DNA from: Amycolatopsis alba DSM 44262
GTDB lineage: Bacteria; Actinomycetota; Actinomycetes; Mycobacteriales; Pseudonocardiaceae
Direction: 5' to 3'
DNA: 64,000 nt
Assembly: GCF_000384215.1 (NCBI RefSeq)
Contig: NZ_KB913032.1
Span: 1,141,021-1,205,020 of the forward strand
Part shown: positions 1 to 64,000 of the stretch, piece after piece
How the letters are laid out: each line of letters starts with the position of its first letter
Numbering within the stretch: the first letter of the stretch is position 1
The notes under the pieces: model-generated
The model's input: only the letters and a program-made list of their open reading frames with translations
What the model was told of the DNA's origin: nothing
Databases searched by the model: none
Position numbers and translations under genes: made by a program

Positions 1-644
1 CGGATTTCTACCCGCTGCTGCTGAACTTCCCGTACTTCGACCTGTACCGCAAGCAGGTGGTCAAGCAGGCGGACCTGGTACTCGCGCTGCACCTGTGCGG
101 GGATTCCTTCACACCGGAGGAGAAAGCACGCGACTTCGCCTACTACGAGGCTCGGACAGTGCGGGATTCGTCGCTGTCGGCGGGGACGCAGGCCGTGGTG
201 GCCGCCGAGGTCGGACATCTCGAACTGGCCTACGACTACCTCGCCGAAGCGGCGCTCACCGACCTGCACGACGTGCACAACAACGTCCGCAACGGCCTGC
301 ACCTGGCCTCACTGGCAGGCGCGTGGCAAGGCACCGTCGCCGGGTTCGGCGGGCTGCGCGACCACGGCGGACGGCTGACCTTCGCCCCCCGGCTACCGCC
401 GCAACTGGAGCGCATCGCGTTCCGGCTGACCTTTCGCGGCACCCGGTTCCAGGTCGAGATCGACCGTGAGGGCGCGACGTATCACGTGATCACCGGGGAA
501 CCGCTGGAACTGGCGCACCACGGCGAGACCTTCACGGTGAACTCCGAGCCGGTGCGGCTGCCGATCCCGGCGCTCGATCCGGGTCCGGCCCCGGTGCAAC
601 CTCCGGGCCGCGCTCCGGCGCGAAGGCGGCCGAAGAGCACCTGA
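1..644 (+). CDS. Glycoside hydrolase family 65 enzyme, C-terminal part (partial)
   Basis: The reading frame is open from the left edge of the window (codons from position 3) to a TGA at 642-644, so only the last 213 residues or so are visible. The segment has the late catalytic-domain signatures of GH65 maltose/trehalose/kojibiose phosphorylases and hydrolases: KQADLVLALH, YYEARTVRDSSLS and NVRNGLHLASLAGAW. These are followed by the small beta-sheet C-terminal domain and a proline/arginine-rich tail. Family members act on alpha-linked disaccharides in the cytoplasm, by phosphorolysis or hydrolysis. Which substrate is used cannot be decided from the C-terminal part. The gene is convergent with the small gene ending at 649, leaving a 4-base gap. 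Confidence 0.85.
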   Translation, partial: DFYPLLLNFPYFDLYRKQVVKQADLVLALHLCGDSFTPEEKARDFAYYEARTVRDSSLSAGTQAVVAAEVGHLELAYDYLAEAALTDLHDVHNNVRNGLHLASLAGAWQGTVAGFGGLRDHGGRLTFAPRLPPQLERIAFRLTFRGTRFQVEIDREGATYHVITGEPLELAHHGETFTVNSEPVRLPIPALDPGPAPVQPPGRAPARRRPKST

Positions 645-648
645 CAGC

Positions 649-828
649 TCAGTCCGGCGGTTCGATCGGCACTTCGCCGCTGCCCGGCACGCCGTCGACC
701 TCCTCGGTGCCGTGCGGGCCGAGGTCACGGTTGGGCGCGCTCGGCACGTCGGTCTTCGGCTGGATCCCGCGCAGGTCGTCGAGGTCTTCTTCGTCGTCCT
801 GCCCGAAGCTCTTCTTGCTTTCCCTCAT
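649..828 (-). CDS. Small acidic hypothetical protein (59 aa)
   Basis: A short acidic protein, MRESKKSFGQDDEEDLDDLR at the N terminus, then a proline-rich tail ending in IEPPD. It has no membrane segment, cysteines or recognisable domain. I chose the ATG at 828; an in-frame GTG at 849 would add seven residues, and neither has a strong ribosome binding site. It lies 52 bases downstream of the exopolyphosphatase gene on the same strand and could be its last operon member. Composition resembles the short disordered proteins common in actinomycetes. Function unknown. It may be a real gene because the frame is well used and fills the gap exactly, but the evidence is modest. Confidence 0.5.
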   Translation of the reverse strand: MRESKKSFGQDDEEDLDDLRGIQPKTDVPSAPNRDLGPHGTEEVDGVPGSGEVPIEPPD

Positions 829-880
829 ATGTCCGGGGTACCCGTTCACGGCCGGATACGCCAGCTTTCAAGTGGATTTG

Positions 881-1846
881 TCAGGCGGCTTTCGCCGGTT
901 TGCCGTCCAGCGTGACCAGCCCGTCGAGCATGCCGAGCAGCAGTCCGTCCCTGGTGGACCACGGGCAGATGGCGACCTGGCCACCGGAAAGCGTCAGCAG
1001 CGCCTCGGCGACGATCGCGCCCGCGAGCGCCTGGTGCGAGCGTTGCCGCGAGATGCCCGGCAGTTCGGCGCGGCTTTTCGCCGGCAGTTTCGCCAGCCTC
1101 GGGATCCACGCGCGAAGGTCGTCGAGGTGCAGTTCCCTGGAGCGGGACGGCCTGTCACCGGCGAGCCGGGCGAGTTGCCGGAGCACCTTGGAGCAGCCGA
1201 CGGCGCGGTGATCCCGGATCTCCGGCAGCACGTCCTGCATCGCGTCGCGGACCTCGTCGAGCACGTGGTCCCGCATCGCCCGCACGACCTTGGGCGACGG
1301 GCACTCGGTGGCGAACCAGTCCCGCGTCAGCGAGCGGGCCCCGAGCGGCAGGGAATGCGCGAACCCGGCCTCCTCGGCGTTCCCCGCGGCGAGTTCGACG
1401 GTGCCGCCGCCGATGTCAAGCACCAGCAGCCCGCCCGCCGAAGCGCCGTACCACCGGCGCGCGCCGACGTAGGCCAGTTCGGCCTCGCGGCGGCCGGTGA
1501 GGAACCGCAGTTTGACCCCGGTCGCTTTCGCGACGTCGCAGACGACCTGCTTCACGTTCGCCGCGTCTCGGATCGACGACGTGGCGAGCGGGTACACATC
1601 CTCGACACCGTGTTTGGCGGCCATGGTCTTGCCCGCCTCGACGGCGGACGAGACCGCGTCGATGCCGCGCCTGGTCAGGTTTCCGTCATCGTCGAGTTCC
1701 CTGTCGAGCCGCAGCCGTGTCTGGTGGCTCAGCACGGGATCGAGCGGTGAACCGCCCTTGGCCAGTACCACCAGCCGTGCACTGAACGACCCGACATCCA
1801 GGACCGCGGCGGACGGCTCGCCGATCTGCTTGCGCACGCGAGGCAC
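881..1846 (-). CDS. ppx: Exopolyphosphatase, Ppx/GppA family
   Basis: A 321-aa protein of the short single-domain Ppx/GppA type (mycobacterial Ppx1 class). Family members remove terminal phosphate from long-chain polyphosphate or hydrolyse pppGpp, linking phosphate storage to the stringent response. The acetate-kinase/Hsp70-like fold is seen in the first phosphate loop LDVGSFSARLVV (about residues 16-27), the second loop LDIGGGTVEL (about 143-152), and the conserved glutamate in RREAELAY (E121), the expected catalytic base. It lacks the C-terminal HD-type extension of E. coli Ppx. Start is a GTG with AGGTGAG about 5 bases upstream. Polyphosphate versus pppGpp preference cannot be told from sequence alone. 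Confidence 0.9.
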   Translation of the reverse strand: MPRVRKQIGEPSAAVLDVGSFSARLVVLAKGGSPLDPVLSHQTRLRLDRELDDDGNLTRRGIDAVSSAVEAGKTMAAKHGVEDVYPLATSSIRDAANVKQVVCDVAKATGVKLRFLTGRREAELAYVGARRWYGASAGGLLVLDIGGGTVELAAGNAEEAGFAHSLPLGARSLTRDWFATECPSPKVVRAMRDHVLDEVRDAMQDVLPEIRDHRAVGCSKVLRQLARLAGDRPSRSRELHLDDLRAWIPRLAKLPAKSRAELPGISRQRSHQALAGAIVAEALLTLSGGQVAICPWSTRDGLLLGMLDGLVTLDGKPAKAA

Positions 1847-1963
1847 CTCACCTTCGTCGCGAACGTATTCCCCCGAGGTCTCGCTTCCACTCCTGATAAT
1901 GGCGGATTTTCCGGCCGTTCAGGCGTGGTTTACGTTGTCTTTCCACCGGAAGCCCGGTTTTTG

Positions 1964-2041
1964 ACCACGATGGGGGTACACCGGCGCAGGTCAAGTATAC
2001 CGTATCGATACAGGTGAGAGGTTCGACTCCTTCGCGTGGCT
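1964..2041 (+). other. tRNA-like relic (degenerate)
   Basis: A 78-base stretch between the exopolyphosphatase and oxidoreductase genes has a tRNA-like layout. The 5' heptamer ACCACGA at 1964-1970 pairs at five central positions with GCGTGGC at 2034-2040. A 17-base arm at 1995-2011 has four paired bases around loop CCGTATC. A T-arm with loop TTCGACT (2022-2028) sits in a partly paired AGAGG/CCTTC stem. A D-stem cannot be formed, position 33 is C instead of T, and the acceptor ends mismatch, so it is unlikely to be a working tRNA. It may be a decayed tRNA, an old attachment-site remnant or chance. Confidence 0.2.
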
Positions 2042-3080
2042 AACCAACGAGTTCGCGAAGCTTCGAAACCTGGGCGACGCGGGCCTCGCGGCCGGGCAGC
2101 ATCGGGTTGACCACGAGCGTGGTCGCGCCGGCCTCACGGAAGGCGGCCAGCCGCTCCTTGACGTACCCCTCGGGACCGATCAGCGAGATCGCCTTGATCA
2201 GCTCCTTCGGCACCGCCGCGGCGGCTTCGTCCTTCTTGCCGTCCAGGTACAGATCCTGGATGAGCTTGGCTTCGGCTTCGTAGCCGTACCGCTGAGCGAG
2301 ACTGTTGTAGAAGTTCTTGCCGCGGGCACCCATGCCGCCGATGTACAGCGCCAGCATGCCGCGCAGGTGGTCCAGCAGCCCGTCGACGTCGTCCCCGATC
2401 GCCAGCGCGGTGCCGACGAAGGTGTCCAGCTCACCCAGTGACGGGTCGCGCTTCGCCTTGCCCTCGGCCAGCGACGCGCCCCAGACCTCGGAGGCCTTCT
2501 CGGGGTGGAAGAAGATCGGCTCCCAGCCCTCGGCGAGTTCGGCGGTGAGCGCGACGTTCTTCGGGCCGATCGAGGCCAGCAGGATCGGGATCCGCTCGCG
2601 CACCGGGTGGTTGATCAGCTTCAGCGGTTTGCCGAGGCCCGTGCCCTGCTCCGGCGGCAGCGGGATCGTGTAGTGCGTGCCGGAGTGCACGACCTTCTCC
2701 CGCCGCCACACCTGACGGCAGATGTCGATGATCTCGCGGGTGCGGCCGAGCGGCGCGTCGTACTTCACGCCGTGGAAACCCTCGATGACCTGCGGGCCGG
2801 ACGCGCCGATGCCGAGGGTGAACCGGCCGTCGGAGACGAAGTCGAGCCCGGCGGCGGTCATCGCGGTCAGCGTCGGCGTGCGCGTGTAGATCTGGAAGAT
2901 GCCGGAGGCGATCTGGACCCGCTCGGTCTTCGCCGCGACGTAGCCGAGCTGGCTGACCGCGTCGAACGAGTAGGCCTCGGGGACGAAGACGATGTCCAGT
3001 CCGGCCTTCTCCAGCTCGACGATGTCCGCCACGCTCTCGGCGAAGCCACCTGCGTAGTTGATCGCGGTCCCGATCCTCAT
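2040..3080 (-). CDS. LLM-class F420-dependent oxidoreductase
   Basis: A 346-aa luciferase-like monooxygenase-fold protein beginning MRIGTAINYAGGF. Sequence character matches the F420-dependent LLM class of actinobacteria: early beta strands, GLDIVFVPEAYSFDAVSQLGY, the GRFTLGIGASGPQV segment and a C-terminal LRELVG end. Such enzymes use reduced F420 (or flavin) to reduce or oxidise varied small substrates; the substrate is unknown here. Two ATGs lie close together. GAGGAG directly abuts the first but is 6 bases from the second, so the start at 3080 is preferred. An imperfect palindrome 21-36 bases upstream of this start suggests TetR-type control. The gene follows the methyltransferase on the same strand. 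Confidence 0.85.
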   Translation of the reverse strand: MRIGTAINYAGGFAESVADIVELEKAGLDIVFVPEAYSFDAVSQLGYVAAKTERVQIASGIFQIYTRTPTLTAMTAAGLDFVSDGRFTLGIGASGPQVIEGFHGVKYDAPLGRTREIIDICRQVWRREKVVHSGTHYTIPLPPEQGTGLGKPLKLINHPVRERIPILLASIGPKNVALTAELAEGWEPIFFHPEKASEVWGASLAEGKAKRDPSLGELDTFVGTALAIGDDVDGLLDHLRGMLALYIGGMGARGKNFYNSLAQRYGYEAEAKLIQDLYLDGKKDEAAAAVPKELIKAISLIGPEGYVKERLAAFREAGATTLVVNPMLPGREARVAQVSKLRELVG

Positions 3081-3100
3081 CGGCATCTCCTCACAAGTTA

Positions 3101-3116
3101 CTGAGCGTTCGCTTAG
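3101..3116. promoter_or_regulatory. Palindrome, possible TetR-family operator
   Basis: CTGAGCGTTCGCTTAG is a 16-base near-perfect inverted repeat (one mismatched pair). It lies just upstream of the oxidoreductase start at 3080 and overlaps the last codons of the methyltransferase gene. The form resembles operators of TetR-family regulators of lipid and acyl-CoA genes in actinobacteria. No TetR gene is in the window, so the regulator would act in trans. Confidence 0.4.
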
Positions 3117-3901
3117 CGATAGTATGCCCGGTGCAGGGTCGCCGCGAACTCGAGGACGATGCCGCCGTCTTCGTGCATCCGCCGCGCTCCCTCGAGGAAC
3201 CGGCGGCGGAACTCCGCGCCGCGCTCGGGCGGCAGCGCCGGGACCATTTCGGCGAGGCCTCGCGGCATCATCCAGTCCCACAGCGCGTCCGGACCGGACA
3301 GTGGTTTTGGCAGCTCGACGGTCTCCCGCGTCAGGTCCACGAAACCGGCTTCGCCAAGCAAGGCGTCGAGCCGGTCGTGAGTCAGCGGCCCGCGCCGCGC
3401 GTCCTGCGGTTCGGCGGCGCCGCCGGGCGCGAAGAACTCCACGCTCAGGTCCTGGAACCACGCCAGCCTGCCGACGGACTGACGTTCGAGGGACAGCGCG
3501 ACGGCTCCTCCCGGCACCAATACCCGCCGGAACTCGGTGAGCGCACCCAGCGGATCGTCGAGGACCTGCATCACGAACCCGGCGGTGACCAGGTCGAACG
3601 ACCCGTCCGCGAACCCCGTCCGGTAGAGATCCCCTTCGCTCGCGGAGATCTCCGGATGCTCTTCGGCCAGCCGTCGCATCATCAGCGGTGACGCGTCGAT
3701 GGCGGTGACGGCGCAGCCCTTGGCCAGCGCCGCGCGCGCGACCGCCCCGCGCCCGGCCCCGGCGTCCAGAAGCCGGGCGCCGGGCGCCGGATCCGCGAAC
3801 TCGACGAGGTCCCTCCCCACATCGGCGACGTAGAAGAAGATGTCCTCGTAGCGGTCGACGAGCTGGTCGTACTTGGCCTTCGCCTGGGCTGCGGTCACCA
3901 T
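3113..3901 (-). CDS. Class I SAM-dependent methyltransferase
   Basis: A 262-aa cytoplasmic protein with the seven-strand methyltransferase fold. Motif I is LLDAGAGRG (residues 44-52), the acidic residue at the end of strand 2 is in AIDAS (D70), and motif post-II is SEGDLYRTGFADGSFDLV, typical of the UbiE/Methyltransf_11 group. The C-terminal third (DALWDWMMPRGLAEMVPALP) would form the substrate cap. Substrate unknown. It starts at an ATG and is separated by only 32 bases from the downstream oxidoreductase start, so the two may be co-transcribed, although the palindrome between them suggests a separate promoter for the oxidoreductase. Confidence 0.85.
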   Translation of the reverse strand: MVTAAQAKAKYDQLVDRYEDIFFYVADVGRDLVEFADPAPGARLLDAGAGRGAVARAALAKGCAVTAIDASPLMMRRLAEEHPEISASEGDLYRTGFADGSFDLVTAGFVMQVLDDPLGALTEFRRVLVPGGAVALSLERQSVGRLAWFQDLSVEFFAPGGAAEPQDARRGPLTHDRLDALLGEAGFVDLTRETVELPKPLSGPDALWDWMMPRGLAEMVPALPPERGAEFRRRFLEGARRMHEDGGIVLEFAATLHRAYYR

Positions 3902-3959
3902 CGGGCGAGGGTAATGACGGCCTGACTCGTCGAGATACCGCTGACTGTGTGCGGTCAGC

Positions 3960-6900
3960 TCACTGCGCGGCCACCCAGGCCTTCACCACGTCGTCCAGCA
4001 CCCGCAGCGGCAGGATCCCGTTGCTCAGCACGACCTCGTGGAAGCCCTTGATGTCGAAGCGGTCGCCGAGGGCGGCCTCGGCCTCGGCGCGGATCCGCTC
4101 GATCTCCAGCCGTCCCACCATGTACGACAGCGCCTGTCCAGGGAACGCGGCGTAGCGGTCGATCTCGGCCTCGATCTCCACCTTGGCCATCGGCGTGTTC
4201 TCGGCGAGGTAGTCGACGGCCTGCTGACGGCTCCAGCCGAGCGCGTGCATCCCGGTGTCGACCACCAGGCGACCGGCGCGCATCGAGTCCTGGGTGAGCA
4301 TGCCGAACTTCGTCAGATCGCTGGAGTACAGGCCCATCTCGTCGGCGAGGCGCTCCGCGTAGAGACCCCAGCCCTCGACGTAGGCGTTGACGTCGGCGTG
4401 ACCGCGCAGCATCGGCAGGCCCTTGAGCTTGTGCGCGATGCAGATCTGGAAGTGGTGCCCCGGAACGGCTTCGTGGAAGGCGATCGCCTCGCTCGTGTGC
4501 TTCGGGCGCAGCTCGGCCTCGTAGGTGTTCGCGTAGTAGGCGCCCGGCCGCGCACCATCGAGCGACGGCTCGATGTAGTACGCGAGCGTGCCACCGGGAG
4601 CCTCGGCCGGCGGGACCGGCTCGACCTGGCACTGCTCCTCGGGAATGGTCGAGAACCACTGCGGGGCAACGGCTTCGGCGCGGGCGATGGTGTCGCGCGC
4701 GGCTTGGAGCAGCTCGTCGCCGTCTCGCCAGCGAAGAGCCGGGTCGGTGCGGAGCCGCTCGAAGATCTCGCCGAGATCCTTGGTACCGAAGATCTTCTCG
4801 CCCAGTTCGCGGTACTGGTCGGCCAGCTTCGCGATCATGTCGAGGCCGGTGTCGTGCAGATCCTGAGCGGTGCGCCTGGTGGAGGTGTGCGCCCGGATCA
4901 GCGCGGCGTACTTTTCCTGCCCGCCGGGAAGCGCGCACAAGCCCGGCTCCTCCTCGGGCTTCGCCACGGGACGCAGCTCGGTGGCGAGGAAGTCGCGGTA
5001 CCGGACGTAAGCGGGGCGGACGACCTCGGCCAGCAGGCGGTCCCGTTCGGCTTCGTAGCCCTCCACGGAAACGGACGCGGTGAGCGCCAGCGGGTCACCC
5101 GCCTCGTCACCGAGATAGCGCTCCACGTAGGCGATTCCGCTTTCGACGAGGAAACCGGGCGGGACCAGCCCGTCGGCCGCCGCCGCGCGCTGGCGCACGA
5201 TGAGGGCGTCCAGGTAGCCGCCGATCCCGTCCAGCCGCCGCAGATAGCCCCGGACCCTTTCCTCGTCGTTCAGCGTCAGCACCGCGAGCTCGTTGAGCAG
5301 GAACAGCGCGGGCGAGGCGAGGCCGTCGCTGACCGAGAACTCGGAGGCACGGGCGTCGGTCGCGTCGACCATCGCCTCCGCCTGCTGGATCACGACCTCG
5401 CGGGTGACCGCCTCGACCGGGGAAAGACCTTCGGTGCCAAGGGCTTTGGCCCGCTCGGCGATGGCGACCGCCGACGCGCGCCGCTCGGCGGCGGCCTCCG
5501 CGCTCGGATCCGGCATGGCACCCTCGTCACCGGGAAGCCCGAGCAGCGAACGCCACAGCGGGAGCTCTTCGAACTTGAGTTCCATCAGCTCTTCGGCGAG
5601 GCCGTTCGGGGTGTCGCCGTGTCCGGCGACCCAGTCGCGGACCACCCCGTCGAGCACCGAAAGCGGCAGCGCGCCGCCACCGAGCACGACGTCGTGGAAG
5701 GCCTTGATGTCGAACCGGCTGCCCAGCGTCAGTTCGGCTTCCGCGCGGATGCGCTGGATCTCCAGCCTCCCCACCATGTACGACAGTGCCTGACCGGGGA
5801 AGGCGATGTACCGGTCCACTTCGGACTCGATCTCGACCAGCGCCATCGGCGTGTTCTCGGTGAGGAAGTCGATGGCCTGCCGACGGCTCCAGCCCAGCGC
5901 GTGCAGCCCGGTGTCGACGACCAGGCGACCGGCGCGCATCGAATCCATGGTCAGCATGCCGAGTTTCGCGACGTCGTCGGAGTACAGGCCCATCTCGTCG
6001 GCGAGGCGCTCGGTGTAGAGACCCCAGCCCTCGGCGTAGGCGTTGAAGTCGCCGATGCGGCGCAGCACCGGGAGCTCGCTGAGTCCCTGCGCGAGGCTCA
6101 GCTGGAAGTGGTGGCCGGGGATGGCCTCGTGGAACGCCGTCGCCTCGGCCGCGTGCCGGAACCGCTCCTCCGCCTTGTGGGTGTTGGCGAAGTAGATGCC
6201 CGGCCGGGAGCCGTCGACCGCGGGCCACATGTAGTACGCGGCGGGCGCGCCGGGCGCGGATTCGGCGGGGACCGGCTCGACCGTCCACGGCTGCGGCGGG
6301 ATCCGGCCGAACCAGTTCGGCGCCTCGGCTTCGGCCCTGGTGATGGCCGCGCGAGCGGAGTCGAGCAGCTCGTCGGCGCTGGACCAGCGCAGCGCCGGGT
6401 CGGTGCGGAGCTTGGTGAAGATCTCGGTGAGGTCGGTGGTGCCGAAGACGCGGGAGCCGTACTCGCGGTACTCGGCGGCGAGTTCCGCGATCACGTCGAG
6501 CCCGGTCTGGTGCAGCTCACGCGGGGTGCGGACGGTCGTGGTGTGCATTTCGGCGAGCAGGGCGTAGATGTGCTCGCCGTCGGGCAGCCAGCAGACGCCG
6601 GGTTTGTCCTCGGGGCGGCCGTGCGGCGCGATCTCGTTCGCGAGCACGTCGCGGTACTCGGCGATCGCGGGCCGGACGACGTCGCGCAGCAGAGCGGCGC
6701 GCCGGGTCTCGAAGTCGTCGTCGGGCGCGGGCTGGCGCAGCAGCGGATCGGCCGACGGCTCGGCGAGGTGCCGGTCGAGGTACGCGACGGTGGCGTCGAC
6801 GAGGTACGCGACCGGGAGCAGGCCACGGGCGACGCCGTCACGATGCCGCTGCGCGGCCTGCCGCAGATATTCCGGGATCGCGGCGATCCGCCCCAGGTGC

Positions 6901-7271
6901 GCCTCCGCCTGCGCGCCCGTCCCGACCGACATCATCGGCAGCACGGTGAGCACCTCGGCGGCGGGCGAGATGAACAGGTCACTCACGGTGAACTCGACGA
7001 ACCGCGAGTCCAGCAGCGCGATCCTCGCCCGCGCCGTCGCGATCAGGACGTCACGGGTGGTCTTCTCCTCCGCGCTCAGGCCCTCGGCGCCGAGTGCCTC
7101 GGCCCGCTCGGCGAAGTCGGCCAGCTTCGCGCGGAAAGCGTTTCCCGCCGCCTCGCTGAGATCGGTGAGCCCCGTCGACTCCGGACGGAAGCCCTGCAAA
7201 GCGGGCATGACCGGCTCGGCGTCGAAGAGGGCTTCGACGAACTCGTCGGCGAGGGCGGAGACTGCGCTCAT
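3960..7271 (-). CDS. Tandem double-domain DUF885 putative metallopeptidase
   Basis: A 1103-aa protein made of two full copies of the DUF885 domain, which normally forms a single protein of about 550-600 aa. Copy 1 covers about residues 1-560 with HEAIPGHH at about 379-386. Copy 2 covers about 575-1103 with HEAVPGHH at about 933-940. Each copy repeats the same order of landmarks, including AEGWGLYTERLADEMGLYS / VEGWGLYAERLADEMGLYS, RAGRLVVDTG.HALGWSR and YMVGRLEI. The HExxxGHH element is the expected zinc site of this gluzincin-like family of predicted carboxypeptidase-type enzymes. No signal peptide or membrane segment is seen, so it is probably cytoplasmic. Both copies keep the putative metal ligands. 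No frameshift lies between them, so this is a genuine fusion by tandem duplication. Confidence 0.88.
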   Translation of the reverse strand: MSAVSALADEFVEALFDAEPVMPALQGFRPESTGLTDLSEAAGNAFRAKLADFAERAEALGAEGLSAEEKTTRDVLIATARARIALLDSRFVEFTVSDLFISPAAEVLTVLPMMSVGTGAQAEAHLGRIAAIPEYLRQAAQRHRDGVARGLLPVAYLVDATVAYLDRHLAEPSADPLLRQPAPDDDFETRRAALLRDVVRPAIAEYRDVLANEIAPHGRPEDKPGVCWLPDGEHIYALLAEMHTTTVRTPRELHQTGLDVIAELAAEYREYGSRVFGTTDLTEIFTKLRTDPALRWSSADELLDSARAAITRAEAEAPNWFGRIPPQPWTVEPVPAESAPGAPAAYYMWPAVDGSRPGIYFANTHKAEERFRHAAEATAFHEAIPGHHFQLSLAQGLSELPVLRRIGDFNAYAEGWGLYTERLADEMGLYSDDVAKLGMLTMDSMRAGRLVVDTGLHALGWSRRQAIDFLTENTPMALVEIESEVDRYIAFPGQALSYMVGRLEIQRIRAEAELTLGSRFDIKAFHDVVLGGGALPLSVLDGVVRDWVAGHGDTPNGLAEELMELKFEELPLWRSLLGLPGDEGAMPDPSAEAAAERRASAVAIAERAKALGTEGLSPVEAVTREVVIQQAEAMVDATDARASEFSVSDGLASPALFLLNELAVLTLNDEERVRGYLRRLDGIGGYLDALIVRQRAAAADGLVPPGFLVESGIAYVERYLGDEAGDPLALTASVSVEGYEAERDRLLAEVVRPAYVRYRDFLATELRPVAKPEEEPGLCALPGGQEKYAALIRAHTSTRRTAQDLHDTGLDMIAKLADQYRELGEKIFGTKDLGEIFERLRTDPALRWRDGDELLQAARDTIARAEAVAPQWFSTIPEEQCQVEPVPPAEAPGGTLAYYIEPSLDGARPGAYYANTYEAELRPKHTSEAIAFHEAVPGHHFQICIAHKLKGLPMLRGHADVNAYVEGWGLYAERLADEMGLYSSDLTKFGMLTQDSMRAGRLVVDTGMHALGWSRQQAVDYLAENTPMAKVEIEAEIDRYAAFPGQALSYMVGRLEIERIRAEAEAALGDRFDIKGFHEVVLSNGILPLRVLDDVVKAWVAAQ

Positions 7272-7405
7272 GTGTTTCTTCCCCAGTGGTCGGTGGAGGC
7301 GGTATCCCCGACCCTAATGGAGAGCGCGACCTACCGAAGCCGGGATTTGCCGCACCGGACGGCCACTCCCGCGGCGCCGGGGGCGAGACGGTAGCGTTGC
7401 CGGTC

Positions 7406-8407
7406 GTGGCCGTGACCGATCCCGTGGACATCCGCCTGCTCGCCGCCCTCGCGGACCTGGGCAAGGCGGCCGTGCACGAACTCGCGGCCAAGGTGGGCAT
7501 GGATCCGCGTGAGGTCGCGTACCGTCTGGTCGCCCTCTCCGGGAGCGGGTTGCCGCTGCTCGTGGGCGTGGAAAGCGACCCGAACGGCTTACGGGCCGCC
7601 ATCGCGGGCTCGCCGCCCTCGTGGGCTCAGCAACCTCAGCAGCCCCCACAACCTCAGCAGCCTCAGCGACCGCCGGGGCAGTCCGGGCCGCACAACGTCC
7701 AGGGCACCCCTTCCGGGCCGTACACCGTCCAGGGGACGCCGTCGGGCCCGTACAACGTGCACGGCACGCCGTCGGGCCGCTACCCCGGTCCGCCGTCGGC
7801 CCCGGTGCGCCCGCCGATGGCGCCGCCCCAGCAGCCGCCGCCGCGTCCGCCCGCCCCGCAGCAGCAGTTCGCGCCCCCGATGGCGCCCGCGGACCCGGTG
7901 ATGAGCACCTGGGGCGTTCCGCAGACCGCGTCCTGGGCCCGCGGCGACGAGCAGCAGGCCGCCGCGCCCCGGCCGGTCCCGGAGGGCAAGAAGGGCAAGA
8001 CCGGCGACGTCATGGAGACCCAGGGCCTGGAGGGCGAGCAGCTCACCGTCCAGTTGCTCGAGGTCCAGGACCCGGCGGACTACCTGTTCAGCGCGGCCGG
8101 CTACTCCCTGGAGGCCGGGGAACGGTCGGTCGTGGTGCACACCGAGATCACCAACCGCGGGAACATCCCGTTCGTGTCGCTGCCGGACAATTACCTCGAA
8201 CTGCTCAGCGCGGACGGCAAGCCGATCGCGAAGGCGCCGGTCTCGCTGACCTCGCGGCCGCCGCACAAGATCGGCGTCCGGCCCGGCGAGACGCTCGGCG
8301 GGCACACCGTCTACGTGCTGCCGGACGCCACCCGCGTGGTCGCCGTGCGCTGGTCGCCGCGGCCGGAACCGGACGAACGCACGCTGACCTGGTCGATCGA
8401 CGACTGA
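7406..8407 (+). CDS. AsnC-type winged-helix protein with Pro/Gln-rich linker and C-terminal beta-sandwich
   Basis: About 333 aa in three parts. Residues 1-65 look like an AsnC/Lrp winged helix (DIRLLAALADLGKAAVHELAAKVGMDPREVAYRL). Residues about 70-200 are a disordered proline/glutamine-rich linker with three tandem 10-residue repeats of the type GPYNVQGTPS (30-bp repeats at 7685-7774). Residues about 215-333 form a predicted beta-sandwich (GEQLTVQLLEVQDPADYLF...ITNRGNIPFVSLPDNYLELL...GVRPGETLGGHTVYVLPD) similar in style to DUF4352 domains. The start is taken as GTG 7406 because it opens the HTH; GTG 7412 or TTG 7397 are possible. No signal peptide or membrane segment, so DNA binding in the cytoplasm is the simplest reading. 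Function unknown. Confidence 0.75.
   Translation: MAVTDPVDIRLLAALADLGKAAVHELAAKVGMDPREVAYRLVALSGSGLPLLVGVESDPNGLRAAIAGSPPSWAQQPQQPPQPQQPQRPPGQSGPHNVQGTPSGPYTVQGTPSGPYNVHGTPSGRYPGPPSAPVRPPMAPPQQPPPRPPAPQQQFAPPMAPADPVMSTWGVPQTASWARGDEQQAAAPRPVPEGKKGKTGDVMETQGLEGEQLTVQLLEVQDPADYLFSAAGYSLEAGERSVVVHTEITNRGNIPFVSLPDNYLELLSADGKPIAKAPVSLTSRPPHKIGVRPGETLGGHTVYVLPDATRVVAVRWSPRPEPDERTLTWSIDD
7685..7774 (+). repeat. Three tandem 30-bp coding repeats
   Basis: Three consecutive 30-bp units within the AsnC-type gene encode GPHNVQGTPS, GPYTVQGTPS and GPYNVHGTPS. Units differ by a few bases, so the array is a recent in-frame duplication that may vary in copy number between strains. It lies in the disordered linker. 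Confidence 0.8.
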
Positions 8408-8414
8408 GCGCGGT

Positions 8415-10802
8415 TCAGGTCGACCGCCGGACGACTTCTTCATGAAGTCTCCGGGCCTTCGGATCGGGAAACGTAACCAGCAGCGCAGCGGCTTCGGTCC
8501 AGTGCCTACGAGCTTCCACAGCTTCACCTGCCGCGTGCAGCGCATACGCGAGGTGGTTCAGTGAAAGTGCCAGCTGCCACCGATCGGCCTGCTCGCGATG
8601 CACGGCAACCGCCAGCCTGTGGAAATCGGCCGCTTCCGACGGCCGCCCCAACGCCATGTACGCCTCACCGGTGCAGTCCCAAGCCTGCGCTTCACGACCT
8701 CGGTCACCTTGCTGCCGCTGCAACACGGCCGCGCGTTGGGAGGCGGTAAGTGAGTCTTCGGGACGCCCCTGCAGCCGCAGAATACGACCGAGCTCGATCA
8801 ACCAATAGGCTTCTCGTGCGCGGCTCGACAGTTCACGGGCTTGGGAAAGTGCTTGCTCGATCGAATGCATCGCCCCGGCCAGATCACCTTGCTCACGCTG
8901 AATCATGGCGAGGAGATACAAGGCATGCCCTTCGCTGACCCGTATTCCCTGTGCCCGGTAGCTGTCCAATGCCCACAAGACCAGCCGCCTCGCCTCCTCC
9001 AACGCGTCGCTCTCCAGCGCGACCTGAGCGAGGTTCGCCGCCGCCAGCGCCTCCCAATAGACTTCGCCCAGCTCTCTCATCACGGTCATGCTGATTTCGT
9101 AGGCATGCCGGGCCGCGATGAAATCCCTCCGTTCGAAGCAGAGAAGACCCAGTCCGTTCTGAGCGAGGGCTTCGCCGAAACGATCGCCAAGCTCGTGGCA
9201 GACCTCGAGGGTACGACCGTAGTACTGTTCACTGTCCGCAAGCCGACGCGCTCGATAGCACACCATCGCCAGGCTCTCCAGCAATTGTGCCTCAGCCGCC
9301 CGGTCCCCGAGCTTTCGCGCCTCACGCAACCCGATCTCGGAAGTGACGAACCAGTCGTCCACGGGCATGACCGCGAGGTAGGTGCCGCGTAGGACCACGG
9401 CCAGCTGCCAGGCGATCCGGGACAGCCCCGCGGCAGCGGCGGCCTGGACAGCGGCTACCAGGTTGGCGCGCTCCGTCTCAAACCAACCGAGTGCGCTTTC
9501 CTGATCGGAAAACGTCAGGGGAACCACACTCACGTCGGCCGGGACGAGCTGGACCCGAGGTTCGGCTGGGTTGACCGCAACCTGCACGGAATCCGCGGTA
9601 TGCAGATACCAGTCCAAGATTCGACCCAGGACTTCGGCACGCTCCTCCGACGACTCTTCGTCCCGCGCCTGATCGGTCGCATAGGTACGCAAGAGGTCAT
9701 GGAACTGGTACCGATCAGACCCACTCTGTTCGACAAGGTGCACTCCGGCGAGAATGTCCAGCTGCTGTTTGGCCTGCCCACCACGAATGCCCGCCAATGC
9801 CGCTGCGGCCTCCGCGCTGAACTCCGGTCCGGGATGCAGACCCAGCAACCGGAACAGTCGAGCGGAATCCGCGGTCAAAGCTCGATACGACCAGGCGAAC
9901 GCGGTGCGAACCGCGTCGCTCTCCTCGTCGTCACCTGTGGACAGGGCATCCCAGAGTCCGGACTCGTCGCGCAGATCCTCGACCAATTCACCGAGCGGTA
10001 TCCGATGACGACGAACAGCGCGTTCCGCCGCGATGCGCAGAGCCAGGGGAAGCCGCGCGCACAACCGGGCCAGTTCGAAAAGTTCGACCTCGTTGTCCTC
10101 TGCCCGGTAGCCCGCGGTCACCGCACGCAACAAAGCGACGGCTTGCTCTGCGGTCAGGACATCGAGGCTCACCCGATGCGCACCATCGCGCACGAACAGC
10201 CCCGAAAGGCGGCTGCGGCTCGTCACCACCACCAAACAGCCGACCGTTCCGGGCAACAACGGGCGCACTTGCCCTACCGTCGCAGCGTTGTCAAGGAAAA
10301 CCAGCATGCGCCGGTCCGCCAGCAGGGACCGGAACATCGCGGCCATTTCATCGAGCTCGGACGGGATCGCGGTCGGCGGAACGTCGAGTGACCGCAGAAA
10401 TCGATCGAGTACCTGCGTTGCCGTGACCGGTAGCCCCGGATCATATCCACGCATGTTCGCGTACAGCTGCCCGTCCGGAAATCTGTCGCGCACCCGGTGC
10501 GCCCAATGCAGGGCCAAAGAGGTCTTGCCGACCCCTGCTGTACCGACGACCATTGAGACCGCGATGGCCTCACCATCCACGAGAACGCTGTCGAGACGTT
10601 CGAGCTCAGCGGCGCGATTCACGAATCCACGCACATCGCCTGGCAGCTGTCGCGGGACTCGACTCGAGGCCTGAGGCGTCCCGTGGAAGTGGACGTCACC
10701 GTGAATTGCGCCCGCCTGGACCACGTCGCTCGCTGTTCCGGACAGCTCCGAATGAGTACCCGCATTTCGCGGATACTCATCCTGCTCATCCGAACTCGTC
10801 AC
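8415..10802 (-). CDS. NB-ARC/TPR STAND ATPase with N-terminal RHIM-like (BASS-type) motif
   Basis: A 795-aa NLR-like signal-transduction ATPase. Residues 1-25 are disordered, and residues 26-41 read DVVQAGAIHGDVHFHG, a form I recognise as the RHIM-like amyloid signalling motif of actinobacterial NLR-like proteins. An NB-ARC ATPase follows: Walker A GTAGVGKTS (87-95, K93), Walker B RRMLVFLDNA, sensor TSRSRLSG, LPLALRIAAE, and an MHD-like FHD in YQFHDLLRTYA. From about residue 480 the protein is a TPR superhelix (repeats such as GEALAQNGLGLLCFERRDFIAARHAYE). It lacks the SARP DNA-binding domain of AfsR-like regulators. The GTG start overlaps the stop of the upstream gene (GTGA), so the three genes form one operon. 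GC content is visibly lower than in neighbouring genes. A role in triggered defence or cell death is inference. Confidence 0.85.
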   Translation of the reverse strand: MTSSDEQDEYPRNAGTHSELSGTASDVVQAGAIHGDVHFHGTPQASSRVPRQLPGDVRGFVNRAAELERLDSVLVDGEAIAVSMVVGTAGVGKTSLALHWAHRVRDRFPDGQLYANMRGYDPGLPVTATQVLDRFLRSLDVPPTAIPSELDEMAAMFRSLLADRRMLVFLDNAATVGQVRPLLPGTVGCLVVVTSRSRLSGLFVRDGAHRVSLDVLTAEQAVALLRAVTAGYRAEDNEVELFELARLCARLPLALRIAAERAVRRHRIPLGELVEDLRDESGLWDALSTGDDEESDAVRTAFAWSYRALTADSARLFRLLGLHPGPEFSAEAAAALAGIRGGQAKQQLDILAGVHLVEQSGSDRYQFHDLLRTYATDQARDEESSEERAEVLGRILDWYLHTADSVQVAVNPAEPRVQLVPADVSVVPLTFSDQESALGWFETERANLVAAVQAAAAAGLSRIAWQLAVVLRGTYLAVMPVDDWFVTSEIGLREARKLGDRAAEAQLLESLAMVCYRARRLADSEQYYGRTLEVCHELGDRFGEALAQNGLGLLCFERRDFIAARHAYEISMTVMRELGEVYWEALAAANLAQVALESDALEEARRLVLWALDSYRAQGIRVSEGHALYLLAMIQREQGDLAGAMHSIEQALSQARELSSRAREAYWLIELGRILRLQGRPEDSLTASQRAAVLQRQQGDRGREAQAWDCTGEAYMALGRPSEAADFHRLAVAVHREQADRWQLALSLNHLAYALHAAGEAVEARRHWTEAAALLVTFPDPKARRLHEEVVRRST
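10680..10727 (-). other. RHIM-like amyloid signalling motif (within STAND ATPase)
   Basis: These 48 bases encode DVVQAGAIHGDVHFHG, with the V-Q-x-G core and regularly spaced G-x-V/H positions typical of RHIM-related bacterial amyloid motifs. In other actinobacteria such motifs sit at the N terminus of an NLR and at an end of a separate effector. No second copy was seen in any other protein in this window. Confidence 0.6.
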
Positions 10803-11410
10803 ACCCGTCCCGGCGGTGGCAAATGCGCAATTTCCCGATCGAAGTAACTGATCAAGTCCTCGCCTTTTTCGTATATTTTCTCAATGAAGTCGTTACATTT
10901 CAGCATTGTCTCGACACCATCGTACCGGATTCCACCGTTCGGTGTTCCACTCTCTTCATAGAGAATTTCGTAGACCACATCCGGCCCCACCGTCAGCAGC
11001 TCAGGAAGCAAGCCGTCTTGTTCATATTCGACAACAGCTTCCGAGCCAACGACGCGAATTTTCTCTCCACTCTCAGCACTCATTTTCAGGGAATACAGTT
11101 CCCAGTGAACATATGGCGTGAGCGGCCGTTCAATGACTCGCAAACGAAACAGGTCGATGCCGCGATCAGCCGCTTCCCGGAAGAGTTTTTCGTGCGCAGG
11201 GCGCAGTTCAGCCGTCAGCCGGAGGGCTTCGTCCCAGTCACCGCGAGCGAACGCTTCCCATCGAGCGTGACCAGGTTGCCGGAAGTCTTGCCTCCGCTCA
11301 AGCTTCCACGACGACTGACTCGGCGAACGGTCGAATCTTTCATTGTAGTCGACATTATAGGCATCCTGCGTCAAACGAACTCCCGGCGCCGCACCGAGAA
11401 AATCAAGCAT
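10799..11410 (-). CDS. DUF6879-like protein
   Basis: A 203-aa soluble protein with the conserved run RVIERPLTPYVHWELYSLKM, followed by AESGEKIRVV and a C-terminal segment rich in aspartate and tyrosine. This matches the actinobacterial DUF6879 family as I remember it; the family number is from memory. Members often neighbour Scr1-type HTH, DUF397 or STAND genes, and no biochemical role is known to me. It overlaps the upstream 89-aa gene by 8 bases (ATGCTTGA) and the downstream STAND gene by 4 bases (GTGA), so translation is probably coupled. The gene is markedly AT-richer than its surroundings, especially at its 3' end near 10840-10920, which suggests horizontal acquisition. Confidence 0.7.
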   Translation of the reverse strand: MLDFLGAAPGVRLTQDAYNVDYNERFDRSPSQSSWKLERRQDFRQPGHARWEAFARGDWDEALRLTAELRPAHEKLFREAADRGIDLFRLRVIERPLTPYVHWELYSLKMSAESGEKIRVVGSEAVVEYEQDGLLPELLTVGPDVVYEILYEESGTPNGGIRYDGVETMLKCNDFIEKIYEKGEDLISYFDREIAHLPPPGRV

Positions 11411-11672
11411 CAGGAATGTCCGCCTTCGCCGCGATGAGCGTCGCCCTGGGGATTACAACCAGGTCCTCGTCACTCCCCAACGACACACCATTCGGCAGCC
11501 TTGCAGAGTATGCCGATGTCAAGTTTCGTCCGATCACGGCGACATCACCATTGTCCAGTTCCCAAATATCTGGGCAATTATTCCGGATGTCCGACTTGTC
11601 CAGTTCTTTCGCCGATTTGCCCAGCCGCCGCGCGAACGCGGCCGCAGGATCCGCTTCCCAAGGTCGAGTCAT
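11403..11672 (-). CDS. Small conserved-type protein, first gene of STAND operon (89 aa)
   Basis: An 89-aa protein with a basic/helical N terminus (MTRPWEADPAAAFARRLGKS) and a C-terminal beta-rich half with NCPDIWELDNGDVAVIGRNL and DLVVIPRATLIAAK. Start ATG 11672 is chosen because a strong GGAGG lies 6 bases upstream; an in-frame start at 11702 has none. I recall similar small proteins preceding DUF6879 genes in other actinomycetes, but I know no function. It is the promoter-proximal gene of a three-gene minus-strand operon with the DUF6879-like and STAND genes. A small sensor, chaperone or antidote for the downstream pair would fit its position, but that is speculation. Confidence 0.7.
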   Translation of the reverse strand: MTRPWEADPAAAFARRLGKSAKELDKSDIRNNCPDIWELDNGDVAVIGRNLTSAYSARLPNGVSLGSDEDLVVIPRATLIAAKADIPDA

Positions 11673-11703
11673 GCCGTCCCTCCAAGCCCTCGCTGGCGCC
11701 ACT

Positions 11704-11747
11704 CAAGGTAGCAGCCTGTTCACTGTCCGATCAATCGCTGTCCGATC
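11704..11747 (-). promoter_or_regulatory. Promoter and tandem direct repeats of the STAND operon
   Basis: On the minus strand a TTGATC box and a TACCTT box (11705-11710) are 18 bases apart, about 33 bases ahead of the first start codon. GATCGGACAG occurs twice at a 15-base period (plus-strand positions 11723-11732 and 11738-11747) and overlaps the -35 region, so it is a candidate operator. Confidence 0.4.
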
Positions 11748-11802
11748 GATGGCAGCCAAGCAAGCACAAAAGATCACAAGCATCTCAACGAGGCGGAAGG
11801 AC

Positions 11803-12729
11803 TCAGTTCTCGTCCTGCAGGATCCGCAATGCGTTCGCCAGATCGTCCGGGTACTCGGACTCGAACTCGACCCAGCGCCCGTCGGACGGATGCGCGAAAC
11901 CGAGCGTCTTGGCGTGCAGCCACTGCCGGGAAAGCCCGAGCTTCCGCGCGAGCACCGGGTCGGCGCCGTAGGTCAGGTCGCCGACGCACGGGTGCTTGAG
12001 CGCCGAGAAGTGCACGCGGATCTGGTGGGTGCGGCCGGTCTCCAGCTTGATCTTGGCCAGTGACGCGGCACGGAAGGCCTCGACGACCTCGTAATGCGTG
12101 ACGCTGGGCCGCCCGCCCTGGACGACGGCGAATTTGTAGTCGTGCCGGGGGTGCCGGTCGATGGGCGCGTCGATGGTGCCGCGCGTCGGATCGGGATGGC
12201 CCTGGACGATGGCGTGGTAGCCCTTGTCGACGGTGCGTTCCTTGAACGCCCGCTTCAGCACGGTGTACGCGTGCTCGCTCTTGGCCACGACCATCACGCC
12301 GGTGGTGCCGGCGTCCAGCCGGTGGACGACGCCCTGGCGTTCGGCCGCTCCCGAGGTCGCGATCCGCAGCCCGGCGGCGGCGAGCCCGCCGACGACGGTC
12401 GGCCCGGTCCAGCCGGGGCTCGGGTGCACGGCGACGCCGACCGGCTTCGAGATCACCACGATGTCGTCGTCGTCGTGCAGGATCTGCATGCCCTCGACAT
12501 GCTCCGCGACGACCTCGATGGCCGAGGCCGGGTCGGGCAGCGTCACTTCGAGCAGCCCGCCTGCGGACAGCCGGTCCGACTTCCCGGCGGGCCTGCCGTC
12601 GAGGAAGATCTCGCCGGATTCGGCCAGCTCCGCCACGACAGTGCGGGAGAGTCCCAGTAGTTTCGCCAGTCCCGCGTCGACGCGCATGCCGTCGAGCCCG
12701 TCGGGAACGGGCAACATCCGCGCGCTCAT
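11803..12729 (-). CDS. rluD: RluD-type 23S rRNA pseudouridine synthase
   Basis: A 308-aa protein with an N-terminal S4 RNA-binding domain (about residues 16-63) and a RluA-family catalytic domain. The active-site motif is [18 protein letters not shown], with the catalytic aspartate at D139. [13 protein letters not shown] and the C-terminal [11 protein letters not shown] complete the family signature. RluD-type enzymes convert uridines of the helix 69 loop of 23S rRNA to pseudouridine; exact specificity here is inferred. The ATG overlaps the lspA stop (ATGA, 12726-12729), the common actinobacterial lspA-rluD arrangement. A second ATG four codons in is possible. Confidence 0.92.
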
Positions 12730-13304
12730 TCGCTTGCCGCCTTCTTCTTGTCCTTTGTAGACGATCCGTCGTAGTCCTTGCCCAGCAAGGAGAGGATCAC
12801 GATGAGCACACCGCCGACGCAGATCGCGGAGTCGGCGACGTTGAAGATCGCCCAGCCCTGCCCGTTCGGCGCGAACGCGGAGATCATGTCGACCACGTGC
12901 CCCTGCAGCGGGCCGGGGGCGCGGAAGATCCGGTCGGTCAGGTTGCCGAGCGCGCCTGCCAGCACCAGGCCGAGGCCGATCGCCCAGCCGACCGAGCGCA
13001 GCCGCCGGGCCAGCCAGATGATGGCGACCACGACGGCGACCGCGACCAGCGCGAGCACCCAGGTCAGCCCGGTCGCCATCGAGAAGGCGGCACCGGGGTT
13101 GCGCACCAGCTGGAAGTACACCAGCCCGCCGAGGAACTCGACCGGCCGCTTGCCCTCCAGCGTCGACACCGCGATCTGCTTGGTGAGGAGGTCGATCCCC
13201 CACAGCACCGCGGCGACGACGAACACGACGACGACGCGCTTCTTGGGCAGCGGCGGCGCCGGTGGCGCGGTTTCGGGCTCTGTGCTCACACCCCCATTGT
13301 CCAC
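12726..13304 (-). CDS. lspA: Lipoprotein signal peptidase (signal peptidase II)
   Basis: A 192-aa inner-membrane aspartyl protease with four transmembrane helices (about residues 24-41, 78-99, 108-122 and 155-175). The catalytic motifs are GNLTDRIFR (D124) and FNVADSAI (D159). NPGAAFS and HVVDMI are the other family blocks. It cleaves the signal peptide of prolipoproteins after Lgt has added diacylglycerol; lgt lies at 58410-59447 in this window. There is a long proline-rich N terminus and a lysine-rich cytoplasmic tail. Downstream rluD overlaps by 4 bases and the upstream membrane-protein gene is only 9 bases away. Confidence 0.95.
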
Positions 13305-13313
13305 TGAGCTTGC

Positions 13314-13928
13314 TCAGGCCTCCTCGGCGGCCGCCTTCGGCCTGCTCAGCAGTGCCGCGAACGCCCCGGCGAGCGCGACCAGCGACGACAGCAGCAACGC
13401 GAGCTGTCCTTGGGCGAGCACGACCGCGCAGAGCACGTAGGCCGCGGTGACGACCAGCACGAGCACGCTGCTCTCCAGCCAGGCGAGCAGGGCAAGGCCC
13501 ACCGTGAGGAGGACCGCGGTCCGCACGTCACCGGGCATGTCGAGCTTCGCCAGGCCACTCAGATCCGCCAGCGCGATGATGGCCAGCCCGCCGACGACGG
13601 TCACGAGGACCACCCACCACGGCACGACTCTCCCCTCGCGCCTCATCCGCAGCGTGTAGTACAGCGCGGTACCGGCGTAGATCACGAACACGGCGAAGAA
13701 CCAGGCGTCCATCCGGCCGACGTCGCCGAACGCGACGGCTATGGCGGTGTTGCTTTCCCGGCTCATCTCCACGCCGGGGCCGACGCCGTACAGCCCGCCG
13801 GTCCCGTAAGGCGCATAACCGGCCCGGCCCTCGTACCGGCCCGTGCCGACGGATGAAGCCACCACCGCCAGTTGGGCGAATCCCAGTAGTGCCAGCGGAA
13901 ACCAGTAACGCGGTCGCTCATTCCCCAT
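13314..13928 (-). CDS. Membrane protein of unknown function (204 aa)
   Basis: A hydrophobic protein with about five predicted transmembrane helices (residues about 10-26, 77-92, 105-123, 135-152 and 155-195) and a glycine/tyrosine-rich exported loop between the first two ([16 protein letters not shown]). The C-terminal cytoplasmic tail is short and charged ([10 protein letters not shown]). No domain is recognised. It lies directly upstream of lspA on the same strand and 19 bases downstream of the aminotransferase gene, so it probably belongs to one of these transcription units. An envelope role is only suggested by context. Confidence 0.7.
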
Positions 13929-13947
13929 GCGGGACGAGGGTAGTGGG

Positions 13948-15312
13948 TCAGGCGCAGAACGGGGGAAGCTCCCGCGGGTCGTTCTCCGGAACCCAGCGGC
14001 CTTCCGGCTTTTCGTACTGCCAGCGCGCGCCGCGGGCGACGATCTGGCGCAGTGCCAGGACGACCCGGTCCACGTGTTCGGTGGTGCTGCCGAGGCCGAG
14101 GCTGACCCGCACGGCCTGCTGGCCTGTCGAACCGGCGGCGGAGATCAGCCGTTTGGTCGCGACATGCGCGCAGAACGCGCCGTCCCGGACGCCGATGCCG
14201 TACTCCGCGGACAGCACCGCGGCGAGCCAGCCGGGGTCGAAGCCGTCGACGACGAAGCTGAGCGTGCCGACCCGGTCGACCGGCGCGTCGAACAGCCGCA
14301 GCTCGGCGAATCCGGGGATACCGGCGAGACCGCGACGCAGCCGCGCCAGGAGTTCGTCCTCGTGGGCGACGATCGCGTCCCAGTTCGCGGCCAGCGTCTC
14401 GCAGGCGACACCGAGCGCGTAGACGCCGACGGTGTTGGGGGAACCGGCTTCGTGCCGCTCGGCACCGGCGTTCCAGACCACGCCGAGCTCTTCGGAGTCT
14501 CGGGTGACGAGCTTCGTCGCGCCACCACCGGCGAGGTACGGCTGGGCGGCGCGCAGCCAGTCGGCGCGGCCGATCAGCGCGCCGGCACCGAAGGGCGCGT
14601 ACAGCTTGTGGCCCGAGATCGCGACGTAGTCGACGTCCAGTTTGCGCACGGAGATCTTGCGGTGCGGTGCGAGCTGCGCCGCGTCGAGCGCGATCCGGGC
14701 GCCGTGCCGCCGGGCGACGGCGGCGATCTCCTTGACCGGCAACAGTTCCCCGGTCACGTTGGACGCGCCGGTGATGACGACCAGCCGCGGTCCCTGCGGG
14801 CAGTCCGCGAGTGCTTCGTCCACAGCGGACACCGCGGCGAGGCGGGTGCGCGGGGTCTGGATCCGGCGGACGTTCGGACCCTTCCACGGCAGCAGCGCGG
14901 CGTGGTGGTCGGTGTCGAACACGACGACCGACGTGTGCTTCGGCAGGCTGCGGGCGAGAAGGTTGAAGGAATCGGTGGTGTTGCGGGTGAACACGACGGT
15001 GTCGGTCGACCGCGCGTCGACGAAGTCCCGCAGGATTCCGCGCGTGCGCTCGTAAAGCTTGGTGGAGATCTGCGAGGCGAATCCGGCGCCGCGGTGGACG
15101 CTGGCGTACCAGGGCAGGAATTCGTCGACCGCGTCGCGCACCTTGTCCAGACAGGGAGCGCTCGCCGCGTGATCGAGGTTGGCGTAGCCGATGTCGCCGC
15201 CGGTGACCAGCGGAACCCGCAGATCGGCGCACGCCACCGTCGGAATTTCTTGCGACACAATGGTTTCCGCGACAGCGGCGGGGGTGCTGGTGCGTTCGAG
15301 AGCGAGAGTCAT
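13948..15312 (-). CDS. Class V aminotransferase / cysteine desulfurase-like protein
   Basis: A 454-aa PLP enzyme of the SufS/NifS fold. Landmarks are ANLDHAASAPCL near the N terminus, the PLP-stacking histidine in DTDHHAALL, DAAQLAPH, the Schiff-base lysine in ISGHKLYAPFGAG (about K236) and a cysteine in VRDGAFCAHV (about C381), where SufS-type enzymes carry their active-site cysteine. This fits removal of sulfur from cysteine or a related beta/gamma-lyase reaction in sulfur-amino-acid metabolism. The start at 15312 is chosen because GGAGG lies 6 bases upstream. An upstream SAM-IV riboswitch ties expression to S-adenosylmethionine, so a job in methionine or homocysteine supply is likelier than housekeeping Fe-S assembly. 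That role is inference. Confidence 0.85.
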   Translation of the reverse strand: MTLALERTSTPAAVAETIVSQEIPTVACADLRVPLVTGGDIGYANLDHAASAPCLDKVRDAVDEFLPWYASVHRGAGFASQISTKLYERTRGILRDFVDARSTDTVVFTRNTTDSFNLLARSLPKHTSVVVFDTDHHAALLPWKGPNVRRIQTPRTRLAAVSAVDEALADCPQGPRLVVITGASNVTGELLPVKEIAAVARRHGARIALDAAQLAPHRKISVRKLDVDYVAISGHKLYAPFGAGALIGRADWLRAAQPYLAGGGATKLVTRDSEELGVVWNAGAERHEAGSPNTVGVYALGVACETLAANWDAIVAHEDELLARLRRGLAGIPGFAELRLFDAPVDRVGTLSFVVDGFDPGWLAAVLSAEYGIGVRDGAFCAHVATKRLISAAGSTGQQAVRVSLGLGSTTEHVDRVVLALRQIVARGARWQYEKPEGRWVPENDPRELPPFCA

Positions 15313-15339
15313 CGTCATCCTCCGGGCCAGGGGACCCGA

Positions 15340-15461
15340 CGAGGATCCCGCGCTTGCCCGTCGCACCGCGCGACAGGCCAGGTCCTCACCCGGGGCACCC
15401 CACCGCGGAAGGAGGGTTGCCGGTCAGCTAGCCGGGGCTTGACGCTGACACTCGTGACCTA
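15340..15461 (-). ncRNA. SAM-IV riboswitch
   Basis: The leader of the class V aminotransferase gene carries the SAM-IV consensus. Read on the minus strand it starts GGTCACGAGTGTCAGCGTCA, continues through AAGCCCCGGCTAGC, CCGGCAACCCTCC, CCGCGGTGGGGTGCC and CCGGGTGAGGACC (closing the basal stem), and ends with the 3' pseudoknot element GGCAAGCGCGGGATC at 15344-15358. The ribosome binding site GGAGG is only about 20 bases beyond, with no clear terminator, so translational control is likely. High SAM should reduce expression of the downstream enzyme. Confidence 0.88.
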
Positions 15462-15549
15462 CGAACGAAGTTAGCGGATGGACCGGCGATCGAGCCACCC
15501 CTTGTCCGGATGTTGAGACGCCGGTCACGCATCGCGCAACCGAGGAGAA

Positions 15550-15583
15550 CCGTTGCCCGGCGCCGCGCCGCGCCAGGCAACGG
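15550..15583. terminator. Hairpin terminator downstream of M23 peptidase gene
   Basis: CCGTTGCC and GGCAACGG frame a GC-rich stem-loop starting 5 bases after the stop of the M23 peptidase gene. No T-run follows, as is usual in high-GC actinomycetes. Confidence 0.5.
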
Positions 15584-15587
15584 GAGG

Positions 15588-16271
15588 TCAGACGCGGAAT
15601 CGGCCCGGCAACGGGACGATCGAACGCGAAGAGACCTCGGTCGCGGTACCGGAGTACTGATCGGTGCCCGCGGTGAACTGCCAGCCGCCGAAGGTCTTGC
15701 CGTCGACAGCCTCGCCATGCGCCTCGGCGACCTTCGTCGAGACCTCGTCGTAGGACAGGCCGTTCCAGTTGCCCGCGTCGACGCCGAAGTCGCGCGAGTC
15801 GCCGCCCTTGGCGGTGGCCGCGGGCAGGGTCCACAGGGTGAAGTGCACGTGGGCGCCGGTGCTGCTGCCGCCGCAGGGCAGCGCGTTGCCGGTCCGGCCG
15901 AGAGCGTCGCCGGGGGCGACCTGCTGGCCGTCGGTGACCGAAATGCGCTCCATGTGGTAGTAGCCGGTCCGCCAGCCGCCGTCGTGGTCGACGGTCACCC
16001 AGTCGCCGCCGTCGCAGTGCTGGATCCGGACCGTGCCCGCCAGCGGAGCGCGGACGGTCTTGTCGCCGGGGCTGAAGTCGATGGCGTTCTTCACGCCGGA
16101 GTTCCCGTTGTCCGAGTGGATCCCCGCCGAGTAGACCGACTGGCCCGCGTCGAAGGGCAGCCCGAACGCGGGGAACGCGCCGGCCGCCGACGCCGCCGGT
16201 GCGGCGAGAACCACCCCGACGAGTGCGGCCGCCACACCCAGACCGGCGAACCGCGCAGGAAGTTTCGTCAC
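15588..16271 (-). CDS. Secreted M23-family metallopeptidase
   Basis: A 227-aa protein with a Sec signal peptide (MTKLPARFAGLG..., cleavage near ASAAGAFP, about residue 30) and a LytM/M23 peptidase domain. The spacing of the first ligands (GIHSDNGNSGVKNAIDF, H52 and D65) resembles beta-lytic-type M23A enzymes. The second metal site is AHVHFTLW, and GYYHMERISV is the conserved strand with the catalytic histidine. A short C-terminal domain ending GGWQFTAGTDQYSG follows. It should cut glycine-containing peptides or peptidoglycan cross-links outside the cell. It stands alone, between the SAM-IV-controlled gene and the antiporter. Confidence 0.85.
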   Translation of the reverse strand: MTKLPARFAGLGVAAALVGVVLAAPAASAAGAFPAFGLPFDAGQSVYSAGIHSDNGNSGVKNAIDFSPGDKTVRAPLAGTVRIQHCDGGDWVTVDHDGGWRTGYYHMERISVTDGQQVAPGDALGRTGNALPCGGSSTGAHVHFTLWTLPAATAKGGDSRDFGVDAGNWNGLSYDEVSTKVAEAHGEAVDGKTFGGWQFTAGTDQYSGTATEVSSRSIVPLPGRFRV

Positions 16272-16402
16272 CTTGCGTACTCCTTACCCCGTGACACTCA
16301 CCCATTCGATGGAGTCGATTGCCGGGAAAGTAATCCAAAAGGAGTACAAAAGGGAAGAATTTTCTGAGATCAACCGACGAACAGCTGGTGCCGGTTCGTG
16401 AC

Positions 16403-17881
16403 CTACTGGCCGGATTCGCCCTTCCACCTGGCGAGGCGTCCGGCGCGGTCGACGGCACGGAGCCGTCGTTCGGCCGTGTCACGGGCGTCGGAGGTGGTCA
16501 CGACGAGTAACTGGTCGCGTTCCTGGAGCCGGGTGTTCTTGTTGGGCGTGAAGCCGGTGCCGTCGCGGACGAGGAGGCTGATCGTCGCCCCCACCGGCAG
16601 CCGCAGTTCGGCCAGGTAGACGCCGTGCATCTTCGATCCGGCGTTGATGCGGACCTGCAGGAGTTCCGCGCCCATCTCGTCGAGGGGCGCCGAGTCGACG
16701 TCGATCTCGTGCGCTTCGGAATGCTGAGCCAGTCCGAGCACCCTCGCGAGCGGCGTCAGCGTCGCCCCTTGGAGCAACGTCAGCACGATGACCAGCACGA
16801 ACACCGCGTCGACCAGCTCCTGGGCGCCGGGCACCCCGGACGACAGCGGGATGAGCGCGAGCACGATCGGGACCGCCCCGCGCAACCCGGCCCAGGACAG
16901 GAACACCTGTTCTCGCCAGGGGATCTTGAACGGCAGCGCCGACAGCACCACCGAGAGCGGCCGGGCGAGCAACAGCACCACCGCGCCCGCGACCAGGCCC
17001 TGGACCAGGCTTTCGAAGATCCTGCCCGGCGAGGCGAACAGGCCGAGCAGCACGAACAGCCCGATCTGCGCGAGCCAGCCGAGCCCTTCGGCGAAGGACA
17101 GGGTGTCCGACCGGTGCGGCAGCTTCGAGTTCCCCAGCACCAGTGCCGCGACGTAGGTGGCGAGCAGGCCCGACGCGTGGGCGAGCTGCCCGCTCGAATA
17201 CGCCACGACGCAGACCGCCATCGTGGCCAGCGGGTACAGACCGGTCGCCGGGAGCGCGGCCCGTCTCAGCGCCTGCGCCCCGATCCAGCCGAACGCCAGG
17301 CCGATCACCAGCCCGGCCGCGAGTTCGTAGACCACGAGCAGCGGCAGCGACCAGTCCACCGTCGTGCCCTCGGCGAGCACGACGACGGCGATGTAGGCCG
17401 GGGCGTCGTTGATCCCCGACTCGATCTCCAGCGCACCGACGAGCCGTTTCCCGATACCCGCCGATCTCAGCACCGAGAAGACCGCGGCGGCGTCGGTCGA
17501 GGCCAGCACCGCGCCCCAGAGCAACGCCATCCGCCAGTCCAGGTCCAGCAACCAGTGCAGGGCGGCGCCGGTGACCGCGATGCTCACCGCCACGGCCACT
17601 GTGGACAGTGCGATCCCGATGCCCAGCGAGGGTTTCACGGCCGTCCACCGGGTGGTGAGGCCACCTTCGGAGAGGATCATCACCAGTGCGGCGAGGCCGA
17701 GGGACTGGGTGAGCTCGGGGTTGTCGTAGTGGATGCCGAACCCGGCTTCGCCGAGCAGGACCCCCATCCCCAAGTACAGCAGCAGCGAGGGAAGGCCGAC
17801 CTTGATCGACACCCGGACGGCGATCACCGCGACGAGCAGGACCGCACCACCGGTGCCGAGGACGAGCGGGAGCTGCTCCAT
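16403..17881 (-). CDS. Potassium/proton antiporter, NhaP2/CvrA type
   Basis: A 492-aa CPA1-family antiporter with about 12-13 transmembrane helices. The ion-binding helices contain ASTDAAAVFSVLR and ESGINDAPAYIAVV. A cytoplasmic RCK_C (TrkA-C) domain follows at about residues 400-475 (ELLQVRINAGSKMHGVYLAE...LPVGATISLLVRDG), which usually senses a nucleotide or ion. This domain order defines the NhaP2/CvrA class, which exports K+ or Na+ in exchange for H+. I chose ATG 17881 because GGGAGG lies 4 bases upstream. The C-terminal tail is basic (DRAGRLARWKGESGQ). Its partner regulator, if any, is not adjacent. Confidence 0.88.
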   Translation of the reverse strand: MEQLPLVLGTGGAVLLVAVIAVRVSIKVGLPSLLLYLGMGVLLGEAGFGIHYDNPELTQSLGLAALVMILSEGGLTTRWTAVKPSLGIGIALSTVAVAVSIAVTGAALHWLLDLDWRMALLWGAVLASTDAAAVFSVLRSAGIGKRLVGALEIESGINDAPAYIAVVVLAEGTTVDWSLPLLVVYELAAGLVIGLAFGWIGAQALRRAALPATGLYPLATMAVCVVAYSSGQLAHASGLLATYVAALVLGNSKLPHRSDTLSFAEGLGWLAQIGLFVLLGLFASPGRIFESLVQGLVAGAVVLLLARPLSVVLSALPFKIPWREQVFLSWAGLRGAVPIVLALIPLSSGVPGAQELVDAVFVLVIVLTLLQGATLTPLARVLGLAQHSEAHEIDVDSAPLDEMGAELLQVRINAGSKMHGVYLAELRLPVGATISLLVRDGTGFTPNKNTRLQERDQLLVVTTSDARDTAERRLRAVDRAGRLARWKGESGQ

Positions 17882-17992
17882 GTCGCCTCCCGTCCGGTCG
17901 CCGTGAGGGCTCCAGAATAGTGAGGCGGTGATCGTCACTCGATCGTGTACCGGTCGAAAACCGTCCGGATAGCCTGTGTTACAGACTGTCCT

Positions 17993-18676
17993 TTACGGAC
18001 TGCGCAGGGCCGCCAGGTCGACACCGAGGTCCGCGAACGGTTTCTCGGCCGCGGGCAGGACTTTCACCGCGCGGTTGCCCTCACGGGACAACCAGCCGGC
18101 GCTCACTCCGTGAGACAGTAACGCCGCGGGGACGCGGCCCGCCAAATGATCACGGCGCACTGTCCAATCGAGACAGTCGCGCAACATCGGGCGGCGGCTC
18201 TCGGCGATCTCCACGCCGAGAGCGCCGAACACCTCACGGCCGCGGCCGGTCAGGGCCAGGCCGTCGGCCTCGGCGATCAGCCCGGTAGAGAGCATCCCGT
18301 CCCGCAGCGCAACGGCGACCGTCCCGGCGAGGTGGTCGTAGCAGGTCCGGGCGAACTCGAGCCGCTTCACCCGCACCGACGAGCGCAAACCCTTCACCGG
18401 ACGGTGTTCGGCGTGCTGCGCCAGATGCTCGATCAGCTCCGCCACACGGGGGTCGGCGATCCGGACGTAACTGTGCCGCCCCTGTTTGACCCGGACCACG
18501 AACCCGGCCTCGGTCAGCTTCGTCACGTGCTCGCTCGCCGTCGACGCCGCCACCTTGGCCGCCCCGGCCAGCTCGGTCACCGTCCAGGCACGTCCGTCGA
18601 GCAGCGCGAGGCACATCGACGCTCGGCTCGGATCGGCGAGCACGGCCGCGACCTCGGCCAGGGCGATCGTTTCCAT
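17993..18676 (-). CDS. ArsR-family winged-helix regulator
   Basis: A 227-aa transcription factor. Residues 1-90 form an ArsR-type winged helix (LAEVAAVLADPSRASMCLAL, VTELAGAAKVAASTASEHVT, GRHSYVRIAD as the wing). The C-terminal half contains CYDHLAGTVAVAL and RDCLDWTVRRDHLAGRV, the form found in larger one-component ArsR proteins of actinomycetes. No classical metal-binding ELCVCDL motif is present, so it probably does not sense metal. The target is unknown; both neighbours are on the same strand. Confidence 0.85.
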   Translation of the reverse strand: METIALAEVAAVLADPSRASMCLALLDGRAWTVTELAGAAKVAASTASEHVTKLTEAGFVVRVKQGRHSYVRIADPRVAELIEHLAQHAEHRPVKGLRSSVRVKRLEFARTCYDHLAGTVAVALRDGMLSTGLIAEADGLALTGRGREVFGALGVEIAESRRPMLRDCLDWTVRRDHLAGRVPAALLSHGVSAGWLSREGNRAVKVLPAAEKPFADLGVDLAALRSP

Positions 18677-18719
18677 GCGTTCACCGTAGAAGACCCACGA
18701 TTCGGCGAGGGCCGAACCG

Positions 18720-20324
18720 TCAGCCCGCCAGGAACTTGGCCGCCAGTCCGACCGCGGGTCCGGAGTCGTTGGAACCTTCGAGCAGGACGGCGAAAGCGAC
18801 GTCCCCGCGATAGCCGACGAACCAGCCGTTGGCGTCGGCGCCCGAACCGAACTGCGCTGTCCCTGTCTTGCCGAAGACGGTGCCGCTGCTCTTCAGCGCC
18901 TTCGCGGTCCCCGTCGTGCAGACCTCGCGCATCATCGCCCGGACCTGGTTCAGCACCCCGGCGGGCGGGGCCTGGTAACCGGCGTTGACCTTGGTCTCCA
19001 GCCCCTGCCACAGCTTCGGCACCACCGGCTTCCCGGTGGCGACCGTGGCCGCCATCAGCGCCGCGCCCAGCGGGCTGACCTGTACCCTTCCCTGTCCGAT
19101 GCCGGCCTCGACCTTCTCGTCGCCGCTGCTGGACGGCTCCACCTTCCCGGTTTCAGTGGCCAAACCGGGGATCTCGAAGTCCGCGTTGAGGCCGAGCTGC
19201 GTCGCCGCCTTCGCGAGGCCGTCCGCGGGCAACTGCCCGGCGAGCCGCCCGAAGGTCGTGTTGCACGACGCGGCGAACGCGGTCTTCAGCGAAACGGTCC
19301 CCAGGTCGAACCCGTTCTCGTTCTTGAGCGTGCGTGTCCCGATCTGCTCACTGCCGGGGCAGGCCACCGGCGTGTCGGCGGAGACCCCGCCCTGCTGCAA
19401 CGCCGCGGTCGCGGTGGCGATCTTGAAGGCCGAGCCCGGCGAGTACAGGCCGCTGAGTGCCTTCGGCTGGTTGCCTGCCGCGCCGTTCTGCGCGACCGCC
19501 AGGAGTTCGCCCGAGGTCTTCATCGCGACGATGATCGCCGACCCCTTGAAACCGTCGACGGCTTTCTGCGCGGCGGTCTGCGATGCCACGCTCAACGTCG
19601 AGACCAGCGGCTTGTCGGTCTCGGTGGCCTGCCCGAAGAGGGTTTCGACCGGTTTGCCGGACGCGTCGACCCGCGAAACGGTGACCGTGGCCGGGGTCCC
19701 GGTGCCGCCGTTCTGCTCGGACGCGACCTTGGACAGCGCACCCTGCAGGAGCGGCGCGACACCGGCCGCGTCACCGCCGACGAGGGCTTTTCCGTCCCTG
19801 TCGGCCACGGCCGGCTTGGCCGTGGCGCGGGCGAGGGAGAGCTGCTGACCGCCTTCGAGCTTCGGGTGGATCACCGACATCGCCCAGCGGACCACCCATT
19901 TCCCGGCGTTGCGGACCAGTTCCAGCTTGCCTTCGTACCGCCAGACGCTGTTGCCGGGGAAGCTCCACGCGGCGTGGAAGGTGGCCGACGTCGTGGTCGC
20001 GTCCCCCGCCGTGGTCGGGACCTCGCCCAAGGTCGTCTTGACCGGCGCCGAGCCGAGCGCGCCGCGCGTCGCGGACAGGGCGGCGGTGGCCGCCGCCGGG
20101 TCGTCGACCGGCGCACCGGTCAGGTCCCCGGTGTCGAACCGCTGCAGGAACCGGGCCGCGACCTGGGCGGGGCTGCCGTACGCGCTCTCGGTGGGCTCCC
20201 CCGGTCCGCCGGAGGCCGCGGGCGCCCGATCCTCCCTGGCCAGCAGCACCACCGCGGCCACCACGACGGCGACGACCGCCAGCGCGGCGCCGATCAGGAT
20301 CCCTCTTTTCCGGGCAGGACTCAT
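18720..20324 (-). CDS. Penicillin-binding protein (class B transpeptidase, MecA-N type)
   Basis: A 534-aa membrane-anchored transpeptidase. One signal-anchor helix (about residues 9-30) is followed by a low-complexity stretch, an NTF2-like MecA N-terminal domain (about 45-165) and a transpeptidase domain. The catalytic motifs are SAFK in YSPGSAFKIA (serine at about 297), SCN in FAASCNTTFGR, and KTGTAQ (about 484). This is the PbpA/PBP2-like family that cross-links peptidoglycan stem peptides. The true start is ATG 20324, after GGGGGAGAGCG; an upstream in-frame extension lacks a hydrophobic start. The gene lies just downstream of ileS on the same strand and ends 43 bases upstream of the ArsR regulator start. 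Confidence 0.9.
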   Translation of the reverse strand: MSPARKRGILIGAALAVVAVVVAAVVLLAREDRAPAASGGPGEPTESAYGSPAQVAARFLQRFDTGDLTGAPVDDPAAATAALSATRGALGSAPVKTTLGEVPTTAGDATTTSATFHAAWSFPGNSVWRYEGKLELVRNAGKWVVRWAMSVIHPKLEGGQQLSLARATAKPAVADRDGKALVGGDAAGVAPLLQGALSKVASEQNGGTGTPATVTVSRVDASGKPVETLFGQATETDKPLVSTLSVASQTAAQKAVDGFKGSAIIVAMKTSGELLAVAQNGAAGNQPKALSGLYSPGSAFKIATATAALQQGGVSADTPVACPGSEQIGTRTLKNENGFDLGTVSLKTAFAASCNTTFGRLAGQLPADGLAKAATQLGLNADFEIPGLATETGKVEPSSSGDEKVEAGIGQGRVQVSPLGAALMAATVATGKPVVPKLWQGLETKVNAGYQAPPAGVLNQVRAMMREVCTTGTAKALKSSGTVFGKTGTAQFGSGADANGWFVGYRGDVAFAVLLEGSNDSGPAVGLAAKFLAG

Positions 20325-20469
20325 GAACTCGCTCTCCCCCAGTACGGCGCGCACCCCTCGCGCGCGCCCCCGTGCGTCAGCCTGCCGATTGCTCACCAGC
20401 AAGGCGGCACGGGGGCGAGAAAGCGACTGTTCCGAATCCGTTTCGTGATCCCGGCGACCGGGACCGCGG

Positions 20470-23400
20470 TCAGGCCTTGGCGACCGCCACGGTCACCTTG
20501 GTGCCCTCCCCGACCGTCCCGGCCGAGCCGTCGGCGACGTCGCCATAGGCCACCGAAGTCGCCAGCGTCTCCGAAGCGATGAACTCCTCGTGCGTCTTCG
20601 CGGCCGTGACCACGTCTTCCGGCGCGTCGACCGTCAGCGCGATCCGGTCGGCGACGTCCAGCCCGGCGTCACGGCGGGCCTGCTGCACGACCCGGACCAG
20701 GTCGCGAGCCAGTCCCTCGGCCGCCAGCTCGTCGGTCACCTCGGTGTCGAGCAGCACCAGTCCGGCACCGCCGGGCAGTTCCGCGGCCGCGCCACCGCCC
20801 TTGGCGACCAGACGCCGGTCGTACTCGCCTTCGACGAGCTCGATCCCGGCGGCCACGACGGCGCCGCTCTCCGACGTCGTCCACTCGCCCGCCTTGACGG
20901 CCTTGATCACCGTCTGGACGTCCTTGCCCAGCCGCGGCCCGGCGGCGCGGGCGTTCACCGCGACCTCGAAACCGCCGTGGGCGGCGACGTCCGCGGTCAG
21001 CTCGACGGACTTGACGTTGACCTCGTCGCGCAGGATGTCGGTGAACTCGCGCAGCGAGTCGGCCTCGTGCGCGGCGACGACCAGCTTGGCCAGCGGCAGC
21101 CGCACCCGCAGCTTGTTCGCCTTCCGCAGCGAAAGCGCCGACGACGCAACCTGGCGCACCCGGTCCATCGCCGTCACCAGCGCCGCGTCGGCCGGCAGGT
21201 CGAGCGCGTTCGGCCAGTCGGCCAGGTGCACCGAACGGCCGCCGGTCAGCCCGCGCCAGACGACCTCGGTGGTCAGCGGCAGCAGCGGCGCCACCACCCG
21301 CGACGTCACCTCGAGCACGGTGTGCAGGGTGTCGATCGCGTCCTGCTCGCCCGCCCAGAACCGGTCGCGCGACCGGCGCACGTACCAGTTCGTCAGCACT
21401 TCGAGGAAGTCACGGACGGTCGAACAGGCACCGGCGACGTCGTAGGTGTCGAGCGCGTGCTCGACGTCGGTCACCAGTTCGTGCGTCTTCGCCAGTACGT
21501 ACCGGTCGAGGACATGCTTCGAATCCGTGCGCCACTTGCCTTCCACGCCCTCGGCGTTCGCGTAGAGCGCGAGGAAGTAGTACGAGTTCCACAGCGGCAG
21601 CACGGCCTGGCGGACGGCGTCGCGGATGCCCTTGTCGGTGACGACCAGGTTCCCGCCGCGCAGGATCGGGCTCGCCATCAGGTACCAGCGCATCGCGTCG
21701 GAACCGTCGCGGTCGAAGACCTCGTTGACGTCCGGGTAGTTGCGCAGCGACTTGGACATCTTCTGGCCGTCCGAGCCGAGCACGATCCCGTGCGAGACGC
21801 AGGTGCGGAACGCGGGCCGGTCGAAAAGCGCGGTCGCCAGCACGTGCAGCAGGTAGAACCAGCCGCGTGTCTGCCCGATGTACTCGACGATGAAGTCGCC
21901 GGGGTAGTGATGCTCGAACCACTCGGTGTTCTCGAACGGGTAGTGCACCTGGGCGTAGGGCATCGAGCCCGAGTCGAACCAGACGTCGAACACGTCCTCG
22001 ATCCGGCGCATGGTGGACTTCCCGGTCGGGTCGTCCGGGTTGGGCCGGGTCAGCTCGTCGATGAAGGGCCGGTGCAGGTTCTCCAGGCGGACACCGAAGT
22101 CGCGCTCGAGTTCGTCGAGCGAGCCGTAGACGTCCGTGCGCGGGTACGCCGGGTCGTCCGACTGCCACACCGGGATCGGCGTGCCGAAGTACCGGTTGCG
22201 GGAGACCGACCAGTCGCGGGCGTTCTCCAGCCACTTGCCGAACTGGCCGTCCTTGACGTTCTCCGGGTACCAGGTGATCTGCTGGTTCAGCTCGATCATC
22301 CGGTCCTTGAACTCGGTCACCGCGACGAACCACGACGAGACGGCGCGGTAGATCAGCGGGTTCCGGCAGCGCCAGCAGTGCGGGTACGGGTGCTCGTAGG
22401 TCTCGTGGCGCAGCAGTACCGCGCCCTGACGGCCGGCGGAACCGGTGCCGTTCTTGAGGTCCTTGATGATGTTCGGGTTGGCGTCGAACACCTGCTGTCC
22501 CGCGTAGTCCGGGACGGTCGCGTCGAACTTGCCCTGCGCGTCGACCGGGGTGACCGGGACGATGCCCACCGCGTCGGTGACGGCCTTGTCCTCTTCACCG
22601 TAGGCGGGCGCGATGTGGACGACACCGGTGCCGTCCTCGGTGGTGACGTAGTCCGCGGACAGCACGCGGTGCGCGTTCTCGTGTCCGGCGAAGTACGGGA
22701 ACGGTGGGGCGTAACGGGTTCCGAGCAGTTCGGTGCCGGTGTAGTGCCCGACGACCGTCGGCTCCTCACCGAGCTCGCGAGCGTACGAGGCGACGCGCGC
22801 CTCGGCGAGCAGGAACCGCTTGCCCTCTTGCGCCTCGGACTCCACCACGACGTAGCGGACGTCGGGGTGCACCGCGGTCGCGAGGTTGGACGGCAGCGTC
22901 CACGGGGTCGTGGTCCAGATCAGCAGGTAGGTGCCGTCGAGCTCGTTGTCGTTGCCCTCCAAGCGGAAACCGACCGTCACGGCCGGGTCCTGACGGCTGG
23001 CGTAGACGTCGTCGTCCATGCGCAGCTCGTGGTTGGACAGCGGGGTCTCGTCGCGCCAGCAGTAGGGCAGGACGCGGTAGCCCTCGTAGACCAGGCCCTT
23101 GTCCCACAGCTGCTTGAACGCCCAGAGGACCGACTCCATGTAGGACAGGTCGAGCGTCTTGTAGTCGTTGTCGAAGTCGACCCAGCGGGCCTGGCGGGTG
23201 ACGTAGTCCTGCCATTCGCCGGTGTAGCGCAGCACGGACTCGCGGCAGGCGTCGTTGAAGACGTCGATGCCCATCGCGTCGATCTCGGACTTCTCGGTGA
23301 TCCCGAGCTGGCGCATGGCCTCGAGTTCGGCGGGCAGGCCGTGGGTGTCCCAGCCGAAGCGGCGCTCGACGCGCTTGCCTTTCATGGTCTGGTAACGCGG

Positions 23401-23640
23401 CACCAGGTCCTTCACGTACCCGGTGAGCAGGTGACCGTAGTGCGGGAGACCGTTGGCGAACGGCGGGCCGTCGTAGAAGACGTACTCGTTCGACCCGTTG
23501 ACGCCGGGGTCGCGGGCGTCGATGGAGGCCTGGAAGGTCCGATCGGATTCCCAGTACGCGAGGACGCGCTTTTCCGACTCGGGGAACGAAGGCTGGGACG
23601 GGACGCCGGTCTCGCCGTCCATCTGTGCCTTGGGATACAT
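20470..23640 (-). CDS. ileS: Isoleucyl-tRNA synthetase (eukaryote-like type)
   Basis: A 1056-aa class Ia synthetase that charges tRNA-Ile. The HIGH motif appears as GLPHYGH (about residues 64-70) and the KMSKS motif as [12 protein letters not shown] (about 624-635). Between them lie the CP1 editing domain ([11 protein letters not shown]) and the WCWR-type segment. HYGH and the C-terminal domain architecture are characteristic of the eukaryote-like (type 2) IleS found in actinobacteria, a form often insensitive to mupirocin; that property is inferred from class only. Start ATG 23640 follows GAGGAG with an 8-base spacer. A T-box leader lies directly upstream. A short TCCCGG/CCGGGA hairpin at 20449-20463 follows the stop. 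Confidence 0.95.
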
Positions 23641-23654
23641 CTTCGGTGCTCCTC

Positions 23655-23875
23655 AGATCCGACACTGCTCGTCTCGTACGGGCTTTCACCCACACGGGGA
23701 CGAGACGGCCGTTTCCGGCGCGTTCCGCGGTACCACCCCGCTTGCCCGGCCGGTGGTGTTCCGGCTGGGCCGCTCATTCGACGGCTGTGACGGGCCGTAC
23801 CCGTCCGGTTCTACTGAGGGTGTGGGCCCTGTTCTTCCGGAGGCTCCCCGGTGATCGCCGGATCGGTGCCAGATG
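23655..23875 (-). ncRNA. T-box riboswitch (ileS leader, tRNA-Ile specific)
   Basis: The 230-base leader of ileS has the hallmark T-box sequence GGGGTGGTACCGCGG (around 23727-23742, minus strand), which pairs with the tRNA acceptor end. Upstream is the actinobacterial short stem I with GCGATCACCGGGGAGCC, where the AUC specifier codon for isoleucine is at 23853-23855, followed by CTCCGGAAGAAC. The 3' part (GGCCGTCTCGTCCCC...GTACGAGACGAG) forms a stem close to the GAGGAG ribosome binding site, with no terminator U-run, so control is probably at translation start. Uncharged tRNA-Ile would turn ileS on. Confidence 0.9.
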
Positions 23876-23905
23876 ATTCAAGGGTAGCGCGCGGCGGCAA
23901 CCGGG

Positions 23906-24376
23906 TTATCCGGGGACCTGGTTCCGTTCGGGTCCGGGCTGTTGCCCGGCGACGTGTTCTCGGAGCTTGTCGAGAATGTCGAGCAGATCGCCGCGTTCGG
24001 TCTCGCTGAGGATCGAGAAAGTGCGTTCGGCGTGCGCGTCGTGGAGACCCTTGATCTCACCGAGATGCTCGTGCCCCTTGGGCGTGATCTCGAGCCGGAT
24101 GGACCGGCGGTCGTCCGGATCGGCGGACCGCCGCAGCAGTCCTTCGTCTTCGAGCCCGTCGACCAGGGACGTGATGGACCTGCCGGTGACGCCGAGGCGG
24201 CCCTTGAGCTCGCCCATGCGCATCGAACCCGCTTCGTCGACGGCGAGCATCAGCAGTACCCGCGACGTCGACCAACCGCGCTGGACGTAGGGCTGTCCGG
24301 CAAAGCGCCGCAACGCGTGCGTCGTGCGCATCAGCGCTTCGGCCAGCTCGGCCCCCGACGGATTTCCACTTGACAC
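23906..24376 (-). CDS. MarR-family transcriptional regulator
   Basis: A 156-aa winged-helix protein with the MarR layout: helical dimerisation ends, recognition helix GVTGRSITSLVDGLEDEGLL and wing RSADPDDRRSIRLEITPKG. It is divergent from the MFS transporter gene at 24450, with an inverted repeat between them, the standard arrangement in which the regulator represses itself and an exporter until it binds a small ligand. Ligand unknown. ATG 24376 has no strong ribosome binding site. Confidence 0.88.
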   Translation of the reverse strand: MSSGNPSGAELAEALMRTTHALRRFAGQPYVQRGWSTSRVLLMLAVDEAGSMRMGELKGRLGVTGRSITSLVDGLEDEGLLRRSADPDDRRSIRLEITPKGHEHLGEIKGLHDAHAERTFSILSETERGDLLDILDKLREHVAGQQPGPERNQVPG

Positions 24377-24399
24377 CGGACCAGCATACGGTCAAACCT

Positions 24400-24421
24400 G
24401 ATAGTAACAATTGAAACTATC
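24400..24421. promoter_or_regulatory. Probable MarR operator
   Basis: GATAGT and ACTATC at the ends, with CAATTG in the centre, make a 22-base inverted repeat in the 73-base gap between the divergent MarR and MFS starts. It is the only strong dyad there and is AT-rich, as MarR sites usually are. Confidence 0.5.
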
Positions 24422-24449
24422 CGAAATGTAAGTTATCTGGGGGCATCTG

Positions 24450-25679
24450 GTGGGAACGAAGACCGGCCTGTGGCGGGGCCGCGACTACAGACTTCAACTG
24501 GCCGGAGCGGTGATCTCGGTGCTCGGCTCGTCGGCGGCGCCGGTCGCGACGGCGTTCGCGATCCTCGACGCGGGAGGTTCTGGCACCGCGGTCGGCCTGG
24601 TGTCGGCATCGGGTGTAGTGCCGGCGGTGCTGTTCTTTCTGATCGGCGGTGTCGTGGCCGACCGGCTGCCCCGGCACCTGGTCATCGTCGCCGCGAATCT
24701 GGTGAGCGCGGTCGCGCAGGCGTCGTTCGCGCTGGTGGTGTTCACGCATTCGGCGCGGGTGTGGGAACTGATGCTGTTCGCCGCGCTCAACGGGCTGGCC
24801 ATCGCGTTCCGGATGCCCGCCACCGAAGGGCTGCTGATGCGCAGCGTGGACCCGGAGCAGGCCAGCAAGGCGTTCGCCCTGTTCCGGACCGGGCTCAACG
24901 GCGCGCAGGTCGCCGGGGCCGCGCTCGGCGGTCTGCTGGTGTCCGCCTTCGGCCCCGGTTCGGTGCTCGCCCTCGACGCCGCCACGTTCCTCATCGCCGG
25001 CGGCTTGAGCACGCGGATGCGGGCCGAAGGGCGGCTTCGCAAACGTGCGGGTCTCGTCGCCGAACTACGGGAAGGGTGGCGTGAATTCGCCGGCCGCCGG
25101 TGGTTGTGGAGCGTGGTGGCGCAGTTCGCGGTCGTCAACGCGCTCGGCGTCGGCGCCTTCGCCGTCCTCGGGCCGCTCGCCGCGGACCGGCACTTGGACG
25201 GTGCACGGGACTGGGGTTTCGTGCTTTCGTGCGACGCGGCCGGCATGATCCTCGGCGGTTTGCTGATGGTGCGACTGCGCCCGCGACGGCTGCTGGCTTC
25301 CGGCGTTCCCGCGGCCATGCTGCTCGCGTTGCCGACGGCGGCTTTCGCGGCGGACGCGTCCTTGCCGGTGCTCTGCGCGGCCGCCCTGATCGCCGGAATC
25401 GGCGTGGAGATCTTCAGCGTCAACTGGATGACCACGCTCAGACAGGAGATCCCGCACGACAAGTTCTCGCGGATTGCGGCCTTCGAAGCGCTCGGTTCCT
25501 TCGGTCTCGCCCCGGCAGGCGCCGCGACCGCAGGCCCCGCCGCGGACCGCCTCGGTCTCGAACGGACGTTGTGGTGCGCGACCGGCGCGATCGTGGCCGC
25601 TAGCGTGCTGGTGCTCTCCCTTCCGGACGTGCGGAAGCTGCGCCGGGCCCCGGCGGCGGGCGGTGATCCTCGGCGATGA
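24450..25679 (+). CDS. MFS transporter (DHA3-like exporter)
   Basis: A 409-aa major facilitator protein with about 12 predicted membrane helices. The conserved loop between helices 2 and 3 is present as GGVVADRLPRHLVIV, and RMPATEGLLMRSVDPEQ, FRTGLNGAQVAGAALGG and the central loop ELREGWREFAGRRWLW are typical of DHA3 (macrolide/enterobactin-type) exporters. The GTG start follows a GGGGG run. Divergence from a MarR gene with a shared palindrome suggests inducible drug or metabolite efflux. The last 80 bases overlap the 3' end of the convergent Imm21-like gene. Confidence 0.88.
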   Translation: MGTKTGLWRGRDYRLQLAGAVISVLGSSAAPVATAFAILDAGGSGTAVGLVSASGVVPAVLFFLIGGVVADRLPRHLVIVAANLVSAVAQASFALVVFTHSARVWELMLFAALNGLAIAFRMPATEGLLMRSVDPEQASKAFALFRTGLNGAQVAGAALGGLLVSAFGPGSVLALDAATFLIAGGLSTRMRAEGRLRKRAGLVAELREGWREFAGRRWLWSVVAQFAVVNALGVGAFAVLGPLAADRHLDGARDWGFVLSCDAAGMILGGLLMVRLRPRRLLASGVPAAMLLALPTAAFAADASLPVLCAAALIAGIGVEIFSVNWMTTLRQEIPHDKFSRIAAFEALGSFGLAPAGAATAGPAADRLGLERTLWCATGAIVAASVLVLSLPDVRKLRRAPAAGGDPRR

Positions 25680-26217
25680 GTTGCACCAGCCCGGCCCAGG
25701 CGGCTTCGCCGTCCGTGTGGATCGCGCGCACTTTGAAACGTCCTTTCGGGATGTCGACGCGGGCTTCCGCCGGTGTCCCGCCCGCGGGGAACTCGACGCC
25801 CAGCTCCGCACCGGCGGTCACGGAGTCGATGAGGACCGCGGGACCGTCGGCCTCCCAATGCCCGCAGTCCTCCCACGGGGTTGCGGGGTCGGCGAGGAGC
25901 CGCTCACCCTCGGAAACCAGCTCGGCCTCGGAATCCGCTGCCAGCCACCGGAGGAACGCGCGGTGCTCCGGGAGATAGCAGGTGGTCGCCGGTTCGTCGC
26001 CGAGGACGAGCCCCTGCGCCTCGCCGATGGGAATGGCGGCCGCGAGGGCGTTCACCGCACAGGCACGGTCGTAGTCATCCTCGCCTCCTTCGATGCTTCC
26101 CTTCCAGTGCGCCAAGGCGGACACGGGCACGACGATGAGCGGGCCGCCGAGGGATTCGACCCAGGCTTGAGTCTGTGTGACAGTCACGGTCGGCAGTGTG
26201 CCTCGGGGGTCCGACAT
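25600..26217 (-). CDS. Immunity protein 21 (Imm21)-like protein
   Basis: A 205-aa soluble protein with the opening block WVESLGGPLIVVPVSALAHWKG, then DDYDRACAV and IGEAQGLVLGDEPATTCYLP, which I recognise as the Imm21 family from polymorphic-toxin systems. Imm21 proteins are predicted antidotes to secreted nuclease or deaminase toxins. No toxin gene is adjacent, so this is an orphan or acts as a general defence gene. The proline/arginine-rich tail (HRPPPGPGAASARPEGRAPA) is encoded by the 80 bases that overlap the convergent MFS gene. That tail is probably a late extension past an older stop. Confidence 0.75.
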   Translation of the reverse strand: MSDPRGTLPTVTVTQTQAWVESLGGPLIVVPVSALAHWKGSIEGGEDDYDRACAVNALAAAIPIGEAQGLVLGDEPATTCYLPEHRAFLRWLAADSEAELVSEGERLLADPATPWEDCGHWEADGPAVLIDSVTAGAELGVEFPAGGTPAEARVDIPKGRFKVRAIHTDGEAAWAGLVQLIAEDHRPPPGPGAASARPEGRAPAR

Positions 26218-26292
26218 TTTCGGGGGAATGGCCGGTGGCGAGCCCGCAGACGTGTAGGCCGTTATACGGCTCTTTGTTCTCCACAGGTCGGC

Positions 26293-27549
26293 CTATGTTC
26301 TGAGGTGCATGGTGTTGCGTCTGGGTTGGCCGGTGGGGTCGAGGTAGGCGGGTGCGGTGAATTCGGGGAGTCCGTCTTGGGCGATCTGGACTTTCCATTC
26401 GCTGCGGTGGATCAGCCGATGATGCTTGGTGCACAGGAGCACTAAATTGTCGATTTTGGTTTCGCCGTGGTGCCGCCAGAAAACAATATGGTGCGCCGTG
26501 CACCGTGGCACCGGCATATCGCAGCCGGGGAACGCGCAGCCGCCATCACGAAGGGTCAAGGCGTATTTCTGGGCCAGGGACACGGTGCGTTTCGACCGGC
26601 CGATGTCCAGGGGTTCGCCTGCTGTACCGAGAACGCCGGGGCGGACGCGGGCGTCGCAGGCGAGGATGCGGGCGTCGGTGGCGCTGATGGGCCCGACCAG
26701 ATCCAGATGCGCTTCACCCAGATCATTGATCAGGTCCTCGTACGACATGGTGACGAGAATGTGGGTGGCTTCCCCGGCCTGACCGGGCAAGTTCCGGCTG
26801 GTGGTCTTTAGCCGCACATAGTCGGTGAAGGCATCCCCGTAGCGTTCGTCCTGGGTGCGGGAGTCCCGGACTCCGTCGATGGCCTTATGCGGTTTGGCCA
26901 TCGGGTCAAGGTCGGACTTCAACCGCGCATACGTTTCGAGGTCGAGAGTGCCCTTCAGTCCGAGGGTGCCGTCGCGGTGCTTGACGAAACGTAGCTCCGG
27001 TCGAACATCTTTGGGGTCGTCGTTGCGGGGCTCTTTCCCGTCGGGGTCGAGCTCGTCCAGCAGCCGCCGCCCGGCTTGCGCGATCGTCCGGGGCCCGGCG
27101 TGACGGGCCAAGTCGACCAGGATCTTCTCCCCGCCCCGCACGTCCTCTTCCGGGACGGTGGAGGGGATGCGGGCGAGGGTTTTGATGATCGCGTCGATCT
27201 GGCTGCCGCCGATCGCGCCTTCCGCGGAAGCAGCAGCAGTCAACGGCGCCAAAGGCGGCACAGGGTCACCGCCAATGGACGGGCCGGGATACAGGGCCAG
27301 GACCCGGTCGGCCCGATCGTCGGCTTCCTTCGCGGTGACACGGAAATCCTCATAGATCATCGACGCCAGCGTCGAATGACCCGAGCAGCCGCGAACACCG
27401 CGGATGTTGATCTCCGCCAGGATCGCGTTCTGCTCCGCATCCAGCTGCCGCTTGAGGACTTCGAGTTCCTGCTTACGGGCATGCAGCGTCGCGGTGTCGG
27501 CACGCCACCACTCGGTGGGTGTCGTCGGGGATGTGCTGTCGCTGGCCAC
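26293..27549 (-). CDS. DUF222/HNH endonuclease domain protein (REP13E12 type)
   Basis: A 418-aa protein: helical DUF222 domain over about residues 10-290, then a C-terminal HNH domain with CAFPGCDMPVPRCTAHHI, WRHHGETKIDNLVLLCTKHHRLIH. Metal ligands H-H-N-H are intact. Such proteins are multi-copy in actinobacteria (REP13E12-like) and are thought to be mobile or group-selfish nuclease genes; cellular role is unsettled. A TACTAT box is placed 8 bases before the GTG start, so the mRNA may be leaderless. GC is somewhat lower than in the flanking genes. The repeat-rich spacer 27550-27963 borders its 5' end. Confidence 0.85.
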   Translation of the reverse strand: MASDSTSPTTPTEWWRADTATLHARKQELEVLKRQLDAEQNAILAEINIRGVRGCSGHSTLASMIYEDFRVTAKEADDRADRVLALYPGPSIGGDPVPPLAPLTAAASAEGAIGGSQIDAIIKTLARIPSTVPEEDVRGGEKILVDLARHAGPRTIAQAGRRLLDELDPDGKEPRNDDPKDVRPELRFVKHRDGTLGLKGTLDLETYARLKSDLDPMAKPHKAIDGVRDSRTQDERYGDAFTDYVRLKTTSRNLPGQAGEATHILVTMSYEDLINDLGEAHLDLVGPISATDARILACDARVRPGVLGTAGEPLDIGRSKRTVSLAQKYALTLRDGGCAFPGCDMPVPRCTAHHIVFWRHHGETKIDNLVLLCTKHHRLIHRSEWKVQIAQDGLPEFTAPAYLDPTGQPRRNTMHLRT

Positions 27550-27702
27550 AAGATCAATAGTACACCGATTCGAACACCTGTGCTATCAACCGAATGGATA
27601 GGTGATTCCAGCCGAAGGAAAGAGGCGCGAGTGATAAAGATGGCTAGAACCACCATTACCACTCACGACCACCTACCCAGCGCAACCCAACAGACAGGCA
27701 CT

Positions 27703-27755
27703 GTTGCGAAAGCCACTTTCGCAACGATGAAGGTTGCGAAAGTGGCTTTCGCAAC
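27703..27755. repeat. Paired hairpin repeat, GTTGCGAAAG family
   Basis: Two 23-base palindromes: GTTGCGAAAG-CCA-CTTTCGCAAC at 27703-27725 and the inverted-loop form GTTGCGAAAG-TGG-CTTTCGCAAC at 27733-27755. Each has a perfect 10-bp stem and a 3-base loop, and their starts are exactly 30 bases apart. The same pair recurs at 43535-43587. Confidence 0.9.
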
Positions 27756-27806
27756 GCGTTCCGGCAGAGTCGCGGAACCGCGCGCCCGACGAGCAACCTC
27801 CAGGGG

Positions 27807-27851
27807 CTCGTGAGTGGCAAGACGGTTCTAACCATCCTTACCACTCACGAG
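27807..27851. repeat. Long inverted repeat with TTACCACTCACGA arm
   Basis: CTCGTGAGTGG (27807-27817) and CCACTCACGAG (27841-27851) form a perfect 11-bp stem, with a further inner GGTT/AACC pairing. The right arm is part of a 13-base motif (TTACCACTCACGA) also found at 27656 and 58320. Confidence 0.85.
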
Positions 27852-27963
27852 AAGCGGACCGAGGCCTCACCCGCCCCACCGAACCCGCAGCGCACCCAAG
27901 GGCCCGACTTGCCGTCCCCGCCACCGCCTCTAGGTTGACGGGTATGTCGATCTACGGGGCCCG

Positions 27964-29772
27964 ATGAAAGGGCCCGGACTCCTTGTCGTCCTGCTGGTGG
28001 TCCTCGGCGGCGTCAGCGGGCTCGGGTTCCTGCTGGGACTGGGCAACGCGGCCGTCCTGGCGGCCCTCACCGCGCTTTTCTGCCTCATGGCGGCCGTCGG
28101 CGGTCCGCTGTGGGCGGATCTGCGGCTGCTGGCGTGGTTCGCGCCCGCGTTGATCCTGGCCGTCGGGGTGCCGCGGCTGCTGGGGGCGGTGTCGCAGTGG
28201 GCGGCGATCGGGTTGCTGGTGGTGGTCGTGGTCGTCGCCGGAATGCTGCCCGTGCTCGGCGCGCGATTCGTCACGGTCGGGCTGGGGCTCGGGATGGCGT
28301 CGCTGTTCGGGTACGGCTTCCAGTTGACGGGGACGGCGTCGGCGGGGCAGATCCTGGGCGCTCCCGCGCTCGCGGTGGGCGTCGTGCTCCTGCTGCGGAT
28401 CCTGATGGGCGTGCGGGATCCGGCCAAGCAGACCCGTGAGGCACTGGCGGACGCACTCATCGAGGGGACGCAGGAGCGCGCGGCGAAGCTGTGGCTCGCG
28501 GACCGGCCCCGGCGCTGGACGGCGAGTGTACTCGGCGGGACGTTCCGCTACCGCGCGGCGACAGGGTTGCTGGAGATCCGCCGGAAGCGGCTGAACCACG
28601 ACGAAATCGGCGAAACGCTCGACGCCGCAAAGGAAGAAGCCACCAGGATCGCCGAGGCGGTCAGAAGCGCAACAGCACCGAAAGACGTCGAGCCGGTGCG
28701 ACGCATGGAACCCACCGGGCTGCCCGGCGCCACGGCCAGGCTCGTCACCGCGCTCTGGGACGCTCTCGAAACCATCCGGACCGCGGCGACCGAACGCGAC
28801 GAGTCGCGTGTGGACGTTCCCAAGGGGCTCCGGAAGGAACTGCGCCGGATCGAATTGAGTGGCGCGTTTTCCTGGCAGTCACCGCAGTTCCGGCACGCGC
28901 TCCGGTGCGGGATCGGGGTGGCATTGGCGCTCGTGGTCGCGAGCTTCCGGCCCGGCGACCCGCTCACCGTGTCCTTCCTGCTCGGCACTTTCGCCATCAT
29001 GCAGCCGGAATGGCGGGACAGCCTCAGCAAGGCCTGGCAGCGCATCGGCGGCTCGCTCGGCGGCGCCGTCGTGCTCACTCTTGTCCTTTGGCTTCTGCCG
29101 CAAGGGTTTCTGCTGCCGATCGGGCTGGTCGCGCTGCTGGGCGGGTTCTCGTTCATGCAGACGCGTCCGGCGATGTTCAACGGCTGCATGGTCCTGATGT
29201 CGGTCGGCATGAACGCGACCACCAGACATCTCGATCCGCGTTACGTGCTCGTCGAGTACCTGCTCCTGATGGTCCTCGCCGGCGCCATCGCCCTGCTGTT
29301 CGGGTTCGCCGCGATCCCCTGCGTGCCGAAGCCCGGTCCGGCGGAACGGTTCGAGAGCGCGATCGGCGCCACCAAGGCACTGCTCGGCTCGGTGGGACGG
29401 AAACTGCGCGGCGAAGACGTCGACCCGCGGACGCTCGGCCGTGAGTTCCGTGCCGCCACTGTCGCGCACCACGGCCTGCTCACCGCGGAGCCGGGCACGA
29501 AAGAACCAGCGCCCGGACAGCGGGACGCGCTGGAGAACGCCGCAGAAGCCTTGCGCGGCCTGTCCGTCACGGCGTCTTCGCTCTTGTTGCTGTCCGGCCC
29601 CGCCGACGTCGCGGATGCCGTCGACGAGGCGGCACGCGCGCTCGGAAGCGAAGAGGCCGCCGAGATCCCGGTGCCGCAGGACGCCGACGAAGAACAGCGC
29701 CTGGTGCTCGACACGATCGCCGCCGACCTGGTCGCCGTCGGCGAAGCGGCTCAAGCGCTCAAGAACGCCTAG
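27964..29772 (+). CDS. FUSC-family membrane protein
   Basis: A 602-aa inner-membrane protein with the two-block FUSC (fusaric acid resistance/aromatic acid exporter) architecture. An N-terminal bundle of about five to six helices (residues 5-150) precedes a cytoplasmic helical region (about 155-310). A second block of helices follows at about 318-470 (RHALRCGIGVALALVVASF, RIGGSLGGAVVLTLVLWLL), then a C-terminal cytoplasmic domain. FUSC proteins are thought to export aromatic acids or act at the envelope; no substrate can be named. It overlaps the stop of the convergent gene at 29769 by 4 bases. Confidence 0.85.
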   Translation: MKGPGLLVVLLVVLGGVSGLGFLLGLGNAAVLAALTALFCLMAAVGGPLWADLRLLAWFAPALILAVGVPRLLGAVSQWAAIGLLVVVVVVAGMLPVLGARFVTVGLGLGMASLFGYGFQLTGTASAGQILGAPALAVGVVLLLRILMGVRDPAKQTREALADALIEGTQERAAKLWLADRPRRWTASVLGGTFRYRAATGLLEIRRKRLNHDEIGETLDAAKEEATRIAEAVRSATAPKDVEPVRRMEPTGLPGATARLVTALWDALETIRTAATERDESRVDVPKGLRKELRRIELSGAFSWQSPQFRHALRCGIGVALALVVASFRPGDPLTVSFLLGTFAIMQPEWRDSLSKAWQRIGGSLGGAVVLTLVLWLLPQGFLLPIGLVALLGGFSFMQTRPAMFNGCMVLMSVGMNATTRHLDPRYVLVEYLLLMVLAGAIALLFGFAAIPCVPKPGPAERFESAIGATKALLGSVGRKLRGEDVDPRTLGREFRAATVAHHGLLTAEPGTKEPAPGQRDALENAAEALRGLSVTASSLLLLSGPADVADAVDEAARALGSEEAAEIPVPQDADEEQRLVLDTIAADLVAVGEAAQALKNA

Positions 29773-30350
29773 CTGTCCGTCTTGGTCTTGTCGCGGTGCT
29801 GCCCGGCGATCTCGGCGTCGGGCGTGCACAGCCCGCACGGGGTGAACCCGAGCTGCCGGGCCTCACCGATACCGAGCGGGATGGTGTCCCGCGCTTCGAG
29901 CCACGTGCAAGATGTCACGTGATAGCGCGGGTACTCGTCGACGACGACGACCTCGGTCTCGAGTTCGGAGACGATCGCCACATCCGCGGGATCGCTCTGC
30001 TCCTCGCCGGGATCGCCGTTGCGCTGAGGCTCCTGAGCCTCTTCCGTGTCGTCGAGTTCGCCGGCGGCGGGTATCAAGGCCGTCTGCTCGGCGTCCTCGG
30101 ATTTTTTCTCTTCGTCCGCGTCGCTCTCTTCGGCCGGATCCGAATCATCGGAGTCTTCCGGCTCTTCGGGCTCCTCGGAAGCCTCGGCCGCGCGCTTCTT
30201 CCGACGGCGCAGCCAGTCGAAGACGAGCAGCAACCCGGCGACGACGGAGAGACCGATGGAGATCCAAGCCCACAGGGAGTTCGCGGTGATGAGCGCCGCG
30301 ACGAGCAGCCCCAGAGCCGCCAGTACCAGTACCAGGACGATGTAGAGCAC
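29769..30350 (-). CDS. Membrane protein with acidic linker and Ada-like zinc-binding C terminus
   Basis: A 193-aa protein. Residues 1-47 contain two transmembrane helices, followed by a basic stop-transfer (WLRRRKKRAAE), a strongly acidic disordered stretch (about 55-125) and a compact C-terminal motif. That motif, YHVTSCTW, then ARQLGFTPCGLCTPD, matches in spacing the zinc-binding fold of Ada-type and related small domains (YH..C about 25 residues before C..C). The ligands here would be one histidine and three cysteines. It lies just downstream of wag31 on the same strand and could be part of the polar-growth region, but nothing proves it. Function unknown. Confidence 0.72.
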   Translation of the reverse strand: MLYIVLVLVLAALGLLVAALITANSLWAWISIGLSVVAGLLLVFDWLRRRKKRAAEASEEPEEPEDSDDSDPAEESDADEEKKSEDAEQTALIPAAGELDDTEEAQEPQRNGDPGEEQSDPADVAIVSELETEVVVVDEYPRYHVTSCTWLEARDTIPLGIGEARQLGFTPCGLCTPDAEIAGQHRDKTKTDS

Positions 30351-30376
30351 GGTGAATTACAACACGAGCAACAAGC

Positions 30377-30417
30377 GAAACGGCCCCGACCCTCCGGAGA
30401 GTGCCGAGGCCGTTCCA
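30377..30417 (-). terminator. Terminator after wag31
   Basis: On the minus strand GAACGGCCTCGGCACTC and GAGGGTCGGGGCCGTTTC flank a short TCCG loop, giving a long stem (some GT pairs) that begins 12 bases after the wag31 stop codon. Confidence 0.6.
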
Positions 30418-30428
30418 CTGTGTAGAAA

Positions 30429-31292
30429 TCAGCCAGCTTCGGCGCGGGGGCCGAACGAGTAGCCCTGTCCGCCGCCCGAGGACGACGCCGGCTGCCCCGA
30501 ATTCGTCGAGGACGCCGACGCGGGAGCGGCCGAACCACGGTCGTCGAGCTCACGCAGCTGGGACTCGAGGAATCCGCGCAACCTCGTGCGGTACTCCCGC
30601 TCGATCGTGCGCAGCTCTTCGATCTTCTTGCCCAGCGAGCCCTTCTCCGCGTTCATGTTGTTCATGGTCTCGGTGTACTTGCGCTGAGCCTCGCGCTCCA
30701 TGGTCGTCGCCTTGTCGCGCGCCTGGCGCTCCAAGGTCTCGGCACGGGTCCGCGCGTCGTTCAGCATGGTCTCGGCGCGGGTGCGCGCCTCGTTCACCAT
30801 CGAGTCCGACTTCGACCGCGCGTCCGACAGCAGCTGCTCGGACTTGGTCCGGGCCTCGGCGAGCATGCCGTCCGACTCGGTCTTGGCCTCGGCGGTGAGC
30901 CGGTCGGCCATTTCCTGCGCCAGTCCGAGCACCTTCGCGGCCTGGACGTTGGGCTCCCCGTTGTCCGGCACCATCGAATGGGCCTGGGTCTGCTCCATCG
31001 CCGACTGCGGCGGCGGCACCGGCGCCAGGCGACGCGACGGCTCGTCGCGCACCTGTGGCGGCGGGCCGACCGCTCCCGCCTTGGCGTTTTCGAGCTCTCC
31101 ACGGGTGGTCTCAAGCTCGTTGTCGAGCTGTTCGACCTGCTGCCGCAGCTCGTTGTTGTCCTCGATCAACCGGGCAAGCTCGGTCTCCACCAGGTCGAGG
31201 AACGCGTCCACCTCGTCCTCGTTGTAGCCCCTTTTGCCTATGGGCGGCTTGCTGAACGCGACGTTGTGCACGTCAGCGGGGGTCAACGACAT
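30429..31292 (-). CDS. wag31: DivIVA-family polar growth protein Wag31
   Basis: A 287-aa coiled-coil protein that marks the cell poles and directs tip growth in actinobacteria. The N-terminal DivIVA domain ([35 protein letters not shown]) carries the membrane-binding tip. A first coiled coil (about 35-70), a proline-rich linker and a long heptad-rich coiled coil (about 110-240, with repeated [18 protein letters not shown] units) follow, then a serine/glycine tail. Family length and order agree with Wag31. It is the last gene of the ftsZ-pgeF-yggS-sepF-yggT-wag31 series and is followed by a hairpin terminator. Confidence 0.95.
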
Positions 31293-31346
31293 CAGATCAC
31301 CTCACGCACTCCATGGCCTGCAGGTCCACCGGGGCTTCCCCGAAAA

Positions 31347-31631
31347 TCACCCTGGCGTTGCCAGCTGCATCGCGAAGAACACAACCAACAGCAGCACCAT
31401 AATCGATAAGTCCAGTCCGACGCCGCCGATTCGCACGGTCGGGATGATTCGTCTGAACAGACGAACCGGTGGGTCGGTCACTGTGTAGATGGTCTCGAGC
31501 GTTACCGCAACCCCTCCGGCAGGACGCCACTCGCGAGCGAAAGCACGCACGAGTTCGACGACGATCCGTGCCGTCAGCAGGAGCCAGAAGGCGAACAGCA
31601 CGTACCAGACGACCAGCAACACAGCATTCAC
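31347..31631 (-). CDS. yggT: YggT-family membrane protein
   Basis: A 94-aa protein with two membrane helices (about residues 3-25 and 70-92) linked by the conserved cytoplasmic segment VTDPPVRLFRRIIP, the signature of YggT. It sits between sepF and wag31, its usual place in actinobacterial division clusters. The function is not firmly known; a role in envelope or division-site organisation is inferred from conserved context. The start is GTG. Confidence 0.9.
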   Translation of the reverse strand: MNAVLLVVWYVLFAFWLLLTARIVVELVRAFAREWRPAGGVAVTLETIYTVTDPPVRLFRRIIPTVRIGGVGLDLSIMVLLLVVFFAMQLATPG

Positions 31632-31736
31632 GTAACCACTCTGCCATGCCCCGCGTCAAAAGACGCAGTTGACGGGCACGAGATGCCGATGAGTCGACAA
31701 AATCACATCCGGCTGCGCTCAGCGGTCACCGGGTGA

Positions 31737-32351
31737 TCAGCCGCGCAGGAATAATCCGCCTTCGGCAATCCGCCGACGGTCCTCCGCGGTGACGTCCACA
31801 TCGGGCGGTGAGAGAAGGAACACCTTGTTGGTGACCTTGTCCATCGATCCGCGCAACGCGAAAGCGAGCCCCGCGGCGAAGTCGACGAGACGCTTCGCGT
31901 CCGCGTTCTCCATCTCCGTGAGGTTCATGATCACCGGGATGCCTTCCCGGTAGTGCTCCCCGATCGCGCGCGCCTCGGCGTAGCTCGTCGGGTGCAGTGT
32001 GGTGATCCGGCTCAACGGGTCACGCACCGCGGCACGCACCGGCTCGGTGACCGGACGAAGCCGCGCGACCGGCTCCGGCTGGCGGTCGATCGCCAATGCC
32101 CCGTGGACGGCAGGCTCCGGACTGGGCACGGAGCGTGACCGGGGCCGGGGCGCAGGCTCGTCATAAGTGTCATCGACGTCCCGGTAACGTCCTCCCCGTG
32201 ACCGGGACGGCGGCTCGTCGTCGTAGTCGTACTCGTCGTCGGCATATTCCTTTGAGGCGTAACCTCGCCGGTAGTCCTCTTCGACGTCATAGCCGTCTTC
32301 GTCCGCGGGCACCATCCCGAAGTAGGCCTTCAGCTTCTGCAGCGCGCTCAT
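31737..32351 (-). CDS. sepF: Cell division protein SepF
   Basis: A 204-aa protein with a membrane-targeting N-terminal helix ([13 protein letters not shown]), a long acidic/arginine-rich disordered linker (about 15-105) and a C-terminal SepF core ([45 protein letters not shown]). SepF anchors FtsZ filaments to the membrane and is the main early FtsZ partner in actinobacteria, which lack FtsA. The FtsZ C-terminal tail that it binds is encoded 1.6 kb upstream in the same cluster. Confidence 0.95.
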
Positions 32352-32432
32352 GCCTCTCCCTAGCCTTAGCCGCGTCCCGCACGTACTCCCCCGCCCTCGC
32401 CGCCACTCCCCGTAACGACGAGACGGTATTCC

Positions 32433-33164
32433 CTAAGGCGAGGCTAAACCGCGCCCACCGAGCAACGCGGTTCCGACACGCACACAGGTCGAGCCGTGCG
32501 CGATCGCCTGCTCGAGATCATTGCTCATTCCGGCGGAGATCTCACGGGCATTTGGGTGATCCTCCCGTAGACGCTCCGACGCGCGAGCCAGCTTCTCGAA
32601 CGCCTCTGCGGGGTCTATACCCAGCGGAGCCACCGCCATAAGCCCTCGGAGGCGTATATCACCCACATGGGCTATCCGCTCCGCCAACTGGCCCAGTTCG
32701 CTCACCCGAGTGCCCCCGCGCTTCGGATCGTCATCGAGACTTACTTGAATGAGGACGTCCAACGGGTGATCGCGTTGCCCGGAATCGAGCGCCGACCTGG
32801 TCGCTTTTCCCAGCGCGTCGGCCAGGCGCTCGGAGTCGACGGACTGGACCTCGTCGGCCCAGCGCACGACCGATTTGGCCTTGTTCCGCTGCAGACTGCC
32901 GACCATATGCCAGCGGATCCGGGCGTCCGGGCGCAGACCGGCGACTTCTTCGGCCTTCGCCCCCGCCTCTTGATCGCGGTTCTCGGCGAGGTCGAGCGCG
33001 CCGAGATCGGCGAGCAGCGCGGCGTCGAGTGCCGGGAAGGTCTTGGTGACCGCGAGCAGTTTGACCTCGTCGCGCGCCCGGCCCGCGGCCTTGCATGCGG
33101 CGCCGATCCGCTCTTCGACTTCGGCGAGGGAAGCGGCAAGCTCCCCCTTACGGGCGTCACTCAC
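32433..33164 (-). CDS. yggS: YggS-family PLP homeostasis protein
   Basis: A 243-aa PLP-binding protein with the fold-type III barrel. The PLP lysine is in KLLAVTKTFP near residue 40, and RWHMVGSLQRNKAK, SVDSERLADAL and the phosphate-binding GMSNDLEQAIAHGSTCVRVGTALLG segment are diagnostic. The family keeps free pyridoxal phosphate and amino-acid pools in balance and has no known enzyme activity. The GTG start overlaps the stop of pgeF (GTGA, 33161-33164), showing tight coupling. Confidence 0.93.
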   Translation of the reverse strand: MSDARKGELAASLAEVEERIGAACKAAGRARDEVKLLAVTKTFPALDAALLADLGALDLAENRDQEAGAKAEEVAGLRPDARIRWHMVGSLQRNKAKSVVRWADEVQSVDSERLADALGKATRSALDSGQRDHPLDVLIQVSLDDDPKRGGTRVSELGQLAERIAHVGDIRLRGLMAVAPLGIDPAEAFEKLARASERLREDHPNAREISAGMSNDLEQAIAHGSTCVRVGTALLGGRGLASP

Positions 33165-33868
33165 GACGCGTCCAGCCACGTGATTCCGGCGATCCGGCCG
33201 GTGGTGCCGTCGCGACGGAAACTGAACAAGGTCTTGTCTTCGTTGGTACAGCGCGGATCGACGCCGATCTTGCCGACGCCGAGGTCGGCCAGCTGGCGCC
33301 AGAGGCCGGCGCGCAAGTCGAGTCCCGGCGTGCCTTTGCGGGTTTTGCAGGCGCTGCCGGGCACGTGCTTCTCGACGTCGGCGGCCATGTCGGCGGGGAC
33401 TTCGTAGCAGTCGCCGCAGATCGCGGGGCCGAGCAGCGCTTCGGTCCGGCCCGGTTCGGCGCCGAGCGAGCGCATCGCCTCGATCGCGGCGGGGACGACA
33501 CCGATCCTGGCGCCGACGCGGCCCGCGTGGACGGCGGCGACGACACCGGCTTCGGCGTCGGCCAGCATCAGGGGCACGCAGTCGGCGACGAGCACTACGA
33601 GCGCGAGGCCCGCCTGGGCCGTCACGAGCGCGTCGGTCGCTTCGGCGGCGGAGGTTTCGGATCCGTCGACGACGGTGGCGGTCCGGCCGTGGACCTGTTC
33701 CATCCACGCCAGCCTGTCTTCGGTGAGGCCGAGTTCGGCGGCGAGGCGTTTGCGGTTCGCGTAGACGTCGCCCGCGTCGTCACCGACGTGATCACCGAGG
33801 TTGAAGGTGTCGTAAGGCGGCTGGGAAGCCCCGCCCGCCCTTGTCGTGACAACTCGCCGTACCCGCAC
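33161..33868 (-). CDS. pgeF: Purine nucleoside phosphorylase/laccase-domain protein (PgeF/YfiH)
   Basis: A 235-aa DUF152 (YfiH) protein. Zinc ligands are seen in the motifs ADCVPLML, AAVHAGRVG and GPAICGDCYEV. Members hydrolyse or phosphorolyse purine nucleosides, and E. coli PgeF edits peptidoglycan precursors by removing L-Ser at the MurC step, which fits the division cluster; the activity here is not established. The canonical AAVHAGWRG is AVHAGRVGA here, so the usual tryptophan is absent. Start GTG 33868 follows AGGAGG by 5 bases. Confidence 0.9.
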   Translation of the reverse strand: MRVRRVVTTRAGGASQPPYDTFNLGDHVGDDAGDVYANRKRLAAELGLTEDRLAWMEQVHGRTATVVDGSETSAAEATDALVTAQAGLALVVLVADCVPLMLADAEAGVVAAVHAGRVGARIGVVPAAIEAMRSLGAEPGRTEALLGPAICGDCYEVPADMAADVEKHVPGSACKTRKGTPGLDLRAGLWRQLADLGVGKIGVDPRCTNEDKTLFSFRRDGTTGRIAGITWLDAS

Positions 33869-33887
33869 GAATTCCTCCTAGACCTGA

Positions 33888-33925
33888 GTGAAGGCCCCCT
33901 CGACTGTAGTCAAGGAGGCCTTCAC
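33888..33925. repeat. Hairpin repeat, GAAGGCC core, between pgeF and ftsZ
   Basis: GTGAAGGCCCCCT and AAGGAGGCCTTCAC enclose a GACTGTAGTC centre, giving a stem-loop with two mismatches. It lies 17 bases after the ftsZ stop and could attenuate read-through from ftsZ. It shares its core with hairpins at 58351 and 63253. Confidence 0.8.
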
Positions 33926-33941
33926 GGAACGTACTGGCGAA

Positions 33942-35261
33942 CTACCGCCGCATGAAAGGCGGCACGTCGACCTCGTCGTCCGACGGGTCGTCGTGCACCG
34001 GGGTGGCCCGGCTGGGCAGGCTGCCGTGGGTCGAGTTCGACCCGATCGGCGAGTAGCCGCGCGAACCGCCGCCGGACTGCGGGAGCCCGCCGGTCAGCGA
34101 GCCGTTGCCCTCGTTGCGGGCGGGCATCGGCGAGTGCGTGCGCGGCGGCGCGACCGGGTAGCCGTTCGACCCGGTCGACGGAACCGGCGTGGCACCCGAA
34201 GGCGGGCCTTGCACCGGTGTCGCCCCGCCGCCGTTGACCTGGCCCGCCTGGGCGGACGCGGTCGAGTTCGAGCGGGAACCGAACGTCGACGGGTCGAGCT
34301 TCTTGTGGGTCGGCGTGCCGGCGTCGAAACCGGCCGCGATCACGGTGACCCGGACCTCGTCGCCGAGCGAGTCGTCGATGATCGTCCCGAAGATGATGTT
34401 GGCGTCGGGGTGCGCGGATTCCTGCACCAGCGACGCGGCCTCGTTGATCTCGAACAGGCCGAGGTCGGACCCGCCCGCGATCGACAGCAGCGCGCCGTGC
34501 GCCCCGTCCATCGACGCTTCCAGCAGCGGCGAGTTGATCGCCTTCTCCGCCGCCTGGATCGCCCGGCCCTCACCGCGCGCCGAGCCGATGCCCATCAGCG
34601 CGGAGCCCGCGCCGGACATGACGCTCTTGACGTCGGCGAAGTCCAGGTTGATCAGACCCGGCGTGGTGATCAGATCGGTGATGCCCTGGACACCCGAAAG
34701 CAGGACCTCGTCGGCCGAGCGGAACGCGTCCATCAGCGAGACACCGATGTCGCCCAGCTGCAGCAGCCGGTCGTTCGGGATGACGATGAGGGTGTCGCAC
34801 TCGTTGCGCAGCTGCTGGATGCCGTCTTCGGCCTGCTTGCTGCGGCGCTTGCCCTCGAAGGTGAACGGGCGGGTGACGACGCCGATGGTCAGCGCGCCGA
34901 GCTTCCGCGCGATCTGGGCGACGACGGGCGCGCCACCGGTGCCGGTGCCACCGCCCTCACCCGCGGTCACGAACACCATGTCGGCGCCCTTGATGACCTC
35001 TTCGATCTCTTCGCGGTGGTCCTCGGCGGCCTTCTGCCCCACCTCGGGGGCGGCGCCGGCACCGAGGCCGCGAGTCAGTTCCCGGCCGATGTCGAGCTTG
35101 ACGTCGGCGTCGGACATGAGCAGTGCCTGAGCGTCGGTGTTCACCGCGATGAACTCGACGCCCTTGAGGCCGACCTCGATCATGCGGTTGACGGCGTTCA
35201 CTCCGCCGCCGCCGATACCGACGACCTTGATCACCGCAAGGTAGTTGTGCGGGGGCGTCAT
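33942..35261 (-). CDS. ftsZ: Cell division protein FtsZ
   Basis: A 439-aa tubulin homologue that polymerises into the Z-ring. Motifs: [16 protein letters not shown] (T1), [16 protein letters not shown] (tubulin signature), and [16 protein letters not shown]. The GTPase core ends near residue 315. A glycine/serine/proline-rich linker leads to the C-terminal peptide [12 protein letters not shown], which is the SepF/FtsW docking tail in actinobacteria. Start ATG 35261 follows AGGAAGG. It heads the cluster ftsZ-pgeF-yggS-sepF-yggT-wag31 on the minus strand. Unusually, ftsQ is not upstream: the next gene is rskA. Confidence 0.97.
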
Positions 35262-35511
35262 CGGGGCCGCCTTCCTGATCGTGTGTGCCCGTGCTGCCCG
35301 CCGGTCGCTGGGCCTGTGCCGAACCCTCGAGCTGAAGTTCAGATTGAGAGTTATGTCAACTGCCGACGTTGAAGCAGGACGGTATGCACCAGGCAGGCTC
35401 GAATCCAGTAGCCACGCCGTGTGTCGCAAAGGTGTTTTGCCACAACATGTTCCCCGGCGCAAGAGTTGGCCCCGGAGAAAGCGCCGGACGGCGGCCTGGT
35501 ACAAGCGGAGA

Positions 35512-36282
35512 TCAGGTGGGCATCGACATGACCATGACGACGTCTTTCGACGGCGATCCGGTCGGTGATCCGCCCGCCTGTTCGACGCTGAGCGCGAACT
35601 TCTCGGCGCCGCCGAGACCCTCGGCGACCAGCAGCGCACCGTCCTGACCACCGGAAATGAGCCCGGCGGGCTTGGGCGCCGTACCCGGATACATCAGCCA
35701 GGCCTGGTACGTCCGGCCCGGATCGTTCTTCGGCAGCTGAGCCGCCATGAAGACGAGCCTGTCCTTCGCGCGCGACATCATCACGGTCCCGCCGCCCCCG
35801 GCGGAGGTTTCGGCGTGCCCGGTGCGGAGATCCTCGGCCGAAAGGACGTCGGCGACCGGCGTGTACCGGTCCGCGTACTGCGCGGCCCGTTCCCTCGCGG
35901 CGGTCAGCTGCGCGTGGTTGTCGTAGGCGATGCCGCCGAACACGGCGGTGCCCGCCAGCCCGACGACGGCCGCCGCGACGGCGGCGATCGCCCAGCCCGG
36001 CGCACGACGGCGGTCCTTGACGCGTTCTCCGGACGCGAAGCGCGTCTTCGGCGGCAGCTGCCTGGTCGCCATCGTCTCCGCGAGCACCCGGCGCTTGAGT
36101 TCGGGCGGCGGGTCCTCGGCCATCGCGGCGCCGAGCCGGGTCGCGGTCATCTGCAGTTCGAGGACCTCTTGAGCGCACGAAGCGCACTCCCCGAGGTGCC
36201 GCTGGAACTGGGCACGCTCCACTTCGGACAGCGCGTCGACGGCGTACGCCCCGGTGAGCGTGTGCATTTCGGGCATGGTCAT
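35512..36282 (-). CDS. rskA: Anti-sigma-K factor RskA
   Basis: A 256-aa membrane-bound anti-sigma factor. The N-terminal zinc-binding anti-sigma domain has [12 protein letters not shown] (HxxxCxxC), one membrane helix follows at about residues 99-118 ([20 protein letters not shown]), and the extracytoplasmic RskA domain ([17 protein letters not shown]) comes last. RskA holds SigK inactive until regulated proteolysis. ATG 36282 overlaps the sigK stop (ATGA), giving the expected sigK-rskA pair. The ATG two codons later is an alternative. Confidence 0.92.
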
Positions 36283-36890
36283 GCCGTCACCCCCAAACAG
36301 TCCCGGAGCCTGATCAGGCCGTCCCGGAGACGGGTCTTGATGGTCCCGTGCGGGGTCTGCAGTACCTCTGAGACCTCGCGGTAGGTATAGCCCTGGTAGT
36401 AGGCGAGCAGCACGGATTCCCGTTGCAGCTCGGTGAGACTGGTCAGGCAGCGGCGCACCTGCGAACGTTCCCAGCGGGCCGCGACGGCCTCGGCCACCTC
36501 GTCGAAGGGCCTCGCGCGGGCGGCCTCGAAGGTCGCCTTGACCTCGCGTTCCGAACTGGCCCGTGCCGAGCGGACACGGTCGACGGCACGGCGGTGCGCG
36601 AGCGTCATGGCCCAGTTCAGCGCGCTCCCCCGCTCCGGGGAGTAGCGCGTGGCCGTGCGCCACAACTCCACCATGACCTCCTGAGTGACCTCTTCGGATT
36701 GTGCGGCGTCGCGGAGGATCCGCCGCACCAGGCCGAGGATCGGACCGGCGAGCCGGTCGTACAAAGCGTCGAAGGCCCGCTCGTCCCCCTTCGCGACCCG
36801 CACGAGCAGGTCCTCGGCCGTCGGGCCCGCCGGTTCGCCGTCCGGTGCGGGGACGGGCGCCATCCGGCGCGGACGTGCCGATTCATCCAT
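36279..36890 (-). CDS. sigK: ECF sigma factor SigK
   Basis: A 203-aa ECF sigma factor. Region 2 contains AFDALYDRLAGPILGLVRR and AAQSEEVTQEVMVELWR; region 4 contains ELQRESVLLAYYQGYTYREV and TPHGTIKTRLRDGLIRLR. Gene order with rskA, DUF1365, the FAD oxidase, a cyclopropane-synthase-like gene and DUF1295 identifies it as SigK of the M. tuberculosis type (there Rv0445c). In that species the factor responds to redox state, through a cysteine pair, and controls secreted antigens plus its own locus. The start ATG 36890 overlaps the end of the DUF1365 gene by 8 bases. Confidence 0.92.
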   Translation of the reverse strand: MDESARPRRMAPVPAPDGEPAGPTAEDLLVRVAKGDERAFDALYDRLAGPILGLVRRILRDAAQSEEVTQEVMVELWRTATRYSPERGSALNWAMTLAHRRAVDRVRSARASSEREVKATFEAARARPFDEVAEAVAARWERSQVRRCLTSLTELQRESVLLAYYQGYTYREVSEVLQTPHGTIKTRLRDGLIRLRDCLGVTA

Positions 36891-37623
36891 CAAGTCTGCC
36901 TCCGGCCGTCTGCGGCGTCCGCGGGGTCATCGGCGCCTTCTTCACCCACAGTTTGACCCCGTGCCGCCGGATCAGCGCGGACACCCGGTGCGGCATGAGC
37001 GGGCGGGTGATCAGCAGATGCGCCAGCCACTTGACGGTCGCGGGCCGCCGCACCCCGCGCAGCGACGCCGTCAGCGGTGTCGTCCCGCCCTGGCGGAGGG
37101 CGATCTTGACCGAGAGCAGCGACTCCGGCTTCGGTACCTCCATCCGGTACTCGCCGTCCATCGACTGGAACGGTGAGACGTAGAACTCCTTGTCCGCGAA
37201 GGCGTTCCCGTCCGCGTCGGGACGCAGGAGATACGCGTGCCTGCCGCGGTAGGTGTTGTGGACCTCGGCGACGACGCATTCGAGTTCGCCGTCGGGCCGG
37301 TGGCACCAGTAGAGGGTGATCGGGTTGAAGTTGTGGCCGAGCATCCGCGCGCCGGCGAGCATCAGCACCCGGCCGCCCTCCAGGTCTACGCCGCGTGCGG
37401 CGAGCCAGCGGTCCAATTTGGACCGGATGCTGGAGGTGTCCTCGGGCGCGAAGTGGTCTCGCGGGTCGAAGCGGGCGAAGGGGCGCAGCCACCAAGGCAG
37501 CTTCGGTGGTGCATCGAGGTCGATGAACCACAGATAGACGCGGTGGGCGAACGAGATCGGCGGATCGTTGCGCCGGACATGCGCCACCGTGGAGTCGTAG
37601 AGCACAGCCATGACGGTCACCAT
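36883..37623 (-). CDS. DUF1365 protein (SigK locus)
   Basis: A 246-aa DUF1365 protein (homologue of Rv0448c): HRVYLWFIDLDAPPKLPWWL, GRVLMLAGARMLGHNFNPIT, LYWCHRPDGELECVVAEVHNTYRGRHAYLL and FYVSPFQSMDGEYRM are the family blocks. The function is not known, but members are almost always beside a FAD amine-oxidase-like enzyme and a cyclopropane-fatty-acid-synthase-like protein, so lipid modification is likely. The ATG at 37623 overlaps the FAD gene stop by 7 bases; a second ATG at 37610 is possible. Confidence 0.9.
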   Translation of the reverse strand: MVTVMAVLYDSTVAHVRRNDPPISFAHRVYLWFIDLDAPPKLPWWLRPFARFDPRDHFAPEDTSSIRSKLDRWLAARGVDLEGGRVLMLAGARMLGHNFNPITLYWCHRPDGELECVVAEVHNTYRGRHAYLLRPDADGNAFADKEFYVSPFQSMDGEYRMEVPKPESLLSVKIALRQGGTTPLTASLRGVRRPATVKWLAHLLITRPLMPHRVSALIRRHGVKLWVKKAPMTPRTPQTAGGRLDG

Positions 37624-38951
37624 CGCACTCCGAAGTTCTCGGCCGCGCGGACCCCGGACGCGCAGCCGTCCTCGTGGAATCCCCAGCCGTGATAGGCACC
37701 CGCGAAGGCGACCACGTCGTCGTTGAGTTCGGGCAGGCGACGCTGGGCGGCCACGGATTCCGGGGTGTAGACGGGGTGTTCGTAGGTCATCTTGGCCAGC
37801 ACCGAATCGTCGCCGGGAGCGCTGCCGGGGTTCAGCGTGACGACGTAGCCGGTCGGCTCGTCGAGCCGCATCAGGCGGTTCATGTCGTAGGAGACCTGGA
37901 CCGCGCCCGCGTTCGCGCCGCAGGCCGGGGTGGCGTAGTTCCAGCCCGCCCGCGCCGATTCCGCCGTCGGGAGCACGCCGGTGTCGGTGTGCAGCCACGC
38001 CTCGTTGCTGGAATACCGGAACGAGCCGAGGATCTCGCTCTCGGCCTCGGTCGGCGCCGCGAGCAGCTTCAGCGCCTGGTCTGCGTGCGTGGCCAGGACG
38101 ACCTTGTCGAGCCGGTGCCGGGTGTCGGCGTCGTCGCGGACCTCGATCCCCCGCCCGGTGCGCTTGACCGAGCGGACCGGCGTCGACAGGTGAACGGCGG
38201 TCAGCTGCTTCGCGGCCAGGTCGACGTACTCGCGGGAGCCGCCGACGACGGTGCGCCATTTCGGCGACCCGCCGACCGACAGCATCCCGTGGTTGCGCAG
38301 GAACTCGAACAGGTAGCGCGCGGGGTACTGGAGCGTGTCGTTCCGGTCGGCCGACCAGACGGTCGAGACCACCGGGAGCATGAAGTGGTCGACGAAGTAC
38401 TTCGTGTACCCGCCGATCGCGAGGAACGCGCTGAGGGTGACGTCCCCGGCCTCGGGCGATTCGAGGACGCGCTTCGCGTGCTTGTGGAAGCGCTTGACGT
38501 CGGCGAGCATCCGCAGATAACGCCCGCGGGCGAGGTTGCGCGGCTGGGCGAACAGGCCCTTCAGCCCCTTGGCACCGGCGTACTGGAGGCCGCAGCCGTC
38601 ACAGCGGATGCTCATGGACATCTCGGTGTCGCGGGTGGCGACGCCCAGCTCGGCGAACAGGCGGAGCAGGTTCGGATAGGTCCGCTCGTTGTGCACGATG
38701 AACCCCGAGTCGACGCCGACGGTGCCGCCGTGCGCGCTCGGGACGTCGTGGGTGTGCGCGTGCCCGCCCAGCCTGTCGTCGGCTTCGAACAGCAGTACTT
38801 CATAGCGGCGTTGCAGCAGGTAGGCGGCCGTGAGGCCGGCCACGCCGCTGCCGATGACTCCGATGCGTAGACCCTTGTTGTGCACGAAAGGGATTCGGAA
38901 CAGGGGCCGGGCCGGATTGGACCGGGTGAACCGGGGCATCGTCCGACCCAT
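37617..38951 (-). CDS. FAD-dependent oxidoreductase, amine-oxidase fold (SigK locus)
   Basis: A 444-aa flavoprotein homologous to Rv0449c. The dinucleotide-binding motif is RIGVIGSGVAGLTAAYLLQRR (about residues 28-48 of the long form), followed by EADDRLGGHAHT, and the C-terminal FAD motif AFAGAYHGWGFHEDGCASG. These proteins resemble carotenoid/amine oxidases and accompany DUF1365 and cyclopropane-synthase-like enzymes in a conserved lipid-modification gene set; the reaction is unknown. ATG 38951 is used; ATG 38939 is an alternative. The start is 30 bases from the divergent gene's start. Confidence 0.88.
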   Translation of the reverse strand: MGRTMPRFTRSNPARPLFRIPFVHNKGLRIGVIGSGVAGLTAAYLLQRRYEVLLFEADDRLGGHAHTHDVPSAHGGTVGVDSGFIVHNERTYPNLLRLFAELGVATRDTEMSMSIRCDGCGLQYAGAKGLKGLFAQPRNLARGRYLRMLADVKRFHKHAKRVLESPEAGDVTLSAFLAIGGYTKYFVDHFMLPVVSTVWSADRNDTLQYPARYLFEFLRNHGMLSVGGSPKWRTVVGGSREYVDLAAKQLTAVHLSTPVRSVKRTGRGIEVRDDADTRHRLDKVVLATHADQALKLLAAPTEAESEILGSFRYSSNEAWLHTDTGVLPTAESARAGWNYATPACGANAGAVQVSYDMNRLMRLDEPTGYVVTLNPGSAPGDDSVLAKMTYEHPVYTPESVAAQRRLPELNDDVVAFAGAYHGWGFHEDGCASGVRAAENFGVRW

Positions 38952-38975
38952 CCTTTTCCTGTCCGGGGTCGAATG
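38948..38975 (+). promoter_or_regulatory. Candidate SigK promoter of the ufaA-like gene
   Basis: CCATCC at 38948-38953 and CGAAT at 38970-38974, 16 bases apart, match the SigK promoter form known from mycobacteria (CCATCC...CCGAAT, from memory) except for the first base of the -10. The predicted start of transcription falls on or near the ATG at 38982, so the message would be leaderless. Confidence 0.5.
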
Positions 38976-38981
38976 ACGACT

Positions 38982-40253
38982 ATGCCCAACAGTCCCGCGT
39001 CCCGCCTAGTGCCGTTCGTCGAGCGGCTCCTCGGTGGCTCCCTGCCGGTCGGTCTCCGTACCTGGGACGGCGTACGCGCCGGTCCGCCGGATGCCCCGAC
39101 CGTGGTCCTCCGCAACCGACGCGCCCTGCGCCGTCTCCTCTACTCCCCCGGTGAATTGGGCCTGGCCAGGGCCTATGTCTCAGGTGATCTCGACGTCGAG
39201 GGCGACCTCGCCGACGGATTCCGGCGGATCTGGGCGCTGAGCCGCTCGGGTGCCGCGCGCGGCGCGAAACTCGGTCCGCGCGAGTGGGCCGAGGCTGCGC
39301 GGATCGCGGTGAGCCTCGGTGTCGTCGGGCCGCCGCCCAAGCCGCCCGCCGAGGAGGCCAGGCTGTCCGGGAAGCTGCACACCCTGCTCCGCGACAAGTC
39401 CGCGATCGCGCACCACTACGACCTCGGCAACGCCTTCTACCAGCTGCTGATGGACGAATCGATGGCCTATTCGTCGGCGTACTGGACGTCCGAGGAGGAC
39501 GGCTACGACCTCGAACAGGCCCAGTGGGACAAACTCGAACTGATCTGCCGCAAGCTCGGACTGCGGCCGGGGATGCGGCTGCTCGACGTCGGCTGCGGCT
39601 GGGGCTCGCTCCTGGTGCACGCGGCGAAGCACCACGGCGTCGAGGCCGTCGGCATCACACTCTCGGCGGAACAGCTGCAGCACATCCGCGGCCGCCTCGC
39701 CCAGCACGACCTGGAGGACCGCGTCGAGGTCCGTCGCCAGGACTATCGCGAGCTGACGGACGAGCCGTTCGACGCGGTCGCCACCATCGAGATGGGCGAG
39801 CACGTCGGCGAGGAGAACTACCCCGAGTACACGCGGACCCTGTTCTGCATGCTCAAGCCCACCGGACGGCTGGTGCTCCAGCAGATGTCCCGCGGCGCGG
39901 TGGCACCGGGCGGCGGCGCGTTCATCGAGCGCTACATCGCCCCCGACATGACGATGCGGCCACTGAGCCGCACGCTCGGGCACCTGGAGACCGCCGGTTT
40001 CGAGATCCGCGACGTCCACGCGCTTCGCGAGCACTACGTGCGTACGGTCCGGGCATGGGAGAAAACGCTCGAGAGCAACTGGGACGACGTCGTGGCGCTG
40101 ATCGGTGAATCCGGCGCGCGGGTCTGGCGGCTCTACCTGGTCGGCGGCGCGCTCGCGTTCGAAGAGAACCGGATGGGCGTGGACCAGATCCTCGCGGTCC
40201 GTTCCTCGGACGAAGGCTTGAGTGCGCTGCCCGCCACCAGGGAGTGGTCCTGA
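38982..40253 (+). CDS. Cyclopropane-fatty-acyl-phospholipid synthase-like protein (UfaA1 homologue)
   Basis: A 423-aa SAM-dependent enzyme of the CFA synthase family, homologue of Rv0447c (ufaA1). Motif I is LLDVGCGWGSLLVHAA; IAHHYDLGNAFYQLLMDESMAYSSAYW and EMGEHVGEENYPEY are the family's substrate and bicarbonate/active-site segments. In mycobacteria UfaA1 methylates oleic acid to make tuberculostearic acid, using DUF1295/DUF1365-type partners. Here the DUF1295 gene follows directly. ATG 38982 is preferred because the candidate SigK -10 box overlaps the earlier ATG at 38973; both give the same frame. Confidence 0.9.
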   Translation: MPNSPASRLVPFVERLLGGSLPVGLRTWDGVRAGPPDAPTVVLRNRRALRRLLYSPGELGLARAYVSGDLDVEGDLADGFRRIWALSRSGAARGAKLGPREWAEAARIAVSLGVVGPPPKPPAEEARLSGKLHTLLRDKSAIAHHYDLGNAFYQLLMDESMAYSSAYWTSEEDGYDLEQAQWDKLELICRKLGLRPGMRLLDVGCGWGSLLVHAAKHHGVEAVGITLSAEQLQHIRGRLAQHDLEDRVEVRRQDYRELTDEPFDAVATIEMGEHVGEENYPEYTRTLFCMLKPTGRLVLQQMSRGAVAPGGGAFIERYIAPDMTMRPLSRTLGHLETAGFEIRDVHALREHYVRTVRAWEKTLESNWDDVVALIGESGARVWRLYLVGGALAFEENRMGVDQILAVRSSDEGLSALPATREWS

Positions 40254-41038
40254 TGTCCCTCGGAGGGACCCTCGCGGTCACGGCGGGCGCGACGCTCGCG
40301 GCCTTCGTCGTCACCTTCGGCATCGCGCGGTGGCGCAAGCGGTACGACACCGTCGACACGCTCTGGGGGCCGGGCTTCGCGCTCGTCGCGGTGGTCGCGG
40401 CCCCGCTCGGGGACGGGTCCGTGGCGCTGCGCGTGGTCACCGCGCTGCTGACCGCGGTCTGGGGTGTGCGCCTCGGCGTCCACCTCCACCTGCGCAACCA
40501 CAAGCTGCCCGAAGACCCGCGCTACGTGCGGATGGCGGAGAACGCCGGCCCGAATCCGGCGCTCAAGCTGTTCGTCCGCGTCTACCTGGTCCAGGCGGTG
40601 GTGCTCTGGTTCGTCTCGCTGCCGGTCCAGTTCGCGATGTACGGCGGCTCCTTCGGCGTGACGGCGTGGCTCGGCGTCGCGGTATGGCTGGTCGGCTTCG
40701 GGTTCGAGACGATCGGCGACGACCAGCTGCGCCGCTTCAAGGCCGACCCGGACAACAAGGGGAAGGTCCTCGACAGCGGGCTGTGGCGCTACACCCGGCA
40801 TCCCAACTACTTCGGGGACGCGTGCGTGTGGTGGGGCCTGTACCTGCTGGCGTGTTCGAGCTGGGTGGGGGCGGCGACGATCCTGTCACCGATCGCGATG
40901 ACCTACACGCTGGCCAAGGGCACCGGAAAACCTTTGCTGGAAAAGGGTTTGCAGCGGTCCCGGCCGGGATACGCGACGTACGTCGAGCGGACCAGCGGGT
41001 TCTTCCCGCTGCCCCCTCGCCGCCGACGTGTTTCCTGA
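40253..41038 (+). CDS. DUF1295 membrane protein (steroid-reductase-like fold; SigK locus)
   Basis: A 261-aa polytopic membrane protein with about six to seven helices and the C-terminal DUF1295 signature LDSGLWRYTRHPNYFGDACVWWG. This is the isoprenylcysteine methyltransferase/steroid 5-alpha reductase-like membrane fold. It is the homologue of Rv0446c. In mycobacteria the equivalent unit has been proposed to reduce the methylene intermediate made by UfaA1, giving branched fatty acids. The ATG overlaps the previous stop by one base (TGATG), so the two are one operon. It is convergent with the DinB gene. Confidence 0.9.
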   Translation: MSLGGTLAVTAGATLAAFVVTFGIARWRKRYDTVDTLWGPGFALVAVVAAPLGDGSVALRVVTALLTAVWGVRLGVHLHLRNHKLPEDPRYVRMAENAGPNPALKLFVRVYLVQAVVLWFVSLPVQFAMYGGSFGVTAWLGVAVWLVGFGFETIGDDQLRRFKADPDNKGKVLDSGLWRYTRHPNYFGDACVWWGLYLLACSSWVGAATILSPIAMTYTLAKGTGKPLLEKGLQRSRPGYATYVERTSGFFPLPPRRRRVS

Positions 41039-41202
41039 GGTCGGCAGGCCAGGTGAGAAACGCGCGCGCGTTTCTTGTCGGCCGAAGGCCTCGGATTTGC
41101 GGAGGCGGGCCGCCGACAAGGCTGAGTGAGTGACCACTCGTGCCGCGGCCCGGCTACGGAAATCCGACAGCGCGCTCGGAGAGACACTGCCCCCTCGCAA
41201 GC

Positions 41203-41712
41203 TCACTCCCCGGTGAGACCGTCGGTCAGTTCGCGCAACAGGTCGAGGTGGCCGGCGTGCCTGCCGGTCTCCTCGATCATGTGCGCGACCACGAACCGGA
41301 CGTTGACCTCGCGATCGCCGCGGAAGGGGACCTTGTCGTCCAGGCTCATCCCGGCGACGATCTCGCGGCTCCGCTCGCACTCGGCCTCGTAGGCGGCGAT
41401 CAGCTGCTCGACCGGGGTCTGCATGGCGACCCGGAACTCGGCGTCGGGATCGGCTTCGAGAGCCTCCTTCCAGACGTCCTCCTGCCCGTTGAGCACCACG
41501 TTGAACCAGTACTGCTCGACCAGGGTCAGATGCCCGAGCAGACCGGCGACGGTGGTCAGCTCACTGGGCACGAACGGCCGCCGGGCCTGCTCGTCGGTGA
41601 GGCCGGAGCACTTCCACACCACGGTGGCGCGGAGAAAATCGAGAAAGCCGTTCAGCTGGGTGCGCTCGTCGCCGGTGAGCGGCGGTTCGGGACGCTTCGG
41701 TTCGTCGGTCAT
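41203..41712 (-). CDS. DinB/DUF664 mycothiol-transferase-like protein
   Basis: A 169-aa four-helix DinB-superfamily protein of the DUF664 type. Metal-binding histidines are in LLGHLTLVEQYWF and VAHMIEETGRHAGHLDLLRE, where the H-x3-H spacing near the C terminus is diagnostic. In actinobacteria these are predicted mycothiol-dependent S-transferases (detoxification), but substrate is unknown. ATG 41712 is chosen as the conserved N terminus (MTDEPKRPEPPLTG) starts there. It is a single-gene unit between convergent DUF1295 and divergent WS/DGAT genes. Confidence 0.85.
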   Translation of the reverse strand: MTDEPKRPEPPLTGDERTQLNGFLDFLRATVVWKCSGLTDEQARRPFVPSELTTVAGLLGHLTLVEQYWFNVVLNGQEDVWKEALEADPDAEFRVAMQTPVEQLIAAYEAECERSREIVAGMSLDDKVPFRGDREVNVRFVVAHMIEETGRHAGHLDLLRELTDGLTGE

Positions 41713-41930
41713 GGTCGTGCAGTCTGCCGGTTTCCTCCGATGATCCGCCAACGAGATCCCGCGCGGGGCCCTCTCCACCATCTGCCGCAGAGCCGTGGTC
41801 CATGTCCGAACGTGATCCCATCGTTCGAGTGAAACCAGTGGTAGTTAGCGCCCCGGAAACATGACGACCACCCGCCCGTCATGTCAGGCTGGTGCAGTTG
41901 TGCCCTAGCCGGAGCGTCAAGGAAAGGCAG

Positions 41931-43250
41931 ATGATGTCAGGCCTGCAGCTGAGCGCACTCGATGTCGCTTTCCTTTGCCTGGAAAGCGAAACGACGCCCA
42001 TGCACATGGGCGCGGTGGTCACCTTCCGCCCGCGCGGGCAGGTGCACGCGCGCAAGCTGACCGCGCTGCTCGCCGAACGGGCCGCGCGACTGGAGAAGCT
42101 GCGTCAGCGCCCTCGCACCGCGCTGTTCCCGCCCGGCGCCGCCATCTGGGCCGAGGACCCGGATTTCGTTGCCAGTGAACATATTTCACATCACCACCTG
42201 AGCTCCCTGTACGAACCGGACCCACTCTCCGCCTACGCTTCGCGGTGGATGGGACGGCCGCTTGACACCGGAAAGCCCTTGTGGGACTTGCATCTCGTCA
42301 CCGGCCTGCCGGACGGGGAGTTCGCGTTGCTGCTGAAACTGCACCACGCCCTCACCGACGGGGCGGGCGCGTACGCCGTCGCCGTCGGCCTGCTCGACGG
42401 GCTTCCGCGGGTGACGAAGCGCGGGCGCGGCGGCGCCGAACCACCGGCCCCACGCTCCCCTGTGGACGCTGTCAGGGACGCCCTCGGCACCACCCTGGCC
42501 CAGGCCGGGGCATCGGCCGGGATCGCGTCTTCCGTCGTCCGCGCTACCCGTTCGCCGCTGTCCCCGATCAGCGCGCCGCCGTCGACGGAACGACGACTCG
42601 GCTTCGTCCGGCTGGACACCGGCGAGCTCCGGCGGATCCGCCGGGCCCACGGCGGTACCGCCAACGACGTCGTGCTGGCGATCCTCAGCGGTGCCCTGCG
42701 CGAATGGATGATCAACCGCGGCCAGCGCGCCGACGACCGGACTCTGCGCGCGCTCATCCCGGTGAGCATGCGCGGACGGTCCGCCGAGCAACTGGGCGGC
42801 AACAAGCTGTCCGGTTATCTCTGCGACCTGCCGGTCGGCCTCGACGATCCGGTGGAACGGCTACTGGCCGTCCAGCGTGAGATGAGCCGGAACAAGGCAG
42901 CGGGCCCCAGCCGGGGCGCCGGCGCGTTCCCGCTGCTCGCCGACCGGATGCCGCCGATGCTGCACCGGCTCGGTTCGAAGGCCGCCGGGCTCGCCGCGCC
43001 GCTGCTGTTCGACCTCGTGGTGACCACGGTGCCGGTGCCGCCCAACCGGCTCAGCCTCGACGGGACGAAGATCGAGGGCGTGTACCCGTTCGTGCCGCTG
43101 GCGCCGCGGCAGGCGATCGGGATCGCGGTGGCGACCTACCGCGACTCCGTCCACATCGGACTTCAGGCGAACGGGGCGGCGGTCTCGGATGTGGGCTCGC
43201 TGCGGGACGGCGTGCTCAAGTCGGCCGCGAGGCTGCTGGACACCGCTTAG
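41931..43250 (+). CDS. Wax ester synthase/diacylglycerol acyltransferase (WS/DGAT)
   Basis: A 439-aa bifunctional acyltransferase. It opens MMSGLQLSALDVAFLCLES, the family's N-terminal block, and contains the active-site HHxxxDG motif as KLHHALTDGAG at about residue 142. NDVVLAILSGALREWM and the C-terminal VVTTVPVPPNRLSLDGTKIEGVYPFVPL agree with the actinobacterial Tgs family. It joins acyl-CoA to diacylglycerol or fatty alcohol to make storage triacylglycerol or wax esters. GGAAAGGCAG precedes the start. A repeat cluster follows its stop. Confidence 0.9.
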   Translation: MMSGLQLSALDVAFLCLESETTPMHMGAVVTFRPRGQVHARKLTALLAERAARLEKLRQRPRTALFPPGAAIWAEDPDFVASEHISHHHLSSLYEPDPLSAYASRWMGRPLDTGKPLWDLHLVTGLPDGEFALLLKLHHALTDGAGAYAVAVGLLDGLPRVTKRGRGGAEPPAPRSPVDAVRDALGTTLAQAGASAGIASSVVRATRSPLSPISAPPSTERRLGFVRLDTGELRRIRRAHGGTANDVVLAILSGALREWMINRGQRADDRTLRALIPVSMRGRSAEQLGGNKLSGYLCDLPVGLDDPVERLLAVQREMSRNKAAGPSRGAGAFPLLADRMPPMLHRLGSKAAGLAAPLLFDLVVTTVPVPPNRLSLDGTKIEGVYPFVPLAPRQAIGIAVATYRDSVHIGLQANGAAVSDVGSLRDGVLKSAARLLDTA

Positions 43251-43315
43251 CGCGTGACGTGAAGGACCCCCTTCATGTACTTGGGGCCTGGGTGGCGCTG
43301 GCGCTGACGCGATGC

Positions 43316-43444
43316 GTCGCGAAAGCCACTTTCGGGACGTCCGGTGTCGCGAAAGCCACTTTCGGGACGTCTTGGGGTCTGGGTCTGCGGCGTTGCGAAA
43401 GCCACTTTCGCAACGTTGAAGGTTGTGAAAGCCACTTTCGCAAC
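43316..43444. repeat. Four hairpin repeats, GCGAAAGCCACTTTCG family
   Basis: Units start at 43316, 43346, 43392 and 43422. The first two are GTCGCGAAAGCCACTTTCGG... and are 30 bases apart; the third and fourth are GTTGCGAAAGCCACTTTCGC... and GTTGTGAAAGCCACTTTCGC..., also 30 bases apart. All have a 3-base CCA loop. Confidence 0.9.
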
Positions 43445-43482
43445 GTCTTGGGGTCTGGCCGGGCGCCAGGGCGGACGCAGGC

Positions 43483-43505
43483 GTTGCGAAGGCCCCCTTC
43501 GCAAC
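43483..43505. repeat. Hybrid hairpin repeat
   Basis: GTTGCGAAGG-CCC-CCTTCGCAAC has the outer arms of the GTTGCGAAAG family and the GAAGGCCCCCTTC core of the second hairpin family seen at 33888, 58351 and 63253, linking the two families. Confidence 0.85.
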
Positions 43506-43534
43506 GGGCCGGGCGCGGTCCGGTGGCCGGCGGT

Positions 43535-43587
43535 GTTGCGAAAGCCACTTTCGCAACGCTGATGGTTGCGAAAGTGGCTTTCGCAAC
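43535..43587. repeat. Paired hairpin repeat, second copy of the 27703 element
   Basis: Palindromes with loops CCA (43535-43557) and TGG (43565-43587) start 30 bases apart, identical in arms and layout to the element at 27703-27755. Only the 7-base spacer differs. Confidence 0.9.
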
Positions 43588-43624
43588 ATCCCGAGCCCAA
43601 CCGAAGGCCTGCCCTGGACGCAGC

Positions 43625-43667
43625 GAAGGGGCCCTTCAACGCAAATTTCGCGTTGAAAGGCCCCTTC
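43625..43667. terminator. Large hairpin downstream of aroG and WS/DGAT
   Basis: GAAGGGGCCCTTCAACGC and GCGTTGAAAGGCCCCTTC make an 18-bp stem (one mismatch) around AAATTTC. It lies 22 bases after the aroG stop and can serve as terminator for both convergent genes. Confidence 0.65.
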
Positions 43668-43688
43668 ACCGCGTTCGAGGAACCCGGA

Positions 43689-46092
<2,404 letters not shown>

Positions 46093-46253
46093 GGCGTACC
46101 ACCTTTCGCCACCGGTGAATTGCCGTATGACTTGCACAACAGTTCGAAAGTATTTGTCCCGCTACCGTGCGTACAAGCGGCCGTTCGGCCGCATCCTCGG
46201 CCGGGTATGAGCCATTCGGCCCATACGGGCGAATCGGCGGTAGATTCACCGGT

Positions 46254-46661
46254 GTGCATGGTCTCGCCCGGCTCGGTACGAACGTTCTGGCGCTGTGGAT
46301 CTGGATTCCCCTACTGCCGATCGCGGTCACCTGGGGAGCCTCCTGGCCCGCCGGCTGGGGGCCGCTGTCCGCCTTGGCCGTGGCGGCGCTCCTGACACTC
46401 GCGGTGTGGTCGCTGTTCAAGGCCTTCGGCTTCGGGATCGCGCCGCACACCACGACCGTGTCCGGCGCGATCGTCGTGCTGACGTTCACCTTCGGACCGC
46501 TGATGCACCTCGGCTGGCTCCTCGTCGCCGGGGTGTGCTGGTCGCTCGTCGCCCGGCGCGAACGCACCTACCCCGAAGCCGCCGCCGGGGTCCTGCTGGG
46601 GATCCTGGTCGGCGGCCTCGGTTACTGGCTGACGATGATCGTCATCTACTTCGCCAGGTGA
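46254..46661 (+). CDS. Small membrane protein of unknown function (135 aa)
   Basis: A hydrophobic protein with about four predicted helices (LGTNVLALWIWIPLLPIAV, PLSALAVAALLTLAVWSLF, SGAIVVLTFTFGPLMHLGWL and AGVLLGILVGGLGYWLTMIV). The start is taken at GTG 46254, before VHGLARLG. No domain is recognised. The last 16 bases overlap the end of the convergent peptidase gene. Being well conserved in codon usage and topology, it is probably a real gene. Confidence 0.65.
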   Translation: MHGLARLGTNVLALWIWIPLLPIAVTWGASWPAGWGPLSALAVAALLTLAVWSLFKAFGFGIAPHTTTVSGAIVVLTFTFGPLMHLGWLLVAGVCWSLVARRERTYPEAAAGVLLGILVGGLGYWLTMIVIYFAR

Positions 46662-48055
46662 GCCGGGCAGTGGGAATCGGCGGCCGGGAGGGCACCGTCC
46701 CGCAGGTACCGCACGACGAAGTCGTTGCCGCAGGCGTTCTCCTTGGTGAAAACGCCGTGCCCGCCGGCGTCGACCGTGACGAACTTGGCCCGCCCGCCCA
46801 GCGCCGAACGCAGTTCACGAGCACCGGACAGCGGCGTCGACGGATCGCGGAGGTTCTGCACCAGCAGGATGTTCGCCGGTCCGCGATCGGTGATCCGCAC
46901 CGGGGGTTCGCGGCGCTCCACCGGCCAGAACGCGCACGGGGTGATGTTCGCGGCGGCTGGACCGAACATCGGATGCGTCACGCGGGCGCGTTCGACCGCC
47001 TTTTGGTAGTAGCGCACGCTTTCCGGCCAGTCGGAGTCGTTGCACAGCACCTGGAGCTGCAAGGCGGCGTGATTGTCGTTGTCGAGCGGTCCGCCCTGCG
47101 CCTTGACCGTCGGAGAGGCCCAGTTCTCGGCGAGACCGGGGAAGTTCGCGTCGTCGTACAGCGCGCCCCAGGTGTCGATACGGATTCCCTGGCCACGCTT
47201 TTCGGCCAGTTCGAAGAACTTCGCCGTCACCTCGGCCGGTGTCCGCCCGAGGTGGTAGAGGTCGTCCCGCGCCGCCGCCCACGCCGTGAAATCGCCGAAG
47301 CGGTCGTCGAAACCGTCCGCGATCCGCTGGTGCGCCCGGACATCCAGCCCGCCGGGACCCAAGAGGCTGTCCAGCACGATCCGGTCCGTCTTCGCCGGGA
47401 ACATCGACGCGTAGGAAGCGCCGAGATAGCTCCCGTACGAGACACCGTAGTAGGAGATCTTCCGCTCCCCCAGCGCCTCGCGGATCCGGTCCAGGTCGCG
47501 CGCGGTGTTGGCGGTGGTCATCTGCGGCAGGAGATCCGCGGTCTTCGACTCGGCACACTTCCTCGCCACCACCCTGGACTTCGCCGCCTTCTCGGTGACG
47601 TCACGCGGGCCTTCGGCGTACGGGCCGGTGAGGATGTACCGCTGTTCCTCGGTCAGGTCACAGGTCACCGGTGTGCTGTAGGTGGTCCCGCGCGGGTCGA
47701 AACCGATGACGTCGTAGCTTTCGAGCAGGCCGCTGTTCCCCTGGCGCTGCGCGAGCTGGGCGGGCATCGCCAGGCCGGGGCTCCCAGGGCCACCGGGGTT
47801 CATCAGCAGCACGCCGCGACGCTTCGGCGAGGTGCTCGCCTTGCGGGACACGGTGAGTTCGATGGTCCGGCCGCCGGGGTCCGCGTAGTCCAGCGGCACC
47901 TGGAGTGTCGCGCATTCGAGGCCCGCGGTCGGCGAGGGCGTCATGCCGTAATCCGGGCAGGGAGACGTCCACTTGAGCGCCGGAGCTGCTTCGGCGGTCG
48001 CTGGAAGCGCCGCGGCCAGTGGCAGGAAAGCCAGTATTGCCAGCGTTTTTCTCAT
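46646..48055 (-). CDS. Secreted alpha/beta-hydrolase, tripeptidyl aminopeptidase type
   Basis: A 469-aa exported alpha/beta hydrolase. After a signal peptide (MRKTLAILAFLPLAAALPAT, cut near AEA-AP) it shows the oxyanion block MNPGGPGSPGLAM, the nucleophile elbow GVSYGSYLGASYA, the acid in VQNLRDPSTPLSGA and the histidine in DAGGHGVF. This is the Streptomyces Tap/SlpD-type group (S33/TAP C-terminal domain), which removes N-terminal tripeptides from secreted proteins. It lies next to the gltBD operon but on its own transcript, with 16 bases of 3' overlap with the small membrane-protein gene. Confidence 0.88.
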   Translation of the reverse strand: MRKTLAILAFLPLAAALPATAEAAPALKWTSPCPDYGMTPSPTAGLECATLQVPLDYADPGGRTIELTVSRKASTSPKRRGVLLMNPGGPGSPGLAMPAQLAQRQGNSGLLESYDVIGFDPRGTTYSTPVTCDLTEEQRYILTGPYAEGPRDVTEKAAKSRVVARKCAESKTADLLPQMTTANTARDLDRIREALGERKISYYGVSYGSYLGASYASMFPAKTDRIVLDSLLGPGGLDVRAHQRIADGFDDRFGDFTAWAAARDDLYHLGRTPAEVTAKFFELAEKRGQGIRIDTWGALYDDANFPGLAENWASPTVKAQGGPLDNDNHAALQLQVLCNDSDWPESVRYYQKAVERARVTHPMFGPAAANITPCAFWPVERREPPVRITDRGPANILLVQNLRDPSTPLSGARELRSALGGRAKFVTVDAGGHGVFTKENACGNDFVVRYLRDGALPAADSHCPAHLAK

Positions 48056-48137
48056 GCGCCGAGCTTGGCGCGGCCATCGGCCCTACCGCGTCGTCCCGGA
48101 GGCTGATCCCCGCCCTCCACCTTGGGCAGGACGGAAC

Positions 48138-48159
48138 GCGCCGACCACGCTGTCGGCGC
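48138..48159 (-). terminator. Terminator downstream of gltD
   Basis: GCGCCGAC and GTCGGCGC enclose a 6-base loop, starting 9 bases after the gltD stop on the minus strand. Confidence 0.55.
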
Positions 48160-48168
48160 GCGCCGGGA

Positions 48169-49669
48169 TCAGACGACGGCGAGCGGGAGCGCCGTCGGGT
48201 GCACGGGAGCGGGCAGGTCCGAAGCACCGGTGAGATAGGCGTCCACCGCGCTCGCCACCGAGCGTCCCTCGGCGATCGCCCACACCACCAGCGAGGCGCC
48301 GCGATGCGCGTCGCCGCAGACGAACACGCCGGGCGAGGAGGTCTGCCAGTCCGAGCCGCACGAAAGCGTGCCGCGTTTGGTCAGCGACAGCCCGAGCCCG
48401 TCCAGCAGCGGCATGTGCTCGACACCTTCGAACCCGATCGCGAACAGCACGAGACCGGCGGGCAGTTCCTCGACCTCGTCGTTGACCGGGATGACCTCCC
48501 GCCGTCCGGTTTCCGGATCCTTCTGGACCCGCACCTGCTGCACTTCAACGGCGCGCACGTTTCCGTTCTCGTCGCCGACGAAACGCTTCACCGCGACGGC
48601 GAACTTGCGCTCGCCCGCCTCCTCGTGCGCCGGGTAGGTGCGCAAAATGTACGGCCAGGTCGGCCACGGTGACCGCTCGTCGTCTCTTGTGGACGGTGGC
48701 GTCGGGTACTGGTCCAGCTGCGTCACCGAAAGCGCGCCCTGCCGGGTCGCGGTGCCGTAGGAGTCGGCCCCGGTGTCACCGCCGCCGATGATGACGACGT
48801 GCTTGCCCGCCGCGTCGACCGGCGACGGCCCGTCGCCCTCGACGTACTTGTTGGCCGGGACCAGATGTTCCATCGCCAGGTGGATCCCGGACAGCTCACG
48901 ACCCGGCGTGGTCGTGTCGTCCCGGCCGCGCAGCGCGCCCACGGCGAGCACCACCGCGTCGTGACCGGCCCGAAGGTCCTCGACGGTCAGATCGACGCCG
49001 ACCTCGCAGCCGGTGACGAACTTCGTGCCCTCCTTGCGGAGTTGCGCGAGCCGCCGGTCGAGGACCTTCTTCTCCATCTTGAACTCGGGGATGCCGTACC
49101 GCAGCAGGCCACCGAGCCGGTCGTCCCGCTCGTAGACGGTCACTTCGTGGCCGGCGCGGGTCAGCTGCTGCGCGGCGGCGAGCCCGGCCGGGCCGGAGCC
49201 GACGACCGCGACCCGCTGCCCCGACGACACCGCCGAGATCTGCGGCTGCACGTAGCCCGCTTCCCAGGACTGGTCGGCGATCGTCTGCTCGACCCGCTTG
49301 ATCGAGACCGGTCCGCCGGACAACGGCGAGATCGACAGCACGCAGCCCGCCTCGCACGGCGCGGGGCACAGCTTCCCGGTGAACTCGGGGAAGTTGTTGG
49401 TCGCGTGGAGCCGGTCGCTCGCCGCGGCCCAGTCGCCGCGGCGCACCAGGTCGTTCCACTCCGGGATCAGGTTGCCCAGCGGGCAGCCGGAACCACCGGA
49501 GTGACAGAACGGGATACCGCAGTCCATGCACCGCGAAGCCTGCTTGCGCACCTTTTCGTTGCGCTCGGCGGGTTCCACGTCGGCGTACACCTCGCCCCAC
49601 GTGGCGAGTCGGTCCTCTTTGGACTTCTTATTCGGCTCTTCGCGTTCGTACTTGAGGAAACCCGTCGGA

Positions 49670-49677
<8 letters not shown>
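48169..49677 (-). CDS. gltD: Glutamate synthase (NADPH) small subunit
   Basis: A 502-aa flavoprotein that passes electrons from NADPH to the large subunit. The N-terminal Fe-S cysteines are in [19 protein letters not shown] and [10 protein letters not shown]. The FAD-binding motif is [15 protein letters not shown] and the NADPH-binding motif [14 protein letters not shown], with [15 protein letters not shown] at the C-terminal FAD site. GTG 49677 overlaps the gltB stop by 8 bases, so the two subunits are translationally coupled. Product: L-glutamate from 2-oxoglutarate and glutamine. Confidence 0.95.
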
Positions 49678-54238
<4,561 letters not shown>

Positions 54239-54625
54239 GAAGGGACCTCCTTCGTCGTCGTGCTCAGCGGCCGGACGGGCCGGCCGGGGGATGCGCACGG
54301 GACGACGATGGCCCGTTCGTTAGCGCGACTTTAACACCTGTGAAACACGTCGGCATCAGTTGGACAGACGCGAAAGCCCGCTGATCGGTAACGATCTGGA
54401 TGCCCGGAACGACTGAGTTCCTGATGGGGTCGCATTAGTTCGTTCCGCTAAGTATATGTCTTGTTCCAGGATGTCACGAGACACGGTGAGGCGACCCTGG
54501 TCACTCCGGTCGTCCTGCGGCGCTGGGGCAGTCTACGCCGTCCGGCCCAATTGCCCGATTCGCGGTAACCCGACGATCCCCTTGATCGACAAGCCGGTGG
54601 AACCACCACTTCTCCAGGGGGATCA
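54239..54625. promoter_or_regulatory. Divergent intergenic region with gltB promoter and GlnR-like half-site
   Basis: This 387-base region between gltB (minus) and the frameshifted secreted-protein gene (plus) holds no convincing gene. TTAAC-ACCTGT-GAAAC at 54331-54346 fits one a/b pair of the actinobacterial GlnR consensus (gTnAC-n6-GaAAC), about 95 bases upstream of gltB. The neighbouring pair is not well conserved. The stretch 54420-54470 is AT-rich and may carry a promoter for the plus-strand gene. Confidence 0.35.
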
Positions 54626-56381
54626 ATGATCAAGTTCGCCCGAAGATCCGTCGTGCTCGGAGCCGCCACGCTGGCGTTCTCCGCCCTGCTCACGGCCACA
54701 CCGGCGTCGGCCACCGCCGAGACCGCCGAGTCCGCGCCAGGCGTCTACACAGATCTGTCGTCGCCGACGAAGACCTTCACCGCCACCGGTGAAGACGTCC
54801 CGGTCGGTGCATGGACGGACCGCGGTTTCCACGCCTCGAAGGCGTACTTCACCTTCGACCTGCGCCCGTACCGGGGCGCCGTGATCGGTCAGGCCGAGGT
54901 CCTACGCGACCGAGACCGCCGCGAACGACTGCTCGAAACCGCGCGCCACCGAACTGTGGGTCACGGACGCGGCGACGGCGCCGACCTGGTTGCGTCAGCC
55001 GAAGGAGCGCGCCAAGCTCCCCGGCCCCGGCGCGCCTGCCGGTTGCCTGTGGAACCGTGTGGAATGGGACGCGACGCAGGCCGTCTCGGCCGCGCTCGCC
55101 GCGGGCGAGGACTCCGTGACCCTCGCCCTGCGGATGCCGGACAGCCGCCGGTTCGACCCGTCCTACGGCAGGCGTGTCGAGAACCGTTTGCACCTCTTCC
55201 TCGACTTCAACCGGCCGCCGTCGGTCCCGACGAACCTCGCGGTCGGCCACGAACCCTGTGGCGCGGACCCGGTGTACACCCCGGACAACCCCGTCCAGAT
55301 CACCGGCGTGGTGGACGATCCGGACCGGTCTCCGGTCTCGGCCAAGGTGACGGTCTGGCCTGCCGACGATCCGGCGAACCGGCGCGAACTGGGCCCCGAC
55401 TCCGCAACCTCGGCACCGCACTACGCCTCGTTCCGGCTCCCAGCCGACTTCATCACCGACGGCCGCGTCTACCGGTGGACGATGCAGGGGGTCGACAAGG
55501 GACTGACCGGGCCCGCGAGCGCGCCCTGTTCCTTCATCGCGGACCGGAAGGCCCCCGCCGCCGGACCGGTGGTGACGTCCACGGACTACCCGAACGATGG
55601 CGCGGCGCACGGTTTCGTGGGAATCCCCGGCACGTTCACGATCGACGCCAAGGGCGACCAGGACGTCGTCGGCTTCGCCATCGCCAACGGTTACGTACCG
55701 GCGGACCGCCCCGGCGGGGTGGCGACCGTCCGGTACACGCCGACCGAGCCGTTCGACACCTTCAGGGCGTGGAGCGTCGACAAGGCACGCAACTTCGGCC
55801 CTGGCACGCACTACGGCTTCTCGGCGAGGTCGTCGACGCCGGACGTCAAGTTCTCCGTCGTCGACGTCAACGTCGGTGAGCCGGTGCGGCTCGACTTCGC
55901 TCCCGGCGCGATGCCCGGTGTCGTCGAGTACGTCTACAACTTCGGCGCGGCGGGCGATGTCGTGGTTCCCGCCGGGCCGGACGGCAAGACGACGGTCACG
56001 GTGACGCCGAAACTGGCGTGGGCCTCTCTGAGGGTTTCGGGCCGGACCCGCGAAGGCTGGACCTCCCAGCTCTGGGACGGACTGGTGGAGCTCGGGAACG
56101 GCACTCCCACCGTCACCAGTTCCACGTATCCGGCGGACCAGCCGGGTGGCGGCGTCGGCGTGCCCGGCGACTTCACCTTCGCCTCGACGCGGCCGGGCGT
56201 CACGGGATTCGTGTACACAGTGGACTACGGCGAGCCCGTCTCGGTCGCCGCACAGAACGGGACAGCGACGATTTCGCTCACTCCGGGCAGCTCCGGCTAC
56301 CACAACGTGGAAGTGACGTCGACGAACGCCGACGGCAGTGCCAGCACTCCGCGACGTCACGTGTTCATCGTGAACGGCTAG
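54626..56381 (+). pseudogene. Frameshifted secreted DNRLRE-type protein
   Basis: One gene split by a single-base frameshift. The first frame (from ATG 54626, after AGGGGG) gives a signal peptide (MIKFARRSVVLGAATLAFSA, cut near ASA) and the start of a DNRLRE-like domain up to IGQAEV. After 54900 the sense continues only in the next frame (YATETAANDCSKPRATELWV...), where an open frame runs to 56381 (stop TAG). One surplus C in the run GTCCTACGCG at about 54901 explains the shift; deleting it restores a protein of about 580 aa. The rest has repeated Ig-like/PKD-like beta modules. It may be a true decayed gene or a sequencing error. Confidence 0.75.
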
Positions 56382-56426
56382 GCGGACCGGTCCCCGCTTC
56401 CTCACGGAGCGGGGACCGGCATCTAC

Positions 56427-56440
56427 TAGAACGTGTTACA
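56427..56440. promoter_or_regulatory. KstR-like operator
   Basis: TAGAACGTGTTACA matches the KstR consensus TnnAACnnGTTnnA at all fixed positions and sits 9 bases before the SDR start codon, overlapping the likely promoter. KstR is the TetR-family repressor of steroid and fatty-acid catabolism genes in actinobacteria. Confidence 0.5.
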
Positions 56441-56449
56441 GTTCCGCGC

Positions 56450-57235
56450 ATGATCCTGGACCGTTTCCGGCTCACCGACCAGGTCGCCGTGGTCACCGGC
56501 GCCGGACGCGGGATCGGCGCGGCGACGGCCGTGGCGCTCGCCGAGGCGGGTGCCGACGTGGTGATCTCGTCCCGCACCGAAAGCCAGCTCGCCGAGGTGG
56601 CGGCCCTGGTCACCGCCACGGGCAGGCGCGCCCACGTGGTGCCCGCCGATCTGAGCGACCCGGCCGCGGCGGGCGAACTGGCGCGGATCGCGACCGCGGA
56701 ATTCGGACGGCTGGACCTGGTGGTCAACAACGTCGGCGGCACCTATCCCCGGCCGCTGCTGGAAACCGGCACCGACTTCCTCGAAGAAGCCTTTCGCTTC
56801 AACGTCTCCACCGCGCACGCGCTGACCGTCGCGGCGGCACCGTCCTTACTGGAGGCGGGCGGATCGGTCGTCAACATCTCGTCGGTCATGGGCCGCGTGA
56901 CCGGCCGGGGTTTCGCCGCGTACGGGACGGCGAAGGCCGCGCTGGCGCACTACACCCGGCTCGCGGCCGCCGATCTCGCGCCGAAAGTGCGGGTGAACGC
57001 GATCTCGGTCGGTTCGGTGGCGACGTCCGCGCTCGAAGTGGTGGTGGGCAACGACGAGCTGCGCGGCCGGATGGAGGCCGCCACCCCGCTGGGCCGGATC
57101 GGCGAGGCCGAGGACATCGCGGCCACCGTCGTGTTCCTGGCGTCGGGCGCGGGCCGGTACGTCACCGGCAAGATCATCGAAGTCGACGGTGGACTGCAGG
57201 CCCCGAACCTGGAACTGGGCCTGCCCGATCTGTAG
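56450..57235 (+). CDS. Short-chain dehydrogenase/reductase (SDR)
   Basis: A 261-aa classical SDR. The cofactor motif is [17 protein letters not shown] (TGxxxGxG), NNVGG is the strand-4 motif, and the catalytic residues are in VNISSVMG (Ser), [10 protein letters not shown] (Tyr-x3-Lys). The arginine in SSRTES may favour NADP. Start ATG 56450. A KstR-like operator overlaps its promoter, so it may act in steroid or fatty-acid breakdown. The downstream DAPDH-like gene starts 12 bases after its stop, probably as one operon. Confidence 0.9.
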
Positions 57236-57247
57236 GAGGCGAACGCC

Positions 57248-58312
57248 GTGCGCGTGATCCAGTGGAGCACCGGGAACGTCGGGCGGCACGCGCTGGCCGG
57301 GATAGCCGCGCGCCCCGATCTCGAACTCGCCGGGGTCTGGGTTTCGAGCGAGGCCAAAGCGGGGAAGGACGCCGGGGAACTGGCCGGGCTGGGCCGCCCG
57401 CTCGGGGTCTCCGTGACGACCGACGCGGACGCGCTCATCGCGCTGAAGCCGGATTGCGTGCTCTACACGGCGATGGCCGACGACAGGCTCGTCGAAGCCG
57501 TCGAGGACCTGAAACGGTTCCTGCGCGCGGGGATCAACGTGGTGTCCAGCAGCCCGGTGTTCCTCCAGTACCCCGAAGGCGTGGTCCCGCCGGAGATGAT
57601 CGAGCCGATCCGGGAAGCCGCGTGTGAAGGCGGTGCCTCGCTGTGGGTCAACGGCATCGACCCCGGTTTCGCCAACGACTGGCTGCCGCTGGTGCTCACC
57701 GGTGTGTGCGAACGGATCGACGAGGTTCGCTGTATGGAGATCCTCGACTATTCGACGTACGACCAAGGCAAGGTGCTGTTCGACATCATGGGCTTCGGCC
57801 GGGAGATGGACGATCTTCCGCTGCTGTTGCAGCCCGGAGTCCTCTCGCTGGCCTGGGGCAGCGTCGTGCGGCAGCTCGCGGCCGGGCTGGACGTCGAACT
57901 CGACTCCGTCGAGGAGGTCTACGAACGGCTTCCGGCGCCCGAGACGTTCGAGATCGCCTCGGGGACGATCAAAGAAGGCACGGCGGCGGCGCTGCGGTTC
58001 GAGGTGCGCGGCATGCGCGGCGGGCGGGCGGTGTGCGTGCTGGAGCACGTCACGCGCCTGCGCGGGGACCTCGGCCCGGACTGGCCGCAGCCGAGCGGGC
58101 AGGGCTGTTACCGCGTCCAGGTGACCGGGGAGCCCAACTACGTGCTGGATCTGCGCCTGGTCGGCACCGACGGCGACCACAACACGGCCGGGCTGAAGGC
58201 GACCGCGATGCGGCTGGTGAACGCGATCCCGGCGGTGGTGGCGGCTCCGCCAGGGCTGCTGACGGCGCTGGACCTGCCCTTGGTGACGGGGCGGGGCCTG
58301 GTCTCCCCCTGA
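57248..58312 (+). CDS. DAPDH-like (dihydrodipicolinate-reductase-fold) oxidoreductase
   Basis: A 354-aa NAD(P)-dependent protein. The N-terminal Rossmann motif is VIQWSTGNVGRHALAGIAARPDL; WVNGIDPGFANDWLPLVLTG and a 2,4-diaminopentanoate-dehydrogenase-like C-terminal domain follow (NYVLDLRLVGTDGDHNTAGLKATAMRLVNAIP). In actinobacteria such proteins commonly accompany steroid or lipid catabolism genes, but no substrate is known to me. GTG 57248 follows AGGAGG by 9 bases and the gene is adjacent to the SDR, with which it likely shares the KstR-like promoter. Confidence 0.85.
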   Translation: MRVIQWSTGNVGRHALAGIAARPDLELAGVWVSSEAKAGKDAGELAGLGRPLGVSVTTDADALIALKPDCVLYTAMADDRLVEAVEDLKRFLRAGINVVSSSPVFLQYPEGVVPPEMIEPIREAACEGGASLWVNGIDPGFANDWLPLVLTGVCERIDEVRCMEILDYSTYDQGKVLFDIMGFGREMDDLPLLLQPGVLSLAWGSVVRQLAAGLDVELDSVEEVYERLPAPETFEIASGTIKEGTAAALRFEVRGMRGGRAVCVLEHVTRLRGDLGPDWPQPSGQGCYRVQVTGEPNYVLDLRLVGTDGDHNTAGLKATAMRLVNAIPAVVAAPPGLLTALDLPLVTGRGLVSP

Positions 58313-58319
58313 ACGGCAC

Positions 58320-58334
58320 TTACCACTCACGACC
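58320..58334. repeat. Copy of the 15-base TTACCACTCACGACC motif
   Basis: TTACCACTCACGACC here is identical to the copy at 27656-27670, 30.7 kb away, and shares 13 bases with the arm at 27838-27850. It sits 8 bases after the oxidoreductase stop, 16 bases before a long hairpin. Confidence 0.8.
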
Positions 58335-58350
58335 GCTGGTCGGCCAAGTA

Positions 58351-58397
58351 GTGAAGGCCTCCTTCCCTACCTTGAGAGTAGGGAAGGAGGCCTTCAC
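58351..58397. terminator. 20-bp perfect hairpin between convergent genes
   Basis: GTGAAGGCCTCCTTCCCTAC and its exact complement flank the loop CTTGAGA. It lies between the oxidoreductase (stop 58312) and lgt (stop 58410) and can end transcription from both sides. It belongs to the GAAGGCC-core repeat family. Confidence 0.75.
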
Positions 58398-58409
58398 GGA
58401 CTTGGAACG

Positions 58410-59447
58410 CTACTTTTCGGCGTCGGGCTTCGGGTCCTCGGTCGCCTTGTCGGCGGCGGAGTCCCGGACGGTGTCCGGAGCGGCGGCGACCTCCGCGTGT
58501 GCTTCGTCCTTGGGAGCGGAATCAGCGGGCTCGGCGGGCTCGTCTTCCCGCGGAACGCCCTTGCTCCACAGCGTTTCCGGCGCTTCCCTCGGCCCCCGCT
58601 TGGCGGCCAGCACGAAGTACACGACCGCCGCGGCGAACAGCAGGATCGCCGTCCACACGTTGACCCGCAGGCCGAGGATGTGGTTCGCGGAGTCGGTCCG
58701 CATCAGCTCGATCCAGAACCGGCCCGCGGTGTACCCGGCGACGTACAGCGCGAACGCGCGGCCGTGGCCGAGGCGGAACTTCTTGTCCGCCCAGATGACC
58801 ACCAGCGCGACACCGAGGTTCCAGATCAGCTCGTAGAGGAACGTCGGGTGCACCGGGCTGTCCGCCAGCTGGACGCCGGTCGAGACGCCGTTCAGGAAGT
58901 CGTTCGGGTCGGCCTGGTTGTAGCGCTCGTAGATCTCCAGACCCCACGGCAGGTCGGTGTGCGCGCCGTAGAGCTCTTGGTTGAAGTAGTTGCCGAGCCG
59001 CCCGATGGCCTGCGCGATCACGATCCCCGGCGCGAGCGCGTCCGCCATCGCGGGCAGCGGGATGCCCCGGCGGCGGCAGGCGATCAGCGCGCCGACCGCG
59101 CCGAGCGCGATCGCGCCCCAGATGCCGAGGCCGCCGTCCCAGATCTTCAGCGCGTTGAGCGGGTTCTTGCCCTCGCCGAAGTACAGCTGGTTGTCGGTGA
59201 TGACGTGGTACAACCGCCCGCCGACCAGGCCGAACGGCACCGCGAAGACGGCGACGTCGATGACGGTGCCCTTCGTGCCGCCGCGGTTCGTCCAGCGCCG
59301 CTCGCCCAGCCAGATCGCCACGATGATGCCGGCGATGATGCACAAGGCGTACGCCCGGATCGGGACCGGCCCGATATGCCAGACGCCCTGGTCGGGGCTG
59401 GGGATGGTCGCGAGGAACGCTGCCGAGGCGGTATTCACGGAGGCCAC
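58410..59447 (-). CDS. lgt: Phosphatidylglycerol:prolipoprotein diacylglyceryl transferase
   Basis: A 345-aa membrane enzyme with seven helices that adds diacylglycerol to the lipobox cysteine of prolipoproteins, the step before LspA. Signatures: GGRLYHVI, the Lgt block AIGRLGNYFNQELYG with its essential arginine and asparagine, HPTFLYELIWNL, and GYTAGRFWIELMRTDSA. The C-terminal cytoplasmic tail of about 60 residues is acidic and repetitive, as in many actinobacterial Lgt. In related genomes lgt directly follows trpA; here four kilobases separate them. Confidence 0.95.
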   Translation of the reverse strand: MASVNTASAAFLATIPSPDQGVWHIGPVPIRAYALCIIAGIIVAIWLGERRWTNRGGTKGTVIDVAVFAVPFGLVGGRLYHVITDNQLYFGEGKNPLNALKIWDGGLGIWGAIALGAVGALIACRRRGIPLPAMADALAPGIVIAQAIGRLGNYFNQELYGAHTDLPWGLEIYERYNQADPNDFLNGVSTGVQLADSPVHPTFLYELIWNLGVALVVIWADKKFRLGHGRAFALYVAGYTAGRFWIELMRTDSANHILGLRVNVWTAILLFAAAVVYFVLAAKRGPREAPETLWSKGVPREDEPAEPADSAPKDEAHAEVAAAPDTVRDSAADKATEDPKPDAEK

Positions 59448-59476
59448 CGTAGCGCTTCATCCACTTCTTGGGACCG

Positions 59477-60646
59477 TCAACCCTCGACCGCGGCCAAATA
59501 CCCCGAAATCAGCGCGGAGGCGACCTGTCCGACGGCGGTATCCGGAGGCAGGAACAGCTCGTCGTGCAGGCTCGGCGCGCCCGCGGTGTCGCCGAGGCCG
59601 ACGAACATCATCAGCCCGCGCGTCATCCCGCAGTAATGCGCGAAGTCGTCGGCGCCGAACGAGCGGAAATCCGTGTCCACGCCCGCCCCCGCCCGGACGA
59701 GCCGCCGGTGCGCGCGCCGGGTGAGCCCGGCGTCGTTGTGCAGGACCGGTTCGCACGGGCTGATCTCCAGCTCCGCCCGGCAGCCGTGCGCCTTCGCGGT
59801 GCCGTGGACGATCTCGGCGAGCCCTTCCAGCGCGAGGTCGCGGTCCTCGGCGCGCATCAGCCGCAGCGAGCCGGACAGGCTGGCCTCGTTCGGCACGACG
59901 TTCGCCGTCCTCCCCGCCTCGATCCGGCCGACCGAGCAGACCGCGCCGAACACCGGGTCGACCCGGCGGCTCGCGAGCTGCTGCAGGCTCACCACGATCT
60001 GGCTGAGCGCGAGGACCGGGTCGCGCAGCAGGTGCGGGTAGCCGGCGTGCCCGCCCTGGCCGCGGACGATCACGTCGAACTCGTCGGTGGAGGCGTTGAC
60101 CGGTCCCGGCACCGCCGACACCACGCCCGCCGCGAGCCGGGGCTGGACGTGGGCGCCGATGACCGCGTCGACGCCGTACTCGGTGAGGACACCGGAGTCG
60201 ACGATGTCCAGCGCGCCGGACGGCGACGTCTCCTCGCGCGGCTGCAGGAGCGCGAGGATCGGCCGCGGCACCCCGACGACGGCCGCCGCGCGGCAGGTGG
60301 CGACGAGCGCGGCCATGTGCACGTCGTGCCCGCACGCGTGCATCAACGGCGTCTCCGAGGCCCACGGGACCCCGGTGCGTTCGGTGACCGGCAGCGCGTC
60401 CAGTTCGGTGCGCAGCGCCACGGCCGGTCCCGGCCCGGTGCCGGGGAAGAACACGGCGCGCCCGGTCTTGGCGACCTGGACCTCCTCGCCGGCGCCCAGC
60501 GCCTCGACCAGAACGCGCGCGGTGTCCTCTTCGTCCCCTGACGCGCGGGGATCGGCGTGCACCCGGTGCCGCAGCCCGATCGCGGACGGTAGTTCCGCCT
60601 CGACCGCGGCCTCCCATCGGTCCTGCAGTTCGTCCAGTTCCGTCAT
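59477..60646 (-). CDS. M20-family amidohydrolase
   Basis: A 389-aa metal-dependent amidohydrolase/carboxypeptidase of the M20D (HipO/IAA-amino acid hydrolase) group. The metal ligands are in MHACGHDVHMAAL and the C-terminal LHDELFLPP; the N-terminal LRHRVHADPRASGDEEDTA corresponds to the usual RR.H..PELG segment but lacks its consensus glutamate-leucine pair. The dimerisation domain contains VRGQGGHAGYPHLLRDPV. It would cleave N-acyl or N-aryl amino acids in the cytoplasm. The ATG overlaps the stop of the upstream amidohydrolase (ATGA, 60643-60646), so they form one operon. Confidence 0.88.
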   Translation of the reverse strand: MTELDELQDRWEAAVEAELPSAIGLRHRVHADPRASGDEEDTARVLVEALGAGEEVQVAKTGRAVFFPGTGPGPAVALRTELDALPVTERTGVPWASETPLMHACGHDVHMAALVATCRAAAVVGVPRPILALLQPREETSPSGALDIVDSGVLTEYGVDAVIGAHVQPRLAAGVVSAVPGPVNASTDEFDVIVRGQGGHAGYPHLLRDPVLALSQIVVSLQQLASRRVDPVFGAVCSVGRIEAGRTANVVPNEASLSGSLRLMRAEDRDLALEGLAEIVHGTAKAHGCRAELEISPCEPVLHNDAGLTRRAHRRLVRAGAGVDTDFRSFGADDFAHYCGMTRGLMMFVGLGDTAGAPSLHDELFLPPDTAVGQVASALISGYLAAVEG

Positions 60647-61785
60647 GGCCCCTCCAGCCCGTACACCCGTTCGGCGTTGCGATGCCCCACCAGCGCCGCT
60701 ATCCGATGTGCGTCCACTTCGGACAGTACGTCCGCGCCGAGCCCCGCGGCCAGGAAGTCCGACAGTCCTTGCCGGAACAACGCGGTGCCGAGGTGGTACA
60801 GCTCGGCGAGCCCGAACGCGTCCGTGGAGAACAGCAGTTTCCCGAACGGCACTATCTCCATTGTCTCCGCGATGATCGCGGGCGCACGGTGACCGACGTT
60901 GTGCGTCGCGAGTCCCACGTCGATGAACACGTGCTCGAAAACCTGCGCCAGATACGCCGCGTTCCGGTGAAAGGGATAGTTGTGCAGCAACGTTATCGGC
61001 ACCCCGCGTGACCGTGTCGCCCTCAACAGCCCTGTGAGCAGCAACGGGTCGCAGCGGTGCAGGTCCACGTCGGAATCGCCGAAGCCGACGTGGAACTGGA
61101 TCGGCAGGGCGAGGTCGATGCCGGTCCAGACGAGGAACCGGTGCAGCACCTCGTCCGCGAGCCGGACCGGTTCGCCCGTCTCGATCCGCGCGAGCCAGCG
61201 GCCCGCCGCTTCGGCGACTTCGGCGTCCGGGGGCCGCTCCCCCGCCAGTTCGAGACCGACCCGGTACGCGGCGATGGATTTGAATCCCACCGCCGTCGTG
61301 GCGCGTTTCGCCAGTTCCCCGGCGAAGGCCGAGGCGAATCCGGCCGCCGTGGTGGACGTGATCACCGCTTCGGCGACCTGTTCGAGCCGGACGATGTCCC
61401 GCGCGCGGGCGCCGGCCAGCCGCGCGAACTGCTCGGTCGTGGTGAGCGTGTCCGGCAGGAAACCGCCGTCGAGCAGGAATTCGGCTGTGCCGGTGGCGCG
61501 CAGGAAGCGCGCGTTGACCTCGGCGGCGCCCAATTCGGCGCGGCGGGCCAGGTAGACCTCCGCCGGGACATGCGGCGGCAGGTCCAGCATCGGGGCGCAG
61601 CGGGCCCGGACCGCGAGGCCGATCAGCGAGTCGAACAGGGTCGTGCCCAGTGACGAGACGGTGTCGGCCTCGGTGAGCATCTGCTCGAACTCGATCCGGC
61701 AGAGGTCGCCGGTGACGACGCCGTGGCAGTGGTGGTCCACCAGCCGCGTCTCGGCCACGAACGGCAGGATCCCGTGTCCCGGCAT
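60643..61785 (-). CDS. Amidohydrolase-2 family protein (FluG N-terminal type)
   Basis: A 380-aa TIM-barrel amidohydrolase. Metal-binding residues are in VDHHCHGVVTG (HxH), the histidine block ITLLHNYPFHRNAAYLA and the aspartate in FSTDAFGLAELYHLG. It resembles the N-terminal half of fungal FluG/nodulin proteins, whose C-terminal half is a glutamine synthetase; here that partner is the divergent gene at 61881. Together they suggest glutamylation of an amine by the ligase, then hydrolysis of a product. Start ATG 61785; its stop overlaps the M20 gene start. Confidence 0.82.
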   Translation of the reverse strand: MPGHGILPFVAETRLVDHHCHGVVTGDLCRIEFEQMLTEADTVSSLGTTLFDSLIGLAVRARCAPMLDLPPHVPAEVYLARRAELGAAEVNARFLRATGTAEFLLDGGFLPDTLTTTEQFARLAGARARDIVRLEQVAEAVITSTTAAGFASAFAGELAKRATTAVGFKSIAAYRVGLELAGERPPDAEVAEAAGRWLARIETGEPVRLADEVLHRFLVWTGIDLALPIQFHVGFGDSDVDLHRCDPLLLTGLLRATRSRGVPITLLHNYPFHRNAAYLAQVFEHVFIDVGLATHNVGHRAPAIIAETMEIVPFGKLLFSTDAFGLAELYHLGTALFRQGLSDFLAAGLGADVLSEVDAHRIAALVGHRNAERVYGLEGP

Positions 61786-61880
61786 GGCGTGTCCCTTCTC
61801 GTGATCGACGAGTGCGGGCCCACCCTATGGCCGGATCCGGGCATGGCAAGGGGTCCGGGATGGGGCCAGGATGGGGAGCC

Positions 61881-63254
61881 ATGGTGAACCGGGAAGCACT
61901 GACCGCCCGCGCGACCGCCCTCACCGGGGATCTCCGGTCGAGAGGTGTCGAGCTCGTGGCGCTGACCTTCGTGGACAACGCCGGGATCGCGCGGGTCAAG
62001 GCCGTGCCCCTGCGGAAGCTGCCGTACGCGGCCGCGTGGGGTGTCGGCGCTTCGAATTGCTTCGATTTCTTCGGTTCGGACGACACCATCGCCGGGGGTG
62101 AGCATTCCCTCGGGCCCGTCGGCGATCTGCGGCTGCATCCGGACCTCGACGCGCTGACCGTGCTCGCCGGGCAACCGGGCTGGGCCTGGGCGCCGGTGAC
62201 CAGGCTCGATCAGGAAGGCGAGCCGCATCCGCAGGATTCGCGCGCGCTGCTGGCGACGGCGGTGGACCGGCTCGCCGCGCGCGGGCTCCGGGCGCTGATG
62301 AGCTTCGAAATCGAATGGGTGGTCACCACCGCCGACGCACCGGACGATCCGACGTCGGCCACCGCGGGGCCTGCCTACGGCTACGCGAGGCTTTCCGAGC
62401 ACGCGGACTATCTGCGTACCCTGGTGTCCACTTTGGACCGACAGGGGGCCGGGGTGGAACAGATCCACCCCGAGTACGCCGACGGCCAGTTCGAACTGTC
62501 CGTCGCGGCCGCCGATCCGGTGCGCGCGGCGGACGTCGCCGTCCTGACGAAGGAGACGATCCGCGCGCTCAGCCACCGGCACGGGCTGAAGGCGTCCTTC
62601 ACGCCGAAGTTCGCGCCCGACGGCGTCGGGAACGGCGGGCACGCGCATCTGAGCGTCTGGGACGGCGCGCGGGACCTTTTCTCCGGCGGGGAGAGGATTT
62701 TCGGGCTCACGCCGCTCGCCGAGTCGTTCAGCGCGGGCATCCTGCGCCGGCTGCCCGCGCTGCTCGCGGTCGGGGCGCCGTCGGTCGTCAGCTATCTGAG
62801 GCTGGAGCCGCACCACTGGGCCGGGGTGTACGTGGCGTGGGGGCTGGAGAACCGGGAGACGCCGCTGCGGCTGGTGCGCGGGGCCGCCGGGAACCGGGAC
62901 TCGGCGGCGAACCTCGAGGTCAAATGCTTCGACCTGACCGCGAATCCGTATCTGCTGGCCGCCGCCCTGCTGTTCGCCGGGATGGCCGGTGCCGACGAGG
63001 AGGCTTCACTGCCCGAGCCGGTGGACGTGGATCCGGGGTCGCTGACCGACGCCGAACGCGCCGCGCGCGGGATCGAACGGCTGCCTCTGCGGTTGGAGGA
63101 GGCTGTCGCGGCGTTCGAGGCGGACAGGGAACTGGCGGCCGCGTTCGGCGCGCCACTGGCGACGACGATCGTGGACGTGCGGCGGGCCGAGATCGAGCGG
63201 TTCGCGCACGCGAGCGCGAAGGAGATCACCGAGGCACAGCGGTGGCGGCACTGA
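61881..63254 (+). CDS. Glutamine synthetase-like ligase (GlnA3/gamma-glutamylamine type)
   Basis: A 457-aa protein of the glutamine-synthetase superfamily but divergent from housekeeping GlnA. Retained features: SFEIEW (ATP/metal glutamates), QFELSVAA, GNGGHAHLSVWDG (the H-x-H of the ligand loop) and ENRETPLRLVRG (the NR-x4-R loop). No tyrosine adenylylation motif is seen. Family members of this type (GlnA3) join glutamate to polyamines or other amines. ATG 61881 follows GGGGAG. It is divergent from the amidohydrolase pair, and the 95-base gap probably carries both promoters. Confidence 0.85.
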   Translation: MVNREALTARATALTGDLRSRGVELVALTFVDNAGIARVKAVPLRKLPYAAAWGVGASNCFDFFGSDDTIAGGEHSLGPVGDLRLHPDLDALTVLAGQPGWAWAPVTRLDQEGEPHPQDSRALLATAVDRLAARGLRALMSFEIEWVVTTADAPDDPTSATAGPAYGYARLSEHADYLRTLVSTLDRQGAGVEQIHPEYADGQFELSVAAADPVRAADVAVLTKETIRALSHRHGLKASFTPKFAPDGVGNGGHAHLSVWDGARDLFSGGERIFGLTPLAESFSAGILRRLPALLAVGAPSVVSYLRLEPHHWAGVYVAWGLENRETPLRLVRGAAGNRDSAANLEVKCFDLTANPYLLAAALLFAGMAGADEEASLPEPVDVDPGSLTDAERAARGIERLPLRLEEAVAAFEADRELAAAFGAPLATTIVDVRRAEIERFAHASAKEITEAQRWRH

Positions 63255-63313
63255 AGTACATGAAGGCCCCCTTCCTTGCGCCTAGCGCAAGGAAGGGGGC
63301 CTTCATGTACTTC
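63253..63313. terminator. 29-bp perfect hairpin filling the gap between convergent genes
   Basis: An exact inverted repeat (arms 63253-63281 and 63285-63313, loop CTA) begins inside the stop codon of the GlnA3-like gene and ends one base before the trpA stop complement. It contains the GAAGGCCCCCTTCC core of the repeat family and serves well as a two-way terminator. Confidence 0.85.
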
Positions 63314-64000
63314 TCAAGCTGGTGCGACGGCCTTCCGCACGCCCGCGGCCAGTTCGGCCGAGAGCTCGCGTACCGCGTCGACGCCGCTCGCAGCGGCTGT
63401 CACCAGCGCCGAGCCGACGATGACGCCGTCCGCGAACCCGGCGACCTGCGCCGCCTGCTCGCCGGACCGGACGCCGATCCCGACGCCGATCGGCAGTTCC
63501 GTATGCGCGCGGGTCCGCTCGACCAGGTCCTCGGCGTGCACGCCGACCTGGTCACGGGCGCCGGTCACGCCCATCACGGCGGTGGCGTAGACGAAGCCCG
63601 AAGCGGCCGCGACGGTCTTCGCGATCCGCTCCTCCGAGGAGGACGGCGCGACCAGGAAGATCCGGTCGAGGCCGTGCTGCTCGGAGGCGGTCATCCACTC
63701 GTCGGCCTCGTCCGGGATCAGGTCCGGGGTGATCATCCCGAGCCCGCCCGCGGCGGCGAGGTCCCGCGCGAAACGGTCGACGCCGTAGCGGTGCACCGGG
63801 TTCCAATACGTCATCACGACGGCCTTGCCGCCGCGCGCCGACACCGACTCGACGACCTCGAACAGGTGCTTGAGCTTGAAGCCGCCGGAGAGCGCGCTCA
63901 CCGACGCGGCCTGGATGGTCGGGCCGTCCATGACCGGGTCCGAGTAGGGCACGCCCACCTCGACCAGGTCCGCGCCGCCGTCGACCACCGCGGCCAGCAG
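63314..64000 (-). CDS. trpA: Tryptophan synthase alpha subunit (3' part, partial)
   Basis: The frame is open to the right edge, so the 5' end lies outside; about 228 residues are visible. The catalytic residues are present in VEVGVPYSDPVMDGPTIQ (Glu in VEVGV, Asp in VMDGP). PDLIPDEADEW, LVAPSSSEERI and the C-terminal phosphate-binding GIGVRSGEQAAQVAGFADGVIVGSALV agree with the alpha subunit, which cleaves indole-3-glycerol phosphate to indole. The rest of the trp operon is expected to the right. A 29-bp hairpin follows the stop. Confidence 0.95.
   Translation of the reverse strand: MLAAVVDGGADLVEVGVPYSDPVMDGPTIQAASVSALSGGFKLKHLFEVVESVSARGGKAVVMTYWNPVHRYGVDRFARDLAAAGGLGMITPDLIPDEADEWMTASEQHGLDRIFLVAPSSSEERIAKTVAAASGFVYATAVMGVTGARDQVGVHAEDLVERTRAHTELPIGVGIGVRSGEQAAQVAGFADGVIVGSALVTAAASGVDAVRELSAELAAGVRKAVAPA

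Follow-up and report, generated by a model that had tools for sequence, protein, structure and literature searches.

A horizontally acquired gene triad of Amycolatopsis alba couples a DUF6879 protein to an NLR-like ATPase with a candidate signalling motif

The window analysed here is a stretch of 64,000 nucleotides from the genome of Amycolatopsis alba DSM 44262 (contig NZ_KB913032.1). It contains three minus-strand genes that overlap by 8 and 4 nucleotides and are plausibly co-transcribed. An earlier note on this DNA had described them as genes for an 89-aa protein, a DUF6879-like protein and an NB-ARC/TPR protein, and both gene calls and Pfam agree. The features of this triad and of its two neighbours are listed below, in window coordinates.

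7331-8404, plus strand: left boundary gene of the insertion, encoding an HTH-containing protein (empty-site comparison)
8415-10802, minus strand: NB-ARC/TPR STAND ATPase (NLR-like), 795 aa (Pfam NB-ARC E 1.6e-8, TPR_12 E 2.8e-18)
8418-9290, minus strand: TPR region of the NLR, about residues 505-795 (Pfam TPR_12, TPR_2)
9996-10607, minus strand: NB-ARC domain of the NLR, residues 66-269 (Pfam PF00931)
10680-10754, minus strand: N-terminal signalling motif of the NLR, residues 17-41, HSELSGTASDVVQAGAIHGDVHFHG (motif profile)
10799-11410, minus strand: DUF6879 protein with a predicted PLD-like fold (PF21806 E 9.4e-32)
11403-11672, minus strand: small protein of 89 aa, encoded by the first triad gene (ORF, ATG after a GGAGG site)
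11803-12678, minus strand: right boundary gene, encoding an RluD-like pseudouridine synthase (PF00849 E 4.1e-31 and empty-site comparison)

The ORF list opens the 89-aa frame ten codons before its ATG, at a GTG, and neither Pfam, NCBIfam nor PADLOC assigns the protein to a family. DUF6879 is identified by PF21806 at 110.2 bits, against a Pfam cut-off of 23.9. The nearest NCBIfam models for the NLR are AfsR, HaaT and FxSxx_TPR, all under cut-off. For the triad, PADLOC gave one match to a generic TPR model and another that is weak and unlikely.

The boundary genes adjoin each other in 19 of 22 same-genus genomes, with a gap of up to 543 bp, and no triad match lies between them in any of the 22 same-genus stretches. 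The 89-aa family was found in 2 of 24 same-genus genomes, that of A. alba included. Since the boundary genes adjoin without the triad and the family is rare in the genus, these comparisons support horizontal acquisition of the triad. The earlier note had suggested acquisition from low GC; the conclusion finds support in the empty site, but its premise does not generalise. GC is 61.6% in the triad and 54.2% in the DUF6879 gene against 68.9% in the window, while across 37 related loci the mean GC deficit of the unit relative to its flanks is 1.3 points, and the unit is the lower of the two in 25. Low GC does not mark the unit generally.

The three genes recur together more often than chance would allow. 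In the 9.8 Mb genome of A. alba itself, the three DUF6879 matches and the three 89-aa matches all lie inside such triads. Among relatives, we sampled 79 loci found through the 89-aa protein, drawn from the best 80 of 160 relatives, the closest half. In this sample, the full triad is present in 44 loci, which bears out the co-occurrence on which the earlier note had staked its reading, and the 89-aa protein and DUF6879 stand together in 70. In 24 of the 79 no NLR lies behind the small protein, a contig end explaining at least one case (L036), and in 19, of which a contig end truncates one, the small protein is followed by DUF6879 and no NLR. The NLR frame is incomplete or DUF6879 is absent in 11, possibly through assembly errors.

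The pairs that lack an NLR would suit a reading in which the small protein and DUF6879 form a toxin-antitoxin-like or nuclease effector pair that the NLR merely controls. DUF6879 has a PLD-like fold in the predicted structure, and the structural neighbours of the model, which include the PLD-fold nucleases Nuc, NucT and BfiI as well as TrmB-type regulator domains, lend this reading some weight. However, the catalytic H-x-K of PLD is not conserved in 62 DUF6879 sequences: by sequence, unmapped on the model, any H.K occurs in 9 and H.K....[DE], within the PLD pattern HxKxxxxD, in 2. Moreover, at least seven Kitasatospora proteins carry DUF6879, the motif and NB-ARC/TPR in a single chain, with the motif kept at the junction in 7 of 7; the search lists proteins that have short exact words in common with the query, which makes Kitasatospora a lower bound on the range of the fusion. 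Because DUF6879 is fused to the NLR there, an input part fits it better than a released toxin, and we regard the effector pair as decidedly unlikely.

A class-wide check, covering 27 loci of 34 places (three of the remainder being the A. alba triads), places the pair in a second context. DUF6879 precedes an XRE-type regulator in 19 of the 27 loci, XRE-type meaning similarity to one HTH_31/DUF5753 protein of locus L056, which Pfam confirms in four of four tested, that one included. A homologue of the 89-aa protein upstream of DUF6879 was extracted in 11 of the 27, and 10 of these belong to the 19 XRE-type loci. The 89-aa protein aligns, as a distant homologue, with these small upstream proteins at an hhalign probability of 97.5 (E 7.8e-12), although they were chosen by a five-residue pattern resembling its CPDIW, which favours a match. 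Comparing the neighbourhoods of the two families, as had been proposed, thus reveals that both also precede XRE-type regulators. The term DUF6879 is absent from the literature searched, and its Pfam entry gives no function. In our best reading of these sequences, the small protein and DUF6879 constitute a transferable input module, in many loci coupled to a transcription factor and here to an NLR that would signal through its motif.

The XRE-type context also invites an alternative: the NLR would be a signalling ATPase that acts on transcription or development as AfsR-like regulators do, with the 89-aa protein and DUF6879 as its sensing partners, and the motif would serve as a docking peptide, with no cell death. 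Among NCBIfam models, the NLR indeed comes closest to the one for AfsR, in its NB-ARC/TPR portion (E 1.8e-112; 377 bits, the cut-off being 1430), and the PLD-like fold is common to TrmB-type regulator domains. Yet none of the three triad proteins has a DNA-binding domain above the Pfam cut-off, the NLR reaching 18.5 bits against 27 for HTH_20, and the motif is common to Bell-like and two-TM small proteins, the one HTH-like case among the carriers found being a TPR protein of the A. alba genome whose HTH-like part was judged by eye. We consider this alternative unlikely.

The motif itself was placed by the earlier note at NLR residues 26-41 (DVVQAGAIHGDVHFHG), a position that we verified. Its consensus among the NLRs of relatives is SGSAGDVVQARDVHGGVHFH, and it is present in the NLR of all 44 complete triads from other genomes (best 80 of 160 relatives). 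Across these triads the columns of the motif show conservation, which the adjacent columns, with gaps excluded from the count, do not. The pattern that finds the motif itself demands Q, A and G, so the invariance of these residues is informative only in that 44 of 44 complete NLRs meet the pattern. In the window, the motif profile, of which the window NLR is itself a row, gives E 4.4e-13, with the next match at E 2.7. Of the three A. alba triads, two are divergent copies that keep the motif, and the third has an NLR without it. The motif had been called RHIM-like, a label that our sequence comparisons do not support: on the motif profiles, two BASS3-type peptides from the literature reach -0.4 to 0.8 bits or find no match, less than the highest-scoring of their shuffled versions, and Q-A is followed by Arg in 39 of 50 relatives and by G in 11, as in the window NLR. 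Because these peptides fail to match, no named BASS family is assigned to the motif.

Separate, effector-like proteins also carry the motif, as the earlier note had anticipated. In 11 of the 79 loci (best 80 of 160 relatives), a small protein with the motif at its C-terminus is encoded close to the triad; eight of these proteins are Bell-like and three two-TM, and nine accompany complete triads while two lie beside incomplete NLRs. The flanks of the other 35 of the 44 complete triads, up to 10 kb, contain no such ORF, and the motif profile search found no motif-bearing effector beside the triad in the window. The absence of an adjacent effector therefore holds for this locus, but not for the family. 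On the NLR-side profile, ten near-triad Bell-like or two-TM loci reach E <= 0.01 in 1.49 Mb, against at least nine ORFs of <= 300 aa in the roughly 229 Mb that make up 27 triad genomes, at thresholds that are not identical; genome searches scored the best 150 candidates at most, so that counts of motif proteins are lower bounds. Of the 35 genomes that have a complete triad but no effector close to it, 27 entered the trans search, along with three that do have one. ORFs were taken stop-to-stop, and the small ORFs in trans are candidates, at least one of which (L193) looks non-coding. Nine Bell-like proteins align over their length and have no convincing Pfam or PADLOC match; the name Bell-like follows a published description and resemblance to it. 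NLRs score weakly on the Bell-like profile too, because that profile includes the motif.

A search of the rest of the A. alba genome, which the earlier note had suggested, yielded a motif-first protein of about 295 aa (NLR-side profile E 1e-7) and one Bell-like protein (E 0.02), encoded 5 Mb from the triad and 47% identical to three Nocardia Bell-like proteins that adjoin triads. This protein is a candidate trans partner of the triad, judging by sequence; given its distance, an effector for the window triad would have to act in trans. The Bell-like gene sits just before its own NACHT NLR, whose N-terminus scores on neither motif profile, and profile similarity therefore need not mean pairing.

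The lack of an effector beside the window triad could be indicative of a partly broken import that retained the receptor but not the effector and is no longer functional. This would agree with the copy that lacks the motif, with the 11 of 79 loci (best 80 of 160) that have an incomplete NLR or no DUF6879, possibly by assembly error, and with an acquired triad that is patchy in the genus. All three genes are open, however, two divergent copies retain the motif, and motif-bearing candidates are encoded in trans, and we find this explanation very unlikely.

Taken together, the earlier interpretation is partly supported, and we favour, with moderate confidence, a horizontally acquired receptor module in which an input pair and an NLR recruit proteins of the same motif. 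The 89-aa protein and DUF6879 would form the input, feeding the NB-ARC/TPR STAND ATPase, and a signal would be sensed through the TPRs, DUF6879 or both. The ATPase would then oligomerise, clustering its N-terminal motif, which may recruit proteins bearing the same motif, probably through cross-beta templating of the kind put forward for BASS/Bell signalosomes. The recruited proteins would chiefly be Bell-like or two-TM small proteins acting on the membrane, possibly killing the cell in a defensive role, encoded near the triad in some relatives and supplied in trans in A. alba. More tentatively, it is possible that a number of acquired receptors form an NLR network. Each would have an input module of its own, here the 89-aa protein and a pseudo-PLD sensor that XRE-type regulators also use, and all would converge through one short self-templating motif on a few common membrane-acting executors in trans.

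DUF6879 would be one of the two parts of an input module that precedes either a transcription regulator or an NLR, and as such offers a handle on how bacterial NLRs may be switched on, to which its fusion to the NLR in one genus, Kitasatospora, adds. It also becomes testable whether bacterial receptors with such a motif are able to cooperate with effectors whose genes lie at a great distance.

The BASS/Bell amyloid NLR signalosomes, reportedly described by Dyrka et al. in 2020, share with the triad a short N-terminal NLR motif that, in some relatives, recurs C-terminally in a neighbouring small Bell-like protein. The BASS architecture, with the motif at the N-terminus of the NLR and at the C-terminus of the small Bell protein, is given in PMC7889193, and these signalosomes are also treated in PMC8086366 and PMC9815663. 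Unlike them, the triad joins its receptor to an 89-aa protein and to DUF6879, and no small motif protein was found near 35 of the 44 complete triads or beside the triad in the window; the two published BASS3-type peptides, moreover, do not match its motif profiles. With the XRE-type loci, the triad shares the DUF6879 family and a homologous small upstream protein (11 of 27 extracted), but its output is an NB-ARC/TPR ATPase with a motif where theirs is an HTH_31/DUF5753 regulator; XRE-DUF397 pairs are a related comparison (PMC6262351, PMC10364602). AfsR-type SARP regulators likewise combine NB-ARC with a TPR region, whereas the triad NLR has the motif in place of an N-terminal SARP/DNA-binding match, with NF053617 far below cut-off. 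DUF6879 shares the predicted fold of the PLD superfamily (Nuc, NucT, TrmB/TrmBL2, FAM83B) without its conserved H-x-K. The bacterial NACHT defence protein bNACHT25 (PMC12169576) is likewise an NLR-related STAND ATPase, but the triad protein carries NB-ARC rather than NACHT. The proposed network, finally, may be set beside eukaryotic immunity, in which sensor receptors share helpers.

Three overlapping genes form the triad in the window, the last of which encodes a STAND ATPase (NLR):

8415-11672, minus strand: genes for an 89-aa protein, a DUF6879 protein and an NB-ARC/TPR ATPase.

The DUF6879 assignment is clear, PF21806 scoring 110.2 bits where the cut-off is 23.9. The ATPase is 795 aa long and carries a short N-terminal motif (residues 17-41), with the 16 residues quoted in the earlier note located at positions 26-41. 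Co-occurrence of the three genes in other genomes was looked for with a scan using the three 89-aa proteins of the own genome, which gave 160 relatives, of which the best 80, representing 79 loci, were used. DUF6879 follows the 89-aa gene in 70 of these 79 loci, and in 44 both DUF6879 and a long NLR frame (>2 kb) follow, making complete triads. The NLR is partial or lacks DUF6879 in 11 loci, and no NLR follows in 24, at one of which (L036) the contig ends. Judged by gene order, the triad is a recurring unit. The motif is present in 44/44 complete triads, where its columns are conserved and the ungapped columns to either side are not.

A lower GC content had earlier suggested acquisition. The triad is indeed GC-poor (61.6%, and 54.2% in the DUF6879 gene, versus 68.9% in the window), its flanking genes adjoin each other in 19 of 22 same-genus genomes (gap ≤543 bp), and none of the 22 flanking-gene stretches contains a triad match. 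With the 89-aa family present in 2 of 24 same-genus genomes, own counted, the triad is most simply read as an acquired unit. Also in the window, a single 1103-aa frame (3960-7271, minus strand) holds a tandem pair of DUF885 stretches.

The own genome (9.8 Mb, one contig) contains three DUF6879 and three 89-aa matches, every one inside three triads. The two top relatives of the window NLR are the NLRs of the other triads (53% identity each), followed by five at 37-43%. The second triad retains the motif (SEVVQARDVHGDIHLHG); the NLR of the third has no motif-type N-terminus. Upstream of the second lies an NB-ARC gene (L005:321-3304), apparently split across two frames, with a regulator-like N-terminus by eye.

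Class-wide, DUF6879 was found at 34 places, spread over 16 of 79 genomes with the own one counted. Among 27 loci examined, one (L213) is a motif-bearing triad. Because DUF6879 precedes a same-strand XRE-type gene in 19 of the 27, and small proteins extracted upstream of it in 11 share homology with the 89-aa family (57 columns aligned by hhalign at probability 97.5, E 7.8e-12; 0.3 for two unrelated controls), the two look like a portable pair, often joined to a transcription regulator and in the window to an NLR. All four XRE-type regulators scanned are HTH_31/DUF5753 proteins. At L056:10001-15493, two NLR-less pairs lie on either side of HTH_31/DUF5753, DUF397 and HATPase_c_2 genes. DUF6879 is fused to the NLR in seven Kitasatospora protein clusters; in the single fusion inspected at the DNA level, an 89-aa gene lies upstream. 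The motif is kept at the junction in 7/7 fusions, so it can also stand inside a protein, and DUF6879 and the NLR are probably partners in a single complex.

A search of every reading frame in the 79 loci with a profile of the triad NLR motif (NLR-side) returned 12 ORFs beyond the NLR set at E ≤ 0.01, comprising another NLR (L097), an NLR remnant (L058) and ten small proteins with the motif at or close to their end, some of which resemble published Bell proteins:

~60 nt downstream of the NLR: Bell-like small proteins with a C-terminal motif (L034, L039, L042; Nocardia).
≤400 nt upstream, divergent: Bell-like small proteins with the motif (L067, L069, L076, L080, L102).
0.5 to 1 kb upstream: two-TM small proteins with the motif (L071, L081).

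An eleventh candidate, L085 (profile E 0.64), is similar to L071. The ten ORFs at E ≤ 0.01 fall within 1.49 Mb, compared with 9 ORFs of ≤300 aa that the same profile gives in 27 triad genomes (~229 Mb). In the flanks searched (up to 10 kb), no motif-bearing small ORF was found at 35 of the 44 complete triads. A profile built from the small proteins (effector-side) found the motif in an ORF of <320 aa in 12 of the 27 triad genomes, and Bell-like proteins were read among fetched loci from five (L170, L171, L172, L181, L189; Bell profile E ≤2e-12). Two longer stop-to-stop frames, both without a Pfam family, end in the motif: one of 745 aa containing a Bell-like stretch (L170:1501-3072) and one of 479 aa (L176:145-1581).

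The earlier note had seen no adjacent effector with the motif, and the NLR-side profile matches the triad NLR alone in the 64 kb window. Run over the own genome, this profile gave six places at E < 0.05, two of them triad NLRs. A NACHT protein scored E 1.7e-4 and a TPR protein, with HTH and P-loop by eye, E 5e-6; the rest are members of two further loci:

L121:3207-4103 (own genome C1:8252706-8253602), minus strand: ~295-aa protein, motif at its start (GFTVQARDIEGGVHFHF), E 1e-7, no Pfam family.
L122:3743-11455 (own genome C1:6154242-6161954): neighbouring genes for a Bell-like protein (115 aa, with motif), a NACHT NLR, a 280-aa protein and a TPR protein.

A 417-aa frame beside the first likewise has no Pfam family. 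The Bell-like protein (NLR-side E 0.02), at C1:6154242, sits ahead of its own NACHT NLR, whose N-terminus scores on neither motif profile, and is 47% identical to the triad-adjacent Nocardia proteins; it was the single match of a Bell-like search of the genome, in which it was itself part of the query. In the same cluster, YQIGNAENVHI occurs close to the N-terminus of the NACHT NLR, TAIQVGHLHGGLHNG forms the C-terminal end of the 280-aa protein and TTVLQAGSIAGGVHIHP lies in the TPR protein; the first two are motif-like by eye only, scoring no better than shuffles on the profiles. An NB-ARC protein at L124:2866-10001 (own genome C1:9719500-9729500) contains IGTAIQAGLVHGDLHVTG (profile E 0.18); on one side of it is the C-terminus of a CHAT protein (E 3.2e-12), on the other a SEFIR-like frame (E 0.005, below cut-off).

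The RHIM-like label previously given to the motif was not supported by a comparison with published peptides. Two BASS3-type peptides, BASS3 being the RHIM-like family of bacterial amyloid-signalling motifs, scored -0.4 to 0.8 bits or gave no hit on the NLR-side and effector-side profiles, where shuffles reach 8 to 16, and the residue following Q-A is Arg in 39 of 50 motifs (Gly in 11). The spread of the motif is like that of an amyloid-signalling motif, the BASS comparison covering these two BASS3-type peptides.

Linkage, fusion, motif sharing, the empty site and the predicted PLD-like fold of DUF6879 form the observed basis of a mechanism whose remaining steps we infer. The 89-aa protein and DUF6879 may sense or license, the NB-ARC domain would oligomerise, and the clustered motif could recruit motif-bearing membrane proteins by templating, leading to cell arrest or death. 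The motif-less third triad and the 35 complete triads lacking a nearby motif-bearing small ORF count against this mechanism, and its main rival is an AfsR-like regulatory role for the NLR. The templating step of the recruitment mechanism follows BASS/Bell pairs, in which an NLR N-terminus and a Bell C-terminus share a motif: templating was proposed for those pairs (PMC7889193), and the same step would here extend to the motif of the triad NLR.
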